From: Acidimicrobiales bacterium
Lineage (GTDB): Bacteria > Actinomycetota > Acidimicrobiia > Acidimicrobiales > UBA8190
Direction: 5' to 3'
Length of the DNA stretch: 64,000 nt
NCBI GenBank assembly: GCA_035531755.1
Contig: DATKSK010000018.1
Coordinates: 1-64,000, forward strand
Shown: piece after piece, positions 1-64,000 of the stretch
Position numbering within the stretch: the stretch's first letter is position 1
How the letters are laid out: each line of letters opens with the position of its first letter
Made by a program: the position numbers and the translations under genes
Notes under the pieces: generated by a model
What the model was told of the DNA's origin: nothing
What the model saw: only the letters and a program-made list of their open reading frames with translations
Databases searched by the model: none

Positions 1-515
1 CCGAGGAGCGTCACGAAGATCACGGCCGGCTCCGACGTCCGGTTGTGCCAGGCGTGCCGGGTGCCGTTCTGCACGACACAGTCGCCCGCCCGGAGGTGGA
101 CCTCCTCGCCGTGGTCGAGCTCGAGCCAGACCTCGCCCGACACCACCAGGTCGAGGTCGACCGTGTCGGTCGTGTGCATGCCCGGGTGGTCCGGTTCCAT
201 CACCTCGGCGAGGCCGGGGAGCTTCGTGCCCAGTTCGACGATCGCCGCCTCCACGTCGAGGTCCTCGGGCATGGCCACCGAGTCGGGCCCGAGCGTGAAG
301 AAGCCGAACCGGTAGCCGCCCGGAGGCGGGAAGTACCCGTGCTGCGCAGTCGCCGTGCCGTCGGTGGGGAGGGTGGGCGGCGTGTCGGCCCCCCAGAGCC
401 GGTGGAACTCGGTCCCGGGCAGCAGCGACACGGAGATGGGCTCGACCTGGTCGTCGGCGACGACCACGGAGGTGCCGTCCGCCGTCTGCCCGGTCACGAC
501 GCAACGCATCGCCAT
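1..515 (-). CDS. Cupin-domain protein, C-terminus cut by window edge
   Basis: About 171 residues are visible before the frame runs off the left edge. The C-terminal half has a cupin pattern: a conserved region around HPGMHTTDTVDLDLVVSGEV, then an acidic strand, then GDCVVQNGTRHAWHNR, which carries the second metal-site histidine. The N-terminal third is a less conserved beta-rich region. The start is ATG at 515, with AAGGGA about seven bases upstream; a second ATG two codons in is possible. Cupins of this layout bind a metal and are annotated as small-molecule binding or isomerase/dioxygenase-like proteins. No substrate can be read here. It lies downstream of the lipoprotein gene, separated by the 15-bp repeat array. 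Confidence 0.75.
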   Translation of the reverse strand, partial: MAMRCVVTGQTADGTSVVVADDQVEPISVSLLPGTEFHRLWGADTPPTLPTDGTATAQHGYFPPPGGYRFGFFTLGPDSVAMPEDLDVEAAIVELGTKLPGLAEVMEPDHPGMHTTDTVDLDLVVSGEVWLELDHGEEVHLRAGDCVVQNGTRHAWHNRTSEPAVIFVTLL

Positions 516-523
516 GTCGCTGT

Positions 524-598
524 CCCTTCTGGGGTTGGCCCTCTTGGAGTTGGCCCTCTTGGAGTTGGTCCTTCTGGAGTTGGCCCTATTGGAGTTGG
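524..598. repeat. 15-bp tandem array, five units, over a stop codon
   Basis: Five 15-bp units of the form CCCTCTTGGAGTTGG (plus-strand reading) run without interruption, with one to three mismatches per unit. On the minus strand the first unit holds the last codons and TAG stop (586-588) of the lipoprotein gene. The remaining units fill the gap before the cupin start at 515. The array looks like expansion of the gene's 3' end. Confidence 0.9.
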
Positions 599-1581
599 AC
601 GCTGAGCGACTGCGTCGTCGAGATCTGGTTGCGGTGGTGGCTCCCCACGCGCACCTGCACGGTGAAGACGAACACTCCGGGGGTCACGTCGCTCCTGGAT
701 CGCCCGTGGAGGAGACCGCTGGCGCTGAGCTTCAACCCACGGGGGAGCGCTCCGCTCGTGACCTTCCACCTGTACGGTGCCGTCGCTCCCGTGGCCGAGA
801 GCCGGTAGGAGTAGGCGATGCCCCGGGTGACGGGTGGGAGACCGGTGCTCAGCACCTGGAGACCGGCCGCCGTGGCGGGCTTGGTCCTGGCACCGCCCGT
901 CGTGGCGGTGGTGCCCGTGTTGCCGGTGGTGCCGGTGGTGCCGGTACCTCCGGTGTTCTTGGAGCCTCCGGTGTTGCCCTTCGTGGTCACGGTCGTCGTC
1001 GGGGCCACCGTCGCGGGCACGGGTGTCGTGACGCCGGGACCGAGTGCGCTCGGCGATGCGATCGAAGTGGGCGTGATATCCCACGCGACCTTGGGGGGCC
1101 CGAGGATGGCGAAGCGTCGCGGCGTCACCACCGTCGAGAGCTGGAAGACCTCGCAGCCGGTGATCGCCTGTTGTGCCGCCAGTTGCCCGAGCGTCCCGAA
1201 CACCTGGCAGTCCGCCGGCGTGAACCGGCTGTTCGGCACATGGAGGTGGCCGTTCGAATCGGTGAGCTTGGAGGTGTGGTACGTCGCTGCGAGATCGGCG
1301 GGCGACGACGACGGGTTGGTGAACGTGAGGACGATGGCCACCAACGCGTTGCCGGGACGGGGTTGGGCGATCGACGTCCGACTGACCGGTGCCGGTTCGA
1401 TCACCTTGTCCAGCGTGACCTTGACTCCCGACATCTGCAGGGTCGATCCCACCGTCCCCACGGCCGTGCCTGGCGAACACGCGGCCGCCACCACGGCCAG
1501 GGCCAGCAGGGCCGGGCCTGCTGTGCCCCAGGACCGCCGCCGATTCCGACGGGCCGCGGCATCACGGGCGCGCACCGACAC
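586..1581 (-). CDS. Secreted lipoprotein with Thr/Gly linker and putative-Ig domain
   Basis: Predicted exported lipoprotein of 331 residues. A hydrophobic segment ends in the lipobox LALAVVAAAC, so mature protein would be lipidated on Cys about 35 residues in. The next ~150 residues resemble the beta-sandwich of DUF4352-type extracellular proteins (conserved ALVAIVLTFTNPS). A low-complexity Gly/Thr stretch (about 200-235) follows, then a C-terminal putative-Ig (He_PIG-like) domain with the characteristic PYRWKVTSGALPRGLKLSAS. GTG at 1581 is chosen because GGGG lies just upstream and it gives a normal signal peptide; GTG 1575 or 1626 are alternatives. Role unknown; a surface-exposed binding or structural protein is the best reading. 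Confidence 0.75.
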   Translation of the reverse strand: MSVRARDAAARRNRRRSWGTAGPALLALAVVAAACSPGTAVGTVGSTLQMSGVKVTLDKVIEPAPVSRTSIAQPRPGNALVAIVLTFTNPSSSPADLAATYHTSKLTDSNGHLHVPNSRFTPADCQVFGTLGQLAAQQAITGCEVFQLSTVVTPRRFAILGPPKVAWDITPTSIASPSALGPGVTTPVPATVAPTTTVTTKGNTGGSKNTGGTGTTGTTGNTGTTATTGGARTKPATAAGLQVLSTGLPPVTRGIAYSYRLSATGATAPYRWKVTSGALPRGLKLSASGLLHGRSRSDVTPGVFVFTVQVRVGSHHRNQISTTQSLSVQLQ

Positions 1582-1820
1582 CGGACCCCGTTGATCGTTG
1601 CCCCCCCGGGCCAGCCACCCCCGCACTCGTTACCTCGTGTGCTCGCTCGCCGCGTCTCCCGGCGACCATTGTTGCACCTGTGAGGACCCTGGGCGAGAGC
1701 GCCCTATAGTCGGGGTGGCCGGGGTGGCGGGGTGGCCGAGGTGGTCCGGGGGCCGGGCGGCGGGAATCGGATCGTCCCACCTGGTCCTTCCCGGAACCCT
1801 CCACGCACCGGCCCTTCCGG

Positions 1821-2777
1821 TCAGCCGGCTGCCAAGGTCGTCGTCGTGCCGGCCACGGTCGTCGTGGGCGCTGACGTCGTCGTCCCCGGAGGCGCTGTCG
1901 TGGTCGTCGGGGCGGTGGTGGTCGAGGTGCCCGACGTGGTGGTGGTCGAGGTGCCCGACGTGGTGGTGGTCGAGGTGCCCGACGTGGTGGTGGTCGCCGA
2001 GGTCGTGGTCGATGCCGATGTCGTCGTGGGCGCGGTGGTGAGCGCCGTCGACGAGCTGGTGGACGTGGGCGCTCCGGGCTTCGTCGTCGTGGGGAGCGGC
2101 CGCGCCGGGGATGCGGCCCTGACGGGTGACGTCCCGGCCGACGTGTCGGGCACACCGGAGCCGGCGCCTGCCGCCGCTGTCGCAGGGGCTGCGGTGATCC
2201 GGGGCAGCGCCTGCAGCGCGAGCTCGATGGAGGTCAGCGTCGTCTCCGAGGGCAGGGCGCGCAACGCGTGCTCGATCGGGACCAGGTCGGTAGTCGTCGG
2301 CAGGGTGTGGAGCCAACGCACGATCGGGTTCCCCGTCGTCGTCGTGACGAGGGCGTCGCGCCCGGACGGAGACGCGCCACCGCCGACGGAGAGCCCGATG
2401 CCGGTGACGAGCCCTCCGAGGGCGACGAGGACCATGCCCATCCCCACCACGGTTCGGACACGGAACATCCCGCGCGTCTCGGTGACAGCCCGGTCCGCTG
2501 CCGGCATCGCTGCGGCAACGGCGTCGGTGTGCGCCCCCGACATGTGTGCCCAGGACGGCACGGCCCCGGACCGCTCGGCCCCGGACCGCTCGGCCCCACC
2601 CGGCGCCCGGTCCCGATCAGCGGGGGGCGTGGCCGGGTCCGCGGGGTGTACGAGGACCGTCGTCGTATCGAGAGACCCGACGCCGAAGTCCCTGACGAGC
2701 CGCGTCGGCTCACCCTGCGTGAACAGCCGCTCCTCGTGGATCCCGAACGGGTCGGGATGCCATCCGTCGAGCTCCAT
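1821..2777 (-). CDS. Membrane protein: DUF2510-like N-terminus, one TM, Thr-rich stalk
   Basis: 318 residues. It opens with MELDGWHPDPFGIHEERLF, which matches the start of the short DUF2510 motif (GWxPDPxG...R.F) common at the N-terminus of actinobacterial membrane proteins. One transmembrane segment (VVGMGMVLVALGGLVTGIG) lies around residues 110-135. The outside portion ends in about 100 residues that are nearly all Thr, Ser, Ala and Pro, including three copies of TTTTSGTS. This is an extended, probably wall-spanning stalk. ATG 2777 is chosen because a G-rich ribosome site precedes it and because it starts exactly on the DUF2510 motif. No enzymatic domain is visible. Confidence 0.7.
   Translation of the reverse strand: MELDGWHPDPFGIHEERLFTQGEPTRLVRDFGVGSLDTTTVLVHPADPATPPADRDRAPGGAERSGAERSGAVPSWAHMSGAHTDAVAAAMPAADRAVTETRGMFRVRTVVGMGMVLVALGGLVTGIGLSVGGGASPSGRDALVTTTTGNPIVRWLHTLPTTTDLVPIEHALRALPSETTLTSIELALQALPRITAAPATAAAGAGSGVPDTSAGTSPVRAASPARPLPTTTKPGAPTSTSSSTALTTAPTTTSASTTTSATTTTSGTSTTTTSGTSTTTTSGTSTTTAPTTTTAPPGTTTSAPTTTVAGTTTTLAAG
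1921..1992. repeat. 24-bp tandem repeat, three perfect units
   Basis: Three identical 24-bp units (GTCGAGGTGCCCGACGTGGTGGTG on plus, shown here by its sense) lie in frame inside the Thr-rich stalk gene and encode the repeated octapeptide TTTTSGTS. Perfect identity at the DNA level suggests recent expansion and possible length variation between strains. Confidence 0.9.
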
Positions 2778-2873
2778 ACCCCCCCACCCCCGAAGGGCCC
2801 CGGATCGGTCAGGCCCAACGTCGGTCACGAATGTACCGCCGGCCCGGGGGCTTGGAAAGCGCCGGGTAGGCAG

Positions 2874-2916
2874 CCCGTCGCCCCGTCGCCCCGTCGCCCC
2901 GTCGCCCCGTCGCCCC
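2874..2916. repeat. 8-bp microsatellite CCCCGTCG, about five units
   Basis: A perfect run of the octamer CCCCGTCG lies in the 353-base gap (2778-3130) between the Thr-rich membrane protein and the third YbjQ-type gene. I see no gene or RNA in the rest of this gap. It lies about 100 bases upstream of the membrane-protein start, so unit-number changes could alter promoter spacing; that is speculation. Confidence 0.85.
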
Positions 2917-3130
2917 GGGATGCTCGGTGTGGCCGAGGTCCCGCCTGACCGAGAACTTCGAGGGTACCTGACGTGGGTGATCGGGCTCGACCACATCCGC
3001 CCCTTTGTCGCCTACCAGCCGAGCGGCGCTGAGTCCCTGGTCCGGCGCCCGCCGGGACGATCGGGCTCCCGACGAAGACCGGCCTGATCTCGCAGCTTCG
3101 AAGGTGGCGCGCGATCAGCGGAGCGCTTCC

Positions 3131-3979
3131 CTATTGGGACCGGAGGGACTCGGCCTCGAACTGCACGACGGCGTCGTCGAGCGACAGGACCACACGCGGT
3201 CGGAGGTAGGCGTGGGACTCGGCCTCCAGGCGGACCGCCGTCCCCCACGCCGCGAACCCGATGGCGTGGTGGGCGAAGGGCATGGGGCCCTCCGTCACCT
3301 TGACTTCGACGATCCCCGTTCCGCCCATGGTGAGGGCGGTGCTCTGCATGCGCTCCATCGCCAGCTCGCGCGCCGAGTACATCGCCTCGGTGAAGTTCGA
3401 CAACTCGACGTTCTCGCGCGACTGCTTCAACGACGTGGACGCCGATCGCCGTGGCGCGTAGACGAAGCTCGCCCCGTAGGCCAGGCCTACCGGCCGCCAA
3501 CCCGCCTGGTGTAGCAGCGAGAAGTCACGGCCCGACAGGTCGGAGACGAAGACGTCCGCACCCGACGACGCGCCCACGGGGCGCACGGCCGTGCCGACCA
3601 GCTCCACGTCCACGTGGTACCGGTCCACGGCCACCTCGACGTGCACCCCCACGACCCCGTGCCCACCCGACCGGGTGCACTCGTCGGCGATCCGGCTGAC
3701 GGCGCCTTCGAAGGCCATGCCCTGCGCCGCGGATGCCACCGCGATCTCGCCCTGCCCCCAGCTCCAGATCCCGCTCGGGATCGAGCACAAGGAGACGCCG
3801 CACACGAGCTCGACGGGCTCCCACCCGATCGAGTGCAGCAGGAGAGCCTCGTCGATCGACAGGTCCGACGTCACCGCCCGGCCGCGCCCGCCGTCCCCGG
3901 CGGCCAGCGCCTCGGTGGCGCGCCGCAGCTCGGCACGGATGTCGGCGGGCGCCGGGTCGGGGGACGGCCGGGCGCTCAC
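3131..3979 (-). CDS. Double YbjQ-type (heavy-metal-binding superfamily) protein, third of array
   Basis: 282 residues forming two divergent copies of the YbjQ/DUF74 fold. Copy one spans about 35-135 and copy two about 140-270. Each copy has the opening SDLSxxE/F...GWxPV block, a helix with SRIADEC or YSARELAMERM, and a GTGIVEVKV or GHGVVGVHV strand, ending in a GTAV segment. Single-domain YbjQ proteins form pentamers; the double-domain version has no known function. It starts with GTG overlapping the previous stop by four bases (GTGA), so it is translationally coupled to its neighbour. It is the last gene of a four-gene operon. YbjQ is called heavy-metal-binding by family name only; no metal motif is evident here. 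Confidence 0.8.
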   Translation of the reverse strand: MSARPSPDPAPADIRAELRRATEALAAGDGGRGRAVTSDLSIDEALLLHSIGWEPVELVCGVSLCSIPSGIWSWGQGEIAVASAAQGMAFEGAVSRIADECTRSGGHGVVGVHVEVAVDRYHVDVELVGTAVRPVGASSGADVFVSDLSGRDFSLLHQAGWRPVGLAYGASFVYAPRRSASTSLKQSRENVELSNFTEAMYSARELAMERMQSTALTMGGTGIVEVKVTEGPMPFAHHAIGFAAWGTAVRLEAESHAYLRPRVVLSLDDAVVQFEAESLRSQ

Positions 3980-4875
3980 GACAGGCTGACCGTCGGCATC
4001 GGCGGAGCCACGGGATCGAAGTCCTTGAACCGGCGCACACGTGTGCCGCGCAGGATGCACTCGATGACCTCGTCGCCCTCCCCGAGGCGGCGCTCCGACG
4101 TGGTCAGGCGCGCACCGTGCAGCGAGTCGGAGCCGAGCTGGCCCCGGACATGGGACCGCGCCAACTGGCGGACCGCCATGTGGGCCCGGACGACCTGGTC
4201 GACCTCCTGGGCGCCGGCACCTCCCCAGGACAGGTTGCGGCCCTCCATGAGGTAGTCGGTCATGCAGTACGCCCACACGCGCACGGAGCTCATGGCGGCC
4301 GCCAGCGCCACGGGCATGAGCCCGGCCTCGATGAGCTTGGCCAGGCGCTGGCCGGCGAGGTAGGTCGTCCACGGTCGGCCGCCGGGCGGTGGCGACCCGC
4401 CGTCGACCACCACGGCGGTCCCGAGGATGTGGAACTCCGTGACCCCCAATTCCGTGAGGTGGCGCGCACGGTCGACGACGCCGATGACGCCGTGGGCACC
4501 GGCGGCCGTCGCCTCCTCGACGAGGCGTACGTACGCCGAGCCGAACCCCTGGGCCCAGGCCGCCTCGACCCACGTCTGCTCGTAGTTCTGGCCCCAGGCC
4601 CGGTGGTCGGCGGAGACGAACCCGTGGGGGCATCGGTAGGTCTCGGCGTAGGCGCCCCCGTCGCCGCCCGCCGAATACGGGCTCGACGCCTGCTGGTACG
4701 GCGATCCGGCGCCGTACCAGCTCCACTTCATGACGCAGAAGCCCTGCACCAGCCCGACGGGGCGCAGGCCCATGGCCAGGCAGGCCGCGAAGTCGGGCAC
4801 CGACAGGCCCGACGAGAAGCCCCCGGACCCGAGCCGCCGCTCCGCCGCCTCGGGGAGGGCGTCGTCGTCGGCCAT
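3976..4875 (-). CDS. Divergent double YbjQ-type protein, second of array
   Basis: 299 residues. The first half keeps the family pattern (GFSSGLSVPDF, then GAHGVIGVVDRAR, then FHILGTAVV). The second half is weaker (TYLAGQRLAKLIEAGLMPVA) and ends in a polar tail with FKDFDPVAPPMPTVSLS. An insert rich in Tyr, Ser and Gly (around 50-85) separates the first strands and is absent from the sister proteins. The ATG overlaps the upstream stop by one base (TGATG). It is the most diverged of the three paralogues. Function unknown. Confidence 0.75.
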   Translation of the reverse strand: MADDDALPEAAERRLGSGGFSSGLSVPDFAACLAMGLRPVGLVQGFCVMKWSWYGAGSPYQQASSPYSAGGDGGAYAETYRCPHGFVSADHRAWGQNYEQTWVEAAWAQGFGSAYVRLVEEATAAGAHGVIGVVDRARHLTELGVTEFHILGTAVVVDGGSPPPGGRPWTTYLAGQRLAKLIEAGLMPVALAAAMSSVRVWAYCMTDYLMEGRNLSWGGAGAQEVDQVVRAHMAVRQLARSHVRGQLGSDSLHGARLTTSERRLGEGDEVIECILRGTRVRRFKDFDPVAPPMPTVSLS

Positions 4876-5669
4876 CAGTTGTCGAGCGAGATGACGGTGG
4901 TCGGTCTCGGCAGCGTCACGCCGTCGCGCACCTTGAGCACCGCCGTCCCGAGTGCCAGGAACTCGATCGTGTGCGAGCCCCACTGGTGGGACTTCTCCTC
5001 GAGACGGACACCGACGATGCCGGTGGCCGCCAACGTGGTGGCCTCGTCCTGCATGCGGGTCATGGCGAGCTCGCGCGCCTCGTACAGGGCCTGCGTGAAG
5101 TTGGGCAGCTCGACGTTCTGCCCGACCGAGCCCAGTGCCTGGCCGAGCCCGCGGTGGGCGATGTGGTACACGCACGTGCCCATGACCAGGCCCTGGGGAA
5201 CGTGGCCCGTCTGCATGATCGTCCAGAAGTCCTGACCGGACAGGTCCGAAGTGAACGGCTTGCCGAGCTTGTTGCGGTACGAGTTCCCGTCCTCCGCCTT
5301 CACCGCCGTGCCCATGGCGATGAACTCCGCGGCGTCGTTGCCCCATTCGTAGTAGTTGACGTCCAGGCGGACGCCCACCACGCCGTCGGCGCCGAGCTCG
5401 GCCGCCTCCTCCTCCATGCGCGTCATGGCGAGCTCCCGGGCGTTGTACATCGCCTCGGTCAGCTTGGTGAGCTCCTGGCTCTGGCCCCACTTCCGGACCT
5501 GGATCCCCGTGTGGTAGATCGACGACCCCATCACAAAGCCGAGGGGGTGGAACCCCGCCTCCTTGACCAGGAGGAACTCGTTCACCGACAGGTCCGAGGT
5601 GAACAGCCCGCGCTCCAGCTGTTGGAGGCGCCGCTCGGCGTCCTTGGGGAGGTCGGGGGGCTGGCTCAC
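4875..5669 (-). CDS. Double YbjQ-type (heavy-metal-binding superfamily) protein, first of array
   Basis: 264 residues and the clearest member of the family. Each half contains FTSDLSVNEF or FTSDLSGQDF, a helix ending ARELAMTRM, and GADGVVGVRL or ATGIVGVRL, followed by an IEFLALGTAV-type strand. The two halves are obvious internal duplicates. The start is GTG 5669, with GGAGG six bases upstream. That ribosome site belongs to a 23-bp segment that is also present at the end of the preceding gene. The gene is the second of the four-gene operon; its product probably assembles with the two following paralogues, since all three have the same two-domain layout (inference). Confidence 0.85.
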   Translation of the reverse strand: MSQPPDLPKDAERRLQQLERGLFTSDLSVNEFLLVKEAGFHPLGFVMGSSIYHTGIQVRKWGQSQELTKLTEAMYNARELAMTRMEEEAAELGADGVVGVRLDVNYYEWGNDAAEFIAMGTAVKAEDGNSYRNKLGKPFTSDLSGQDFWTIMQTGHVPQGLVMGTCVYHIAHRGLGQALGSVGQNVELPNFTQALYEARELAMTRMQDEATTLAATGIVGVRLEEKSHQWGSHTIEFLALGTAVLKVRDGVTLPRPTTVISLDN

Positions 5670-5738
5670 GGTGATCCTCCGATCACGACAACCGTCGGGG
5701 ATCCTCCGGTGATGATCACGGTGATCCTCCGATCACGA
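5666..5738. repeat. 23-bp direct repeat carrying a ribosome site, 50 bp apart
   Basis: An exact 23-bp sequence occurs at 5666-5688 and 5716-5738, with a third degenerate GGAGGATC copy between them. The upstream copy encodes the last residues and stop of the 137-residue gene. The other supplies GGAGG and the GTG start of the first YbjQ-type gene. The arrangement looks like a duplication of the gene end that created the translation start region of the next gene. Confidence 0.9.
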
Positions 5739-6129
5739 TGTTCTCGAGGGCGACCCGGGCGTTCTCGCTGTGGGCGGCCTCCGCCTTCAGGCTCATCAGC
5801 AGGCGCTTCAGCCACTCGTCCATGGACACCGTCTCGTTGCGGATGCGGATGCCCCCCGAGCTGTGCCCGATGCTGCAGCGCACGGTGGCGCCGTCGACCT
5901 CGGCCCGCAGGACGTCGTCGCCCATCGTCATCTCCACCGACCTGATGTCGTCGGACTTGCGGAGGATGCCGCCGGCGCGCTCGCACCGCAGCCGTTTGCC
6001 GAGTACGTCGGTCAGCTGCCTGACCAACAACTTCAGCATCATGTGGACGTCGGCCGTGTTCGACTGCAACGCGGCCGCGGCCATGTCGAAGTCGAACGCC
6101 TCGTCGGTGCCGGGCGCCATCGGCTGCAT
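5716..6129 (-). CDS. Uncharacterised 137-residue protein leading the YbjQ-type operon
   Basis: I do not recognise this family. The product is small, soluble and mixed alpha/beta, with no signal peptide or membrane segment. The first half has a helical stretch (VHMMLKLLVRQLTDVLGKRL). The second half reads as beta strands (VLRAEVDGATVRCSIGHSS, GIRIRNETVSMDEW) followed by a long C-terminal helix rich in Ala, Ser and Glu. The ATG is at 6129; a second in-frame Met follows three codons later. It sits 46 bases upstream of the first double-YbjQ gene on the same strand. Promoter not identified. Confidence 0.7.
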   Translation of the reverse strand: MQPMAPGTDEAFDFDMAAAALQSNTADVHMMLKLLVRQLTDVLGKRLRCERAGGILRKSDDIRSVEMTMGDDVLRAEVDGATVRCSIGHSSGGIRIRNETVSMDEWLKRLLMSLKAEAAHSENARVALENIVIGGSP

Positions 6130-6230
6130 GCTACCGGGTGGGCCCCGCCCGAGACCGGCGGGTCGCCGGGGCGGGCCGATCGTCGTCGTGGCGGTGCCTG
6201 GACGCGCGCGCCGAGGGGCTCCCGGTGGCG

Positions 6231-8225
6231 CTACCAGTTGTTCGTCATGTAGAAGCCGGTGGTTATGTACACACCGGCTGCCGATGCCTGCAGGAAGTAG
6301 GCGCCGCTCTTGCTGTTCGCCGACAGGACCGGTGAGGTCGCGATCCCCTGGGCGTTGGTCACCGCAGTGGGGGATCCCCAGAAGTACAGCGACGCCCCCT
6401 TCGTCGGGGCGCTGAACGTCACCACCACGCCCGCGACCCCGGCGCCGGCGCTGTCGGTGACCTTGGCCTGGACCACCGTCGGGAAGAAGTGGTTGATCGG
6501 CGTGCTCTGGACGTAGCCGTACCACGAGTAGATCAGTGTGGGGACGGCCGTGCTCGTGGTCGTGCCCCATGACGGCGCCGATGCCGCGTCACCCGAGTAC
6601 GACCCCAGGACCAGTCGGTTCGACGGGACGGGCCCGTTGCAGGTGGCCGTGCCGTTCGAGATGGTGGCCGTGCACAGCGCGCTGAGACCCGCCGAGAAGA
6701 CCACCGACCCGGTCGGCCCCGCTGACCCGGCCACGGAGGCGGTGTAGGCCATGGTGCCGGTCGACACCTGCTGCATCGACAGCGCCGTGGAACTGGCCGC
6801 CAACGACGGGTCGGTCTCCACGACGCCCTCGCGCCCCGACGAGCCGAGGTAGGTGCCGACCGCCAGGCAGGCGCCCGCCGCCGGGCACGTCACCGGGGCG
6901 AACGAGGGGTCCGGGCTGGTGGAGGCGTCGGTGGGGAGGGGGGCCGTGGTCACGACCCAGGCGCCCCCCGAGAGGTTCCAGAACAATCCCGTCACCGTGC
7001 CCGCCGCGTTCGACTGGCCGACGGCGACGCAGGTGGTGCTGGTCGGGCAGGCCACGTCGTGGACCTCGATGCCCGTCGACGACGCCGTCCCCGAGGGCTC
7101 GGGCGCGTACGACGCGCTCCACGCGCCCGACGACAGCGACTCGATGAGCCCCTGGGCCACGCCGCCCACCGTCACCAGGCCCGTGGCCACGCAGTCGGTG
7201 GCGTCACCGCAGGCCACCGCGTCGAGCTGGACGTCCGGCGAGGCGGCGCCCCCGGGCGTGGGCGCGTACGACGCGCTCCACGAGCCCCCCGACAACGTGT
7301 CGACCACGCCCTCGTAGCTGCCGTCGAAGGTGGTGCCCGCCACCACGCACGACGACGCCGCGGTGCACGACACGGCCAGGTCGTTGTTGGCGATCGACGT
7401 CAGCGACGAGGCGCCCGCCGGCAGCGGCAGCGCCACCGCCGACCAGGCTCCCCCGGCCAGGGTGTCGACCATGCCCAGGTAGGTGCCGGCGACCAGGTAG
7501 GTGCCGGTGGCCACGCACGCGCCCGCCGACGGGCACGACAGCCCCAGGAACTGTGACCCCGAGGCCGCCGCGGGCAGGGGAGCAGTCGCCGCGCTCCATC
7601 CGCCGCCGGCGTAGCCGTCCACGAACGCCTGCTCGCCGCCACCGCTCTGGGTGTAGACGCCCACCGCCGCGCACGAGCCGGCGACGGGGCACGCCAACGC
7701 CGTCAGTTGCGCGTAGGCGCTCGTCCCGTAGGTGAGGGCGTCGGCGGGCAGGGGCGAGGCGCTCGGGGTCCACACGCCGTTGGCCAATTGCTCGACCAAC
7801 GCCTGGGTGGCGCCGGAGGCGTCCAGGTAGCGGCCCACGGCGACGCACGATCCGAGGGTCGGGCAGGTCACGGAGGCGAGCAACCCCTGGGGGTCGGCCG
7901 AGGCACCCGTCGGGAGGGGGGCCTCCATGGCGCTCCACGTGCCCCCCGACTCCGAGAGGATCAGCCCGGCCGAGTAGTAGACGCCGCCGGTCACGGCGGG
8001 ATAGTCGCCGACGGCGATGCACCATCCGTCGACCGGGCACGACGACGAGTCGATGGTGACGCCCTGGCCGGTGACGGCGTTGGCCGGCAACGGGGGGTTG
8101 ACCGCGCTCCACGAGATGGACGCGTTGGCGATCGGTGCGGTCCCCACCACCAGGAGGGCGCTCACACCCAGGATGGCTGCCAGGGCAGCCACCAGACTCG
8201 GTCGACGCGTCACGACGCTGATCAT
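6231..8225 (-). CDS. Secreted Cys-repeat protein with two C-terminal Ig-like domains
   Basis: 664 residues. It has a signal peptide (MISVVTRRPSL, then a hydrophobic core ending in PIANA). The first ~460 residues consist of eight repeats of roughly 50-60 residues, each with a C-x5-C-VAVG-like core such as CPTLGSCVAVG or CPAAGACLAVG, followed by a GG.W linker and APLP. Eight paired-cysteine units would suit a disulfide-stapled beta-propeller, although that is inference. Two Ig-like domains follow: one of the Big_3 type (TGSVVFSAGLSALCTATIS), and one of the invasin Big_1 type (VVQAKVTDSAGAGVAGVVVT). ATG 8225 follows a GGGGGC ribosome site. The role is probably at the cell surface or in the matrix; no enzyme motif is present. 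Confidence 0.75.
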   Translation of the reverse strand: MISVVTRRPSLVAALAAILGVSALLVVGTAPIANASISWSAVNPPLPANAVTGQGVTIDSSSCPVDGWCIAVGDYPAVTGGVYYSAGLILSESGGTWSAMEAPLPTGASADPQGLLASVTCPTLGSCVAVGRYLDASGATQALVEQLANGVWTPSASPLPADALTYGTSAYAQLTALACPVAGSCAAVGVYTQSGGGEQAFVDGYAGGGWSAATAPLPAAASGSQFLGLSCPSAGACVATGTYLVAGTYLGMVDTLAGGAWSAVALPLPAGASSLTSIANNDLAVSCTAASSCVVAGTTFDGSYEGVVDTLSGGSWSASYAPTPGGAASPDVQLDAVACGDATDCVATGLVTVGGVAQGLIESLSSGAWSASYAPEPSGTASSTGIEVHDVACPTSTTCVAVGQSNAAGTVTGLFWNLSGGAWVVTTAPLPTDASTSPDPSFAPVTCPAAGACLAVGTYLGSSGREGVVETDPSLAASSTALSMQQVSTGTMAYTASVAGSAGPTGSVVFSAGLSALCTATISNGTATCNGPVPSNRLVLGSYSGDAASAPSWGTTTSTAVPTLIYSWYGYVQSTPINHFFPTVVQAKVTDSAGAGVAGVVVTFSAPTKGASLYFWGSPTAVTNAQGIATSPVLSANSKSGAYFLQASAAGVYITTGFYMTNNW

Positions 8226-8333
8226 GGTGCCCCCAGACCCCCGGCACGGCCGGGCTGCCTTTCGGCCGGCCCCCCACCCGCGCATAGTTCCCGCCGCCGA
8301 CACGTTGTTCGGCCGGGACCCTCCGGCGCATCG

Positions 8334-9182
8334 TCACGATTGATGAAATACGAGGTTGGGGTGGATGGGTGGCCCGAAGCACCACCGGTAGCGGGAGACC
8401 TCGGTGAAGCCCATCCGTCGGTAGAGCGGCTCACCGGCCTCGGAGGCCTCGAGCACCACCGCCTCGGCGCCGAGCCCGAAGCCGGCATCGGCGGCCCAGG
8501 CGGTGCACAGCTCACCCAACCCCCGGCCCCGTGCCTCGGGAACGGTCCCCACCAGCTGGATCCCGGCCACACCGTCGCTCCCGACCACCATGGCGGCCGC
8601 CACCGGTGCCCCCTCCCGGCGGGCCACCACCGAGCGCACGGCCGGCCCATGGACGGTGTCGAGCGTGGCCACCTGGGCCTCGGCCGCGTCCGCGGGCAGG
8701 AACGACTCGGCGTACGCCGCCACGGTGACCGCCAGGTAGTCGCGCCGGCCGGCCTCGTCGACGACCTCTTCGAGGGTGACCCCCGGCTTGGGGCGGCGGG
8801 GGTCGAGCCGGTGCCGCAGCGCCATCCGGGGCGCGCCGGTGGGGGAGATCCGGGCGTGCCCGGCACCCAGGGCGGCCTCCTCGATGTCGGCGTCGGCATG
8901 GGCGGCGACCCACACGCAGTAGCCCGGGGCCCGACCGTCGAAGAACGCCTCGGCGCGAGCCAGGACCTGGGCCGCCGGCAGCGCCCGGTCGAGCCGGATC
9001 GCACCGTTGTGGTACGGGCCCGGCCACGACGGCAGGGTGGAGACCAGCAGCAGCCGACCGTCGTCCTGGAGCACCGCGCCCGGGACCGTCCGCGCGTAGA
9101 GCCGCAGCACCGCCGCCAGGTTCCGGTCGCCGGCGGCGAGCAGCGCGTCGCGGTCCACGGCGGCAACGTAGTTTGCAGCCAT
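8334..9182 (-). CDS. GNAT-family N-acetyltransferase
   Basis: 282 residues. The C-terminal half is a GNAT fold: the acetyl-CoA loop reads VGTVPEARGRGLGELC (Q/RxxGxG/A form), followed by AVVLEASEAGEPLYRRMGF, which is the typical beta5-alpha4 end. The N-terminal half resembles a degenerate second GNAT-like domain (ALLAAGDRNLAAVLRLYAR). Substrate unknown. The start is ATG 9182..9180, whose bases overlap the ATG of the divergent oxidoreductase within CATG. No strong ribosome site is seen, and the GTG eight codons downstream is an alternative. Ends with VFHQS just before a TGA at 8334. Confidence 0.8.
   Translation of the reverse strand: MAANYVAAVDRDALLAAGDRNLAAVLRLYARTVPGAVLQDDGRLLLVSTLPSWPGPYHNGAIRLDRALPAAQVLARAEAFFDGRAPGYCVWVAAHADADIEEAALGAGHARISPTGAPRMALRHRLDPRRPKPGVTLEEVVDEAGRRDYLAVTVAAYAESFLPADAAEAQVATLDTVHGPAVRSVVARREGAPVAAAMVVGSDGVAGIQLVGTVPEARGRGLGELCTAWAADAGFGLGAEAVVLEASEAGEPLYRRMGFTEVSRYRWCFGPPIHPNLVFHQS
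9169..9174 (+). promoter_or_regulatory. TANNNT -10 box, leaderless start of oxidoreductase
   Basis: TAGTTT ends six bases before the ATG at 9181. In actinobacteria this spacing places the transcription start at the A of the start codon. No ribosome site precedes the gene, which fits a leaderless message. Confidence 0.55.
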
Positions 9183-10245
9183 GCTCACCGTCGGGTTCGT
9201 GGGGACCGGGGTCATCGCCTGGGCGCACGCCATCGGCCTGCAGGCGATGATCAGCGCCGGCGTGGTCGACGCCCGGATCGCTGTGGTCCACGACCTCGAC
9301 GGCGAACGGGCCTCGGGGTTCGCGGCCGCCAACGGTGCGGTCGCCGTGGCGAGCGCGGCCGAGGTGGTCGAGCGCTGCGACGCCGTGTGGGTGTGCACCC
9401 CCACCGCCGCCCACGTCGCCGCCGTGCAGACCGCCGTGGTGGCGGGCCGCGCCGTGTTCTGCGAGAAGCCGCTGTCCACCGACCTGGCGGGCGCCGAGGC
9501 GCTGGCGGAGACGGTTCGGGCCGGCGGGGTTCCCGCCCAGGTCGGCCTGGTGCTGCGGTCCACGCCGGTGTTCCGGGCCCTGCGCGACGTCGTGGCGTCG
9601 GGCGAGCTGGGCCCGCCCATGACGGCGGTGTTCCGCGACGACCAGTACTTCCCGGTGCAGGGCCTGTACGGGTCGACGTGGCGGGGCGACGTGGCCGTGG
9701 CGGGCGGGGGATGCCTCATCGAGCACTCCATCCACGACCTCGACATCCTGCGCTTCTGTCTGGGCGAGGTGGCCGAGCTCTCGGCCCGCACGGCGAACTT
9801 CGCCGGGTACGAGGGGGTGGAGGACCTGGCCACGGTGTCGCTGCACTTCGAGTCGGGGGCGTCGGCCGAGCTCGTCAGTGTGTGGCACGACATCCTCAGC
9901 CGGGGCTCGACGCGCCGCGTGGAGGTGTTCTGCCGGCGGGGCACGGCGTGGCTGGAGGACGACCACCTCGGGCCGCTGCACGTGCAGACCGCCGACGGGG
10001 TGGAGGTGCGCACCTGTCGGCCACCCGACTGGGTCGAGTCGCTGCCCATCGGGCGCGACGACATGGGCCTCGTCGTCCGCATGTACTGCGAGGCCGACCG
10101 GGCGTTCGTCGACGCCGTGGCCGCCGGCCGGCCTCCCGATCCGGGCTTGGACGAGGCCGTGGTGGCCCACGGGCTCGTCGACGCGGCCTACCGCTCGGCG
10201 GCCGCCGGTGGTGTGCCGGTGGTCCCGGGCTCGGCCCCGGCCTGA
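9181..10245 (+). CDS. Gfo/Idh/MocA-family NAD(P)-dependent oxidoreductase
   Basis: 354 residues, normal for the family. The N-terminal Rossmann domain starts VGFVGTGVIAWAHA (GxGxxA). The active-site segment CEKPL follows around residue 97, with the catalytic-Lys equivalent inside EKP. The C-terminal domain carries the mixed beta sheet and the GGCLIEHSIHDLDILRFCLG segment, with the conserved H..D pair. These enzymes oxidise or reduce sugars, inositols and related alcohols; the substrate cannot be inferred. It is monocistronic and divergent from the GNAT gene. The promoter appears leaderless (TAGTTT, six bases upstream). Confidence 0.85.
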   Translation: MLTVGFVGTGVIAWAHAIGLQAMISAGVVDARIAVVHDLDGERASGFAAANGAVAVASAAEVVERCDAVWVCTPTAAHVAAVQTAVVAGRAVFCEKPLSTDLAGAEALAETVRAGGVPAQVGLVLRSTPVFRALRDVVASGELGPPMTAVFRDDQYFPVQGLYGSTWRGDVAVAGGGCLIEHSIHDLDILRFCLGEVAELSARTANFAGYEGVEDLATVSLHFESGASAELVSVWHDILSRGSTRRVEVFCRRGTAWLEDDHLGPLHVQTADGVEVRTCRPPDWVESLPIGRDDMGLVVRMYCEADRAFVDAVAAGRPPDPGLDEAVVAHGLVDAAYRSAAAGGVPVVPGSAPA

Positions 10246-10297
10246 CCTCACGGGCGCCGGCGTGAGCGTCGGCCTGAGCGCCGCCCGCCCGGGAACG

Positions 10298-12589
10298 TCA
10301 GGCGGTGGAGCGGAACTCGGTCTGCCAGGTACGCAGGTCGTCGGCGGGGAAGGGCTCGAGCGCCCACGCCGGGCGGGGGAAGCCGTAGAGGTAGCCCTGG
10401 GCCAGGTGGCACCCGATGTCCTGGAGCTCGGTGGCCTGCGTCGTGCGCTCGATCCCCTCGGCCACCACGGCGAGCCCCAGGGATTCCCCGAGCGCCACGA
10501 TGGCCCGCACGATGGCCACGTCGTCGGAGTCGCAGTCGAGCTCGTCGACGAAGCTGCGGTCGATCTTCAGGGTCTCCACCGGCAGGCGCTTCAGGTAGCT
10601 GAGCGACGAGTACCCCGTCCCGAAGTCGTCGATCTCGAGGTGCAGGCCGAGGGCGCGCAACGCGGCGAGGGTCTCGGCTGTGGCGTCGCCGGTGCTCATG
10701 AGCGTGCTCTCGGTGATCTCGAGCCAGAGCTTGTCGGGGTCGAGCCCGGGCTCGCCCAGGGCCGAGGCCACCTGGCGGGGGAAGGTGGAGTCGGCGAGCT
10801 GCTGGGCCGAGACGTTGACCGAGATGTTGAGCCGGGCCGTGTCCTGCCCGGCCTCCGCCCGCCGCTGTTCCCATAGCGCCGTCTGACGGCACGCCTCGCG
10901 CAGGACCCACGCCCCGAGCGGCACGATCAGCCCGCTGTCCTCGGCGAGGGCGATGAACTCACCGGGGAGCAGCAGCCCCCGGGTGGGGTGGTGCCAACGC
11001 ACCAGGGCCTCGATGCCCACCATCGTCTCGTCGTGCAGGTCCACCATGGGCTGGTAGTGCAGCTCGAGCTCGTCGCGCTCGAGTGCCCGGTGCAGCTCGT
11101 TGGACGTCCGCAGCCGCCGGATCGTCCGGGACTCGTCGTCGGCCCGGTACACCTCGATGCGCGACGGCCCGAGCTCCTTGGCCCGGTACATGGCGACGTC
11201 CGCATTGCGCAGCATCTCGGCGGGGGACTCCGCGCCGTCGATCGACAGCGCGATGCCGACGCTCACCGACACGAACATCTCGATACCCGACAGGGTGAGC
11301 GGTTTCAGCATCGCCCCCACGAGGCGCTCGGCGATGTCCACCGCCTCGGCCCGCTCGGCCACCTCGCACAGCACCGTGAACTCGTCGCCGCCGAAGCGCG
11401 CCAGCGTGTCCACGGCGCGCAGCGCACCGCCCAGGCGCCGGGCGACCTGTCCCAGCAGGAGGTCGCCCGACTCGTGGCCCAGGCTGTCGTTGACGAGCTT
11501 GAAGCGGTCCAGGTCGAGGAACATGATCGCCACGTGGTGGCGGTCGCGCCGGGCCCGGCTCAGCGCGAGCTCGAGGCGGTCCATGAACAGGACCCGGTTG
11601 GGGAGGCCGGTGAGCTGGTCGTGGACGGCGGCGTGGGCCAGCCGTTCGCGCATCTCGCGCCGCTCGGTGACGTCCTCGATCTGCCCGATGACGTACAGCG
11701 CCCCCCCGGCCTCGTCGCGCACGCAGGTGGCGCTGACCGTGACCCAGACCACGTGCCCGTCGGCGTGGATGTAGCGCTTCTCCAGCTGGTAGCGGTCGAT
11801 GTCGCCGGCCACGAGCGACCGGAACTGCGCGGCGTTCTCCTCCCAGTCCTCGGGGTGGGTGAATTCGCGCACGACCCTCCCGACGAGCGCGGCGGGATCC
11901 CGGCCGAGGATCTCGCCGTAGGCGCGGTTCACCCGCACCAGGTGCCCGTCGGGCGAGGCCAGGCCGATGCCGATGGGCGCCTGTTCGAAGGCGTTGCGGA
12001 AGCGCTCCTCGGCATCGACGAGCGCGGACTCCGAGCGGCGCAGGAGGCCGCCCACCCAGGCGACGACCTCCCCCACGACGAGGCAGCACGGCACCACGTA
12101 CAGCGCCGACGCCACGCCGAGCCGGTGCATCGGCGTTCCCAGCAGGGGCAGGACGTAGGACGCGGCCAGCAGCGGCGCCAGGCGCAACGACGTCCAGCGC
12201 GGGTGGGCCAGGCCGACCCACACGAATACGACCAGGTAGAAGGTCCCGTACAGGAACCCGTCGTCGCCGGCCAGGCGGTTGTGCAGGGCGATCATGCCGA
12301 ACGCCACCGGGACGAGCCACAAGGTGGCCGAACGCGGCCAGCGCGCCCAGGGCACCACCCGCACGACGAGCCCCATGGCGATGCACGCCACGCCGAGCGC
12401 CTCCACACCCGGACGCGACGCCCCGCGTGGGAAGTCCAACAGGGGACCGGCCGCCACGACCATCAGGCCACAGGCGACCCACAGCACCCCCGACAGCCGG
12501 CCCACGAGCTCCGTCGTCAACGTCCCCGGGGCGGTGGCGTCGGGCCGCCCGCCACCCTCCACCTCGCCGCGTGGCCCTCGCTCGTGCAT
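10298..12589 (-). CDS. Membrane PAS-GGDEF-EAL cyclic-di-GMP signalling protein
   Basis: 763 residues. Several transmembrane helices occupy about 30-175 and form a MASE-like sensor. A PAS domain (about 195-315) carries NAFEQAPIGIGLASPDG and a PAC-like tail. A diguanylate cyclase domain follows with an intact FGGDEF at about 397, then a phosphodiesterase domain with an intact EALVRW near 522. The other EAL signatures are present too: NVSAQQL, EITES, DDFGTGYSSLSYLKRLP, KIDRSFV and AEGIE. Both activities could therefore be functional, making and breaking cyclic di-GMP, although one usually dominates. The short first helix and start at ATG 12589 are uncertain because no clear ribosome site precedes it. 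It lies two genes downstream of the giant adhesin-like gene on the same strand. Confidence 0.9.
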   Translation of the reverse strand: MHERGPRGEVEGGGRPDATAPGTLTTELVGRLSGVLWVACGLMVVAAGPLLDFPRGASRPGVEALGVACIAMGLVVRVVPWARWPRSATLWLVPVAFGMIALHNRLAGDDGFLYGTFYLVVFVWVGLAHPRWTSLRLAPLLAASYVLPLLGTPMHRLGVASALYVVPCCLVVGEVVAWVGGLLRRSESALVDAEERFRNAFEQAPIGIGLASPDGHLVRVNRAYGEILGRDPAALVGRVVREFTHPEDWEENAAQFRSLVAGDIDRYQLEKRYIHADGHVVWVTVSATCVRDEAGGALYVIGQIEDVTERREMRERLAHAAVHDQLTGLPNRVLFMDRLELALSRARRDRHHVAIMFLDLDRFKLVNDSLGHESGDLLLGQVARRLGGALRAVDTLARFGGDEFTVLCEVAERAEAVDIAERLVGAMLKPLTLSGIEMFVSVSVGIALSIDGAESPAEMLRNADVAMYRAKELGPSRIEVYRADDESRTIRRLRTSNELHRALERDELELHYQPMVDLHDETMVGIEALVRWHHPTRGLLLPGEFIALAEDSGLIVPLGAWVLREACRQTALWEQRRAEAGQDTARLNISVNVSAQQLADSTFPRQVASALGEPGLDPDKLWLEITESTLMSTGDATAETLAALRALGLHLEIDDFGTGYSSLSYLKRLPVETLKIDRSFVDELDCDSDDVAIVRAIVALGESLGLAVVAEGIERTTQATELQDIGCHLAQGYLYGFPRPAWALEPFPADDLRTWQTEFRSTA

Positions 12590-12771
12590 GTTCGTGCATC
12601 GGCCGTCCTGCCTCCGGGGACGCCTGCGGCGCGGTCGAGTTGATGCGGCGTTGTGGCGGCGGCCCCGCAGGGTGGTCGACGGCGAAGCGGTGACCGCCCC
12701 CGGTGGTGGGGGACGACGGCAGCGGCGTCATCAGCCACAGCCCCGGCTGCGGCCGGAGTCATCCCGGGTCG

Positions 12772-12924
12772 TCCAGGTCGCCCCACGGCGTCGAGGACCT
12801 CCAGCTCGACGACGTCCACCGACCGCCCGGCGCGCACGAGGTCGCGGGCTGGCGACACGCCTGAGTGCCCGGCACCCACGACCACCAGTCGACACCGCCC
12901 GTCGTCAGGGCGCGCGGTGTCAGT
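12772..12924 (-). pseudogene. Flavoprotein N-terminus remnant (Rossmann fold)
   Basis: In one minus-strand frame this stretch reads CRLVVVGAGHSGVSPARDLV, then RAGRSVDVVELEVLDAVGR. This is the dinucleotide-binding beta-alpha-beta start of a flavin-dependent oxidoreductase or amine oxidase (VVVGAG.SG...A, V.VLE...VGGR). Only about 45 residues survive; no start codon or continuation is found in the rest of the 330-base gap 12590-12919. I see nothing else in that gap. Confidence 0.5.
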
Positions 12925-13654
12925 GCCTGGGAGGGCGTCCCACCTCGGGGCCGGCGGCGCCCGTGTCCGGGGCGCCGAGGGCGCCGTACCGCAGGCGCGC
13001 CGCCACCCGGTGCGCGGCACAGTCGGCCGCCAGGACCACGCCAACCCCCGTGGCCGCGCCGGCGAGGGCGTCGGTCGGGTAGTGCCAGCCGAGCGCCACC
13101 ACCGCCAGGGCGGTCATGGCCACGAGGGCTCCCCCCACGACGCCGGCGCCGTATCGCCACCGGGCCGGGGCGGCCAGCACGGCCACGGCCGCCAGAGCGG
13201 CGACCACCACCACGGTGCCCGAGGGGAAGCACAGCACGCCGCCGAACGTCCGCCCCACGAGGGGCTTCATCACCCAGTCACTGGTCACGACGGCGAGCGC
13301 GGGGCCGGCCACCACGGCGACGCCCCGGGCCCGGTCGCGCCGCACCACGGCCAGGAAGCCGGCGGCCACGCCCGCCAGGACGACCGGCGGCGACGCCATC
13401 CGGGTGACCGCCGCCAGCAAGCGCGCATGGGGCCGGGTGGGGATGACGGCGAACGCCCAGTGGTCGAGCAGCGTCGGGCCCGGGCGCGCCATCAGGTACA
13501 TGCCGGCGACGACCACGGGCATGAGGAGGAGGCACGCCACCACGAGCTCGACGTCGGCCGGCCCGGTTGCGTCGGACCGGGGGTCGTCGGACCGGGGGTC
13601 GTCGGACCGGGCGGGCGCCCGCACACGCGGGGACTCGGTGCTCGTCGGGGCCAT
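12920..13654 (-). CDS. PAP2-family membrane phosphatase
   Basis: 244 residues with about five to six transmembrane helices. The phosphatidic acid phosphatase type 2 signature is partly kept: KPLVGRTFGG resembles motif 1 (KxxxxxxRP without the Pro), CFPSGTVVV stands for PSGH with Thr replacing His, and GWHYPTDALAG retains the H-x3-D of motif 3. The His-to-Thr change in motif 2 removes the usual proton donor, so activity may be altered. PAP2 enzymes dephosphorylate lipid phosphates such as undecaprenyl diphosphate. The N-terminus holds a 15-bp repeated SDDPR segment. The start is ATG 13654. It lies 110 bases after the TIG-protein stop. Confidence 0.75.
   Translation of the reverse strand: MAPTSTESPRVRAPARSDDPRSDDPRSDATGPADVELVVACLLLMPVVVAGMYLMARPGPTLLDHWAFAVIPTRPHARLLAAVTRMASPPVVLAGVAAGFLAVVRRDRARGVAVVAGPALAVVTSDWVMKPLVGRTFGGVLCFPSGTVVVVAALAAVAVLAAPARWRYGAGVVGGALVAMTALAVVALGWHYPTDALAGAATGVGVVLAADCAAHRVAARLRYGALGAPDTGAAGPEVGRPPRH
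13571..13611. repeat. 15-bp tandem repeat inside PAP2 N-terminus
   Basis: Two perfect 15-bp units and a partial third encode SDDPRSDDPRSD in the cytosolic N-terminus of the PAP2 protein. The repeat is in frame and lies before the first membrane helix. Confidence 0.85.
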
Positions 13655-13710
13655 CACCCCAGATCTAGCAGTGCGGGCCGTGCTGGCGGTCGCGGCCGGC
13701 GCAGAATCCG

Positions 13711-13740
13711 GCGCGAGGTGTGTGGTCTGCGCGAGGTGTG
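13711..13740. repeat. 12-bp duplication between TIG and PAP2 genes
   Basis: GCGCGAGGTGTG occurs twice with an 18-bp offset, just downstream of the TIG-protein stop on the minus strand. No protein is encoded. It could be part of a weak transcript-end structure, but no T tract follows. Confidence 0.7.
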
Positions 13741-13764
13741 GCCTGTGAGGCGCGGCGGGGCGGG

Positions 13765-16700
13765 TCAGACCGTGACCACGACGCTCTGGGACAGCGCGCC
13801 CTGGCCCGACGAGTTGTAGTCCGCCACGGTATAGGTGTAGGTGCCAGCGGCCAGGCCGGTCTGCACGAACGTGGTCGGGGCGGCCTTCGGGTAGCCGCCC
13901 ACCCAGAACTTGGTGCCGTTGCGGTAGGCGTTCACGCCGAGCGAGCCGGGGGCGTTCGTCCAGGTGAGCGTCACGGTGGTGCCGCTCACCGACGCCTGGA
14001 GATTGGTGGGGGTGCCCGGGATGCCGGAGTAGGCGAACTTGTCCCCGGCGACCAGCGCGCTCGTCCCTCCGGCTGTCGTGACGGTGACGTCGACCGTGCC
14101 CGTCCCCGCCGGCGAGGTGACCGTGACGGAGGTGGCGCTGTTCACCGTGAACGTGGCGGCCGCCCAGGGTCCGAACTTCACCGCGCTCGCCCCGGTGAGG
14201 TTGGTGCCGGTGATCGTCAGGACGGTGCCGCCCGCGGCGGGCCCGGCGGTGACCGACAGGCTGGTCACGGTGGGCGCCGGCGGGGGTGTCCCCGTGAAGG
14301 TGAACTGGTCGGCCGACGACGTGGCGCTGGTCCCGCCCGGGGTCGTCACGGTGACGTCGACCGTCCCCGACCCCGCGGGCGAGGTGGTCGTGATGGTGGT
14401 GGCGGTGACCACCGTGAAGGCCGCGCCCGTCGATCCGAACGTCACGGCGGTGGCGCCGGTCAGGTCGGTGCCGGTGACCGTCACCGCCGTGCCCCCGGCC
14501 GCCGGGCCGCTGGTCGGGGACAGGCTGGTCACGCTCGGGGCGGCCACGTAGGTGAACTGGTCGGCCGACGAGGTGGCGCTGGTGCCGCCACCCGTGGTGA
14601 CCGTCACGTCGACGGTGCCGCTCCCTGCCGGCGCCGTGGTGGTGATGGTGGTGACGTTCACGACCGTGAAGGAGGCCGACGTCGAGCCGAACTTCACGCC
14701 CGTGACCCCGGTGAAGTCGGTGCCCGTGATGGTGACCGACGTCCCGCCCGCCAGGGGTCCGTTCGTCACGGACAGGCCGGTGACGGTGGGCGCCGGCAGG
14801 TAGGTGAACTGGTCGGCCGACGACGTGGCGCTGGTCCCGCCGCCCGTGGTCACGGTCACGTCCACGGTCCCCGATCCGGCGGGGGAGGTGGCGGTGCAGC
14901 TCGTCGACGACACGCAGCTGACGCCGGTGGCCGCCGAGCTGCCGAAGGACACCGTGGTCGAGCCGGGGACGAAATTCGTGCCGGTGACGGTGATCTGTGT
15001 CCCGCCGACGGCGGGGCCACTGGGCTGGGAGAGGCCCGTGACCGTGGGCGTCGGGGGCGGTGCGGGGCTGTACGTGAACTGGTCCGCCGACGACGTGGCG
15101 CTGGTCCCGCCGCCCGTGGTCACGGTCACGTCGACCGTGCCGCTCCCGGCCGGCGACGTCGCCGTGCAGGTGGTGGACGAGGTGCAGTTCACGCCGGTGG
15201 CCGCCGAGCTGCCGAAGGACACCGTGGTCGAGCCGGGGACGAAGCCGGTGCCGGTGATGGTGACCGACGTCCCGCCGACCGCCGCGCCGCTGGTCGGGGC
15301 CACGCCGGTGAGGGTGGGAACGGCCAGGTAGGTGAACTGGTCGGCCCCCGACGTGGCGCTCGTCCCGCCGTTGAGCGTGGTCACGGTCACGTCGACGGTG
15401 CCCGTGCCGGCCGGGGCGGTGGCCGTGATGGTCGTCGAGTTCACGAAGGTGAAGGCGGCGGCGGTCGGGCCGAAGGCCACACCGGTCACGTCGGCGGCGT
15501 TGAGGCCGAAGTTGGTGCCGGTGATGGTGACGACGGTCCCGCCGGCCAGAGCACCGCCGGCGGGCGCCAGGCCGGTGACGGTCGGGGCCGGGACGTAGGT
15601 GAACTGGTCGGCCCCCGACGTGGCGCTCGTCCCGCCGCCCGTGGTCGCGGTCACGTCGACGGTGCCGCTCCCGGCCGGGGCGGTGGCCGTGATGGTCGTC
15701 GAGCTCACGAAGGTGAAGGCGGCGGCAGTGGTCCCGAACTTCACGGTGCTGGTTCCGGTGAAGTTGGTGCCTGTGATCGTCACCGTCGTCCCACCGGCGC
15801 CAGGCCCGGTCGTCGGCGACACGCTCGTCACGGTGGGGGCGGGGACGTACGTGAACCGGTCGGCCGCCGAGGTGGCGCTGGTCCCGCCGCCCGTGGTCAC
15901 GGTCACGTCGACGGTGCCGCTGCCGGCCGGCGACGTCGCCGTGCAGCTGGTGGAGGAGGTGCAGTTCACGCCGGTGGCGGCCGAGGCTCCGACGGCCACG
16001 GTGGTCGAGCCGGGCACGAAGCCCGTGCCCGTGACCGTCACCGACGTTCCCCCCGCGGCCGGCCCGTTCGCCGGCGAGACGGAGGTGACGGTCGGCACCG
16101 GCAGGTAGGTGAAGAGGTCGCCGGGGCCCGTGGCCGAGGTCCCGCCGCCCGACGTGGTGACGGTGACGTCGACGGCGCCCGCCGATCCTGCCGGCGAGGC
16201 CGCGGTGATCCTCGTGGCGCTGTTCACCGTGAACGTGGCCGCCGCGGTGGCGCCGAACGTGACCGCCGTGGCGCCCGTGAAGGCGGTGCCGCTGACCGTG
16301 ACCGAGGTCCCGCCCGCCAACGGCCCGCCGGCCGGCGACACGCTGGTCACCGTGGGCGCCGACACCGCCGTGGTGTAGGTGAACTGGTCGGCGGCGCCGG
16401 TGGCGCTCGTCCCGCCCGGCGTGGTCACGATGACGTCGACGGTGCCGGCCGAGCCGGCGGGCGAGGAGGCCGTGATGGTCGTGGCGTTGTTCACGGTGAA
16501 CGTGGCTGCTGCGGTGGCGCCGAACATGACCGCCGTGGCGCCCGTGAGGTTGGTGCCGCTGACCGTGACCGAGGTCCCCCCGGTGGTGAGGCCCGTCGCC
16601 GGGGAGAGGCCGGTGACCGTGGGCGGGTCGGGGAAGCCGCTGCCGGTGAGGGCGTTGGCCTGGTTGGCGGCGCCGTAGTTCGTGACGGCCAGCGTGGCCG

Positions 16701-19371
16701 ACGTGGCCGCCGCCAGGTCGCTCTCGAAGACGTCCTCGGTGACCGGCCCCCCGTTGGCGGCGTAGGTCTGGTTGGCGGTCTGCCCGAAGTTCACGAGCGT
16801 CGGGGTGCCCGACACGCTCAGCACCACCCAGTCGTGGCTGGAGTCGGGCTCGGCCGCCTCGGCGGGGTCGATGGCCGTGACGGCGCCCGACACCGAGGTT
16901 GCGGCGTTGGCCGGCGCCCACCTGAAGGCGGCGCTCTGCGCGCTGCCCACGCTCGAGCCCGAGATCGCCGTGGTGTACGGGTCGGTGGCCAGCTGGGCGC
17001 CCACGGTGGCCGACGCCGCCGATCCCGTGGGCGAGTCGAGCACCACGATGGCGTCGTTGTCGGCGCCGATCATGTAGGTGGTGAAGGTGGTCGTGGCGCC
17101 CGCCGACACGGTCCGCGGGCAGCCGGGCGGGCTGCAGATCGAGGTCATGGTGCCGTTGTTGGCCCCCAGCCCGTACTTCCCGACGTCGGCGGGGTTGGAG
17201 AAGTGGGCGTTGTAGTCGAGGTCGTAACTGCTGGGCGTGCACCGCAGGGACCCCTTGGGGTCGGTCTGGGTGGGCAGGCTGCAGATGACGTTCGTGTAGC
17301 CCAGCTCGGCCACGTTGGCGATGGCGTCGATGAACAGCGAGGTCGTGCCGGTGTTGTGGATCGTCCAGGTGAGGGCGTAGGGCTCCCAGCCGGTGGTGAG
17401 GGGGCCCGACCCGTTGACCAGGGAGGCGCTCAGGACCGACTGGGACGGCGTGTTCTCGAACTGCCCCGCCAGGCCGGTGGTCTCGGGGACGAAGTAGTGG
17501 TTGCCGTCGCTGTAGGCGTCGCCGCCGGCGACCGTCGCCGAGGTCCCGTTGCCGTTGGCGACCGAGAAGCTGAGCCCCGTGGGGGCGGCACCGGGTGCCT
17601 TGTACACGACGGTGGCCGTGCCGCTGCCGAAGCTGGTGGTGCTGGCCGTGAGCGTGGAGGACCCCGTGGTGGTGGTGTGGTCGGTGAGCACCAGGCAGGT
17701 GCCGTCGCTGGCGGTGGTGCAGCCGGTGATGCCGTGGGCGGTGCCGCCCCCGGGCGGTGTCTGGGTGGCGCTGACGGCCACGCCGGCCTGGGGCGTCCCG
17801 CCCGAGGTGACCGTGACGGTGACGGCCTCGCGCATCGTGCCGTCCGCCGGCACGATGACGTTCGTCGGGTTGAGCACCACGTTGGCCGCGTAGGTGTACC
17901 AGTCGAGGGTCTGCACCTGGCTCGTCCCGCTGGGCGTGGTGACCAGCACGTCCACGGTGCCGTTCCCGCCCGGCGCGGTGGCGGTGATCGTGGTGTCGCT
18001 CTTCACGGTGAACGACGAGGCCGGGTGCCCGGGCCCGAAGACCACGGCCGTAGCGCCCGAGAAGTTGGTGCCGCTGATGATCACCACGGTCCCGCCGGCG
18101 GGGGGGCCCGAGGTGAGGTTCGAGCACGGCGGCCCGGCCGGGGAGAGGCACACGCTGGTCACGCGGGGGCCCGGCGGGGGCGGAGACCCGGTGTAGGTGA
18201 AACTGTCGGCTGACGATTTGGCGCTGGTCCCGCCGACGGTGGTGACGGTGACGTCCACCGTGCCCGCGCCGGCGGGCGAGGTGGCGCTGATCGTGGTGCC
18301 GTTGGTGACGCTGAAGGCGGCCGCCGTGGCCCCGAAGGCCACCGCCGTGGCGCCGGTGAAGTTGGTGCCGGTCACGGTGACGGTCGTGCCCCCGGTGGCC
18401 GGGCCGCCGGTCGGGGAGATGCCGGTCACGGTGGGCGCGGGGACGTACGTGAACCTGTCGGCGGACGACGTCGCCGAGGTGCTCCCGCCGACGGTGACGG
18501 TGACGTCGACGGTGCCCGCCCCCGCCGGCGAGGTGGCCGTCACGGTGGTGGCGTTCACCGCGGTGAACGAGGCCGCCGCGGTCGCCCCGAAGGCCACGGC
18601 GGTGGCCCCGGTGAGGTTGGTGCCGGTGATGGTGAGCGCCGTACCGCCGCTCGTCGGGCCCGAGGTCACCGACAGGCTCGACACCGCGGGCGACCCGGTG
18701 GTGTAGCTGAACCGGTCGGCGGACGACGTGGCCGACGTGCCCCCGCCGGTGGTGACGGTGACGTCGACGGTGCCGGACCCCGCCGGCGAGGTGGCCGTCA
18801 CGGTGGTGGCGTTCACCGCGGTGAACGAGGCCGCCGCGGTGGCCCCGAAGGCCACGGCGGTGGCGCCGGTCAGGTTGGTGCCGGTGACGGTGACGGAGGT
18901 GCCCCCGGTGGACGGCCCCGTCGAGGGGGAGATGCCGGTCACCGTCGGGGTGGACGACCCGCCGACGCTCACGCTCACCGTGCCGGAGTGCGGGCCCTCG
19001 CCGCTCGAGTTGTAGTCCGCCACGGAGTAGGTGTGGCTGCCGACGGGCACCGCGCTGTCGATCCAGGTGGTGGGGGCCGGGTTCGGGTACCCACCGATCC
19101 ACTTCTTGGTGGTCGTGTCGCGGTAGCCGTTGACCCCGAGGGCCCCGGCGGCGTTGGTCCACGTCAGGGTGACGGTCGTCCCGCTCACCACCGCCTGCAG
19201 GTTGGTCGGGGCGGCCGGCACGGCCGCCTGGGCGGCGGGTGCCGCCAGGCCGACGACGGCGGCGATCACCACGGCGGCCGAGGCGACCATGGCCGCCCAG
19301 GCAGGGCGGCCCCGCCGGTGCCCGAGGCGGGAACGGCTCGACGTGGTCGCGGATGCGAGTGTGCGGTTCAA
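13765..19371 (-). CDS. Giant secreted protein with 14 IPT/TIG domains and FN3-like caps
   Basis: 1,868 residues from the TTG at 19371 (GGAG four bases upstream); ATG 19509 in the same frame would add 46 residues. A signal peptide core (MVASAAVVIAAVVGLAA) ends at AQAA. Two almost identical FN3-like domains cap the mature protein, both with PTNLQA, TTVTLTWTNA and YSVADYNSSG or YTVADYNSSG. Between them lie 14 IPT/TIG beta-sandwich domains, each marked by GGTSVTVTGT.LTGATAV and ATSPAGSGTVDVTVTT. There are four before and ten after a central region of about 380 residues. That region has a Big-like segment and an unassigned domain with several cysteines. The architecture suggests a long adhesin or matrix rod. 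The repeats are also near identical as DNA, so copy-number change by recombination is likely. Confidence 0.85.
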   Translation of the reverse strand: MNRTLASATTSSRSRLGHRRGRPAWAAMVASAAVVIAAVVGLAAPAAQAAVPAAPTNLQAVVSGTTVTLTWTNAAGALGVNGYRDTTTKKWIGGYPNPAPTTWIDSAVPVGSHTYSVADYNSSGEGPHSGTVSVSVGGSSTPTVTGISPSTGPSTGGTSVTVTGTNLTGATAVAFGATAAASFTAVNATTVTATSPAGSGTVDVTVTTGGGTSATSSADRFSYTTGSPAVSSLSVTSGPTSGGTALTITGTNLTGATAVAFGATAAASFTAVNATTVTATSPAGAGTVDVTVTVGGSTSATSSADRFTYVPAPTVTGISPTGGPATGGTTVTVTGTNFTGATAVAFGATAAAFSVTNGTTISATSPAGAGTVDVTVTTVGGTSAKSSADSFTYTGSPPPPGPRVTSVCLSPAGPPCSNLTSGPPAGGTVVIISGTNFSGATAVVFGPGHPASSFTVKSDTTITATAPGGNGTVDVLVTTPSGTSQVQTLDWYTYAANVVLNPTNVIVPADGTMREAVTVTVTSGGTPQAGVAVSATQTPPGGGTAHGITGCTTASDGTCLVLTDHTTTTGSSTLTASTTSFGSGTATVVYKAPGAAPTGLSFSVANGNGTSATVAGGDAYSDGNHYFVPETTGLAGQFENTPSQSVLSASLVNGSGPLTTGWEPYALTWTIHNTGTTSLFIDAIANVAELGYTNVICSLPTQTDPKGSLRCTPSSYDLDYNAHFSNPADVGKYGLGANNGTMTSICSPPGCPRTVSAGATTTFTTYMIGADNDAIVVLDSPTGSAASATVGAQLATDPYTTAISGSSVGSAQSAAFRWAPANAATSVSGAVTAIDPAEAAEPDSSHDWVVLSVSGTPTLVNFGQTANQTYAANGGPVTEDVFESDLAAATSATLAVTNYGAANQANALTGSGFPDPPTVTGLSPATGLTTGGTSVTVSGTNLTGATAVMFGATAAATFTVNNATTITASSPAGSAGTVDVIVTTPGGTSATGAADQFTYTTAVSAPTVTSVSPAGGPLAGGTSVTVSGTAFTGATAVTFGATAAATFTVNSATRITAASPAGSAGAVDVTVTTSGGGTSATGPGDLFTYLPVPTVTSVSPANGPAAGGTSVTVTGTGFVPGSTTVAVGASAATGVNCTSSTSCTATSPAGSGTVDVTVTTGGGTSATSAADRFTYVPAPTVTSVSPTTGPGAGGTTVTITGTNFTGTSTVKFGTTAAAFTFVSSTTITATAPAGSGTVDVTATTGGGTSATSGADQFTYVPAPTVTGLAPAGGALAGGTVVTITGTNFGLNAADVTGVAFGPTAAAFTFVNSTTITATAPAGTGTVDVTVTTLNGGTSATSGADQFTYLAVPTLTGVAPTSGAAVGGTSVTITGTGFVPGSTTVSFGSSAATGVNCTSSTTCTATSPAGSGTVDVTVTTGGGTSATSSADQFTYSPAPPPTPTVTGLSQPSGPAVGGTQITVTGTNFVPGSTTVSFGSSAATGVSCVSSTSCTATSPAGSGTVDVTVTTGGGTSATSSADQFTYLPAPTVTGLSVTNGPLAGGTSVTITGTDFTGVTGVKFGSTSASFTVVNVTTITTTAPAGSGTVDVTVTTGGGTSATSSADQFTYVAAPSVTSLSPTSGPAAGGTAVTVTGTDLTGATAVTFGSTGAAFTVVTATTITTTSPAGSGTVDVTVTTPGGTSATSSADQFTFTGTPPPAPTVTSLSVTAGPAAGGTVLTITGTNLTGASAVKFGPWAAATFTVNSATSVTVTSPAGTGTVDVTVTTAGGTSALVAGDKFAYSGIPGTPTNLQASVSGTTVTLTWTNAPGSLGVNAYRNGTKFWVGGYPKAAPTTFVQTGLAAGTYTYTVADYNSSGQGALSQSVVVTV

Positions 19372-19403
19372 GGTGCTCCAGGATTGTCGGGGAGCCCACC
19401 ATG

Positions 19404-19460
19404 CCCGACGATCGGGCAGGCGACCACTCCGATCAGCGGTCGCCGTCGACCGCTGATCGT
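19404..19460. promoter_or_regulatory. Two inverted repeats upstream of the TIG gene
   Basis: A perfect 12-bp inverted repeat with a 6-base loop lies at 19431-19460 (CGATCAGCGGTC / GACCGCTGATCG). A smaller one, GCCCGA-cga-TCGGGC, lies at 19404-19418. Both fall within 90 bases upstream of the proposed TTG start, so they would sit in the 5' leader, or inside the coding region if ATG 19509 is used. They could be a structured leader or an operator. I found no known riboswitch consensus. The rest of the 400-base gap to 19771 holds no recognisable gene. Confidence 0.55.
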
Positions 19461-19771
19461 GCTGCGAACGCTCCTCAGGCTGGCAGGTGGCCCTAAACGC
19501 ATGGTCCATGGCGGATCAACAGATGGCCAATCACCCGGCTCCTGCCCCTCCGCCGTCTCTTTCCACCACGTTGCGAGGTCGAATGATGACCGAAGATGCG
19601 ATTGGGCGCATCGGCCGACCGGACCGGGCCGGGCCGGGGCCCGGGACGCCCCGGATGCCCGGCCCCATGATCCGCAGGGGACGCGACGCCCGATTGGTGA
19701 AGGAGCAGGTCGCCGAGCACGAATGTGCCGCTCGACCGGCCCCCCCGTCCCCGACCCGCCGTCCCGTGGAG

Positions 19772-21430
19772 TCAGCTCTGCACCGGGTACCACCCCACCA
19801 CGGCCCGCTCCAGGGCGCGCTCGGCCGCGGCCCGGGCGGCGCGGGCGGTGCCGCCGTCCACGGGCTCGAACCGCACCAGGTCGCCGGGACGGCATTGCCC
19901 CAGTTGGCCGAGGTCGGCGCTCACCACCGTGGCCACCACCGGATACCCCCCCACGGTGGCGTGGTCGTTCAGGAGCACCACCGGGCGGCCGTCGGCGGGC
20001 ACCTGGACGGCCCCGGTGACCACGCCGCGCGAGGCGATGCCGGGGACAGGCGGGTCGAGGGGCCTGTCGGCGTCGAGGCGCACCCCCACCCGGTCGCTGG
20101 CCGCCGCCACCCGCCACTCCGTCCCGGCCAGCTGCGCCACCCCGGCGTCGCCGAAGTCGTCGGGGCCGGGCACGACGCGCAGGAGGCGCCGGGCCCGGCG
20201 TCCGCCGGTGCGCACGATGCGCCCCCGGGGTCGTGCCGGCGGGCCGATCCCGAGGACGTCGCCGGGCCGCAGCGGCCCCGGGCCCACGGCGCCGAGCACG
20301 TCCGAGGAGCGGCTGCCGAGGACGGGCGCGGCGTCCACGCCCCCGCTCACCACGACATAGACCCGCAGGTCGTCGAGCATCTTCGTCACTGTGAGGACCT
20401 GGCCCGCCGAGATCGGGACCACGGCGTCGACCGACACGGACCGGCCGTCCACCGTGGCCGCGGCGCCGCCCACCACGGCGACGTGCGACGCCGCCGAGAA
20501 CCGCAGCGACGGGCCCAGGGCGGTGACCTCGATGCCGGCGCAGGCGTCGTCGTTGCCGACGAGCCGGTTCCCGGCGCGCAGGGCGAAGGGATCGGCGGCG
20601 CCGGCCCGGGGCACGCCCAGGGCGGCGACCCCCACCCGCCCGCGGTCCTGCACCGTCGAGACGAAGCCGGGCGCCTCCACCGTCAGGGTCCGGGCCGCCG
20701 CCGAGCGCAGCGGGGGCCGGGCCGGCGGTGTCACCGTGCCGGGATCGTCCACGGCCCGCAGCCGGACGGTGTCGCCCGGGCCGAGCGTGGCGAACGGGGG
20801 GGTCTCGGGGTCGAAGAGCACGAAGCCGGTCCGCCCCACGAGCTGCCACCCGCCCGGCGAGGCCCGGGGGTAGATGCCGGCGAACCCGCCCCCGACGCCC
20901 ACCGACCCGGCGGGGACCGCGGCCCGCGGCGAGGAGCGACGCGGGACGCCGGCCAGGGCCGCGGGCAGCCCGTGGAGATAGGCGAATCCGGGCAGGAACC
21001 CTAGGAACGCCACCGGGAGCGGCGTCCCCGTCAGGTGCTCGACGACCTGGGCCGGGACCATGCCGGCTCGGGCCGCCACCTCGGCGAGATCGGGGCCGTC
21101 GAAGGCCACCGGCACCTCGACCACGCGCCCCGCCACCCCGGCCGGGACCGGTGCCGGCGTGGTGGCGAGCTCGTCCTCGAGCGCCTCGAGGGCGGCCACG
21201 GTCGGGTCGGCCACCACCGTCACCGACCGGTAACCGACGACGACGTCCTCCACCCCGGGCCGGGCCGGGCCCCGGGCCAGGGCGGCGGCCAACGCGTGCG
21301 CCTCGGCTACCGATTCGACCTCGGCGACCAGGGCGGTGTCCCCGAACGCGCGTACGGGCCGATCCGGCCTACCCGGCCGCCCACCCCGCCCGGGGCGCCC
21401 CGTCCGGTCCCGGGGCCCGGAAGCCGTCAC
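19772..21430 (-). CDS. pxpBC: 5-oxoprolinase subunits PxpB and PxpC fused (biotin-dependent-carboxyltransferase family)
   Basis: 552 residues. The first ~215 match PxpB (KipI-like): AFGDTALVAEVES opens it, then VVGYRSVTV, LPVAFLGFLPGFAYLHGLP and GWQLVGRTG. The remainder matches PxpC (KipA-like): LTVEAPGFVSTVQDRGR, GVPRAGAADPFALRAGNRLVG, then GVVTGAVQVPADGRPVVLLNDHATVGGYP. Together with PxpA these proteins hydrolyse 5-oxoproline to glutamate using ATP. In E. coli PxpB and PxpC are separate; here the two are one chain. The GTG start at 21430 overlaps the pxpA stop by four bases (GTGA), giving translational coupling. No biotin-carrier motif is present, as expected for PxpC. Confidence 0.9.
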   Translation of the reverse strand: MTASGPRDRTGRPGRGGRPGRPDRPVRAFGDTALVAEVESVAEAHALAAALARGPARPGVEDVVVGYRSVTVVADPTVAALEALEDELATTPAPVPAGVAGRVVEVPVAFDGPDLAEVAARAGMVPAQVVEHLTGTPLPVAFLGFLPGFAYLHGLPAALAGVPRRSSPRAAVPAGSVGVGGGFAGIYPRASPGGWQLVGRTGFVLFDPETPPFATLGPGDTVRLRAVDDPGTVTPPARPPLRSAAARTLTVEAPGFVSTVQDRGRVGVAALGVPRAGAADPFALRAGNRLVGNDDACAGIEVTALGPSLRFSAASHVAVVGGAAATVDGRSVSVDAVVPISAGQVLTVTKMLDDLRVYVVVSGGVDAAPVLGSRSSDVLGAVGPGPLRPGDVLGIGPPARPRGRIVRTGGRRARRLLRVVPGPDDFGDAGVAQLAGTEWRVAAASDRVGVRLDADRPLDPPVPGIASRGVVTGAVQVPADGRPVVLLNDHATVGGYPVVATVVSADLGQLGQCRPGDLVRFEPVDGGTARAARAAAERALERAVVGWYPVQS

Positions 21431-22179
21431 GTCACGAAGGGGGCCAGCACCACCCCGGCCGCCTCGAGGGCGCGGCGCACGCCGCGGGCAAGGGCGGCGG
21501 CACCGGGCATGTCGCCGTGCACGCAGATCGACCCCGCCGCCACCTCCACCTCGGTCCCGTCGACCGCCGTCACCCGTCCGGCCACGGCGATGGACACCGC
21601 CCGGCGTGCCACCTCGCCGGCGTCGGTCAGCACCGCCCCGGCGGTCGTCCGGGGCGCCAGGCGGGCGTCGGCCAGGTAGGCGCGGTCGGCGAAGGCCTCG
21701 GTGACGACCCGGACCCCCAGTGTCCGGGCGACGTGGAGGGGGATGGGCGCGGCCGGCGCCAGCAGCACCAGGTCGCCGGCGTCGCGCACCGCCTCGACCA
21801 CGGCCCGGGCGCAGGCCTCGTCGTCGGCCATGCGGTGGTAGAGGGCGCCGTGGGGCTTCACGTAGCGGACTCGCGTGCCCGCCGCCCGGGCCAGGGCGTC
21901 GAGCGCTCCCACCTGGTAGAGGACGTCCGCGGCGACCCGCGCGGGGGCGATGTCGAGGGCTCGGCGGCCGAAGCCGTCGCGGTCGGGGTACGACGGGTGG
22001 GCGCCGACCACCACCCCCCGGCGGGCCGCCTCCTCGACGGTCCGGCGCATGGTCGAGGGGTCGCCGGCGTGGAAGCCGCACGCCACGCTGGCGCTCGTGA
22101 CCAGGCCGAGCAGGGCGTGGTCGTCCCCGCCGGCGCCCGTGCCCTCGCCCACGTCTGCGTTGAGGTCGACCGACGGCAC
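21427..22179 (-). CDS. pxpA: 5-oxoprolinase subunit PxpA (LamB/YcsF family)
   Basis: 250 residues, typical for LamB/YcsF. It opens VDLNADVGEG, with the family's conserved Asn-Ala-Asp. It continues with SVACGFHAGDPSTMRRTV, GAHPSYPDRDGFGRR, YVKPHGALYHRMADD and ICVHGDMPGA. It works with PxpB and PxpC to open 5-oxoproline (pyroglutamate) in an ATP-dependent way in the cytosol. The GTG at 22179 starts 32 bases after the ThDP-enzyme stop. Its end is coupled to the pxpBC start. The gene order A-BC matches the bacterial pxp operons. Confidence 0.9.
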   Translation of the reverse strand: MPSVDLNADVGEGTGAGGDDHALLGLVTSASVACGFHAGDPSTMRRTVEEAARRGVVVGAHPSYPDRDGFGRRALDIAPARVAADVLYQVGALDALARAAGTRVRYVKPHGALYHRMADDEACARAVVEAVRDAGDLVLLAPAAPIPLHVARTLGVRVVTEAFADRAYLADARLAPRTTAGAVLTDAGEVARRAVSIAVAGRVTAVDGTEVEVAAGSICVHGDMPGAAALARGVRRALEAAGVVLAPFVT

Positions 22180-22211
22180 CGCGGCCGCGCCGGCGGAAGG
22201 CGGCGCCGGGG

Positions 22212-23759
22212 TCAGCGGAGGACGGCCTCGACCAGGGCCGGGCCGGGGGTGGCCAGGGCCCGTTCGAGCTGGTCGGCGAATTCCTCGGCGGTGGTGGCCC
22301 GGGTGGCGGGCACACCCATCCCCGACGCCAGGGCCACGAAGTCCAGGTCGGGCCGACCGATGTCGAGCATCCCCCGGGCGAGCGGGCCTGGCGCCGTGGC
22401 ACCCACCCTGCTCAGCTCGAGCTCGAGGATGGCGTAGGAGCCGTTGCCGAGGACGACCGTCGTGACGTCGAGGCCCTCGCGGGCCTGGGTCCACAGGGCC
22501 TGGAGGGTGTACATGGCGCTGCCGTCGGCCTCCAGGCTGAGCACGGGCCGGTCGGGGCACGCCACCGCCGCCCCGGTGGCCACGGGCAGGCCCTGGCCGA
22601 TGGCCCCGCCCGTCAGGCACAGCCAGTCGTGGGGCGGGGCGCCGGCGGTGGCGCCCGCCACGAAGATGCCCGACGTGTTGCCCTCGTCACTCACGACGGC
22701 GCCTTCGGGGAGCAGGGCGCCGATGGCGGCCGCCAGGGTCTGGGCGTCGAGCGCGCCGGTGGGTCGGTCGGGTCGGGCCGCCTCGGGCCGGAGGGCGCCG
22801 TCGGCCGGCGCCCCGAGCTCGTCGGCCAGCGCCTCCAGGGCGCCGACGACGTCGTCGGCGCCGGTGGCCAGGGTGTGCACCTCGCAGCCGTCGGGCACCA
22901 GGTAGCCCGGCACCCCCGGATAGGCGAAGAACGACACGGGGGCGGCCGCGTCGGCCAGCACGAGGTGCCGCGCCCCCTGGAGCTGCGCCATCGTGAATTC
23001 GGCCAGGTAGCCGAGCCTCTCCACGGCGGGAATGCCGGCCCCGCGCTCCAGACGGGCCGGGAAGGTCTCGCACAGCAGCCGGGCGCCCGTGGCGGCCGCG
23101 ACCCGCCCGGCGGCCACGAGGCCGCGGCGGCGCACGGCGGCCCCGCCCACGAGCAACACGGTGGGCGCACCGCCGCGCAGGGCGCGGGCGGCCTCGGCCA
23201 CGGCGTCGTCGGCGACCGTCCGCAGCACCGGGCCGGGACGGGCCGACACCGGGTCCCCGGCCTCCTCCCACGACACGTCGGCGGGGACGACGAGGGTGGC
23301 GACGCCGGCCGGGGGGCCGAACGCCTCCTGCACGGCGTCGGCGGCGTCACGGGCCAGGTCGCCGGGGGACGACGCCGCCCGGAACCAGCGCGACACGGGG
23401 CGGGCGAGGCTCTCGATGTCCGACGCCAGGGGCGGGTCGTGCTTCAGGTGGGTGGTGGCGTGGTCACCCACGACGTTGACGACCGGGGTGCGCGCCCGCC
23501 GGGCGTTGTGCAGGTTGGCGATCCCGTTGCCGAGCCCGGGCCCGAGGTGCAGGAGCGTGGCCGCCGGCCCGCCCGCCATGCGGCCGTACCCGTCGGCGGC
23601 CCCGGTGACGACCCCCTCGAACAGCCCGAGGACGGCCCGCATCTCGGGGACGTCGTCGAGGGCGGCCACGAAGTGCATCTCCGAGGTTCCCGGGTTCATG
23701 AAGCACACGTCGACACCACAGCCGACGAGTGACCTGATCAGAGCCTGTGCGCCGTTCAT
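22212..23759 (-). CDS. Thiamine-diphosphate enzyme, acetolactate synthase / benzoylformate decarboxylase-like
   Basis: 515 residues with the three-domain ThDP layout. The N-terminal pyrimidine-binding domain shows VDVCFMNPGTSEMHFV and LFEGVVTGAADGYGRM, with the catalytic Glu. The central domain is Rossmann-like, and the C-terminal PP domain has LSLEADGSAMYTLQALW and GNGSY. The usual GDGS...NN signature is ADGS...NGS here. The enzyme therefore probably decarboxylates or carboligates a 2-oxo acid; the substrate is unknown. Databases often call such proteins acetolactate synthase large subunit, but no regulatory subunit gene lies nearby. It sits between a GlcD-like oxidase and pxpA on one strand, so it may belong to the same catabolic operon. 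Confidence 0.8.
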   Translation of the reverse strand: MNGAQALIRSLVGCGVDVCFMNPGTSEMHFVAALDDVPEMRAVLGLFEGVVTGAADGYGRMAGGPAATLLHLGPGLGNGIANLHNARRARTPVVNVVGDHATTHLKHDPPLASDIESLARPVSRWFRAASSPGDLARDAADAVQEAFGPPAGVATLVVPADVSWEEAGDPVSARPGPVLRTVADDAVAEAARALRGGAPTVLLVGGAAVRRRGLVAAGRVAAATGARLLCETFPARLERGAGIPAVERLGYLAEFTMAQLQGARHLVLADAAAPVSFFAYPGVPGYLVPDGCEVHTLATGADDVVGALEALADELGAPADGALRPEAARPDRPTGALDAQTLAAAIGALLPEGAVVSDEGNTSGIFVAGATAGAPPHDWLCLTGGAIGQGLPVATGAAVACPDRPVLSLEADGSAMYTLQALWTQAREGLDVTTVVLGNGSYAILELELSRVGATAPGPLARGMLDIGRPDLDFVALASGMGVPATRATTAEEFADQLERALATPGPALVEAVLR

Positions 23760-23792
23760 CGTCCTGGTCCCATGGTCGGTCGGCCTCCCCCG

Positions 23793-23870
23793 GTCGGGCA
23801 GCGTGGTCGGTCGGGCAGCGTGGTCAGTCGGGCAGCGTGGTCGGTCGGGCAGCGTGGTCAGTCGAGCAGG
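23793..23870. repeat. 17-bp tandem array, about 4.6 units, over a stop codon
   Basis: On the minus strand the unit is TGACCACGCTGCCCGAC. The first unit contains the TGA stop of the FAD-oxidase gene. Units then alternate TGA and CGA at the first base, implying a 34-bp doubling step. The array fills the 98-base gap between that gene and the ThDP-enzyme ATG. There are no spacers, so this is not a CRISPR. Confidence 0.9.
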
Positions 23871-25231
23871 GTTCCGGGCCCGAGGATCCCATGGGGGTCG
23901 AAGGCCCGCTTGATGGCCCGCATCAGGCCGAGCTTCACGGGGTCCTCCATCTCGTGGAAGTACTTCTTCTTCTCGGTGCCGATGCCGTGCTCGCCCGAGA
24001 TGGCCCCGCCGAGGCCCATCCCCGCCCGGAAGACCGCCCGCAGCACCTCGGCGCGCCGGTCGGGGTCGGGTTGGAACACCGACAGGTGGACGTTGCCGTC
24101 ACCCACGTGCCCGCATCCCGTGATCAGGGCGCCGTGCGTGGCGGCCACCTCGGCGACGGCCGACATGTAGGCGGGGATGGCCGCCCGGGGCACGACCACG
24201 TCGACGATGTCGTCGGCGCCCGCCGCCTTGGCCACGAAGAACGCCTTCTCGCGGGCGCTGATGAGCTGGGTGGCGGCCTGGGCGGGCAGCACGTAGACCT
24301 CCATCGCCCCCAGTTCGACCAGGAGCTCGCCGAGCGACGACACGTCGTCGTCGAGGCGGTCCTCGTGGGCGTCCTCGAGCACGATCACGAGATAGGCCAG
24401 CGCCCCCTCGCGCACGGCCGCCGGGATCCCCAGGTCGAGCCCCACGTTGGCCGTGATGGCGTCCATGGTGATCATGTCGACGTACTCCAGGATGAGCGGG
24501 CCGACGCCGTGGGCGACGATGCGGGGCACCGCCGCGGTGACCTGCTCCAGCGTGGTGAACGGGGCCAGGACGGTGGCGGCGTGCCCGGGCCGGGGGTGGA
24601 GCTTCAGGGTGGTCTCGGTGACGAAGGCCAGGGTGCCCTCGGACCCCACGATGAGCTGGGTGAGGTCGTACCCGGTGGAGTTCTTCACGAACTTGCCCCC
24701 GGTGCGGATGACATCGCCCCCGGCGAGCACAGCCTCGAGGCCGAGGACGTGGTGCCGGGTGACCCCGTACTTGATGGCCCGCATGCCGCCGGCGTTGGTG
24801 GCCACGTTGCCCCCCAGCGACGCGCCGGCCTCTCCCGGGAACACCGGGTACACGAGCCCGTGCTCGGCGGCGGCCCGGTTGAGCTCGTCGAGGGTGACCC
24901 CGGGCTGGACGACGGCCACGTGGTTGTCGAGGTCGATCTCGAGGATTCGGTCCATCCGCTCGAACGAGACCAGGATCCCGTCCGCCGGGGAGATCGCCGC
25001 GCCCGAGAGCCCGGTGCCGCTGCCCCGGGCGGTGACCGGGAGCTGGAGCTCGTCGGCCAACCTGAGCACGGCGGACACCTCGGCCGTGGTGCCGGGCCGG
25101 ACGACGGCGAGCGGCGCGCTGGCCGTCGCCGTCAGGGCCTCGTCGTGGCCGTAGTCGGGGGAGACCGCCTCGCCGACGAGGACGTTGGCGGCCCCCACCA
25201 CGTCGGCGAGCAACTCGACGATCTCGGCCAT
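23858..25231 (-). CDS. FAD-linked 2-hydroxy-acid dehydrogenase, GlcD-like
   Basis: 457 residues, normal for GlcD or D-lactate dehydrogenase homologues. The FAD-binding PCMH domain spans about 35-215, with VRPGTTAEVSAVLRLADE, TARGSGTGLSGAA and GGNVATNAGGMRAIKYG. The C-terminal FAD-oxidase domain follows, with GHVGDGNVHLS and the terminal SGEHGIGTEKKKY motif. The family oxidises glycolate, D-lactate or other D-2-hydroxy acids. The separate GlcE and GlcF subunits are absent here. The ATG at 25231 is preceded by AGGAGA. It leads an operon with the ThDP enzyme and 5-oxoprolinase genes. Confidence 0.85.
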   Translation of the reverse strand: MAEIVELLADVVGAANVLVGEAVSPDYGHDEALTATASAPLAVVRPGTTAEVSAVLRLADELQLPVTARGSGTGLSGAAISPADGILVSFERMDRILEIDLDNHVAVVQPGVTLDELNRAAAEHGLVYPVFPGEAGASLGGNVATNAGGMRAIKYGVTRHHVLGLEAVLAGGDVIRTGGKFVKNSTGYDLTQLIVGSEGTLAFVTETTLKLHPRPGHAATVLAPFTTLEQVTAAVPRIVAHGVGPLILEYVDMITMDAITANVGLDLGIPAAVREGALAYLVIVLEDAHEDRLDDDVSSLGELLVELGAMEVYVLPAQAATQLISAREKAFFVAKAAGADDIVDVVVPRAAIPAYMSAVAEVAATHGALITGCGHVGDGNVHLSVFQPDPDRRAEVLRAVFRAGMGLGGAISGEHGIGTEKKKYFHEMEDPVKLGLMRAIKRAFDPHGILGPGTLLD

Positions 25232-25349
25232 AGCGGGCGTCTCCTGGTCGGTCCGACCGCCACTGTAGAGCGCGGCCCCATCCCCGTCCGGCGGCACACC
25301 GACGGGGATCGGTCGCACCGAGGGCGCGCGTGGGGGAGGATCTACCGAA

Positions 25350-26552
25350 GTGAACTGGGTCGACTACGTGCTGCTCGTGATCGTGGCGCTGTCGGGCATC
25401 CACGGGCTGCGACTCGGGGCCGCCACGCAGGTGCTGTCGTTCGGGGGATTCTGGCTCGGGCTGTTCATCGGTGCCCTGGTGGCGCCGTCGCTGGCCGGGC
25501 TGGCCTCGGGCACCACGGCCAAGACGCTGGTGGCTCTGGTCGTCCTCATCGGGGTGGCCACGATCCTCGGCGCCGTGGGCCGCCTGCTCGGCGTGCGCTC
25601 CAGCCGGTTCCTGCAACGGCTGCGCCTGGGCCCGCTCGACTCGGCCTTCGGCGTGGCCGTGGCGGTGGTCGCCACGCTCATCGCCACCTGGCTGGTGGCC
25701 AGCCTCCTGTCCGACAGCCGGTACCCGAGCCTCGCCCGGGCCGTGCAGCAGTCGCGCATCGTGCGCGCCCTCGACCACGTCCTGCCCCCGATCCCGACGG
25801 TGTTCACCGGCGTGCAACGCTTCCTCGCCCAGAACGGCTTCCCCGTGGTGTTCGCCGGGCTTCCCCCCGAGGTGGCCGGTCCCGTGACCCTGCCGAGCGA
25901 CGCGGCCGAGCGTGCCGCCGTCGTGCGGGCCGAGCCGTCGACGGTGCAGGTGGCCGGGCAGGGCTGCGGGGTCATCCAGGAGGGCTCGGGCTTCGTCGCC
26001 GCGCCGGGCCTCGTGGTCACCAACGCGCACGTCGTGGCGGGCATCGCCGCTCCGGTCGTCATCGACGGCACGGGCCGGCATCCCGCCACCGCGGCGGTGT
26101 TCGACCCCCAGCTCGACGTGGCCGTGCTCCGCGTGCCCGGGCTCGCCGACCCGGCGCTCCCCATCGACGCCACCATCGTCGCCCGGGGCACCACCGGTGT
26201 CGTGCTCGGCTACCCCGAGGGCGGCCCGTTCACCTACGGCAAGGCCGGGGTGGCGGCATCGTTCAAAGCCGTCGGCCTCGACATCTACGGGAAGTCCACG
26301 ACCACCCGGCAGATCTACCAGCTCGACGCCACGGTCAACCCCGGCAACTCCGGCGGTCCCATCGTGTCGTCGGGGGACGCCGGCATCCCCGACGGAACCG
26401 TCATCGGGGTCGTGTTCGCCCGGTCGACCACCTACAGCGGCGTCGGGTACGCGCTGGCCATGCCGGCGGTGGTCACCGACATCGCCCAGGCCCAGGCCCG
26501 CGTCCGGGCCACCGACGGCTCGGTGGGCACCGGGGCCTGCCTCTCCTCGTAG
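25350..26552 (+). CDS. marP: MarP-type membrane-anchored serine protease
   Basis: 400 residues. Four membrane segments in the first ~120 residues resemble a CvpA-type domain (VDYVLLVIVALSGIHGLRLG, TLVALVVLIGVATILGAVG). A trypsin-like protease domain follows outside the membrane. The catalytic triad is visible: His in TNAHVVAG, Asp in DPQLDVAVLRV and Ser in NPGNSGGP. A Cys in GQGCGVIQEGSGF and one near the C-terminus (GTGACLSS) could pair, as in the redox-controlled M. tuberculosis MarP (Rv3671c), which protects against acid and oxidative stress. GTG 25350 has GGGGGAGGA nine bases upstream. The protein is monocistronic and divergent from the FAD oxidase. Confidence 0.9.
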   Translation: MNWVDYVLLVIVALSGIHGLRLGAATQVLSFGGFWLGLFIGALVAPSLAGLASGTTAKTLVALVVLIGVATILGAVGRLLGVRSSRFLQRLRLGPLDSAFGVAVAVVATLIATWLVASLLSDSRYPSLARAVQQSRIVRALDHVLPPIPTVFTGVQRFLAQNGFPVVFAGLPPEVAGPVTLPSDAAERAAVVRAEPSTVQVAGQGCGVIQEGSGFVAAPGLVVTNAHVVAGIAAPVVIDGTGRHPATAAVFDPQLDVAVLRVPGLADPALPIDATIVARGTTGVVLGYPEGGPFTYGKAGVAASFKAVGLDIYGKSTTTRQIYQLDATVNPGNSGGPIVSSGDAGIPDGTVIGVVFARSTTYSGVGYALAMPAVVTDIAQAQARVRATDGSVGTGACLSS

Positions 26553-26645
26553 GCGCGGTCCGGTCGCCCCCTCCCCCGGCGGCGGTACCCCGGGGCGCCG
26601 CGCCCGCGTGGCCCGGCAGCCATCGGGCCGGGCCCCCGGCTAAGA

Positions 26646-28559
26646 ATGCTGCCGGTGGGTCTACGGATCGAGGACTACGGGATCATCGGCGACACGCACA
26701 CCGCCGGGCTGGTGGGGTGCGACGGGTCGATCGACTGGCTGTGCCTCCCGCGCTTCGACTCCGACGCCTGCTTCGCCCAGCTCCTGGGCACGCCCGAGCA
26801 CGGCTACTGGCGCATCGCACCGGCCACGGGTGACTACGAGGTCCGGCGGGCGTACCGCCCCGACTCCCTGGTCCTCGAGACCGAGTTCGAGACCGCCGAC
26901 GGGGTGGCCCGGCTCGTCGACTGCATGCCGATCCGCGAGCACCACCCCCAGGTGGTCCGGATGGTCCAGTCCGTGCGGGGCAGCGTGGCCATGCGCATGG
27001 ACCTCGTGATCCGCTTCGGGAACGGGTCGATGGTCCCGTGGGTGCGGCGGGTGGACGGGCTGCTGGCCGCCGTCTCCGGCCCCGACGCCCTCGCCCTGTG
27101 GACGCCCGTGCGCACCCGGGGCGAGGACATGACGACCGCGGCCGAGTTCACCGTGGCCGGCGACGACCACGTCCCCTTCGTGCTCACCTGGTACCCGTCG
27201 CAAGAGGCCCCGCCGCGGCCCGTCGACGCCCACTACGCCATCACCGACACCGAGATGTGGTGGCGCGACTGGGCCGCCATGTGCTCCTACGAAGGGGTGT
27301 TCCGCGAGCCGGTGGTGCGATCGCTGATCACGCTCAAGGCCCTCACCTACCACCCCACCGGGGGAATCGTGGCCGCCCCCACGACGTCGCTGCCCGAGAC
27401 CCTGGGAGGTGAGCGCAACTGGGACTACCGCTACTGCTGGCTGCGCGACGCCACCCTGACGCTGCAGGCGCTCATGCGGGGCGGCTACCACGACGAGGCC
27501 CTCGACTGGCGCGACTGGCTGCTGCGGGCGGTGGCGGGGGACGTCTCGAAGCTCCAGATCATGTACGGGCCCGGGGGCGAGCGCAGGCTCGACGAATGGG
27601 TGGTGGACTGGCTCCCGGGCTACGAGGGCTCGGCCCCGGTGCGCATCGGCAACGCCGCGTCGGGCCAGTTCCAGCTGGACGTCTACGGCGAGGTGCTGTC
27701 CGCCCTCTACGAGGCGTGCGCCGTGGGGAGCCCGCTGAGCGCGTCGGCCTGGGACCTGCAGGTGGCCCTGGTCGAGTTCGTGGAGAACAACTGGCAGGAG
27801 CCCGACGAGGGCATCTGGGAGGTGCGTGGCCCGCGCCGGCACTTCACCCACTCCAAGGTCATGGCCTGGGTGGCGGTCGACCGCGCCGTGCGCAGCATCG
27901 AGGAGCTCGGCCTCGACGGCCCGCTCGACCGGTGGCGCCAGGTGCGCGACGCCATCCACGAGGAGGTGTGCGCGCAGGGGTACAACGCCGCGGTCGGCTC
28001 CTTCACCCAGTACTTCGGGTCCGACGCCCTCGACGCCAGCCTGCTCATGATCCCCCTCGTGGGGTTCCTCCCCGCCACCGACGACCGGGTGCGCTCCACG
28101 GTCGAGGCGATCGAGCGCGGACTCACCGAGGACGGCTTCGTCCTGCGCTACCGCACCGGGGACGCCGGTGACGTGGACGGGCTCCACGGGCGCGAGGGCG
28201 CCTTCCTGGCCTGCTCGTTCTGGATGGCCGACTGCCTGCACCTGATCGGCCGCCCCGAGGACGCCCGGGCCATGCTCGAGCGCCTCCTCGGCCTGCGCAA
28301 CGAGCTCGGGCTGCTGGCCGAGGAGTACGACGTGCATGCCGGCCGCCAGGTGGGGAACTTCCCGCAGGCCTTCTCGCACGTGTCGCTCGTCAACGCGGCG
28401 TTCAACCTCACCGGCCATCCCCGCATGCACGAGCAGGACGCCGCGCCGGCCGTCCGCCGGTCACACCTGCACGGGGGCCGCAAGCGGTGGGCGGCGGGCC
28501 CCGAGCACGGCGGCCGGCAGCGGCCGGGCCGCGCCGGGAGACCCCCGGAGAGGAGCTAG
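26646..28559 (+). CDS. GH15-family glucoamylase / trehalase-type hydrolase
   Basis: 637 residues. The N-terminus IEDYGIIGDTHTAGLVG and DGSIDWLCLPRFDS is the signature of the bacterial GH15 group that includes mycobacterial trehalase. The catalytic (alpha/alpha)6 barrel follows, with GGERNWDYRYCWLRDA. The probable general acid lies in PDEGIWEVRG and the general base in AEEYDVHAGRQVGNFPQAFS. Product would be glucose from an alpha-glucan or trehalose. The last ~40 residues are Arg/Gly-rich and look dispensable. Start uncertain: ATG 26646 or GTG 26655, near TAAGAAT. Three bases separate its stop from the glucose dehydrogenase start. Confidence 0.85.
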   Translation: MLPVGLRIEDYGIIGDTHTAGLVGCDGSIDWLCLPRFDSDACFAQLLGTPEHGYWRIAPATGDYEVRRAYRPDSLVLETEFETADGVARLVDCMPIREHHPQVVRMVQSVRGSVAMRMDLVIRFGNGSMVPWVRRVDGLLAAVSGPDALALWTPVRTRGEDMTTAAEFTVAGDDHVPFVLTWYPSQEAPPRPVDAHYAITDTEMWWRDWAAMCSYEGVFREPVVRSLITLKALTYHPTGGIVAAPTTSLPETLGGERNWDYRYCWLRDATLTLQALMRGGYHDEALDWRDWLLRAVAGDVSKLQIMYGPGGERRLDEWVVDWLPGYEGSAPVRIGNAASGQFQLDVYGEVLSALYEACAVGSPLSASAWDLQVALVEFVENNWQEPDEGIWEVRGPRRHFTHSKVMAWVAVDRAVRSIEELGLDGPLDRWRQVRDAIHEEVCAQGYNAAVGSFTQYFGSDALDASLLMIPLVGFLPATDDRVRSTVEAIERGLTEDGFVLRYRTGDAGDVDGLHGREGAFLACSFWMADCLHLIGRPEDARAMLERLLGLRNELGLLAEEYDVHAGRQVGNFPQAFSHVSLVNAAFNLTGHPRMHEQDAAPAVRRSHLHGGRKRWAAGPEHGGRQRPGRAGRPPERS

Positions 28560-28562
28560 GCC

Positions 28563-29609
28563 ATGCAGGCCCTGACGGTGCAGCCCATGACGGCGGGATC
28601 GGCGCGCCTCGACGACGTCCCCGAGCCGCCCGCCTCCGACGGCCCGGTGCTGGTCCAGACGCTCGCCGTGGGCGTGTGCGGCACCGACATGGAGATCGTG
28701 TCGGGGGCGTACGGGTGGGCGCCGCCGGGTCGCGAACGCCTGGTGCTCGGCCACGAGTCCCTGGGCCGCGTCCTCGAGGCGCCCGACGGCGCACCCGTGG
28801 CGGCGGGGGACCTCGTGGTGGGCATCGTCCGGCGCCCCGACCCGGTGCCCTGCGAGAACTGCGCGGTGGGTGAGTGGGACTTCTGCCGCAACGGCCAGTA
28901 CACCGAGCGCGGCATCAAGGGCCACGACGGCTACTGCTCCGAGCGCTACCGGATCCACCCCGACTTCGCCGTGAAGGTGGACCCCGGCCTGGGAGCGCTC
29001 GGCGTGCTCCTGGAGCCCACGAGCGTGGTGGCCAAGGCGTGGGAGCAGATCGACCGGATCGGCGGGCGGGCCCACTGGGCGCCGCGCCACGCGGTGGTGA
29101 CCGGCGCGGGGCCCATCGGCCTGCTGGCCGCGCTCCTGGCGGTGCAGCGCGGGCTCGAGGTGCACGTCTTCGACCAGGTCACGACCGGGATCAAGCCCGA
29201 CCTCGTGGCGGCGCTCGGTGCCAGCTACCACACCGGGAAGATCGAGGACGCCTGTTCGAGCCCCGACGTCGTGGTCGAGTGCACCGGGGTCGGGTCGCTC
29301 GTGTTCGACGCCATGGAGCACCTGGGCCCCGGAGGCGTCGCCTGCCTCACCGGCGTGTCGTCGGGCGGCCGGGCCATGCACGTGGACGCCGGGATGCTCA
29401 ACCGTTCGATGGTGCTCGAGAACCAGTCCGTGGTGGGGTCGGTCAACGCCAACCGCCGGCACTACGAGGCGGCCGCGGCCGCGCTGGTGGCGGCCGACCG
29501 GTCCTGGCTCGAACGCCTCGTGACCCGGCGCGTCCCCCTGGCGGACTGGCAGGACGCCCTGCAGCGCCGGCCCGACGACGTCAAGGTGGTCATCGAGGTC
29601 GGGACGTGA
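28563..29609 (+). CDS. gdh: Glucose 1-dehydrogenase, zinc-dependent MDR family
   Basis: 348 residues. GVCGTDMEIVSG holds the catalytic zinc Cys and GHESLG the His. The structural-zinc loop is CENCAVGEWDFC. A Rossmann fold begins VVTGAGPIGLLAALLA. The overall layout with the FDQV-type second strand and the Glu_dehyd_C-like end (ENQSVVGSVNANRRHYEAA) matches archaeal and actinobacterial glucose dehydrogenases. The enzyme would turn glucose into glucono-1,5-lactone with NAD(P)+. It lies three bases after the GH15 gene and overlaps the next gene by four bases. Confidence 0.9.
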   Translation: MQALTVQPMTAGSARLDDVPEPPASDGPVLVQTLAVGVCGTDMEIVSGAYGWAPPGRERLVLGHESLGRVLEAPDGAPVAAGDLVVGIVRRPDPVPCENCAVGEWDFCRNGQYTERGIKGHDGYCSERYRIHPDFAVKVDPGLGALGVLLEPTSVVAKAWEQIDRIGGRAHWAPRHAVVTGAGPIGLLAALLAVQRGLEVHVFDQVTTGIKPDLVAALGASYHTGKIEDACSSPDVVVECTGVGSLVFDAMEHLGPGGVACLTGVSSGGRAMHVDAGMLNRSMVLENQSVVGSVNANRRHYEAAAAALVAADRSWLERLVTRRVPLADWQDALQRRPDDVKVVIEVGT

Positions 29610-30535
29610 CGACGACCGAGATCGCCCCCGGGGTGGTCGAGATCGACACCCTGCTCGGGGGGTGGGAGAAGGTGACGGCCGGCTACCTGGTGCACGGGGA
29701 CGCCCCCGTGCTGGTGGAGACCGGGAGCCAGAGCTCGGTGCCGGCGCTGCTCGAGGCGCTCGGCGCGCTCGGGGTGAGCCCCGGCGAGCTGGCCGGGGTG
29801 GCGGTCACCCACATCCACCTCGACCACGCCGGTGGGGTCGGCGACGTGGCCCGGGCGTTCCCGGCGGCCACCGTGTACGTGCACGAGAAGGGCGCGCGCC
29901 ACCTGGCCGACCCGGCCCGGCTCATCGACTCGGCGGCGCGCGTCTACGGGCCGCTGCTCGACTCGCTCTACGGCCGGCTCGACCCCACGCCGGCGGAGCG
30001 CATCCACGTGCTCGCCGACGGCGAGGAGATCCGCGTGGGGCCGGGCCGGGTGCTCACCACCGTGGACTCGCCCGGTCACGCCAAGCACCACCTCGCCCTG
30101 CACGACTCGGCGAGCGGCATCCTGTTCGCAGGCGACGCCGTCGGTGTGCGCCTGCCCGACGCCGGCGTCCTGCGCCCGTCGACGCCGCCGCCCGACTTCG
30201 ACCTCGACCAGGCGGTGCGCTCCCTGCACCGCTTCGCCGAGCGGCGGCCGTCGGGGCTCGCCCTGGCCCACTACGGGCTCCTCCCCGAGCCCGCCGCGGT
30301 GCTCGCCGAGGCCGAGGAGACGCTGCGCGCGTGGGCGAGCGTGGCCGAGCAGGCGTGGCGTGCCGGCGATGACATCGCCGGGGCCCTCGAGGCGGCCTTC
30401 GCGGGCGACGTGTCGGGCGTGGACGCCGCGCACCGGGAGAAGCTCGACACGCTCAACGGCGTGCACTCCAACGCGGCGGGCTTCCGGCGCTGGCTCGACT
30501 CCCGCGCCGACGCCTCGAGACCCCCCCAGCCCTGA
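29606..30535 (+). CDS. Metallo-beta-lactamase-fold hydrolase
   Basis: 309 residues. The dinuclear metal motif THIHLDHAGG is near residue 75, with the downstream ligands in SPGHAKHH, FAGDAVG and LAHYG. The GTG start overlaps the glucose dehydrogenase stop (GTGA), which implies coupled translation. Members of this fold include lactonases, thioesterases and glyoxalase II. The position suggests a role on the lactone made by the neighbouring enzyme (inference from context only). No signal peptide is present; the reaction would be cytosolic. Confidence 0.85.
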   Translation: MTTTEIAPGVVEIDTLLGGWEKVTAGYLVHGDAPVLVETGSQSSVPALLEALGALGVSPGELAGVAVTHIHLDHAGGVGDVARAFPAATVYVHEKGARHLADPARLIDSAARVYGPLLDSLYGRLDPTPAERIHVLADGEEIRVGPGRVLTTVDSPGHAKHHLALHDSASGILFAGDAVGVRLPDAGVLRPSTPPPDFDLDQAVRSLHRFAERRPSGLALAHYGLLPEPAAVLAEAEETLRAWASVAEQAWRAGDDIAGALEAAFAGDVSGVDAAHREKLDTLNGVHSNAAGFRRWLDSRADASRPPQP

Positions 30536-30600
30536 CCGCGGGACCCCGGGAGCCGGCCGTCGGCCGGGACCTTCTCCTCTGGAGCGCCACCGTCACTATC

Positions 30601-30624
30601 CCTAGGTTCGGACCTAGGTTCGGA
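30601..30624. repeat. 12-bp tandem duplication upstream of WS/DGAT gene
   Basis: CCTAGGTTCGGA occurs twice in tandem, followed by a third degenerate unit. It begins just after a possible -10 box (CACTAT, 30594-30599), so it would lie in the 5' leader of the acyltransferase gene. No function can be assigned. Confidence 0.8.
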
Positions 30625-30679
30625 CCCTCGGTCCGGGCCTGGAGTGGTCCCCTTCCACGACGGGGACGGGAGGTCCTAG

Positions 30680-32119
30680 ATGGACGGGACGGCGGAGGCG
30701 TTCATGCGAGAGAGCGACGCCTTCTCCTGGTACATGGAGAACGACCCGGCCCTGCGGGCGACCATCGTCGCCGTGGCCTGGCTGGATCGCGGCCCGGCGT
30801 TCGACTCCCTCCAGGAGCGGCTCGAGCGGGCCACGCGGCTCGTGCCTCGCTTCCGCCAGCGCCCGGTGGACGTCCCGGGGCGGCTGTCGCCGCCGCGCTG
30901 GGAGTTCGACCCGGGTTTCGACCTGACGTGGCACCTGCGGCGGGTGGCCGCCCCGGCGCCCGGCACGCCCGATGCCGTGCTCGGCCTGGCGCGCACCATC
31001 GCCACCACGGGGTTCGACCGTTCGCGCCCTCTGTGGGAGTTCACGCTGGTGGAGCAGCTCGAGGGGGACCGGGCCGCGCTGGTCATGAAGGTCCACCACT
31101 CCCTGACCGACGGCATCGGGGGCATGCAGCTGCTCCTCCTGCTGTTCGACGCCTCCCCCGACCCCGAGCCTCGGGGCGAGATGCCCCCGGCGCCCGGGAG
31201 CCCTGCGCTCGGGCCCGCCGGTCTCGTCCGCGCCGGCGTCGCCCACGACTGGCGCCGGGTCACGGCGCTGGCGCGCCGGGACGCCGCCGCCATGGTCCCG
31301 GCCGCCCTCACTGTCGCCCGCCACCCGGTGCGCAGCACGCGCGACGCCATCGAGACGGCGCGCTCGGTCGGCCGCATGGTCGCCCCCGTCGCGGCCACGC
31401 TCTCCCCGGTGATGACCGCACGCGGCCTGGGCCGCACCCTGGCCATGATCACGGTGCCCTTCGAGGACCTGCGCCGGTCCTCGGCCCTGGCCGGCGGGAC
31501 GGTCAACGACGGCTTCCTGGCCGCCGTCACCGGCGGGCTGCGCCGGTATCACGAGCGCCACGGCGCCACCGTGGGGGATCTCCGGGTCACCATGCCCATC
31601 AGCCTGCGCACGCCCGACGACCCCGCCGCCGGGAACCGGATCACGCTGGCGCGCTTCACGGTCCCCGCCGGCGCCCTCGACCCCGCCGACCGGATCCGTT
31701 CCATGGGACAGCGCTGCCGTCTGGCACGCGAGGAGCGCGCCGTGCCGCACTCGAACGCCATCGCGGGCACGCTCAACCTCCTCCCCCAGGGGGTCGTGGG
31801 GAGCATGCTGAAGCACGTCGACTTCCTGGCCAGCAACGTCCCGGGCCTGTCGTTCCCCGTCTACCTGTGCGGCGTGCCGACGAGCGGCTACTTCGCCTTC
31901 GGCCCGACCCTGGGATCGGCGCTCAACGTCACACTGGTCTCGTACGCGGGGACATGCTGCATCGGGGTGACCGTGGACAGCGCGGCCGTGCCCGACCACG
32001 CCGCGCTGGTCGAGTGCCTGCGGGAGGGCTTCGCCGAGGTCGTGGCCCTCGGCGCCGGGCGCCGGGCGCGCCCCGGGCACGGCACCCCCGACCTCCGGAG
32101 GGCCGCTCTGAAAGACTGA
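30680..32119 (+). CDS. Wax ester synthase / diacylglycerol acyltransferase (WS/DGAT)
   Basis: 479 residues, normal for the family. The active-site HHSLTDGIGG (HHxxxDG) lies around residue 136. The N-terminus begins MDGTAEAFMRESDAFSWYMENDP, close to the mycobacterial and Marinobacter forms. The C-terminal half has FEDLRRSSALAGGTVNDGFLAAVTGGLRRY, NRITLARFTVP, and SNVPGLSFPVYLCG. These enzymes esterify fatty alcohols or diacylglycerol with acyl-CoA for storage lipid. The ATG has GGGAGG six bases upstream. The next gene starts seven bases later, so a lipid-linked operon is likely. Confidence 0.9.
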   Translation: MDGTAEAFMRESDAFSWYMENDPALRATIVAVAWLDRGPAFDSLQERLERATRLVPRFRQRPVDVPGRLSPPRWEFDPGFDLTWHLRRVAAPAPGTPDAVLGLARTIATTGFDRSRPLWEFTLVEQLEGDRAALVMKVHHSLTDGIGGMQLLLLLFDASPDPEPRGEMPPAPGSPALGPAGLVRAGVAHDWRRVTALARRDAAAMVPAALTVARHPVRSTRDAIETARSVGRMVAPVAATLSPVMTARGLGRTLAMITVPFEDLRRSSALAGGTVNDGFLAAVTGGLRRYHERHGATVGDLRVTMPISLRTPDDPAAGNRITLARFTVPAGALDPADRIRSMGQRCRLAREERAVPHSNAIAGTLNLLPQGVVGSMLKHVDFLASNVPGLSFPVYLCGVPTSGYFAFGPTLGSALNVTLVSYAGTCCIGVTVDSAAVPDHAALVECLREGFAEVVALGAGRRARPGHGTPDLRRAALKD

Positions 32120-32126
32120 GGGGCGC

Positions 32127-32903
32127 ATGCGCAGCTCCGCGCCCACGGTCGACGACGTGGTGGCTGCTCTCGACCGGGACGGGTACGCCGTCGTCGAGGG
32201 CCTGCTCGCCGAGCCCGAGCTCGGGGAGACCCGCGTCGAACTGCAGCGCGTGCTCCGGGGGGTGCCCGGCGGGCGCAACCCCTTCGAGGGGGCGCGCACG
32301 CGGCGGGCCTACGCGCTCTTCGCCAAGACGCGGTGCCTCGACGCCGCCGCGGTCCACCCCCTCGTCCTCGGCGTGCTCGACGAGGTGCTCGGCCACTGCC
32401 AGCTCAGCGCGCCGACCGGCATCGAGATCGGCCCCGGCGAGGTCGCCCAGGTCCTCCACCACGACGACGGCATCTACCCGCTGCCGCGGCCGCACGGCGA
32501 GGTCGTCCTCAACACCATGTGGGCCCTCGACGACTTCACCGAGGCCAACGGCGCCACCCGCCTCGTCCCGGGCAGCCACCGGTGGGTGTCCGAGCAGCCC
32601 TCGGCGCAGACCCCCACGGTGGCGGCCACGATGCCGGCGGGGTCGGTGCTGTTCTATCTGGGCAGCCTCTGGCACGGCGGCGGGGCGAACACCACGAGCC
32701 GGCCGCGCCTCGGCGTGGTGCTCGAGTACGTGGCGTCCTGGCTCCGTCCCCAGGAGAACCACTTCCTGGCGGTGCCCGGGGACACGGTGCGCCGACTCCC
32801 CGAGCGCCTGCAGGAGCTGCTGGGCTACAACATCCGCCCACCGTTCATGGGCTACGTCGACGGCCGGCACCCGCGCCGCGTCCTCGAACGCGACGGGAGC
32901 TAG
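32127..32903 (+). CDS. Phytanoyl-CoA dioxygenase (PhyH) family protein
   Basis: 258 residues. The iron ligands can be seen: His and Asp in VLHHDDGIYPLP and the distal His in GSLWHGGGANTTS, followed by SRPRLG with the 2-oxoglutarate-binding Arg. Central ALDDFTEANGATRLVPGSHRW is the family core. It is a non-haem Fe(II)/2-oxoglutarate hydroxylase of unknown substrate. Its place between a WS/DGAT and a phospholipase C suggests lipid or fatty-acyl modification. It starts seven bases after the preceding stop. Confidence 0.85.
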   Translation: MRSSAPTVDDVVAALDRDGYAVVEGLLAEPELGETRVELQRVLRGVPGGRNPFEGARTRRAYALFAKTRCLDAAAVHPLVLGVLDEVLGHCQLSAPTGIEIGPGEVAQVLHHDDGIYPLPRPHGEVVLNTMWALDDFTEANGATRLVPGSHRWVSEQPSAQTPTVAATMPAGSVLFYLGSLWHGGGANTTSRPRLGVVLEYVASWLRPQENHFLAVPGDTVRRLPERLQELLGYNIRPPFMGYVDGRHPRRVLERDGS

Positions 32904-32905
32904 GC

Positions 32906-34291
32906 ATGCAGCCGCGGTCCGGTGGTGCCATCCCCCGCCGCACCTTCCTCCGGGGTGCGGCCGCCGCCGGCCTCGGCGGAACGGGCGCACTGCTGGCCGC
33001 CTGCGGCCGGTCGTCACCGGCGGCCTCCTCCACGACCACCACGGGCGCCGCCGGCCCGACCACCCGGTTCAGGGCCGGTGACCGGCCGTTCCCGTCGCGA
33101 GCGGCGGGGACCGACATGCTGCCCGAGATCCGCCACATCGTGGTGCTCATGATGGAGAACCACTCCTTCGACAATTACTTCGGGATGCTCGGGCGCGGCG
33201 ACGGGTTCGACCTCGACGCCCGGGGCCGTCCCCGCAACGCCAACCCCGGGCCCGACGGCACGCCCGTGGTCGCCTACCCGGCCCGCTCGGTGTGCCAGGC
33301 CGACGCGCATGTCTCGCAGGACTGGGCGGTGAGCCACCAGTCGTGGAACCACGGGCGCAACGACGGCTTCGTGCGGGCCAAGGGCACCGACCCGATGGCC
33401 TACTTCACCGGCGCCGACCTGCCCTTCTACTACTCGCTGGGGCGGACCTTCCCGCTGTGCGACCGGTGGTTCGCGTCGACCATGGCCCAGACCGACCCCA
33501 ACCGCCGGTTCCTGATCGCGGGGTCGGCGTTCGGCCTCGTCGACGACTCCTTCCCGGTGTCGGCGACCCGCTCCAACCGCCCGGGCGGGTTCGGGACCGT
33601 CTTCGACATGCTCGACCACTTCGGCATCCCGTGGCTCGACTACTACAGCTCCCTGCCCACGGCGCTGCTGTTCCCCTATGCGGCGGCCGCCGTGGCGCCC
33701 AACCTCGAGAAGATCGACCACTTCTTCTCCGACGCGGCGGCGGGGACGCTCCCCGGCTTCTGCCTCGTGGAGCCCGACTTCGGCACGGCCTCGGAGGAGA
33801 ACCCGCAGGACGTCCAGAACGGCCAGGCGTTCGCGGCCTCGGTGGTGAACGCGGTCATGGCCGGTCCGGCCTGGCCCGACACGGTGTTGATCTGGGTCTA
33901 CGACGAGCACGGCGGCTACTACGACCACGTCCCCCCGCAGCGGGCCGTGCCTCCCGACGACATCGCCCCGGACGTCCCTGCCGCCGAGCTCGACGGCGAC
34001 CATTACAGCTGGACCGGGTTCCGGGTGCCCGCCGTGGTGGTGTCGCCCTGGGCCAAGCGGGACTACGTGTCACACGTCGTCCACGACCACACGTCGATCC
34101 TCCGTCTCCTCGAGACGAAGTGGAACCTGCCGGCGCTCTCCAACCGTGACGCCAATGCCAGCAACCTCCTCGACACCCTCGACCTCACGGCGCGCCGGCC
34201 ACCGTTCCTGTCGCCGCCCACGCTCGCCGCCGCTCAGGCCGTCTCGGCCGACCAGGTGGCCGCCTGCGCGGCGCTGAACCAGGGGGGCTGA
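32906..34291 (+). CDS. Tat-exported lipoprotein phospholipase C / phosphoesterase
   Basis: 461 residues. A twin-arginine signal (PRRTFLRGAAAAGLGG) runs into a lipobox-like LLAAC, so the protein is probably exported folded and lipidated. A Thr/Ser linker is followed by the PF04185 domain. Its hallmarks are VVLMMENHSFDNYFG, DPNRRFLIAGS, and YDEHGGYYDHV. It would hydrolyse phospholipid or other phosphodiester head groups outside the cell. It has just three bases between it and the PhyH stop, so WS/DGAT, PhyH and this gene form one transcript. Confidence 0.9.
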   Translation: MQPRSGGAIPRRTFLRGAAAAGLGGTGALLAACGRSSPAASSTTTTGAAGPTTRFRAGDRPFPSRAAGTDMLPEIRHIVVLMMENHSFDNYFGMLGRGDGFDLDARGRPRNANPGPDGTPVVAYPARSVCQADAHVSQDWAVSHQSWNHGRNDGFVRAKGTDPMAYFTGADLPFYYSLGRTFPLCDRWFASTMAQTDPNRRFLIAGSAFGLVDDSFPVSATRSNRPGGFGTVFDMLDHFGIPWLDYYSSLPTALLFPYAAAAVAPNLEKIDHFFSDAAAGTLPGFCLVEPDFGTASEENPQDVQNGQAFAASVVNAVMAGPAWPDTVLIWVYDEHGGYYDHVPPQRAVPPDDIAPDVPAAELDGDHYSWTGFRVPAVVVSPWAKRDYVSHVVHDHTSILRLLETKWNLPALSNRDANASNLLDTLDLTARRPPFLSPPTLAAAQAVSADQVAACAALNQGG

Positions 34292-34304
34292 TCCGGCGCG
34301 GTCT

Positions 34305-34372
34305 CCGGCCACCACCGATCCGCGGCCACCACCGATCTGGGCGGCGCGATCCGGGCGGCGCGATCCGGTGGT
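34305..34372. repeat. Paired duplications with an inverted arm
   Basis: Two tandem pairs lie between the phospholipase and enoyl-CoA hydratase genes: GGCCACCACCGATC twice, then GGGCGGCGCGATCC twice. The outer arms (CCACCACCGATC, GATCCGGTGGTGG) are nearly complementary and could fold into a long hairpin just upstream of the -10 box at 34378. A transcript-end or operator role is possible. Confidence 0.6.
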
Positions 34373-34377
34373 GGCGG

Positions 34378-34383
34378 TACGGT
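34378..34383 (+). promoter_or_regulatory. TANNNT -10 box, enoyl-CoA hydratase
   Basis: TACGGT ends five bases before the ATG at 34389. No ribosome site is present, consistent with a leaderless message. Confidence 0.5.
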
Positions 34384-34388
34384 GCGCC

Positions 34389-35165
34389 ATGGCTGAAACA
34401 GTGCTGTACCGGCGACGTGGCCACGTGGTCACCATCACCTACAACCGCCCGGAGGCGCTCAACGCCGTCAACGGCGAGCTGCGCGCCGATCTCAACGCCG
34501 CCTTCGCCCGCTTCCGCGACGAGGAGGAGGCCTGGGTGGGGATCGTCACCGGCTCGGGGCGTGCCTTCTGCGCCGGAGCCGACCTGCGCGACGGCACCGG
34601 GTCGACGGGCGCGTTCGCGGGCACCTTCTGGGAGAAGCCCACCCTCAACTCGTTCGAGAGCGGGTGGGAGATCCACAAGCCCGTCATCGCCGCTGTGAAC
34701 GGGCACTGCCTGGGGTACGGGCTCACCCTGGTGACGTGGTGCGACTTCGTCCTGGCGAGCGACCGGGCGAGCTTCGGCTACCCCGAAGTCCGCCTCGGCA
34801 TCCCCGCCATGGTGGGCGCCATCCGGCTTCCCCAGAAGGTGGCGTGGGCCGATGCCATGGAGCTGCTGCTCACCGGCGAGCGCGTGGACGCCGAGCACGC
34901 CCGGCGGATCGGCCTCGTGTGGCGGGTGGTCCCCCACGACGACCTCATGACCGAGGCGGAGGCGCTCGCCGACCGCCTGGTGGCGGGGGCGCCGCTGGCG
35001 CAGCGGGCCATGAAGGAGATCGCCGGGCGCGCCGCCCACCTCCCGGTGCTCGAGGCCATCCGGTTCGGCGAGACCATGCGGACCGTCGTGGGGGCCACCG
35101 CCGACGCCGCCGAGGGCCTCACCGCCGCCGCCGAGCGCCGCCCGCCGCGCTGGGCGGGGCGCTGA
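34389..35165 (+). CDS. Enoyl-CoA hydratase/isomerase family protein
   Basis: 258 residues, the usual crotonase length. Conserved pieces are TYNRPEALNAVNGELR, the oxyanion strand GSGRAFCAGADLR, and the second site VNGHCLGYGLTLV. The catalytic Glu lies in YPEVRLGIPAMVGA. A typical C-terminal hexamer helix (LAQRAMKEIAGRA) follows. The substrate is probably a fatty or branched acyl-CoA. The chosen ATG gives MAETVLYRRRG, with an adjacent TACGGT box. It is single and follows the phospholipase gene by 97 bases. Confidence 0.85.
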   Translation: MAETVLYRRRGHVVTITYNRPEALNAVNGELRADLNAAFARFRDEEEAWVGIVTGSGRAFCAGADLRDGTGSTGAFAGTFWEKPTLNSFESGWEIHKPVIAAVNGHCLGYGLTLVTWCDFVLASDRASFGYPEVRLGIPAMVGAIRLPQKVAWADAMELLLTGERVDAEHARRIGLVWRVVPHDDLMTEAEALADRLVAGAPLAQRAMKEIAGRAAHLPVLEAIRFGETMRTVVGATADAAEGLTAAAERRPPRWAGR

Positions 35166-35297
35166 GGCGCGGAAATCCCCAATCTTGAGGAGGCGATCGC
35201 CGCGGCGCCTTCCTAGCCTCGAAGCCGGTACGGCCGTGTCGGTCATCTAGGGTCGCGGCCACGGGCGACCTCTCGTCGCCAGTTGGGGGGTGTCGGT

Positions 35298-36752
35298 ATG
35301 AGGGGGAGCGCAGGAGCGAAGCGGACAGGCGTGCTCGTCCGGGTGGTCGGCGCCCTGGCGCTCGGGGCCGGTGTGCTGTCGGCAGGGGCCCAGCGCGCCG
35401 ACGCCTTCCCGACCCTGCTGTACGTCCGGGCATCCATCGGGGTCGACACGGGCAACTGCCAGACCAGCACGACGCCGTGCCAGACCATTTCGTACGCCCT
35501 GACGCAGGCGCCCGTGGGGGCGATGATCGTGGTGGGCGACGGCACCTATCCGGAGCAGCTCACCATCTCGCAGAGCGTCACCATCTTCGGCAACGGGGCC
35601 AGGACCGTCATCGAGCCCACGAGCCTGCCCTCGTCGGGCACCGACCCCGACAGCGCCACGCCCCAGGACTACGTCGTGGGAGTCACCCCCGGCACGACGG
35701 GCGTGATCCTGAAGAACCTCGCGGTGAGCGGCGCCGGCGCGGCCTCGACGTTCACGAGCTGTGCCGACAACTTCGTCGGGGTGTACTTCCACGACGCCAG
35801 CGGCGGCATCGGCTCGGTCCGGGTGTCGGGGATGCAGCTCCCCTCGGGCTTGGGGACGTGCGCCAAAGGGAGCGGCATCTTCGTGGCGAGCGACGCGGGG
35901 CACACCTCGACGGTGAGCATCTCGCACACCTCGGTGAGCGGCTACCAGCAGAACGGCATCACCTGCGACGACGCCGGCACGTCGTGCACGGTGGTGCTCT
36001 CCGCGGTCAGGGGGTCGGGTACCGCCAGCCTGGTCTCCCAGAACGGCATCGAGGTGCACGGGGCCTCGGCGTCGATCACCGGCACCGGGGTCGCGGGCAA
36101 TTCCTTCAAGGGAGGCGGTGCGGGCAACCAGGGCCACGGGCTGTACCTGCTCAACGCCGGGACGCTGCTGGTGAAGCAGAACAGGCTGTGGTCGAACGAC
36201 GTCGACCTGTATGCCGGCGAGGTGCCGGCGCTGGGCCTCGTGCCACCCACCACCGGGGCATGGTCGATCGTGCACAACGGGGCGTCCTTCGCCACCGACG
36301 ACACCGCCGGGGGCTCGGCCGGTGACGGCTACGGCGACGGGATCGTCATCGACAGCACGTCGAACACGGTCCAGGTCACCCGCAACATCACCAAGGGCGA
36401 CGCCGACTTCGGCATCGCCCTGCTCGGCGCCACCGGGGTGGCGGTCACGCGCAACATCGAGGTCCTCGACTACAACGGCCTGTACGTGGGAGGCCCCGGG
36501 AGCGCGGTCAGCGCCAGCACGGGGAACACCCTGTCGATGAACGACGCCAAGCACAACCACCACGACGGGATCGCCGCCGACGTCGGCACCACCGAGTCGG
36601 GGAACACCTTCACGTCGGACAAGGGTGAGTTCAACCAGGCGGTGCAGATGGTCGACCTGTCGACCGGCGCCGGGACGGCGAAGACCGCCAACACCTGGAC
36701 CGGCAACAAGTGCCACCACGGCCCGAGGAGCAGCCCCACCGGCCTCTGCTGA
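35298..36752 (+). CDS. Secreted right-handed beta-helix protein
   Basis: 484 residues. A signal peptide (LVRVVGALALGAGVLSAGA) ends near RADA. The mature protein opens with LYVRASIGVDTGNCQTS, PCQTISYALTQAPVGAMIVVGDGTYPEQLT, the classic start of parallel beta-helix (DUF1565/PbH1) proteins. Rungs follow with repeated hydrophobic-Asn-Gly patterns. Five to six scattered Cys may form disulfides. It is related in fold to pectate lyases and polysaccharide-binding proteins, but no catalytic Asp cluster is obvious. ATG 35298 has a GGGGGG tract upstream. A TAGGGT box (35249-35254) may be its promoter. Confidence 0.8.
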   Translation: MRGSAGAKRTGVLVRVVGALALGAGVLSAGAQRADAFPTLLYVRASIGVDTGNCQTSTTPCQTISYALTQAPVGAMIVVGDGTYPEQLTISQSVTIFGNGARTVIEPTSLPSSGTDPDSATPQDYVVGVTPGTTGVILKNLAVSGAGAASTFTSCADNFVGVYFHDASGGIGSVRVSGMQLPSGLGTCAKGSGIFVASDAGHTSTVSISHTSVSGYQQNGITCDDAGTSCTVVLSAVRGSGTASLVSQNGIEVHGASASITGTGVAGNSFKGGGAGNQGHGLYLLNAGTLLVKQNRLWSNDVDLYAGEVPALGLVPPTTGAWSIVHNGASFATDDTAGGSAGDGYGDGIVIDSTSNTVQVTRNITKGDADFGIALLGATGVAVTRNIEVLDYNGLYVGGPGSAVSASTGNTLSMNDAKHNHHDGIAADVGTTESGNTFTSDKGEFNQAVQMVDLSTGAGTAKTANTWTGNKCHHGPRSSPTGLC

Positions 36753-36784
36753 TCACCCGGGGACCCGAGCCACCCCGGGGGGTC

Positions 36785-36832
36785 GGGGTACTCGGGGAGC
36801 GGGGTACTCGGGGAGCGGGTTACTCGGGGAGC
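36785..36832. repeat. 16-bp tandem array, three units, over a stop codon
   Basis: Three units of GGGGTACTCGGGGAGC. On the minus strand the first unit carries the PLPE end and TAA stop of the GAF protein gene; the other two follow it downstream. Only the base that makes the stop differs between units. Confidence 0.9.
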
Positions 36833-37563
36833 GGGCGCCCCGAGAGCGCCGAGCCGAGCTGGTCGGCGAGCGCCACGGCGACGACGCACCGCTCCGGGGA
36901 GATCGGCACGGTCGGGGTGGGCGTGAGGATGAACGTGCCGAGCACCTTCCCCTTCCCCCGGACAGGGAGCTCGACCTGCCTGGTGGGCAGTCCCATCAAC
37001 CTGGTCGGCCACCGGACGGGATTGAGCCGCACCGTGCCGTCCGGGTCGATCCAGGCCCCCTTCCCCGACGGGGGGTCCCAGACGAAGCGGCAGTCCTGCA
37101 GCGACAGCAGCTCGCGCAGCTCGGCCGCCACCGCCATGAGGACGAAATCCGGCTCCTCACCGCCCGCGATCCGCTCGCCCATGTCGTGGATGCGAGCCAG
37201 CTCGTGGCGTCCCTCGGCGGCCGCCTCCCGGTGCTCGCGTCCCCGGGCCGCCATCTCGCCCACGAGCAGCCCGACGGCCACGAACAGCACTTCGGTGGTG
37301 ATGTCGGTCTGGCTGCTGATGCGGAACGACTCGTACGGTCGGGTGAGGAAGAAGTCGAACGACGCCGCCGAGACCAGGGCGGCCGCGGCCGCCGGCCCCC
37401 GCAGGCCCGCCGAGGCGACGGCCACGGTCACGACCACGAGGATCAACGCCGCGTTGGCCGCGGACAGATGGCCCCGCGCGGGGATCAGGGCGGCGCTCAT
37501 CGCGAGGGGGGCGGCGATCGCCAACGACCAGACCAGGGTGGAGTGCCGGTGCCCGGGAGCCAT
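36820..37563 (-). CDS. DUF4118 (KdpD-like) membrane domain plus GAF protein
   Basis: 247 residues. Four membrane segments in the first ~100 residues match the DUF4118 module found in KdpD and related sensors, including ALVSAASFDFFLTRPYESF. A short linker helix precedes a GAF-like domain (about 125-240; RFVWDPPSGKGAWIDPDG and VLGTFILTPTP). There is no histidine kinase core, so this is a stand-alone sensor module. KdpD senses potassium or turgor. The gene follows the KimA-like permease by only six bases, so a linked potassium role is plausible. GTG 37566 or ATG 37563 may be the start. Confidence 0.75.
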   Translation of the reverse strand: MAPGHRHSTLVWSLAIAAPLAMSAALIPARGHLSAANAALILVVVTVAVASAGLRGPAAAAALVSAASFDFFLTRPYESFRISSQTDITTEVLFVAVGLLVGEMAARGREHREAAAEGRHELARIHDMGERIAGGEEPDFVLMAVAAELRELLSLQDCRFVWDPPSGKGAWIDPDGTVRLNPVRWPTRLMGLPTRQVELPVRGKGKVLGTFILTPTPTVPISPERCVVAVALADQLGSALSGRPLPE

Positions 37564-37569
37564 CACTCG

Positions 37570-39963
37570 TCAGTGGGCGGGCGATGGCTCGGAGGTGGAG
37601 AGCAACTCGTAGAGCGGGTTGATCATGGCGAGCTTGCCCTCGTGCTTGCCCACCCGCGCCTCCGCCGTGAGCTCGACGCCGCTGCGAATTCCGGGGATGG
37701 ACCGCCGCCCCAGGAAGACCAGGGTGATGGCCTCGCCGCTGCCGTCGACGACGACACACTCCAAGGTGGGCACGCCCGACCACGGCTGGACGCGCAGCGT
37801 CTTCACCCGTCCGGCGATGCGCGCCTGGTGTCGCCACTGCAGGTCGGACACCGGGGTCGTCCCGGGGCGGGGTGCCGACGCCGGCCGCAGGCCGTCGGAT
37901 CGGCGCTGGCCTGCGGGTTGCGGCGGACGGTCGACGCGTGAGAGCGCGTCATGCGAACGGCGGTCGTCGATGCCGGGAGCGACGAGGAACGGGACGATCG
38001 TCGCGTTCACATGGGACAGCTGGCTGACGATGTCCACGATGCGGTCGGCCGTCTGGTCGTGGAGGATGCGGCGCCACGCCTTGCCGTAGGACCGGCGCGG
38101 CAGCAGGATGCTGACCTCGGTCTCGCCGTCGGCGAGCTCGGCCGCCAACTCGAGCGCGGCCCGGCCCAGCCGGCGGTCCGGGCAGTCGACGACGTCGAGG
38201 GGCAGCCGGGTCAGGCCCACCTGCTGCCACCGCTCGATGAGCAGCTCGGCCCGGCGATTGTCGATGTTGAAGTGCACGGCCCGCAGGTCGTCGGGCATCA
38301 GGGTGCGGGCGTACTGGATGGCCCGGGCGGCGGCCAGGTCGATCCGGTCGATCAGGACGACGACGACGTGGCGACGCAGGATACGGGCTTCGCAGGCCTG
38401 GACGGCGGCTCCCTCTTCGAGGACGACGTCCTCCACGCGGTATTGCCGGTTCGTCCGCACCAGGGCGTAGACGAGGAGCGGCATGACGACGACGACGACC
38501 CAGGCGCCCTGGCTGAACTCGGCCACGGCGAAGACCACCACGACGACCAGGCACACGACCGCGGCGACGGCATTGACCGCCACGCTCTTGCGCCAGTGCT
38601 GCTCGCGGTGGGTCAGGTGGTGCTTGACCATGCCCGCGCCGGCCATCGTGAAGCCCGTGAACACCCCGATGGCGTACATGGGGATCAGCGCCGCCACCTT
38701 CGCCCCCGTGGCGAGCAGGAGGGCGATCGACGCCACCGCCAGGAGGATGATGCCGTTGGAGAAGACCAGGCGATGCCCCCGGACCGTCAACATGCGGGGC
38801 AGGAACGAGTCCTCGGCCACGAAGCTCACCAGGAAGGGGAAGCCGGTGAAGCTGGTGTTGGCCGCGAGGATCAGGATCAACGCCGTCGCCGCCTGCAAGG
38901 TGTAGAAGAGCGCGTGCCCCAGGGCACTCGTGCCGTAGACGAGCTTCCCGACCTCGGCGACCACGGTCGGGGTGCCCGAGGAGAACGGCACGGCGTGGGT
39001 GAAGGCGGCGAGCAACGACACCCCCAGGAACATCACGCCGAGGATGGTGCTCATGAGGACGAGCGTCGTGCGGGCGTTGCGGGCCTGGGGGTCGCGGAAG
39101 ATGCTGACCCCGTTGGAGATGGCCTCGGTGCCGGTCATCGCCGAGCTGCCGTTGGCGAACGCCCGGAGGATGTAGAAGACCGACACGCCCAGGAGCAGCC
39201 CCCCGCCGGTGTGCCCGAGCGGCATCGTCTCGTGCGTCCGGGGTGCGTGGCCGAGGCCGCCCGCGGCGGCGTGCACCAGGCCGATCACGATGAGGGCTGC
39301 CATGTTGGCGATGAAGAAGTACGTGGGGATGGCGAAGACGCGTCCCGCCTCGCGGATCCCCCGAAGGTTGCCGAAGGCGAGGAGGACCACGAAGAAGATG
39401 GACAAGGGCACGGCCGCGCGTTTCATCGCCGGGGCGGCCGAGATGATGGCGTCCGCGCCGGCGGCCACCGAGACCGCCACGGTGATGGTGTAACTGATGA
39501 GCAAGGCGGCCCCGGCCACCTGCGCCACGTTCGGGCCGAAGTTGTCGCGGCTCACGACGTACGAGCCCCCCGCTTTGGGGTAGGACCGGACGACGTCGCG
39601 GTAGCAGATCGTGACCACGGCGAGGACGGCCAGGATGGCGGCCGTGATGGGCGTCACCAACGAGAACGCCGCCAGCCCGCCGATCGGCACCAGGATCCGC
39701 AGGATCTCCTCGCTCGCATAGGCGGAGGAGGACATGACGTCGGAGGACAGCACCGCCAGCGCCGTGGGTTTGCCCAGGCGCTGGCGGTGGAGCTGGTCGG
39801 TCACCAGGGGTGGGCCCAGCAGGACCCGCTTGACCCGGTAGCTCAAGCGCTCGGGGAGGCTGGCGGTCAGGGTCGTGTCGGTCCGGGACGGGGACTTCGT
39901 GAGGACCGGCTCGGGCCGCAGCCGGGTGTCGGTATCGGTCGTCTCACCCCGAGCCACGTCCAT
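37570..39963 (-). CDS. KimA-like APC permease fused to C-terminal OB-fold domain
   Basis: 797 residues. About twelve membrane helices span residues 60-510. The N-terminal motif LSSDVMSSSAYASEEIL and the Asp/Ser-rich helix resemble the KimA (YdaO) family of potassium-proton symporters. A cytosolic domain of about 180 residues follows. The last ~90 residues form an OB-fold: RIAGRVKTLRVQ, then GVPTLECVVVDGSGEAITLVFLGRR and INPLYELL. That domain matches the small OB-fold proteins that lie near trkA genes in actinobacteria (for example M. tuberculosis Rv2694c), where the KimA-like permease is a separate gene. In B. subtilis KimA is inhibited by cyclic di-AMP. ATG 39963. Confidence 0.8.
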   Translation of the reverse strand: MDVARGETTDTDTRLRPEPVLTKSPSRTDTTLTASLPERLSYRVKRVLLGPPLVTDQLHRQRLGKPTALAVLSSDVMSSSAYASEEILRILVPIGGLAAFSLVTPITAAILAVLAVVTICYRDVVRSYPKAGGSYVVSRDNFGPNVAQVAGAALLISYTITVAVSVAAGADAIISAAPAMKRAAVPLSIFFVVLLAFGNLRGIREAGRVFAIPTYFFIANMAALIVIGLVHAAAGGLGHAPRTHETMPLGHTGGGLLLGVSVFYILRAFANGSSAMTGTEAISNGVSIFRDPQARNARTTLVLMSTILGVMFLGVSLLAAFTHAVPFSSGTPTVVAEVGKLVYGTSALGHALFYTLQAATALILILAANTSFTGFPFLVSFVAEDSFLPRMLTVRGHRLVFSNGIILLAVASIALLLATGAKVAALIPMYAIGVFTGFTMAGAGMVKHHLTHREQHWRKSVAVNAVAAVVCLVVVVVFAVAEFSQGAWVVVVVMPLLVYALVRTNRQYRVEDVVLEEGAAVQACEARILRRHVVVVLIDRIDLAAARAIQYARTLMPDDLRAVHFNIDNRRAELLIERWQQVGLTRLPLDVVDCPDRRLGRAALELAAELADGETEVSILLPRRSYGKAWRRILHDQTADRIVDIVSQLSHVNATIVPFLVAPGIDDRRSHDALSRVDRPPQPAGQRRSDGLRPASAPRPGTTPVSDLQWRHQARIAGRVKTLRVQPWSGVPTLECVVVDGSGEAITLVFLGRRSIPGIRSGVELTAEARVGKHEGKLAMINPLYELLSTSEPSPAH

Positions 39964-40162
39964 GGTCTACCCGCTCCCGGGCAGCCGGGCGAGCGCCCGG
40001 CGGCCCCGTCGTACGGCGGTGGCGGCCGCCCGCGACCCACCGCTCTCACAACTCTTCTGTGCCAGAGGTCGGGTCGAGGGGGTTCGTGCCGAAAGAAGAA
40101 GGGTGACGTGCGCTTCGGACCCCGTCGGGACCGATGGAGCGCAGGCACGGGAAGGCAGGAAC

Positions 40163-41590
40163 GTGGCGGGCAGGTGGGTGTCGTCGGGGTGGCAGAGGAC
40201 CGTCGTCGGGGGGGCGGCCGCGGCCGCCCTGGTAGCGGTGATGGTGGCCGGCTCGACGGGGGTGGCCGCCGCCCAGGGCCACGGCCGGGGACAGGACCAC
40301 GGGCGCGGGGCGCACCCGAGCCCGCCGAGAGGGTTCGCGTTCGGACACGTCCTGAAGGGCGTCGTGGCCGCCGACCCGGCCCCCACGTCCACCGGGTTCA
40401 CCCTCGATGCGGTGGGATGCTCGACGCCGCTCGGCCTCGCGCTGACGTCGTCGACGACGTTCGACGAGCTCGGGACCGACAACACCCCCACGGGGGTGGG
40501 GGCGGGGGACCGGGTCGTCGTCACCGTCGACCCGGGCGCGTCGTCGCTGACGGCGGAGTCCGTCACGATCCTGGTGGCACACGTGTCCGGCGCCGTCGCG
40601 TCGATCGGCGCGGGCTCCGTCGTGGTCACCGACGGACAGGGCTTCGACCGCACGGTCGACGTCTCGGGCGCCACCGCGTTCACGCCGGGCGGCACCGCGC
40701 TGTCGACCCTGGTGGTGGGACAGGGAGTCGACGCCTCCGGGCCCGTCGATGCCGACAACGTGTCGCTCGACGCGCTCAGCGTCCACGTCCGTCCCGCTAC
40801 CGCGCCGGAGTCTGCCGCGGCGTCGGCGCGCCATGCCGAGCGCGGCGCGTTGGTGGTGGGCGTGGTCGCGACCACCCCGCCGCCCACGGCCGGTGGCTTC
40901 ACCGTGGACGTCGCCGGCGGCACCGCGCTCGCCGTCAGCGCCACACCGCCGACGACGTACGTCGAGACGGGTGCCACGACGCCGCCCACAGGAGTCGTCT
41001 CCGGTGAGCACGTCGCCGTCCTGCTCACCGGCGACCCCACCGCGAGGACGGCCAAGCGCGTGGTCATCTTCTTGAACCAGCTCGACGGCACCGTCGTCTC
41101 CGTGGCGTCGTCGTCGGTCGTGATCGCCGACCACCAGGGCTTCTGGCGGACCGTCGACGTGAGTGGCGCCACCGCCTACGGGCCGTCGGGCACGTCACTG
41201 GGCTCGCTCGCCGCCGGGGACCACGTGGCGGCGTTCGGGACCGTCGACGTCGACGGCGTGTCGCTCGACGCCCTGTTCGTGCACCGCTTCACCACCCCGG
41301 CTCCCGACTCCGACAGCGCGCACCTCTGGAAGACGACGCCCTCCACCTGCCCGGCCAGCGCGGGCTCCTCGACAGCGGCGGGCATCGACGCCGTTCCTCC
41401 GGGCGAAGGGTCGACCGCGCCCCCACCGGCGACGTTCGGCGGTTCGCGGCCCGGCCGGCCCGGGCCCGGGCACGGCTCCGAGACCACCGCCACGGCGGTC
41501 GAGGTCGGGGGCGGTCGGCCTCGGTCCGACACCTACGGCGGGATCCCATGGCCCGGACCGGGGAGCACGCCCGGCGGCCCGGGCCGGTAG
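40163..41590 (+). CDS. Secreted DUF5666-like repeat protein
   Basis: 475 residues. A signal peptide (VVGGAAAAALVAVMVAGST) ends near VAAAQ. The mature part has four related beta-barrel units in two pairs. Each has a VVATTPPPTAGGFTV-like start, a PTGV..G..V VVLL turn, then VSGAVASIGAGSVVVTDGQG with TVDVSGATAF. This is the DUF5666 pattern of short OB-like repeats. The C-terminal ~100 residues are Pro/Gly/Ser-rich and unstructured. The GTG start at 40163 (GGCAGGA nearby) is chosen because it precedes the signal peptide; an upstream open frame from 39875 is probably noncoding. Function unknown. It is divergent from the KimA-like gene. Confidence 0.7.
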   Translation: MAGRWVSSGWQRTVVGGAAAAALVAVMVAGSTGVAAAQGHGRGQDHGRGAHPSPPRGFAFGHVLKGVVAADPAPTSTGFTLDAVGCSTPLGLALTSSTTFDELGTDNTPTGVGAGDRVVVTVDPGASSLTAESVTILVAHVSGAVASIGAGSVVVTDGQGFDRTVDVSGATAFTPGGTALSTLVVGQGVDASGPVDADNVSLDALSVHVRPATAPESAAASARHAERGALVVGVVATTPPPTAGGFTVDVAGGTALAVSATPPTTYVETGATTPPTGVVSGEHVAVLLTGDPTARTAKRVVIFLNQLDGTVVSVASSSVVIADHQGFWRTVDVSGATAYGPSGTSLGSLAAGDHVAAFGTVDVDGVSLDALFVHRFTTPAPDSDSAHLWKTTPSTCPASAGSSTAAGIDAVPPGEGSTAPPPATFGGSRPGRPGPGHGSETTATAVEVGGGRPRSDTYGGIPWPGPGSTPGGPGR

Positions 41591-41660
41591 ACGCGTCCAC
41601 CGGGCCCGGCAGCAGCGACGGCTGCCGGTGCCCGGAGCGCGTGGTTGGCTGGCTGGCTGG

Positions 41661-41747
41661 CGGAGGAGGTGGGATTCGAACCCACGGTGGCCTTGCGACC
41701 ACAACGGTTTTCGAGACCGTCCGATTCGTCCGCTCTCGCACTCCTCC
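41661..41747 (-). tRNA. tRNA-Ser(CGA)
   Basis: On the minus strand GGAGGAG pairs with CTCCTCC followed by discriminator G. The anticodon arm GACGG-TCTCGAAA-ACCGT has anticodon CGA and reads UCG. A long variable arm (GTGGTCGCAAGGCCAC) and GTTCGAATC T-loop confirm a serine tRNA. The gene is 87 nt and no CCA is encoded. It lies just before tadA in gene order on the minus strand. Confidence 0.97.
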
Positions 41748-41802
41748 CAGCGCCCGGAACAGTAGCCGCCCCTCGTGGTTGCCCGGCGAGGGGCAGGGGC
41801 CG

Positions 41803-42360
41803 TCAGCGCCTCCCGGCGAAGAACGCCGTCAGCAACGAGCCGCACTCCTGCGCGAGGACACCGCCGGTGACGGGGACTTCGTGGTTGAGGCGCGGGTCGG
41901 CGCACAGCTGGTAGAGCGACCCGCACGCGCCGGCCTTGGGGTCCGGCGCTCCGAACACGAGGCGGCCCACCCGCGCCGCCACCAGGGCGCCGGCGCACAT
42001 GGCGCAGGGCTCGAGCGTCACCACCAACGTCACTTCGTCGAGCCGCCAGGTGCCGAGGGCCGCCGCCGCGTCGCGCAGCGCCAGGATCTCGGCGTGCGCC
42101 GTGGGGTCGTGGCGGAGCTCCCGCTCGTTGTGACGGGCGGCGATCCGACGACCGTCGACGACCGCCATCGCGCCCACGGGCACGTCGTCGTGACCGGCCG
42201 CCTCCGCCGCCTCGGCCAGCGCGCCCCGCATGGCCGTGACGTCGTCGAGGACGGTGAACTCCTCGGGTGCGTCGGCGTCGGCGTCGGCCACGGCGAAACG
42301 GTAGGGCAGACGGGAGGCGGGCACCGGATGCACCCGCCTCACCGCCGGTCTCCCCGGCAT
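41803..42360 (-). CDS. tadA: tRNA-specific adenosine deaminase TadA
   Basis: 185 residues. The zinc site is intact: DPTAHAEILALRDAA (HAE) and TLEPCAMCAGALV (PCxxC), with the proton-shuttle Glu in HAE. The tail RVGRLVFGAPDPKAGACGSLYQL matches bacterial TadA, which makes inosine at position 34 of tRNA-Arg(ACG). Start uncertain: ATG 42360 gives a longer N-terminus than usual, and an internal ATG at 42231 (MRGALAEAAEAAG) would give 142 residues. It belongs to the conserved tRNA-Ser, tadA, SRP RNA, dnaX, recR neighbourhood. Confidence 0.9.
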   Translation of the reverse strand: MPGRPAVRRVHPVPASRLPYRFAVADADADAPEEFTVLDDVTAMRGALAEAAEAAGHDDVPVGAMAVVDGRRIAARHNERELRHDPTAHAEILALRDAAAALGTWRLDEVTLVVTLEPCAMCAGALVAARVGRLVFGAPDPKAGACGSLYQLCADPRLNHEVPVTGGVLAQECGSLLTAFFAGRR

Positions 42361-42493
42361 GGGTAGGCGGGCCCCCGGGACGCTACTGGGCCGAACCTGG
42401 GGCAGGAGCCGGAGCTCACGGAGTTGGCTCGGTTCAACCTGTGCCTCTGAGCTGGGTGTTCCCGGAGTGTTCGAGTGGGCGCGGGTGAGTGCG

Positions 42494-42528
42494 ATCTGAG
42501 AGACGACCCGGTCATGGTAGTCTCAGAT
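42494..42528. promoter_or_regulatory. Inverted repeat ATCTGAGA...TCTCAGAT, copy 1
   Basis: A perfect 8-bp inverted repeat with a 19-base spacer. A related TAAGTGAGCCTTA palindrome follows at 42535-42547. The pairing of both elements in each copy suggests paired operators. Confidence 0.55.
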
Positions 42529-42636
42529 ACGAGCTAAGTGAGCCTTACGGCCTTTTAGTCGCAGCTCCGGGCGACCCGACCTACGCCCTGAGCTGGGTGC
42601 TCCCTGATCGCTCGATGGTCTGCGAGTGAGTGCCAG

Positions 42637-42665
42637 CTGAGACCAACTGACCACGGTCGTCTCAG
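42637..42665. promoter_or_regulatory. Inverted repeat CTGAGAC...GTCTCAG, copy 2
   Basis: A perfect 7-bp inverted repeat with 15 bases between, immediately upstream of the probable Fic promoter. The second palindrome TAAATGAGACTTA (42674-42686) sits at the ribosome site. Candidate autoregulatory operator, since the Fic protein has a C-terminal winged helix. Confidence 0.55.
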
Positions 42666-42698
42666 AAACAGGATAAATGAGACTTATGGAGGTTTCCA

Positions 42699-43925
42699 GT
42701 GACAGACAGCGCTCCGGCGCCCTGGCCAGCACTCGGGTACGAAACGCTGCCTTGGGAGGTCTCTGCAACCGTCCCGGCATCCCGAACTGCGCGCCGCCGC
42801 CACCAGGGCCCCTACCAGGCGGCGGTCGTCCCGGAGATCGCAGGCCTCAACGTGCCTCTTCCGACCGAGGTCGCCTCCCTGGTGGACGACGCCTCTGCCG
42901 AGATCGCCCGTTTGGATGGCGAACTCTGGCACGAGATCGGCCCGTTCAGCGCCGTACTGCTGCGGTCGGAGTCCGCTGCATCCTCCAAGATCGAGAACCT
43001 CACCGCGTCGGCCCGAGCCATCGCCGAAGCGGAGCTCCACCCCGACTGCAGGGGCAACGCCTCTCTGATCGTGGCCAACACGCGGGCCATGAGTGCTGCG
43101 ATCGAACTGGCCAATCGCATCGACGCCGACGCCATTCTGGCCATGCACGAGACGCTGCTCGCCCACGTTCCCCGGCAGGACGCGGGTACGTGGCGAAGTG
43201 AGCAGGTGTGGATCGGAGGCGGCGACCTAGGGCCACACGGAGCGATCTTCGTCCCCCCGCACCACAGCCGCGTCCCGGCAGCCATCGACGATCTGTTGGC
43301 CTTCATCGACCGAGACGACGTCCCCGTACTCGCCCATGCCGCCATCGCCCACGCACAGTTCGAGACGATTCACCCGTTCACCGACGGCAACGGGCGCACG
43401 GGCCGCGCGTTGCTCCACGCCCACTTGCGGAACAAGGCACTGACCCGAAACGTCACCGTACCGATCTCCGCCGGGCTATTGACCGACACGGACGCGTACT
43501 TCGCCTCCTTGACCGAGTACCGCGAAGGCGACCCGGTCACCATCATCGAGCAGTTGGCCCGAGCAGCGCTCGCAGCGGTCGGCAATGGCCGTCAGCTGGT
43601 CGATGACCTCCATGCGATCCGCTCGGGATGGGTTGAGCGCATCAAGGCGCGACGGGATGCAACTACCTGGAAGATCGCCGACCTGCTCCTTGGGCATCCG
43701 GTCGTGAACGCTCAGGTCATCGCCAAGGAACTGGGAATGGCGGGCAGGAATGTGAACCGTGCTCTGCAACCGCTCGTCGAGGCCGGAGTCTTGATCGAGT
43801 TCACCGACAAGAAGCGCAACCAGAGGTGGCGTACTCCTGAGGTGCTGGCGGCCCTGGACGAGTTCGCGGTACGAGCTGGTCGGCGCGCCAGGGCGACCGG
43901 CCGGTCGGCCAGGTCCGCTCCGTGA
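42699..43925 (+). CDS. Fic-family AMP-transferase with C-terminal winged helix
   Basis: 408 residues. The N-terminal Fic_N region is followed by the Fic core with a complete HPFTDGNGRTGR motif (HxFxxGNGRxxR). The inhibitory helix motif (S/T)xxxE(G/N) is present upstream as SSKIEN, so this is a self-inhibited class II enzyme. The C-terminus holds a winged-helix segment (VNAQVIAKELGMAGRNVNRALQPLVEAGVL). Fic proteins usually attach AMP to target hydroxyls. GTG 42699 has GGAGG seven bases upstream. The gene is visibly less GC-rich than its neighbours and interrupts a conserved housekeeping block. No antitoxin gene is next to it, consistent with the built-in inhibitory helix. Confidence 0.9.
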   Translation: MTDSAPAPWPALGYETLPWEVSATVPASRTARRRHQGPYQAAVVPEIAGLNVPLPTEVASLVDDASAEIARLDGELWHEIGPFSAVLLRSESAASSKIENLTASARAIAEAELHPDCRGNASLIVANTRAMSAAIELANRIDADAILAMHETLLAHVPRQDAGTWRSEQVWIGGGDLGPHGAIFVPPHHSRVPAAIDDLLAFIDRDDVPVLAHAAIAHAQFETIHPFTDGNGRTGRALLHAHLRNKALTRNVTVPISAGLLTDTDAYFASLTEYREGDPVTIIEQLARAALAAVGNGRQLVDDLHAIRSGWVERIKARRDATTWKIADLLLGHPVVNAQVIAKELGMAGRNVNRALQPLVEAGVLIEFTDKKRNQRWRTPEVLAALDEFAVRAGRRARATGRSARSAP

Positions 43926-44039
43926 GCGCGCCCACCACGGCTCAGGAAGACGACCTGGCCAAGCGCGTGTTCGCGGTGCTTCGCGCCCTCGAGGCCTCCA
44001 TCTGGGGTTCAGAAGGTCAGCGGGCACCGCCGCGTGGCC

Positions 44040-44403
44040 ACCGGTGCCGATCGCAGTGCAACGAGACCCGGCCCCACTCGGCCCGGGGCATGGTGCCGCC
44101 CAGCCGGGCGTTCGATGCGCTCGAGAAGGCGTCACCGGACTCCGACAGGTACCCGATGGCTCCCCATACCCGGGTCCGACACGACAGGATCGACAAGACC
44201 GGGGTGTTCACCCTGCGCCACGGGACCAGGCTCCACCACGTCGGGGTCGGTCGGGCCCACAAGGGGAGGCGGGCCGTGGTCCTGGTCGCCGACCTCGACA
44301 TCCGGGTGCTGAGCGAGGAGGGCGAACTGCTCCGCCACCTCACCCTCGACCCGGAGCGGGACTACCAGCCCCTCACCCGAAAGGGCCGGTGGCCTAGCCT
44401 GCA
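44040..44403 (+). mobile_element. IS481-type transposase C-terminal remnant
   Basis: The encoded segment has CNETRPHSARGMVPPSRAFD (the end of a DDE integrase core), then VRHDRIDKTGVFTLRHG, RLHHVGVGRAHKG, LVADLDIRVL and LLRHLTLDPERDYQP. This is the typical C-terminal domain of actinobacterial IS481/integrase-core transposases. The catalytic DDE part and both inverted repeats are missing. Confidence 0.75.
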
Positions 44404-44420
44404 TCGGTTCGTCTGTCCGC

Positions 44421-44436
44421 GATGTCCCGGGACATC
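44421..44436. terminator. Perfect palindrome downstream of tRNA-Ser(GGA)
   Basis: GATGTCCCGGGACATC is a perfect 16-bp palindrome seven bases beyond the 3' end of the minus-strand tRNA. No T run follows, so a terminator role is only likely by position. Confidence 0.45.
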
Positions 44437-44443
44437 ACATGCG

Positions 44444-44528
44444 CGGAGGAGGTGGGATTTGAACCCACGGTGAGTTTCCCCACACACGATTTCCAATCGT
44501 GCCGATTCGGCCGCTCTCGCACTCCTCC
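44444..44528 (-). tRNA. tRNA-Ser(GGA)
   Basis: Acceptor stem GGAGGAG/CTCCTCC with discriminator G; anticodon arm CACGA-TTGGAAA-TCGTG gives anticodon GGA, reading UCC and UCU. A long variable arm (GTGTGGGGAAACTCAC) and GGGTTTGAATCCC T-arm confirm serine. 85 nt, no encoded CCA. It lies divergent to the SRP RNA. Confidence 0.97.
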
Positions 44529-44580
44529 CGACACTGCGGGTGCGCAGCCGGAGGGAGGCTAGCGTCTCCGACGCGTTCTC

Positions 44581-44708
44581 CGGTGCTCCGTGCGGCGGCC
44601 GGGTCCTGCGCAACGGTCGCCCGTGAATCGAGTCAGGGCCGGAAGGCAGCAGCTCTCAGCGGGTCCGGTCGTGTGCCGTAGCAAACCTGGCCGTCGCACC
44701 GATCACCG
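44581..44708 (+). ncRNA. ffs: Signal recognition particle RNA (small 4.5S type)
   Basis: The conserved apical domain is present: GTCAGGGCCGGAAGGCAGCA, then GCAGCTCTCAGCGGG and GTGTGCCG. The ends pair, with GTGCGGCGGCC near the 5' end facing GGCCGTCGCAC near the 3' end. The RNA binds Ffh for co-translational targeting. It lies directly upstream of dnaX, as in many Gram-positive bacteria. Ends are estimated from pairing. Confidence 0.92.
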
Positions 44709-44779
44709 GGCTCCGCGGGCCGGCGGTTCCCGGCCGCCGTGCGTCTGACCTGGCGTCCGGCAGTGTCCTGCCCCACCGG

Positions 44780-44785
44780 TAGGCT
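44780..44785 (+). promoter_or_regulatory. TANNNT -10 box, leaderless dnaX
   Basis: TAGGCT ends six bases before the GTG at 44792, the spacing of a leaderless actinobacterial promoter. No ribosome site is seen. Confidence 0.55.
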
Positions 44786-44791
44786 GCGGCC

Positions 44792-46924
44792 GTGGCCGAC
44801 GCCGGCGACACCGACCCCGCCCCCTACCAGTCCCTCTACCGCCGTTTCCGGCCCCAGCGCTTCGAGGAGGTGCTGGGGCAGGAGCACGTCAGCCTGGCGC
44901 TGCGCAACGCGGTGCGCGAGGGCCGGGTGGGCCACGCCTATCTGTTCAGCGGCCCGCGCGGGACGGGGAAGACCTCGACGGCGCGGATCCTGGCCAAGGC
45001 CCTCAACTGCGCGGCCCCCGAGGACGGCGAGCCCTGCGGGCGCTGCGACTCGTGCATCGAGATCACCCGGGGGGCGTCGCTCGACGTGCACGAGCTCGAC
45101 GCCGCCTCCAACAACGGCGTGGACGCCATGCGCGACCTGGTGTCCCACGCCGCGCTGGGAACACCCGGGCGCTGGAAGGTGTACATCGTCGACGAGGTCC
45201 ACATGCTCTCGACGGCCGCGTCCAACGCCCTGCTGAAGACGCTCGAGGAGCCTCCCGGCCACGTGGTCTTCGTACTGGCCACCACGGACGCCCAGAAGGT
45301 GCTCCCCACTATCCGGAGCCGGACCCAGCACTACGAGTTCCGGCTCCTCGGCGCCGCGACGCTGTCGGGCCTGCTCCGCCAGGTGCGCGACGCCACGGGC
45401 CTGGCCCTCCCCGACGAGGCCCTCGACTCCGCCGTGCGCCGGGGACGGGGCTCGGCGCGCGATGCCCTGTCGGCGCTCGACCAGGTGGCGGCGGGGGGCA
45501 CGGTCGACGACGACATCGCCGTGCTCGCCGAGCTGGCCGAAGCCCTGGCCGAGCACGATCCCGCCCGCTCCCTGGTGGCGGTGGCGCTGGCGTGCGAGGC
45601 CGGCCGCGACGCGCAGCGCCTGGCCGCCGATCTCGCCGAGTACCTCCGCCAGGGTTTCCTGGCCACGGTGGCGGGCGACCTGGTGAGCCTGTCCGGTGCC
45701 GAGCGGGCCCAGGTCGAGGAGGTGGCCCGGCGCATGGGGCTGCCGGCGCTGGTCCGGTGTCTGGAGGAGCTGGGCCGGGCCCAGGTCGACATGCGCGACG
45801 TCCCCGACGCCCGGGTGCACCTGGAGGTCGCCCTCATCAAGCTGACCCACCCCCAGGCCGACGACTCGACCAGCGCGCTCCTCGAGCGCATCGAGCGCCT
45901 CGAGCGGGCCCTGGCGGACGGGGGCGCCGGCGGGACCGCCGCGTCCTATCCGGCCCGGACCGTGGACGCACCCACGCCGCCGGCCGGAGCGGGGCCTCCG
46001 GCGCGCGCCGGGGCGGGCGGGCCATCGGCGCCGGCACCGGCGCCGGTCCGGGATCGTGGGCCGGCTGCGGCTGCGGCTGCGGCTGCCGCCGACGACGCCG
46101 AGGGTCCCTCGGGAGCGGCGGGCGCGGACGGGGGCGGAGCCGTCGGCGGCCCCGAGCTCGCCCGCCGCACGCTCGGGGCGATCAGGCGCCAGTCCGGTCC
46201 GGGTCGGGCGCGCCGCGCCGAGGCCGCCGCGCCGGCGGGGCCACCGAGCGATCCGCCGCCCGCCGGTACGGCGTCGCCCCGGCCGCCGTCGCCGTCGGCT
46301 GCGGCCGCGGCGGGGGCCGAGCCGGGCGGGCCGTCGACACTGCCGTCACGCGACGAGCTGGTCCAGGTGTGGGGCGACGGGCTGCTGGCGTCGCTGCCCA
46401 GCCGGGCGCGGGCGCGCTTCCGGGTCGGGAGGTTCCTCGACGTGGCCGGGGGCTCGGCCGTGTTCGCGCTGCCCAACGAGACGCACCGGTCGTACTGCGA
46501 GGAGGTCCGCCTCGACGTGGAGGTGGCCCTGGGCACCCACTTCGGCACGGCCGTGCCGATCCGGCTGGTGGTGGACGACGAGGCCGACGGCACCGCTACG
46601 GCCGACGTCACCCCCGCCGCCGTGGACCCGCCCACGGACGCCTCGGACGGGCCGGCGACCGCCGGGAGCGCACCCCGTGCTCCGCGCCGCCGCCCCTCCG
46701 GGGCCGCCACCACCGCGCCGGCTGGCAACGTTCCTCCGGCCGGCACGACCGTCCCGCAGGCCACCGCGCCGGCCGGCGAGGCCGCCGACGGGGGTGAGGG
46801 CGGGGACGACGAGCCCGACCTGCTCGATCCCGAGGTCCTGGCGGCCGAGACCGAGCCGGCCGGGGTCGGCCTCACGCCCCAGGAGCGGCTGAAGCAGGCT
46901 TTCCCGGGCGCGGCCGAGGTCTAG
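44792..46924 (+). CDS. dnaX: DNA polymerase III subunit gamma/tau
   Basis: 710 residues. The AAA+ clamp-loader domain starts [19 protein letters not shown]. Walker A is GPRGTGKTS (about residue 54), the zinc module is [16 protein letters not shown], Walker B is [10 protein letters not shown] and sensor 1 sits in LATTDAQKV. Domain III follows. A long Ala/Pro/Gly linker (about 380-515) leads to a C-terminal tau-like domain ([20 protein letters not shown]). The protein loads the sliding clamp and holds the polymerase together. It starts with a GTG, and its end is two bases from the recR start. Some fragments of this GC-rich gene are open in other frames, but only this one has the motifs. Confidence 0.95.
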
Positions 46925-46926
46925 AG

Positions 46927-47526
46927 GTGTACACCGGCCCGCTGCAAGGTCTGGTGGACGAGCTCGGGCGGCTCCCCGGCATCGGCCCGAAGTCCGCCCA
47001 GCGCATCGCCTTCCATCTGCTGAAGGTGGCCCCGGAGGACGCCATGCGCCTCGCCGAGGCCATCGTGGCCATGAAGGAGCGCATCACGCTGTGCCCCCGG
47101 TGCTTCAACGTCGCCGAGGGTGACATCTGCTCGATCTGCGCGGACCCCCGGCGCGACGGGTCCGTGCTGTGCGTGGTCGAGGACCCCCGGGACATCGTGG
47201 CGGTGGAGAAGACCCAGGAGTTCCGCGGCCGCTACCACGTGCTGCACGGTGCCCTGAACCCGATCGAGGGGATCGGGCCCGACCAGCTGCGCGTGCGCGA
47301 GCTGCTCGGCCGCCTCGACGACGAGGCCGTCACCGAGGTCATCCTGTGCACCAACCCCAACCTCGAGGGCGAGGCCACCGCCATGTACCTGGCCCGGCTG
47401 CTGAAGCCCCTCGGCCTGACCGTGACGCGCATCGCCAGCGGCCTGCCCGTCGGCGGCGACCTCGAGTACGCCGACGAGCTCACCCTGGGGCGGGCCCTCG
47501 AGGGGCGGCGCGAGGTCGACGCCTGA
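46927..47526 (+). CDS. recR: Recombination mediator protein RecR
   Basis: 199 residues, full length. It opens [21 protein letters not shown] (helix-hairpin-helix). The Cys4 zinc finger is [16 protein letters not shown]. The Toprim domain is [19 protein letters not shown] through [21 protein letters not shown]. RecR works with RecF and RecO to load RecA on gapped DNA. GTG start two bases after dnaX. The YbaB/EbfC gene that often sits between the two is absent here. Confidence 0.95.
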
Positions 47527-47543
47527 CCGCTCGGCGCCCCCGC

Positions 47544-47581
47544 CTCAGTCCCACAGCTCGGGCTCAGTCCCACAGCTCGGG
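47544..47581. repeat. 19-bp exact tandem duplication over a stop codon
   Basis: CTCAGTCCCACAGCTCGGG occurs twice in tandem. On the minus strand one copy encodes the final PELWD and TGA of the putative nuclease gene; the other repeats the same five codons and stop just downstream. Confidence 0.95.
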
Positions 47582-48634
47582 CTGGCTGGTGCCGGGCTCG
47601 AGCGGGAAGTAGCCGGGCAGCTCGTCCGACGGCGTGTCCAGGTAGACCTTGGCCTCCGGGGGCTGGGCGAAGCGGCCGTGGCTCCAGCGCACCTCGACGT
47701 GCCCGTGCACCTCACGCGGTCGTGCCGTGGCCCGCTCGACGTAACGCGCCACCCAGTCCACCTGGGGCTGGCCCGACGCCGCGGCGCGGATATCGAGCCC
47801 GGTCAGCCGGTAGGTCCGGCGCCAGTCCCACGAGCTCGCCACGCGCAGGCGCAGCGACCGGCGGGGGTCGGCCCCCAGCATGAAGTAGGCGGCGTTGCCG
47901 ATGCGCAGCAGGCGCCACACCATGCGCTGCGCGGCGTGGCGTCTGGCGACGTTGTCGAGCCAGCACTGGGCGGACGCCGCGCTCACGCGGGCGCACAGGG
48001 CGCGGTATGCGTGGCGCGCGCCGGGTGGATACGACCGGCCCGGCAGGGCGCGGCGCAGGCGCTGCCGGTCCTCGGTGCCGAGGGCACCGGGCTCGTCGGG
48101 GAGGTCGGTCAGCCCGGTGGCGGCGCGGCAGGCGAGGTAGAGGGCGTGCAGCTCCTCGGGCGCCACCACCTCGTACCAGTCGGTCTGCTCCCAGTCGCCG
48201 GTGGTGGCGAGCAGGCCTTCGAAGAGCCGCGCCGGGGAGGGGTTGGCGATGTTGCGCGACAGGTACTTGCAGCTGACGAGGTAGACGTGGTCGATCCGCA
48301 GGTCCACGGGCGCCACCTCGTCACCGGAGGGTCGCCGGCCCCCGGTCCACTCGATCAGCCGGGGGCGCCTGCCCCGCAGCGCGTCGTCGGCCTCCAGGAA
48401 GGCCCTGCCGTTGGCGTAGGCGGTGGCGAACTCGGCCTCGAACCGACCCGAGGCGTGCAGGGCCTGCAGCTGCTGCCAGGTGGCGTCGGGGACGGCGAGC
48501 TCGCCGGGACGGCCGGCCAGGGTACGGGGGAGGTCGGCACGGCCGAGCATGCCGAGGGCGGTGGCGAGCTCGGTGACCGTGGTGCGGTCATCGGGCACGG
48601 GGAGCGGCGCGTCGGCGCTTGGAGCCCGCGGCAC
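47564..48634 (-). CDS. Putative nuclease partner of the adjacent methyltransferase
   Basis: 356 residues; not a family I can name. The first ~90 residues are helical (TELATALGMLGRADLPRTL). A segment around 105-125 reads GDEVAPVDLRIDHVYLVSCKYLS. This resembles a PD-(D/E)XK-type active site, with PVD before a strand ending in SCK, where Ser replaces the usual acid. A helix-rich region (150-230) and a basic region (NVARRHAAQRMVWRLLRIG) follow. The C-terminal ~80 residues are beta-rich. The ATG lies inside the methyltransferase gene, overlapping it by 47 bases, so the pair is coupled. A restriction or defence function is inferred from that pairing. The stop lies in a 19-bp duplication. Confidence 0.5.
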   Translation of the reverse strand: MPRAPSADAPLPVPDDRTTVTELATALGMLGRADLPRTLAGRPGELAVPDATWQQLQALHASGRFEAEFATAYANGRAFLEADDALRGRRPRLIEWTGGRRPSGDEVAPVDLRIDHVYLVSCKYLSRNIANPSPARLFEGLLATTGDWEQTDWYEVVAPEELHALYLACRAATGLTDLPDEPGALGTEDRQRLRRALPGRSYPPGARHAYRALCARVSAASAQCWLDNVARRHAAQRMVWRLLRIGNAAYFMLGADPRRSLRLRVASSWDWRRTYRLTGLDIRAAASGQPQVDWVARYVERATARPREVHGHVEVRWSHGRFAQPPEAKVYLDTPSDELPGYFPLEPGTSQPELWD

Positions 48635-50066
48635 CCCGCGGTGGCGGGGGCGCGCCGTCGGCGAGCGCGATGCCTTCGGACGCGTAGCGCCGCAGGCGCG
48701 CCTGGTCGTCGGGGGACTCGAGCTCGATCACGTCGTGGACCGCGGCCAGGGTGCCCGGTGCCGTGGCCGCGGCCAGGGAGCGCCAGGCGCGCTCGCCGGC
48801 GCTGCCCGGAACGGGTACCGCCGTCGTGAGCAGGACGACGGGGACCTCGGGCAGCTCGGCGTGGAGGACGGCCGCCTTGCCCAGGGCCCTCCACAGGGTG
48901 TCGGCCCGTCGGAGCCCCGTCCGGGTGGTGGTGAAGGCGCCCGACACGTCGAAGAGCCACCGCCGGCCCGTCCGGTCACGGGCCGAGAAGGTGACGTCGA
49001 CGCCGGCCACCAGCCGCTTGCTCTCGACCACGTCGGCGAACCCGCACGCTGCCAGCAGCTCGGCGGCCAGCTCGCGCGCCGACGCGCCGTCGGCGCGCGC
49101 CCCTTCCAGCAGGCCGGCGGCGCCGTCGGCGCGGGCCTCGCGCCCGATGAGCCGGTCCCGCTCCTCGCTCACCCGCTGCTCGGCGATGCGGACGTACTCG
49201 GACTCGGTGTCGTAGCCGACGTAGTGGCGCCCGCTGCGCACCGCCGCCGCGGCCGTGGTGCCTGACCCCATGAACGGGTCGAGGACGAGGTCACCCTGGT
49301 AGGTGTACAGCTCGATCAGCCGCAGTGGGAGCTCGACGGGGAACGGCGCGGGATGCCCGACGCGCGTGGCGCTCTCGCTGGGCAGCTCCCAGACGTCGGT
49401 GGTGGCCTCGATGAACTCGTCCTTGGTGACCGAGATGCCCGAGGGCAGCCCGCGGCGCGCCCGCTCGGGGCGGGCCAGTGCCCGGTCGAACCGGCCCTTG
49501 CTGGCGATGACGACGCGCTCGGTGACGTCGCGCAGCACGGGGTTGGCTGGGCTGCGGAACGACCCCCAGGCGCAGGAGCCGCTCGCCCCCCGGGCCTTGT
49601 GCCAGATGACCTCACCCCGCAGCAGCAACCCCAGGCGGTCCTGGAGGATGCCGATGACGTCGGCGGACAGCGACCGGTAGGGCTTGCGCCCCAGATTGGC
49701 GACGTTGACCGCGATGCGCCCGCCCGGCTCGAGGGTGCGCACGCACTCGGCGAAGACGTCCGACAGCATCGCCAGGTAGTCGAGGTAGCTGGCGGGGATG
49801 TGGCCCTCGCCGAGCGCCTCCTCGTACTCCTTGCCCGCGAAGTACGGCGGTGAGGTGACGACCAGGGCCACCGACGAGTCCTCGACCTCGTCCATCCGGC
49901 GCGCGTCGCCCGTGAGGATCTTGTCCTTGACCGTCGACGGGTTGACGGTGTCGTCGCCCGACAGGACGGGCGCCGCGAAGCGGTCGTAGAACCCGCTGGC
50001 GTCATGGTTCTCGCGCCGGCCCACCCCGAACGGCGAGGTGGACGTGGGCTTGCGGCGTCGGCTCAC
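48588..50066 (-). CDS. DNA methyltransferase (N4-cytosine/N6-adenine) with extra C-terminal domain
   Basis: 492 residues. The methyltransferase core (about 40-290) has the catalytic motif TSPPYFAGKEYEE near the N-terminus and the cofactor motif DPFMGSGTTAAA near the C-terminus. This motif order is that of beta-class enzymes. A target segment and a helix follow. The extra ~170 residues (about 300-470) have ELAAELLAACGFADVVES, GVDVTFSARDRTGRRWLFDVSG and VPVVLLTTAVP. Their alpha-beta-beta-alpha-beta order resembles a degenerate nuclease fold, though the usual Lys is missing. The start is GTG 50066 (AGGAG upstream); ATG 50114 in frame is the alternative. The gene overlaps the putative nuclease by 47 bases. 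Confidence 0.85.
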   Translation of the reverse strand: MSRRRKPTSTSPFGVGRRENHDASGFYDRFAAPVLSGDDTVNPSTVKDKILTGDARRMDEVEDSSVALVVTSPPYFAGKEYEEALGEGHIPASYLDYLAMLSDVFAECVRTLEPGGRIAVNVANLGRKPYRSLSADVIGILQDRLGLLLRGEVIWHKARGASGSCAWGSFRSPANPVLRDVTERVVIASKGRFDRALARPERARRGLPSGISVTKDEFIEATTDVWELPSESATRVGHPAPFPVELPLRLIELYTYQGDLVLDPFMGSGTTAAAAVRSGRHYVGYDTESEYVRIAEQRVSEERDRLIGREARADGAAGLLEGARADGASARELAAELLAACGFADVVESKRLVAGVDVTFSARDRTGRRWLFDVSGAFTTTRTGLRRADTLWRALGKAAVLHAELPEVPVVLLTTAVPVPGSAGERAWRSLAAATAPGTLAAVHDVIELESPDDQARLRRYASEGIALADGAPPPPRGAAGSKRRRAAPRAR

Positions 50067-50125
50067 TGCCGTGACTCCTCGCGTACGCGCCCCGGGACCG
50101 CGCTCGACGACCATGGGGTCGATTG

Positions 50126-50131
50126 ATAGTA
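50126..50131 (-). promoter_or_regulatory. TANNNT -10 box for methyltransferase gene
   Basis: TACTAT on the minus strand ends eleven bases before ATG 50114 and about 60 before GTG 50066. It is the only strong -10-like box between the thiolase and methyltransferase genes. Confidence 0.4.
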
Positions 50132-50174
50132 CCGAGGTGTGACGGTCCGGCAGCGGACCGCGCGATCGGTGCCG

Positions 50175-51359
50175 CTAGGCGATCGAGCGCAGGACGAGGG
50201 CGTCGCCCTGGCCGCCACCGCCGCACAGGCTGGCGGCGCCGAGGCCCCCGCCGCGCCGGCGCAGCTCGTGGAGCATGGTGAGCGCCAGTCGGGTGCCGGA
50301 CATGCCGATGGGGTGGCCGAGGGCGATGGCCCCGCCGTTGACGTTGGTCTGCTCGTCGGTGATCCCCATCGCCGCCATCGAGGCCAGGCCCACAGCCGCG
50401 AAGGCCTCGTTGATCTCGAAGAGGGCCACGTCCGCCGGTGTCTTGCCGACCTTGGCGAGCGCCTGCACGGTGGCGTTGGCCGGCTGCAGCAGCAGCGACG
50501 CGTCGGGCCCGGCCACCTGCCCGTAGCTCACGACCTCGCCGAGCGGGGTGACACCCAGGGCCTCGGCCCGGGCGCGGGAGGTGACGACCACGGCCGCCCC
50601 GCCGTCGGAGATCTGGCTGGCGTTGCCGGCGGTGATGGTGCCCTCCTTGTCGAAGGCGGGACGCAGGCCGCCCAGCGACTCGGCGGTGGTGCCGGGGCGC
50701 ACGCCCTCGTCGGTGTCGACCACGATGGGGTCGCCCTTGCGCTGGGGCACCGACACGGGGACGATCTCGTCGGCGAACCGGCCGTCCTTGATGGCCGCCG
50801 CCGCCCGCTCGTGCGACAGCGCCGCCACGGCGTCCTGGGCGTCACGCGAGATCTTGGCTTCCTTGTTGTACCGCTCGGTGCCGAGGCCCATGGCGCAGTG
50901 GTCGAACTGGCAGTACAGGCCGTCGTACATCATGGAGTCGACGAGCGAGCCGTCCCCCATGCGGTAGCCGGCGCGCGCCCCGGGCAGCAGGTAGGGCGCC
51001 TGGGTCATCGACTCCATGCCGCCCGCCACCACCACGTCGGCCTCGCCCGCGGCGATCAGGAGGTCGGCCAGGTAGATGCTGTTGAGCCCGGACAGGCAGA
51101 CCTTGTTCACCGTGGTGGCCGGCACCGACATCGGGATCCCGCCCTTGGTGGCGGCCTGCCGGGCCGTGATCTGCCCCTGGCCCGCCAGCAGGACCTGGCC
51201 CATGAAGACGTAGTCGACGTCCCCGGGCGCCACGCCGGCGCGCTCGAGGGCCGCGGCGATGGCGAACCCGCCCAGGTCCATGGCGCTGAAGCCCCCGAGG
51301 GCACCCGACAGCTTGCCGATGGGGGTACGGGCCCCCGCGATGATGACGGAACCGGGCAT
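50175..51359 (-). CDS. Acetyl-CoA acetyltransferase (thiolase)
   Basis: 394 residues, the normal length. The acyl-accepting Cys is in NKVCLSGLNSIYLAD, the His in GGAIALGHPIGMSGTR and the second Cys in CGGGGQGDA. The N-terminus starts MPGSVIIAGARTPIGKLSG with GGAGG eight bases upstream of ATG 51359. It condenses two acetyl-CoA or splits acetoacetyl-CoA. It is divergent from the crotonyl-CoA carboxylase/reductase gene and would supply acetoacetyl-CoA to the same pathway. Confidence 0.92.
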   Translation of the reverse strand: MPGSVIIAGARTPIGKLSGALGGFSAMDLGGFAIAAALERAGVAPGDVDYVFMGQVLLAGQGQITARQAATKGGIPMSVPATTVNKVCLSGLNSIYLADLLIAAGEADVVVAGGMESMTQAPYLLPGARAGYRMGDGSLVDSMMYDGLYCQFDHCAMGLGTERYNKEAKISRDAQDAVAALSHERAAAAIKDGRFADEIVPVSVPQRKGDPIVVDTDEGVRPGTTAESLGGLRPAFDKEGTITAGNASQISDGGAAVVVTSRARAEALGVTPLGEVVSYGQVAGPDASLLLQPANATVQALAKVGKTPADVALFEINEAFAAVGLASMAAMGITDEQTNVNGGAIALGHPIGMSGTRLALTMLHELRRRGGGLGAASLCGGGGQGDALVLRSIA

Positions 51360-51401
51360 GGACATGACCTCCGGGACGTTGACGGGCCGGAGCGCCATTC
51401 T

Positions 51402-51470
51402 ACGGCCCGGGTCCGGCTCCCGGGCCAGTCCGATCCACGGCCCGGGTCGGCCCCCGGGCCAGTCCGACGG
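51402..51470. repeat. ~35-bp tandem duplication with CCCGGG arms
   Basis: Two units (51402-51436 and 51437-51470) share ACGGCCCGGGTC and CCCGGGCCAGTCCGA. Each is itself a CCCGGG-flanked inverted repeat. The pair fills the divergent promoter region between the thiolase and ccr. Confidence 0.75.
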
Positions 51471-51506
51471 GCCCTGCCGGCTGCGGTGCCCGTCGGCAGA
51501 CGAAGG

Positions 51507-51512
51507 TAGGGT
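51507..51512 (+). promoter_or_regulatory. TANNNT -10 box, ccr
   Basis: TAGGGT ends eight bases before ATG 51521. This allows only a base or two of leader. Confidence 0.45.
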
Positions 51513-51520
51513 GCCTCCCC

Positions 51521-52861
51521 ATGCAGGCATTCCGTGACGCCATCGTCGCCGGCGCCGGCGGGGACGAATTGGCCGCCCTGGCGCTGCCCGAGTCGTACCG
51601 GGCCGCCCACGTCCGGCGCGACGAGATCGAGATGTTCGCCGGCGTCGAGTCGGCCGAGAAGGACCCCCGCAAGTCGCTGCACGTGTCGGAGGTCCCCGTG
51701 CCGGAGCTGGCGCCGGACGAGGCCTACGTGGCCGTCATGGCGTCCTCCATCAACTTCAACACCGTATGGACCTCGATCTTCGAGCCCCTGCCGACCTTCG
51801 GGTTCCTCGACCGGCTGGGCAAGGAGAGCGCCTGGGGCGCCCGCCACGCCCTCGACCACCACGTGGTCGGCTCGGACGCCTCGGGCGTGGTGGTGCGGGT
51901 GGGCTCGGCGGTGCGCAACTGGCGCCCCGGCGACAAGGTGGTCGTGCACTGCAACTACGTCGACGACCAGGACCCCACGGCCCACGACGACTCCATGCTG
52001 GCGGCCAACCAGCGCATCTGGGGCTTCGAGTCCAACTTCGGGGGGCTCGCCGACCTGGCCGTCGTCAAGGCCAACCAGCTCATGCCGAAGGCCCGCCACC
52101 TCAGCTGGGAGGAGGCGGCGATCAACGCCCTGTGCAACTCCACCGCCTACCGGATGCTCGTGTCGCGCAACGGGGCGGCGATGAAGCAGGGTGACCGGGT
52201 CCTCGTCTGGGGCGCCAGCGGCGGCCTCGGCAGCTACGCCGTGCAGCACGTGCTCAACGGGGGCGGGACCCCGGTCGGCGTGGTGTCGTCGCCGGACAAG
52301 GTCGACCTCCTGCACGGGCTGGGCGTCGAGGCCGTGATCGACCGCGCCGCCGCCGGCTACCGCTTCTGGCGCGACGAGCACACCCAGGACGAGTCGGAGT
52401 GGCGCCGCTTCGGCAAGGACGTGCGCGCGCTGGTGGGCGTGGACCCCGATGTCGTCTTCGAGCACCCCGGCCGTCAGACCATGGGTGCCTCGGTGTTCGT
52501 GTGCAAGCGCGCCGGGACGATCGTCACCTGCGCGGCCACGTCGGGCTACATGATCGAGTACGACAACCGGCACCTCTGGATGAAGCTGAAGACGATCAAG
52601 GGATCGCACTTCGCCAACTACCGCGAGGCCTGGGACGCCAACCAGCTCGTCTGCGACGGCAAGGTCGTGCCCCCGCTGTCGGCCGTCTACCCCCTCGAGG
52701 AGGTGGGCGAGGCCGCCTACCAGGTGCACCACAACCTGCACGAGGGCAAGATCGGCGTGCTGTGCCTGGCGCCCGGGGAGGGCCTGGGCATCGACGACCC
52801 CGAGCTCCGGTCCCGGGTCGGCGAGGGGCGGATCACGCACTTCCGGAGGCACGGGGCGTGA
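51521..52861 (+). CDS. ccr: Crotonyl-CoA carboxylase/reductase
   Basis: 446 residues. The CO2-pocket residues known from Kitasatospora and Rhodobacter enzymes are all present: Asn in SSINFNTVW, Phe-Glu in WGFESNFGG and His in KGSHFANYREAW. The Rossmann part has VLVWGASGGLGSYAVQ. The enzyme carboxylates crotonyl-CoA with CO2 and NADPH to give (2S)-ethylmalonyl-CoA. This is the diagnostic step of the ethylmalonyl-CoA pathway, although it can also serve polyketide supply. It overlaps the epimerase gene by four bases. The mutase, dehydrogenase and thiolase genes lie within 8 kb, which favours a carbon-assimilation role. Confidence 0.95.
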   Translation: MQAFRDAIVAGAGGDELAALALPESYRAAHVRRDEIEMFAGVESAEKDPRKSLHVSEVPVPELAPDEAYVAVMASSINFNTVWTSIFEPLPTFGFLDRLGKESAWGARHALDHHVVGSDASGVVVRVGSAVRNWRPGDKVVVHCNYVDDQDPTAHDDSMLAANQRIWGFESNFGGLADLAVVKANQLMPKARHLSWEEAAINALCNSTAYRMLVSRNGAAMKQGDRVLVWGASGGLGSYAVQHVLNGGGTPVGVVSSPDKVDLLHGLGVEAVIDRAAAGYRFWRDEHTQDESEWRRFGKDVRALVGVDPDVVFEHPGRQTMGASVFVCKRAGTIVTCAATSGYMIEYDNRHLWMKLKTIKGSHFANYREAWDANQLVCDGKVVPPLSAVYPLEEVGEAAYQVHHNLHEGKIGVLCLAPGEGLGIDDPELRSRVGEGRITHFRRHGA

Positions 52862-53292
52862 CCGGCGGCTCGGCGCCGGTGCACACCATGCTCACCGAGA
52901 TCGACCACGTGGGCATCGCCGTGCGCGACCTCGACGCCGCCGTGGCCTACTACCGCGACGCCTTCGGGGCGACCGTGAGCCACCGCGAGCGCATCGAGTC
53001 CGACGGCGTCGAGGAGGCGCTCATCGCCGTAGCCGACTCCTACGTGCAGCTGCTGTGCCCGACGCGCCCGGACTCGCCGGTCGCCAAGTTCCTGGAGCGG
53101 CGCGGCGAGGGGCTGCACCACGTCGGCTACCGCGTCGACGACTGCGCGGCGGCCCTGGAGTCGGTGCGCCGGGGCGGGGGGGCGCTGATCGACGAAGCGC
53201 CCCGCCCGGGATCGCGGGGCACGACGGTCGCCTTCGTGCACCCCAAGGGGGCGTTCGGCACGCTCATCGAGCTCGTCCAGGAGCCCGCCTGA
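52858..53292 (+). CDS. mce: Methylmalonyl-CoA / ethylmalonyl-CoA epimerase
   Basis: 144 residues with the VOC fold. The metal ligands are His in EIDHVGIAVRD, His in LHHVGYRVDD and Glu in GTLIELVQ. The core YYRDAFGATVSHRE is typical. It swaps the configuration at C2 of methylmalonyl- or ethylmalonyl-CoA. GTG 52858 overlaps the ccr stop (GTGA) and has GGAGG eight bases upstream inside ccr. ATG 52888 would give a shorter form. Coupling to ccr fits the need to epimerise its (2S) product before the mutase step. Confidence 0.92.
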   Translation: MTGGSAPVHTMLTEIDHVGIAVRDLDAAVAYYRDAFGATVSHRERIESDGVEEALIAVADSYVQLLCPTRPDSPVAKFLERRGEGLHHVGYRVDDCAAALESVRRGGGALIDEAPRPGSRGTTVAFVHPKGAFGTLIELVQEPA

Positions 53293-53325
53293 GCGAGCCC
53301 CGGCCCGTGCCGCGCGGGCCGGATG

Positions 53326-54426
53326 TCAGCTGTGGAAGCGCAGGACCCGTCCGGGGTTGGCGGTCGTCCCCCACAGCGTGCCCCCGTCGTCGAGCGCCAG
53401 CTGGCGGATGACGCCGGGGAGCGGCACCGGCGCGCCGACCTGGTGCCCGGTGGCGGGGTCGAGCGCCACCACCTCGCCCTGCTGCCCGTCGGCGACCCAG
53501 ACGCGGCCCCGCCACACGGCCACCGTCTCGGGATTGGCGGGGACCCCGCCCCCCGCCGTGCCCACGCTGTAGGTGGCCGTCACGCGCACCGTCGCCGGGT
53601 CGACGCGCGACACCGTCCCGGACTGCACGTTGGCCACCCACACCGACCCGTCCCCGACGCCCACCCCGAGCGGGCCCCGGCCCACCGCCACGGTCCGCCA
53701 GCGCAGCGCCGTGCCGTCGGGCCGCTCGTCCACGCGGGTGAGCGAGTGCGTCTGGCCGCTCACCCACACGCCGGCGGGGCCGACGGCGATGCGCACCGCC
53801 CCGTCGGGCAGCGTGGCCGAGGCCTGCACGGCGCCCGTCCGGGGGTCGATGACGCACACCGTGCCGGACAGCAGGCTCGCCACCCACACCCCGCCGTCGC
53901 CGGCCGCCACCGACACGGGGCCCTCGGGCACCGCGATGGGCGCCCCGACCGTCCTCCCCGTCGTCGGGTCGATCTCCCACACGCGGCTGCCGGACAGGTC
54001 GGCCACCCAGACGCGGCCGAACCCGGCGGTCACCGAGATCGGCCGGCCGCCGAGGTGCAGCGTGCGGCCGACGGTCGCCCCCGACGACGGGTCGAAGTGG
54101 CGGACCGTCCCGGCGTGGTCGTCGGCGAGCCAGCCGCCGGCGGCGTCGAAGGCCACCGAGGCGGCGTCGGTGCGGCCCATCACCTGGACGCCCGCCGGCG
54201 GGGTGCCGGGGCCGGGCGAGCCCATGCCGGCGAGCAGCACGCTGCCGAGGGTCACGCCGGCGAAGAGTGCCGCCGTGGCCGCCACGGCGACGCCGACGCC
54301 CCGTCGCGACAACGTCGTCCGGCGGCCCGGGGGTGTCGGACCGGTCCCGGCCCGCCCGGCCTTTCCCGACGGGGCCACGGGCGACCGGGCGGGTCGGTGC
54401 CCGAGCTCGTCCGCCGTGCGCGCCAC
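53326..54426 (-). CDS. Membrane-anchored extracellular beta-propeller (YncE/Vgb-like)
   Basis: 366 residues. A cytosolic Pro/Arg-rich N-terminus is followed by one membrane helix ([24 protein letters not shown]). Outside lie about seven propeller repeats, each with a GVWVAS or RVWVADL strand and an IDPTTGR or VDPATVR turn. Such repeats are known from Vgb-type lactonase-like and YncE-like proteins. No catalytic residues are recognisable. The GTG start at 54426 is weakly supported. Placed between mce and pccB on the other strand, so probably not part of that pathway. Confidence 0.75.
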
Positions 54427-54499
54427 CGTTCCATCCTGCTCCCGGCCGGGGCCGCGTGGTGTGATCGTCGCGGCCGGCTTCGGGCGCGTCGGCCTCGGA

Positions 54500-54505
54500 T
54501 AGCCT
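54500..54505 (+). promoter_or_regulatory. TANNNT -10 box, pccB
   Basis: TAGCCT ends eight bases before ATG 54514. Confidence 0.45.
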
Positions 54506-54513
54506 CGGGGGCC

Positions 54514-56070
54514 ATGGACCACCCCATGTCGCAGCGGCTGGCCGACCTGAAGGCCCGCAAGGAAGAGGCCCTGCACGCCGGCTCCCCGCACGCGGTGGAA
54601 CGCCACCACGCCAAGGGCAAGATGACGGCGCGCGAGCGCATCGAGTACCTCGTGGACGAGGGCTCGTTCCAGGAGCTCGACATGCTCGCCCGGCACCGGG
54701 CCCACGGGATGGGGCTCGAGGAGAAGCGGCCCTACACCGACGGGGTCATCACCGGGTTCGGCACCATCGACGGCCGGCGGGTGTGCGTCTTCAGCCAGGA
54801 CTTCACCGTCTACGGCGGCGCCCTGGGCGAGGTGTTCGCCGAGAAGATCCACAAGGTCATGGACCTGGCCGAGTCCATCGGGGTGCCCATGATCGGCCTC
54901 AACGACGGCGCCGGGGCGCGCATCCAGGAAGGCGTGGTGTCCCTGCACTCCTACGGGGGGATCTTCCACCGCAACGTCCGGGCCTCGGGCGTCATCCCCC
55001 AGATCAGCGTGGTCCTGGGCCCGTGCGCGGGCGGGGCCGTGTACTCGCCGGCCATGACGGACTTCATCTTCATGGTGAACCAGTCGAGCCACATGTTCAT
55101 CACGGGGCCCGACGTGGTGAAGACGGTCACGGGGGAGGACGTCACCCTCGAGGAGCTCGGCGGGGCCATGAGCCACGCCACGAAGTCGGGCGTGGCCACC
55201 TTCGTGGCCCCCGACGAGAAGACCTGCCTCGACGAGGTGCGCTACCTCCTGTCCTTCCTGCCGTCGAACAACCTCGAGGAGCCGCCCGTCGTCGACACCG
55301 ACGACGACCCCGACCGGGGCACGCCCGAGCTCGTCGACCTGATGCCCACGTCGCCGAACCAGCCCTACGACATGAAGCGGGTCATCACCTCGGTCGTCGA
55401 CGAAGGCGACTACTTCGAGGTCCATCCGCACTGGGCCATGAGCATCACGTGCGGGTTCGCCCGCGTCGACGGCCGCGTGGTGGGGATCGTCGGCAACCAG
55501 CCGGCCGTGCTCGCCGGCGTGCTCGACATCGACTCGTCGGAGAAGGCGGCGCGCTTCGTGCGCACCTGCGACGCCTTCAACATCCCGTTGGTGACGTTCG
55601 TCGACGTGCCGGGGTTCATGCCGGGGACCGACCAGGAGTACGGCGGGATCATCCGCCACGGCGCCAAGCTCCTCTACGCCTACTGCGAGGCCACGGTGCC
55701 CCGCATCCAGGTGATCACCCGCAAGGCCTACGGCGGCGCCTACGTCGTCATGAACTCCAAGTCGATCGGCGCCGACCTGGCGTTCGCCTGGCCCTCGGCG
55801 GAGCTCGCCGTCATGGGCCCGCAGGGTGCCGTCGAGATCGTCTACCGCCGCGAGCTGGCCGAGGCCGCCGACCCCGTGGCCCGCCGGGCCGAGCTCGTCG
55901 AGGAGTACACCGAGCGCTACGCCAACCCCTACGTGGCGGCCGAGCGCGGCTACGTCGACGACGTCATCGACCCGGCCGAGACGAGGCGCGTGCTGGTGCG
56001 CAGCCTCCGCCTCCTGGCCTCCAAGCGCGAGGACCTGCCCAAGCGCAAGCACGGGAACGTGCCGTTGTGA
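54514..56070 (+). CDS. pccB: Acyl-CoA carboxylase beta subunit (propionyl-CoA carboxylase type)
   Basis: 518 residues, the normal length. The carboxyltransferase N-domain has [12 protein letters not shown] and [21 protein letters not shown]. The C-domain has [29 protein letters not shown] and [21 protein letters not shown]. It moves CO2 from biotin to propionyl-CoA (or acetyl-CoA). The alpha subunit with biotin is not in this window. It overlaps the epsilon gene by four bases. It would recycle propionyl-CoA and close the ethylmalonyl-CoA route. Confidence 0.92.
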
Positions 56071-56288
56071 GCGCGGCGCGCGCCGCCGCGCCGCAGGTCG
56101 TGTCGGTGCGGCCGCAGCCCGACCCCGCCGTGCTGGCCGCCATCGTGGCGGCGGTGGAACAAGCGTGGCCCCGGCCCCGCCCGACCGACGACGCCGGACG
56201 CGACCGGCCCGCGTCGTGGCGGTTCAGCGGTCGGTGGTGGACCGAGCCCGCCGCCCTGCGCCGGCAACGCCCCCTGTCCGGGCACTGA
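56067..56288 (+). CDS. accE: Acyl-CoA carboxylase epsilon subunit
   Basis: 73 residues. The N-terminal half ([20 protein letters not shown]) matches ACC_epsilon proteins, which start VVRGNPTPEELAALVA-like, and the tail ([13 protein letters not shown]) has the usual aromatic/basic end. These small actinobacterial proteins bind and activate the beta subunit. GTG 56067 overlaps the pccB stop (GTGA). The last 65 bases are also the 3' end of ecm on the other strand. Short, so confidence is moderate. Confidence 0.7.
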
Positions 56289-58290
56289 CCGGGGCGGCGA
56301 CGACGCCGCGGCGCTTCTCGGCCAGGTCGACGAGGTCGTCCATGATGCGTGCGAGGCGGAAGTCCTTGGGGGTGTAGACCGCGGCGACGCCCTTGTCCCG
56401 CAGGACCTCGGCGTCCTCGGGCGGGATGATGCCCCCGACCACGACCGCGGCGTCCACGCCCTCCCCGCGCAGGCGGTCGAGGACCTCGGGGACGAGATCG
56501 AGATGGCTCCCCGACAGGATGGAGATCCCCACCACGTCGACGTCCTCGTCGCGCGCCGCCGCCGCGATCTGCGCCGGGCTCAGACGGATGCCCTGGTACA
56601 CGACTTCGAAGCCGGCGTCGCGGGCGGCCACGGCGATCTGCTCGGCCCCGTTGGAGTGCCCGTCGAGCCCGGGTTTGGCCACCAGGAGCCGGGGAGGGCC
56701 ACCGGCCTGCTCGGCCAGCCGGCGCGACCGCGCCAGGACCGCCGACAGCTCGGCCCCGCGCTGGCCCACACCCCCGGCGACGCCGGTGGGGGCGCGGTAC
56801 TCCCCGAAGACCTCGCGCAGCGCTCCCGCCCACTCGCCCGTCGTCCCGCCGGCGTGGGCGAGGGCGATGGTGGCGGGCATGATGTTCAGGCTGTCGTCGG
56901 TGGCCACCCGGCGCAGCTCGTCGAGCGCGGCCTGCACCGCGTCACCGCGGTGCCGCTCGCGCCACGCCGCCACGTCGGCGCACAGCTCGGCCTCGGCGGC
57001 GGGGTCCACCTTCAACACCGTGGCGGCACCGTCGTCGGCCGTCTCGAGCGGTGACGGCTCGGTCTCGGTGAAGGAGTTGACCCCGACCACCTGGAGCTCG
57101 CCCGTCTCGATGCGGCGGACCCGCTCCGCCTGACTGCGCACCAGCCGGCGCTTCAGCTCCTCGACGGCCTCGAAGGCGCCGCCGAGCTGGAGCACCTCGT
57201 CGAGCTCGGCCGAGGCCGCCTCGGCCAGTTCCGCCGTCTTGGCCTCCACGACGGTGGAGCCCTCGAAGATGTCGCCGTACTCGAGCAGGTCGGTCTCGAA
57301 GGCGAGGATCTGCTGGATGCGCAGCGACCACTGCTGGTCCCACGGCCGCGGGAGGCCCAGCGCCTCGTTCCACGCCGGCAGCTGGATGGCCCGGGCCCGG
57401 GCGTCGCGCGACAGCGTGACGCCGAGCGCCTCGAGCACGATGCGGGGGACGTTGTTCTCGGGCTGCGCCTCGGTGAGCCCAAGGGAGTTGACCTGCACGC
57501 CGTAACGGAACCGCCGCAGCTTCGGGTCGTCGACGCCGTAGCGCTCCAGGCAGATGCGGTCCCACAAGCGTGTGAGCGCCCGCACCTTGCACGTCTCCTC
57601 GACGAACCGGATGCCGGCGTTGACGAAGAACGAGATGCGGCCCACCACGGCGGGGAGCTCCGAGACCTCGATCTTCCCCGAGTCGCGCACGGCGTCGAGG
57701 ACGCCGATGGCGGTGGCCAGCGCGTAGGCGATCTCCTGCACGGGCGTGGCCCCCGCCTCCTGGAGGTGGTAGCTGCACACGTTGATGGGGTTCCACTTGG
57801 GGACCTCGCGCACCGTGTAGGCGATCATGTCGACGATCAGGCGGCGGCTCGGGCCCGGGGGGAAGATGTAGGTGCCCCGCGACAGGTACTCCTTCACGAT
57901 GTCGTTCTGCGTCGTGCCCTGCAGCACCCGGCGCTCGACACCGGTGTCCTCGGCGTGCGCCACGTACAGGCCGAGCAGCCAGGCGGCGGTGGCGTTGATG
58001 GTCATGGAGGTGTTCATGTCCCCGACGGGGATGCCCTCCAGGAGCTCGTTCATGTGGCCGAGGTGCACCACCGGGACACCGACCTTGCCCACCTCCCCGG
58101 CCGCTTCGGGGGCATCGGGGTCGTAGCCGGTCTGGGTGGGCAGGTCGAAGGCGATCGACAGGCCGGTCTGGCCCTTGGCCAGGTTGGTCCGGTACAGGCG
58201 GTTCGACGCCCGGGCCGAGGTGTGGCCCGAGTACGTGCGCATCACCCAGGGCTTGTCCCGGTCACCGCCCGCAGGCGCCACGTCGCTCAC
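56224..58290 (-). CDS. ecm: Ethylmalonyl-CoA mutase (B12-dependent)
   Basis: 688 residues. The mutase barrel has KPWVMRTYSGH, NLAKGQTGLSIAFDLPTQTGYD and GQVNSLGL-type segments. KWNPINVCSYHLQEAGATP and EYLSRGTYIFPPGPS match ethylmalonyl-CoA mutases rather than methylmalonyl-CoA mutases. The B12 domain (about 560-680) has KPGLDGHSNGAEQIA with the lower-ligand His (DxHxxG) and SILSGSHLDLVPEVL. It converts ethylmalonyl-CoA to methylsuccinyl-CoA. GTG 58290 is preferred, with GGGGAG nine bases upstream; GTG 58308 is possible. It lies 39 bases downstream of hbd. Its 3' end overlaps accE. The C-terminal ~20 residues are Arg/Thr-rich. Confidence 0.92.
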   Translation of the reverse strand: MSDVAPAGGDRDKPWVMRTYSGHTSARASNRLYRTNLAKGQTGLSIAFDLPTQTGYDPDAPEAAGEVGKVGVPVVHLGHMNELLEGIPVGDMNTSMTINATAAWLLGLYVAHAEDTGVERRVLQGTTQNDIVKEYLSRGTYIFPPGPSRRLIVDMIAYTVREVPKWNPINVCSYHLQEAGATPVQEIAYALATAIGVLDAVRDSGKIEVSELPAVVGRISFFVNAGIRFVEETCKVRALTRLWDRICLERYGVDDPKLRRFRYGVQVNSLGLTEAQPENNVPRIVLEALGVTLSRDARARAIQLPAWNEALGLPRPWDQQWSLRIQQILAFETDLLEYGDIFEGSTVVEAKTAELAEAASAELDEVLQLGGAFEAVEELKRRLVRSQAERVRRIETGELQVVGVNSFTETEPSPLETADDGAATVLKVDPAAEAELCADVAAWRERHRGDAVQAALDELRRVATDDSLNIMPATIALAHAGGTTGEWAGALREVFGEYRAPTGVAGGVGQRGAELSAVLARSRRLAEQAGGPPRLLVAKPGLDGHSNGAEQIAVAARDAGFEVVYQGIRLSPAQIAAAARDEDVDVVGISILSGSHLDLVPEVLDRLRGEGVDAAVVVGGIIPPEDAEVLRDKGVAAVYTPKDFRLARIMDDLVDLAEKRRGVVAAPVSARTGGVAGAGRRARSTTDR

Positions 58291-58329
58291 CTGTCCATTC
58301 TCCCCCACCGTGGCGTGCCGCCGGGCGGG

Positions 58330-59184
58330 TCAGCGGCGATAGTCGTAGAACCCCTTGCCCGACTTCCGGCCGTAGAGCTCGGCGGCCACCATGCGGCGCA
58401 GCAGCGGGACGGCCGCGTAGTTCGGGTCCCGGAACTCGTCGTAGAGGGCGTCGAGGATGGCGAGGCTCGTGTCCAGGCCGACCAGGTCGAGCAGGGAGAA
58501 CGGGCCCATCGGGAACCCGCATCCGCCCTTCATGGCGGTGTCGATGTCGTCGCGGCTGGCGACGCCGTTCTCGAGCAGGCGCACCGCGTTGTTGAGGTAG
58601 GGGAAGAGCAGGGCGTTCACGATGAACCCCGCCTGGTCCTTCACCTCGACCGGGGTCTTCTCGCAGGCCTCGGCCAGCGCTCGTGCCGCCGCCATGGTCT
58701 CGTCCGAGGCCGTGATGGGCCGGACCACCTCGACGAGCGACATGACCGGCGCCGGGTTGAAGAAGTGGATGCCGCACACCTTGTCGGGGCGGCCCGTCTC
58801 CATGGCCATGTCCACCACCGGGAGCGTGGAGGTGTTGGTGGCCAGGATGGTGTGGTCGGGGCAGATGCGGTCGAGCTCGGAGAAGAGGTGCTTCTTCACG
58901 CCGAGGTCCTCGACCACCGACTCGATGACGAGGTCGCAGACGGCCAGGGCCCCGAGGTCGGAGACCGCTGTGACCCGCCCCAGGGCGGCGTCGCGATCGG
59001 CCTCGGCGAGCTTGCCCTTCTCCACCTGGCGGGCCAGCGACTTCTCCATGCCGGCGACCATGCCGTCGGCCGTGGCCTGGGCCCGGGACCGCAGGACCAC
59101 CTCGAGCCCGTGCACGGCCATCGTCTCGGCGATGCCGGCTCCCATGATGCCGGAGCCGACGATTCCCACACGTTTGATCGACAT
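58330..59184 (-). CDS. 3-hydroxyacyl-CoA dehydrogenase (3-hydroxybutyryl-CoA type)
   Basis: 284 residues. The NAD domain begins VGIVGSGIMGAGIAETMA, and the family's Ser-His-Asn site is covered by TNTSTLPV, GIHFFNPAPVMSLVEVV and FIVNALLFPYLNNAVRL. The C-terminal domain ends with RKSGKGFYDYRR. It interconverts acetoacetyl-CoA and 3-hydroxybutyryl-CoA. Its place 39 bases before ecm, and near thiolase and ccr, fits the ethylmalonyl-CoA pathway. The ATG at 59184 has a TAACAT box six bases upstream and no ribosome site. Confidence 0.93.
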   Translation of the reverse strand: MSIKRVGIVGSGIMGAGIAETMAVHGLEVVLRSRAQATADGMVAGMEKSLARQVEKGKLAEADRDAALGRVTAVSDLGALAVCDLVIESVVEDLGVKKHLFSELDRICPDHTILATNTSTLPVVDMAMETGRPDKVCGIHFFNPAPVMSLVEVVRPITASDETMAAARALAEACEKTPVEVKDQAGFIVNALLFPYLNNAVRLLENGVASRDDIDTAMKGGCGFPMGPFSLLDLVGLDTSLAILDALYDEFRDPNYAAVPLLRRMVAAELYGRKSGKGFYDYRR

Positions 59185-59190
59185 GTCCGC

Positions 59191-59196
59191 ATGTTA
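59191..59196 (-). promoter_or_regulatory. TANNNT -10 box, leaderless 3-hydroxyacyl-CoA dehydrogenase
   Basis: TAACAT on the minus strand lies six bases before the ATG (59184). The 324-base gap to 59508 otherwise holds a triple GGACCCCC run (59247-59270) and no gene that I can see. Confidence 0.6.
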
Positions 59197-59495
59197 CCGG
59201 CCGGTTACCTGGACGGCCCGTCCCGAGCGGCAGGTGGGGTGGGTCACCGGACCCCCGGACCCCCGGACCCCCGGCGTGCCGCCGGAAGCCTTTCTGGTGC
59301 AGTCGAGCCCCTCGGGCGTGGGGGTAGAGAGGGGTTATACCGCCGAGCAGGTCGAGACTGCCCACGGATGCCCCGTAGCAGGCGGGCTCCGGTGAGCGAC
59401 GCCGCCGTGGCGGCCCGGCCGGGTCGTGGTGGCGATGCCGACGCCGGCGCGCCCGTGCCCGCGCATGCGGTCGATCCCCTGGGGCCGTGCCCCCC

Positions 59496-59501
59496 TACAG
59501 T
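59496..59501 (+). promoter_or_regulatory. TANNNT -10 box, S51-type protein
   Basis: TACAGT ends seven bases before ATG 59509; no ribosome site precedes the start. Confidence 0.5.
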
Positions 59502-59508
59502 GGCGGCC

Positions 59509-60192
59509 ATGGCAGCGACGACCGGGCACTGTGGGCCGTTGGCCCTCGTGGGGGGCGACGAATGGCGCCAGGGGTGCGAGTTCGACGCCGAGCTCCTGGC
59601 CGCGTCCGGCGGTGACGAGGTGCTGGTGCTGCCGACGGCGGCCGCCTACGAGCACCCGGACAAGGCCGTGGCGACGGCGGAGGCCTGGTTCGCCACGCTC
59701 GGCGGCCGGGCCCGGGGGCTCATGGTGCTCGGCCGCGCCGACGCCGAGGACGAGGGCAACGCCGCCATCGTCCGGGCCAGCCGCTTCGTCTACCTCGGCG
59801 GCGGGTCGCCCATGCACCTGCGGTCCGTGCTGAAGTCCTCGGCGGTCTGGGAGGCGCTGCTCCAGGCGTGGCGCGGTGGTGCCGTCGTCGCCGGCTCCTC
59901 GGCGGGTGCGATGGTGCTCACCGACCCCATGGTGGACCCCCGCGGCGGGGCGCTGACCGTGGGGCTGGGGATGGTGGAGCAGCTCGCCGTCATCCCCCAC
60001 TTCGGCCAGGAGAACGCCGAGAAGGTGCACCGCTCGATCGCCCTCGCCGCCCCGGGGCTGCCCGTGGTCGGCATCCCCGAGCGCACCGCCCTCATCCGCG
60101 ATCCCGACGGCGGATGGCGCCAGGCGGGCGAGGGGACGGTGCAGGTGTTCGTGAGCGGGCACCCCGCCGGGTTCGACGCCCTGCCCCACTGA
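59509..60192 (+). CDS. Peptidase S51 / type 1 glutamine amidotransferase-like protein
   Basis: 227 residues. The nucleophile elbow reads AGSSAGAMVLTD (GxSxG with Ser), as in peptidase E and cyanophycinase. The preceding YLGGGSPMHLRSVL and the later GLGMVEQLAVIPHFGQEN fit the family. Such enzymes cleave Asp-containing dipeptides or cyanophycin, but the substrate here is not clear. The ATG follows a TACAGT box by seven bases. It is flanked by the divergent mutase operon and a convergent cyclophilin. Confidence 0.8.
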   Translation: MAATTGHCGPLALVGGDEWRQGCEFDAELLAASGGDEVLVLPTAAAYEHPDKAVATAEAWFATLGGRARGLMVLGRADAEDEGNAAIVRASRFVYLGGGSPMHLRSVLKSSAVWEALLQAWRGGAVVAGSSAGAMVLTDPMVDPRGGALTVGLGMVEQLAVIPHFGQENAEKVHRSIALAAPGLPVVGIPERTALIRDPDGGWRQAGEGTVQVFVSGHPAGFDALPH

Positions 60193-60240
60193 CCCCGGCG
60201 CGTCGCCCTTGGCGCCTCGGGATGGGGGCGCCCCGGGCCC

Positions 60241-60795
60241 TCAGTCGGCCTCGGTGACCGTCACCGACTCGATGGTCACGGTCTCGGTGGGCTTGCCCGA
60301 CCTCGAGCCGAGGGCGTCGATGGCCGTCACCGTGTCGAGCCCCGACACGACCTTGCCGAAGAGCGAGTAGCTCGGTGGCAGGCGCATGCCGTCGGGGCCC
60401 GAGATGATGAAGAACTGGCTCCCGTTGGTGTCGGGCCCGGCGTTGGCCATCGCCAGCGATCCCAGCTCGTAGCGGCCCGGGGGCGGCAGCTCGTCGGCGA
60501 ACTTGTACCCCGGCCCTCCGGTCCCCGTGGCCGTGGGGTCCCCGCCCTGCAGGACGAAGCCCGGGATCACGCGGTGGAAGACGATGCCGTCGAAGTAGTG
60601 GTACCGGGCGAGGAACACGAAGCTGTTCACCGTCCTCGGCGCCGCTTGCGGGTCCAGGGCGATCGTCATCGTCCCCTTCGACGTGACCATGGTGGCCGTG
60701 TAGCGCTTATCGGCGTCGATGACCATGGGCGGCTCGGCGTCGAATGATCGGCGCTGCGGGCTCGAGCCGTCGGCGGCAGGCGGTTCGACGGGCAT
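60241..60795 (-). CDS. Cyclophilin-type peptidyl-prolyl isomerase, cytosolic
   Basis: 184 residues. The cyclophilin core shows FDGIVFHRVIPGFVLQGGDPT, the FKFADE-like GGPGYKFADEL and MANAGPDTNGSQFFI. No signal peptide is visible; a short Pro-rich N-terminus precedes the domain. It catalyses cis-trans isomerisation of prolyl bonds. ATG 60795 has AGGAGG six bases upstream. It is second of a pair with the membrane-anchored paralogue 88 bases upstream. Confidence 0.9.
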   Translation of the reverse strand: MPVEPPAADGSSPQRRSFDAEPPMVIDADKRYTATMVTSKGTMTIALDPQAAPRTVNSFVFLARYHYFDGIVFHRVIPGFVLQGGDPTATGTGGPGYKFADELPPPGRYELGSLAMANAGPDTNGSQFFIISGPDGMRLPPSYSLFGKVVSGLDTVTAIDALGSRSGKPTETVTIESVTVTEAD

Positions 60796-60883
60796 GGTGG
60801 GCCTCCTGTTCGCTGGTCGCGTCACGACGCTCGCGACACGGGGAAGAACGGTGAAGGGGTGCGCCGGTGCGGCGGACCCGGTG

Positions 60884-61657
60884 CTACGAGGACGAGACGG
60901 TGACCTTCAGGATCCGGTGGATCACCTTCGGCGGGACGCCGTTGGCGCTGGGGTTGGCGTTGCCGTCGGCGTTGATCTTCTGGGCCACGGCCATGCCCGA
61001 CGTCACGTGGCCGAACAGCGTGTAGTTCGGCGCCAGGGAGGCGCCCTGGGCGCCGGTGACGATGAAGAACTGGCTCCCGTTGGTGTTCGGCCCGGAGTTC
61101 GCCATGGCCACGGCCCCCACCGGGTACTGGGGCGACGCCGGCTTGGGCAGCTCGTCGGCGAATTTGTAGCCCGGGCCGCCCGACCCGGTGCCCGTCGGGT
61201 CACCGGTCTGGTCCATGAACTTCGGGATCACGCGGTGGAACGTGACGCAGTTGTAGAAGTCGTGCCCGGCCAGGAAGACGAAGTTGTTGACCGTGAGCGG
61301 GGTGGTGGCGGCGTCGAGGGTGATCACGAACGTCCCCGCGTCGGTCTTCACCGTCGCCTTGTAGGTCTTCGACCCCTGGATGGCCATGGCCGGGGCCTTG
61401 CTCCAGTGCGGCTTGGTGAGGGTCGCGGTCGGGCTCGACGGGCAGCCGGCGGCCTGGGCGGTGTCGTCGGCGATCTGCTGGGCCGTCTTCTTCGTCTTGC
61501 CCCCGCTCACCAGCACGTAGAGGCCCACGGCAACGGCCACGATCACCACCAGGGTGATGGTGCGCCGCACCGTGGCGCGCCGGCGCCGCTGGCGCGCCAG
61601 GGCGGCCATCTTCGCTTCACGCGCGGCGCGCTTGCGGGCACGCTTCTCGGTGGGCAC
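60884..61657 (-). CDS. Membrane-anchored cyclophilin-type peptidyl-prolyl isomerase
   Basis: 257 residues. A strongly basic N-terminus (RARKRAAREAK) precedes one helix (TITLVVIVAVAVGLYVLVSG), so the isomerase domain is likely outside. That domain has YNCVTFHRVIPKFMDQTGDPT, GGPGYKFADELP and MANSGPNTNGSQFF. Probably helps folding of exported proteins. It starts with GTG 61657, eight bases from a TAGGGT box, and is divergent from lysC. Confidence 0.9.
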   Translation of the reverse strand: MPTEKRARKRAAREAKMAALARQRRRRATVRRTITLVVIVAVAVGLYVLVSGGKTKKTAQQIADDTAQAAGCPSSPTATLTKPHWSKAPAMAIQGSKTYKATVKTDAGTFVITLDAATTPLTVNNFVFLAGHDFYNCVTFHRVIPKFMDQTGDPTGTGSGGPGYKFADELPKPASPQYPVGAVAMANSGPNTNGSQFFIVTGAQGASLAPNYTLFGHVTSGMAVAQKINADGNANPSANGVPPKVIHRILKVTVSSS

Positions 61658-61665
61658 GGACCGAC

Positions 61666-61671
61666 ACCCTA
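61666..61671 (-). promoter_or_regulatory. TANNNT -10 box, membrane cyclophilin
   Basis: TAGGGT on the minus strand ends eight bases before GTG 61657. Together with the lysC box it makes a 56-bp divergent promoter region. Confidence 0.5.
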
Positions 61672-61701
61672 CCGCCGCCGGGGGGCGGCGTGGCCAGCAG
61701 G

Positions 61702-61707
61702 TAGCGT
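61702..61707 (+). promoter_or_regulatory. TANNNT -10 box, leaderless lysC
   Basis: TAGCGT ends six bases before GTG 61714. There is no ribosome site for the full-length start, although a clear one exists for the internal start. Confidence 0.6.
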
Positions 61708-61713
61708 CGATGC

Positions 61714-63983
<2,270 letters not shown>

Positions 63984-64000
63984 GCCCTACGCCCAGCCCG

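Follow-up and report, generated by a model that had tools for sequence, protein, structure and literature searches.

An overlapping gene pair between recR and a thiolase gene

The window, the whole 64,000-nucleotide stretch of DNA analysed here, comes from a genome of the order Acidimicrobiales (G000; 3.28 Mb, 96% complete). Between recR (46927-47526, plus strand) and a thiolase gene (50175-51530, minus strand), it carries two overlapping, co-directional genes on the minus strand, namely that of a 508-aa methyltransferase and, downstream of it, a 356-codon frame that we predict to encode a restriction nuclease. Their features are listed below, with residue numbers of the nuclease following the 356-aa frame and its conservation counted in 89 full-length homologues:

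47564..48598, minus: putative restriction nuclease gene (P0001 family), 344 aa from the likely GTG start at 48598; the open reading frame reaches 48634 (356 aa)
47639..47704, minus: C-terminal signature of the putative nuclease, GHVEVRWSHGRFAQPPEAKVYL, the stretch matching PADLOC PDLC03456 (profile match and homologue alignment)
48266..48310, minus: putative catalytic core, PVDLRIDHVYLVSCK, PD-x9-(S/Q)xK with D111, S121 and K123 (D111 and K123 in 89/89, S121 in 88/89)
48350..48352, minus: E95, acidic residue before the motif (E in 88/89, D in 1/89)
48569..48571, minus: E22, in the first helix of the model, invariant (89/89)
48588..50114, minus: beta-class DNA methyltransferase, 508 aa (Pfam N6_N4_Mtase, PADLOC MTase_II PDLC03350, PDB 2zie)
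48675..49097, minus: C-terminal tail of the methyltransferase, predicted PD-(D/E)XK fold with a degenerate catalytic site (alignment, AlphaFold model, fold matches)
48939..48953, minus: FDVSG of the tail, the site where stand-alone relatives have FEYKG (ExK); lysine in 0/55 tails
49254..49280, minus: DPFMGSGTT, methyltransferase motif I, SAM binding (DPFMGSG is residues 279-285; sequence and relatives)
49842..49853, minus: SPPY, methyltransferase motif IV, residues 88-91 (sequence; at least 95% conserved in relatives)

The initial annotation had placed both frames here, on this strand and overlapping, and we confirm that arrangement. The 356-codon frame is a real gene, because it has 242 relatives in genome contigs (among the named ones, Acidimicrobiia/Acidimicrobiales MAGs and a few isolates), invariant motifs and pairwise dN/dS values of 0.13-0.33 across the window and four relatives. 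The 356-residue product starting inside the methyltransferase gene is thus real and overlapping, as first described, but is likely shorter: homologues begin with MPDDRT (VPDDRT in the window) at the position of V13, where the sequence reads a GTG codon at 48598, and since they begin there, translation probably starts at this codon to give a protein of 344 aa. The resulting 11-nt overlap of the nuclease start with the methyltransferase stop is a likeness to translationally coupled genes.

Close relatives represented by MAGs (L028-L031, L037) share the order recR - nuclease - methyltransferase - thiolase, which more distant ones do not have; the pair is therefore an old resident in the window's own family and is sited elsewhere in other families. 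This synteny, together with a GC content that is even and unremarkable across the region, rules out a recent island. Of the initial claim that the pair interrupts a housekeeping region, its position between recR and the thiolase gene stands, but the insertion is not a recent one. Beside the pair, whose neighbours are recR and the thiolase gene, there is no helicase/translocase or separate specificity gene, and none recurs among the neighbours of the homologue loci. At the convergent end with recR, an exact 19-bp tandem duplication (ctcagtcccacagctcggg twice, window 47544-47581) takes in the final codons of the nuclease gene and its stop.

The methyltransferase and its degenerate nuclease-fold tail

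The methyltransferase matches Pfam N6_N4_Mtase (E 7.8e-39) and PADLOC MTase_II PDLC03350 (1.1e-90), and its closest solved structure is a 'putative modification methylase' (PDB 2zie, 1.2e-31). Its motif IV (SPPY) stands ahead of motif I (DPFMGSG), and it is therefore assigned by motif order to the beta class, in agreement with the initial annotation. In such enzymes, an SPPY motif IV points to N4-methylcytosine chemistry, and we predict from this motif that N4-methylcytosine is probably the product.

Downstream of the methyltransferase domain lies a tail of about residues 340-480 that is conserved in an alignment of 55 relatives and has no Pfam match. Its AlphaFold model (pLDDT 84.6) shows the order helix-strand-strand-strand-helix-strand-helix-strand-helix, which includes the helix-three strands-helix-strand core of PD-(D/E)XK nucleases, and its fold matches in Foldseek and VIA are mostly PD-(D/E)XK proteins (EndoMS/NucS, EcoO109I, SfsA, Card1/Can2, XisH, BsoBI, SgrAI), with Foldseek probabilities of up to 0.99 and VIA Z scores of up to 9.5. 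On this model, we assign the tail to the PD-(D/E)XK fold. It differs from active members of that fold in its site: across the 55 tails, the ExK site has D or E at its first position and S, A, T, P or Y, never lysine (0/55), at its third, and the first acidic residue of the PD-(D/E)XK site is not conserved. The extra, degenerate nuclease-like C-terminal domain noted in the initial annotation is thus recovered by its modelled fold and is predicted from these residues to be a dead nuclease domain. With the catalytic lysine lost, the tail most likely serves something other than cutting, such as binding DNA, forming dimers or regulating the methyltransferase. The same loss sets the enzyme apart from Type IIG/IIB systems, which have an active nuclease domain in the methyltransferase chain, because the only nuclease-fold domain of this chain is without the lysine. 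The methyltransferase domain has pairwise dN/dS values of 0.08-0.25 and the tail of 0.26-0.58 (window and four relatives); the nuclease, the methyltransferase domain and the tail are thus all constrained, the tail least.

In three genomes (G036, G149, G245), a stand-alone relative of the tail whose ExK is intact (GIEID...WFEYKG) directly adjoins the same methyltransferase, and the tail likely originated by fusion of such a neighbour. Methyltransferases without the nuclease gene also keep the tail, and in the Ferrithrix clade (L077, L082, L085, L098) nuclease genes are paired with tail-less methyltransferases. The tail is thus not tied to the nuclease, and a requirement of the nuclease for the tail was dropped in view of these tail-less partners. 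No homology between nuclease and tail was detected at the sensitivity of hhalign (probability 0.2%).

Several other proteins occur around the methyltransferase in relatives. Stand-alone FEYKG tail relatives (L159:6580-7161, L181:6561-7340, L182:5968-7374) adjoin it in genomes without a nuclease match and are possibly an alternative restriction partner. Another tail-like protein, encoded convergently to the methyltransferase (L183:5155-6054, L184:5372-6082, L152:3734-4978), shows FVLLARGT or FLVAAHGT where the active site would be, and one member weakly resembles Mrr_cat. In two loci (L179:6479-7414, L176:4307-5392), the tail domain has a gene of its own, placed between those of the methyltransferase and the nuclease, and its product is extended at the C terminus by a region containing HRVKVxxPSKD. 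In about 25 loci in all (e.g., L106:7682-7993, L105:7726-8037, L172:5914-6336), the gene immediately downstream of the methyltransferase encodes a conserved protein of ~100 aa (VACAVVRDDPPQVFVAED...), often separating the methyltransferase gene from that of the nuclease; the protein has no Pfam or PADLOC match and is absent from this window.

The putative nuclease family and its linkage to the methyltransferase

The possible PVD...SCK site of the initial annotation is borne out by the conservation of D111 and K123 in all 89 homologues and of S121 in 88, to which E22, E95 and the invariant N131 (89/89) can be added. In the one exception, the most divergent homologue (L115), Q replaces S121 to give QAK in a motif reading DVPRDLTVEGVWFIQAKY; QxK is a variant active-site pattern known in Mrr-type nucleases. 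The protein thus displays the conserved acid and (E/D/S/Q)xK expected of PD-(D/E)XK nucleases. PADLOC REase_II PDLC03456, which like PDLC03350 we take to be a REBASE-derived model, was matched by 19 of the 21 homologues scanned, the matches being weak (best E 2.7e-4) and covering about 40 C-terminal residues; across 396 genomes of the phylum, it matched one genome, via a member of the same nuclease family. We accordingly describe the second protein as a putative nuclease bearing the hallmarks of PD-(D/E)XK-type restriction enzymes.

As the initial annotation had stated, the protein is otherwise unrecognised: Pfam, NCBIfam and PHROGs returned no match, nor did PDB sequences by phmmer and profile search; tblastn against plasmids and phages gave chance-level matches only, and viral contigs held no relatives of either the nuclease or the tail. 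The family is thus undescribed in Pfam, NCBIfam, PHROGs and the PDB, and REBASE may already list some members. The AlphaFold model of the nuclease, built on 21 sequences, has a pLDDT of 82.7 overall and is weakest around the motif (about 57-80). In it, the motif is surrounded by short strands and E22 lies in the first helix, an arrangement in keeping with a PD-(D/E)XK site in this weakly modelled region. Fold searches with this model, poor as it is around the motif, stayed at noise level: against the PDB, the best Foldseek E value was 0.051 and VIA reached a Z of 4.4 at best, to unrelated NTF2-like folds, and among viral models the best one (A0A1J0F9H5, E 1.8e-3) was rejected as a fold match, the superposition being too poor (TM 0.29, rmsd 14.9).

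The proposed association with a methyltransferase holds across relatives: in 62 of the 80 nuclease-homologue loci, the same stretch also carries the methyltransferase, in most cases as the gene immediately upstream. A lack of methyltransferases beside the homologues, which would have refuted the initial suggestion, was thus looked for and not seen. Isolates with a homologue pair include Acidiferrimicrobium sp. IK and Ferrithrix thermotolerans DSM 19514. Of the remaining 18 genomes, 15 have it elsewhere, and the three nuclease-bearing genomes in which it was not detected are MAGs that may be incomplete. In a sample of 60 relatives from the order, the methyltransferase is present in 56, usually as a single copy, and nuclease matches occur in 25, some of them truncated or fragmentary (G003, G010, G037). 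All 25 also hold the methyltransferase, which is weak evidence alone against a background of 93%. One genome (G008, C127 and C186) has two full-length tailed methyltransferase copies, just one adjoining the nuclease. Among the 396 phylum genomes, 38 have the tail domain, some of them from families of another class, and nine have the nuclease, all nine together with the tail domain.

On the methyltransferase tree, 17 changes, whether losses or gains, are required between the paired and solo states, eight or more of them forced by well-supported branches; a few solo rows have the nuclease elsewhere in the genome. Nuclease and methyltransferase distances correlate (Mantel r 0.67, with 0 of 2000 permutations as high), shared ancestry contributing to this value. 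These data fit a pair that mostly travelled together, with the nuclease repeatedly lost or gained and often dropped. Retained where the nuclease is absent, the methyltransferase resembles a core gene of the order; such an imbalance is what one would expect if its loss ahead of the nuclease were harmful.

A predicted Type II-like system and its alternatives

From the two conserved families, their linkage and distribution, the invariant residues and the tail fold with its lost lysine, all obtained by computation, we infer that the pair is probably a Type II-like restriction-modification system, with nuclease activity, shared specificity, a role in defence and N4-methylcytosine formation as its predicted components. 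This supports the initial suggestion of a candidate restriction or defence pair of an undescribed type II-like kind, 'undescribed' applying within the libraries searched. The methyltransferase would mark a short DNA sequence of the host genome; the second protein would be the partner endonuclease that cuts incoming unmarked DNA by means of the PD-x9-(S/Q)xK active site; and the tail, without its catalytic lysine, would most likely have one of the non-cutting roles proposed above. As in Type II systems with a beta-class amino-methyltransferase, the genes are separate and adjacent, with neither ATPase nor specificity subunit. An N6_N4_Mtase enzyme with catalytic and SAM-binding motifs matches MTase_II, and the linked gene of the predicted endonuclease, overlapping in the window, belongs to a family weakly matching REase_II. 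The present pair differs from such systems in that its nuclease family lies outside the libraries named above and its methyltransferase, near-universal in the order, bears a dead domain of nuclease fold. On the features tested, the pair fits Type II restriction-modification, with shared specificity, the decisive feature, being presumed. Comparing loci with and without the nuclease revealed no clear restriction-site avoidance among palindromes of four or six bases; CTAG and CGCG are depleted in both sets alike, and therefore no recognition site can be named.

The breadth of the methyltransferase invites comparison with conserved orphan methyltransferases (PMC4752239) such as Dam, CcrM and the CTAG enzyme of Halobacteria, where a class-wide methyltransferase is surrounded by patchy restriction genes (PMC6471742). 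The near-universal single-copy enzyme and patchy restriction genes are shared with these, and its presence in 56 of 60 relatives exceeds the half of related species by which conserved orphans are recognised (PMC4752239). It differs from them in that a nuclease gene adjoins it here and is linked to members of its family in most nuclease-bearing relatives. A tentative, though quite conceivable, extension is that an order-wide core epigenetic methyltransferase, comparable to CcrM in Alphaproteobacteria and bearing a dead nuclease domain, has had unrelated nucleases, i.e., this family and the stand-alone ExK tail relative, coupled to it and lost many times, the mark remaining fixed while the cutter is swapped. 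If the methyltransferase were instead a core CcrM- or Dam-like epigenetic enzyme and its neighbour a non-nucleolytic DNA-binding accessory or regulator, its single-copy prevalence, its persistence without the second gene in many lineages and the lack of a recognised nuclease fold in that protein would follow. We consider this unlikely, given the conserved acid and (S,Q)xK residues (D111 and K123 in 89/89), the match to a Type II restriction enzyme model and the absence of the supposed accessory from more than half of the genomes, which is not expected of a partner of a core enzyme.

Mrr-like nucleases also display the (S/Q)xK pattern, and some of these are modification-dependent. The second protein, which sometimes lies far from the methyltransferase, might hence be a Type IIM/IV-like nuclease that cuts DNA bearing this methyltransferase's mark or some other mark, the pair then being no ordinary protector and cutter; yet a nuclease that attacked its host's own mark could not share a genome with this near-universal methyltransferase, and the tight linkage and overlapping frames suit a classical pair, making this improbable. 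Slimmer still is the chance that dead tail, second protein and methyltransferase form one heteromeric restriction complex of new subunit architecture. The conserved nuclease fold of the tail and the separate tail protein between methyltransferase and nuclease gene in L140/L179 and L176 would suit such a complex, but methyltransferases that lack the nuclease partner retain the tail, and in the Ferrithrix clade the nuclease is paired with tail-less ones.

If the nuclease of the predicted Type II-like pair is active, it founds a family of restriction enzymes absent from the libraries searched, and its carriers are hundreds of largely uncultured Acidimicrobiia that are invisible in this respect to current defence-system scans. 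The pair is also a clean natural case of a restriction gene being lost with the methyltransferase retained. Through the near-universal methyltransferase, members of the order would share one DNA mark, and the methylome of a single isolate would then reveal much about an entire group that abounds in soil, acid mine water and marine habitats.
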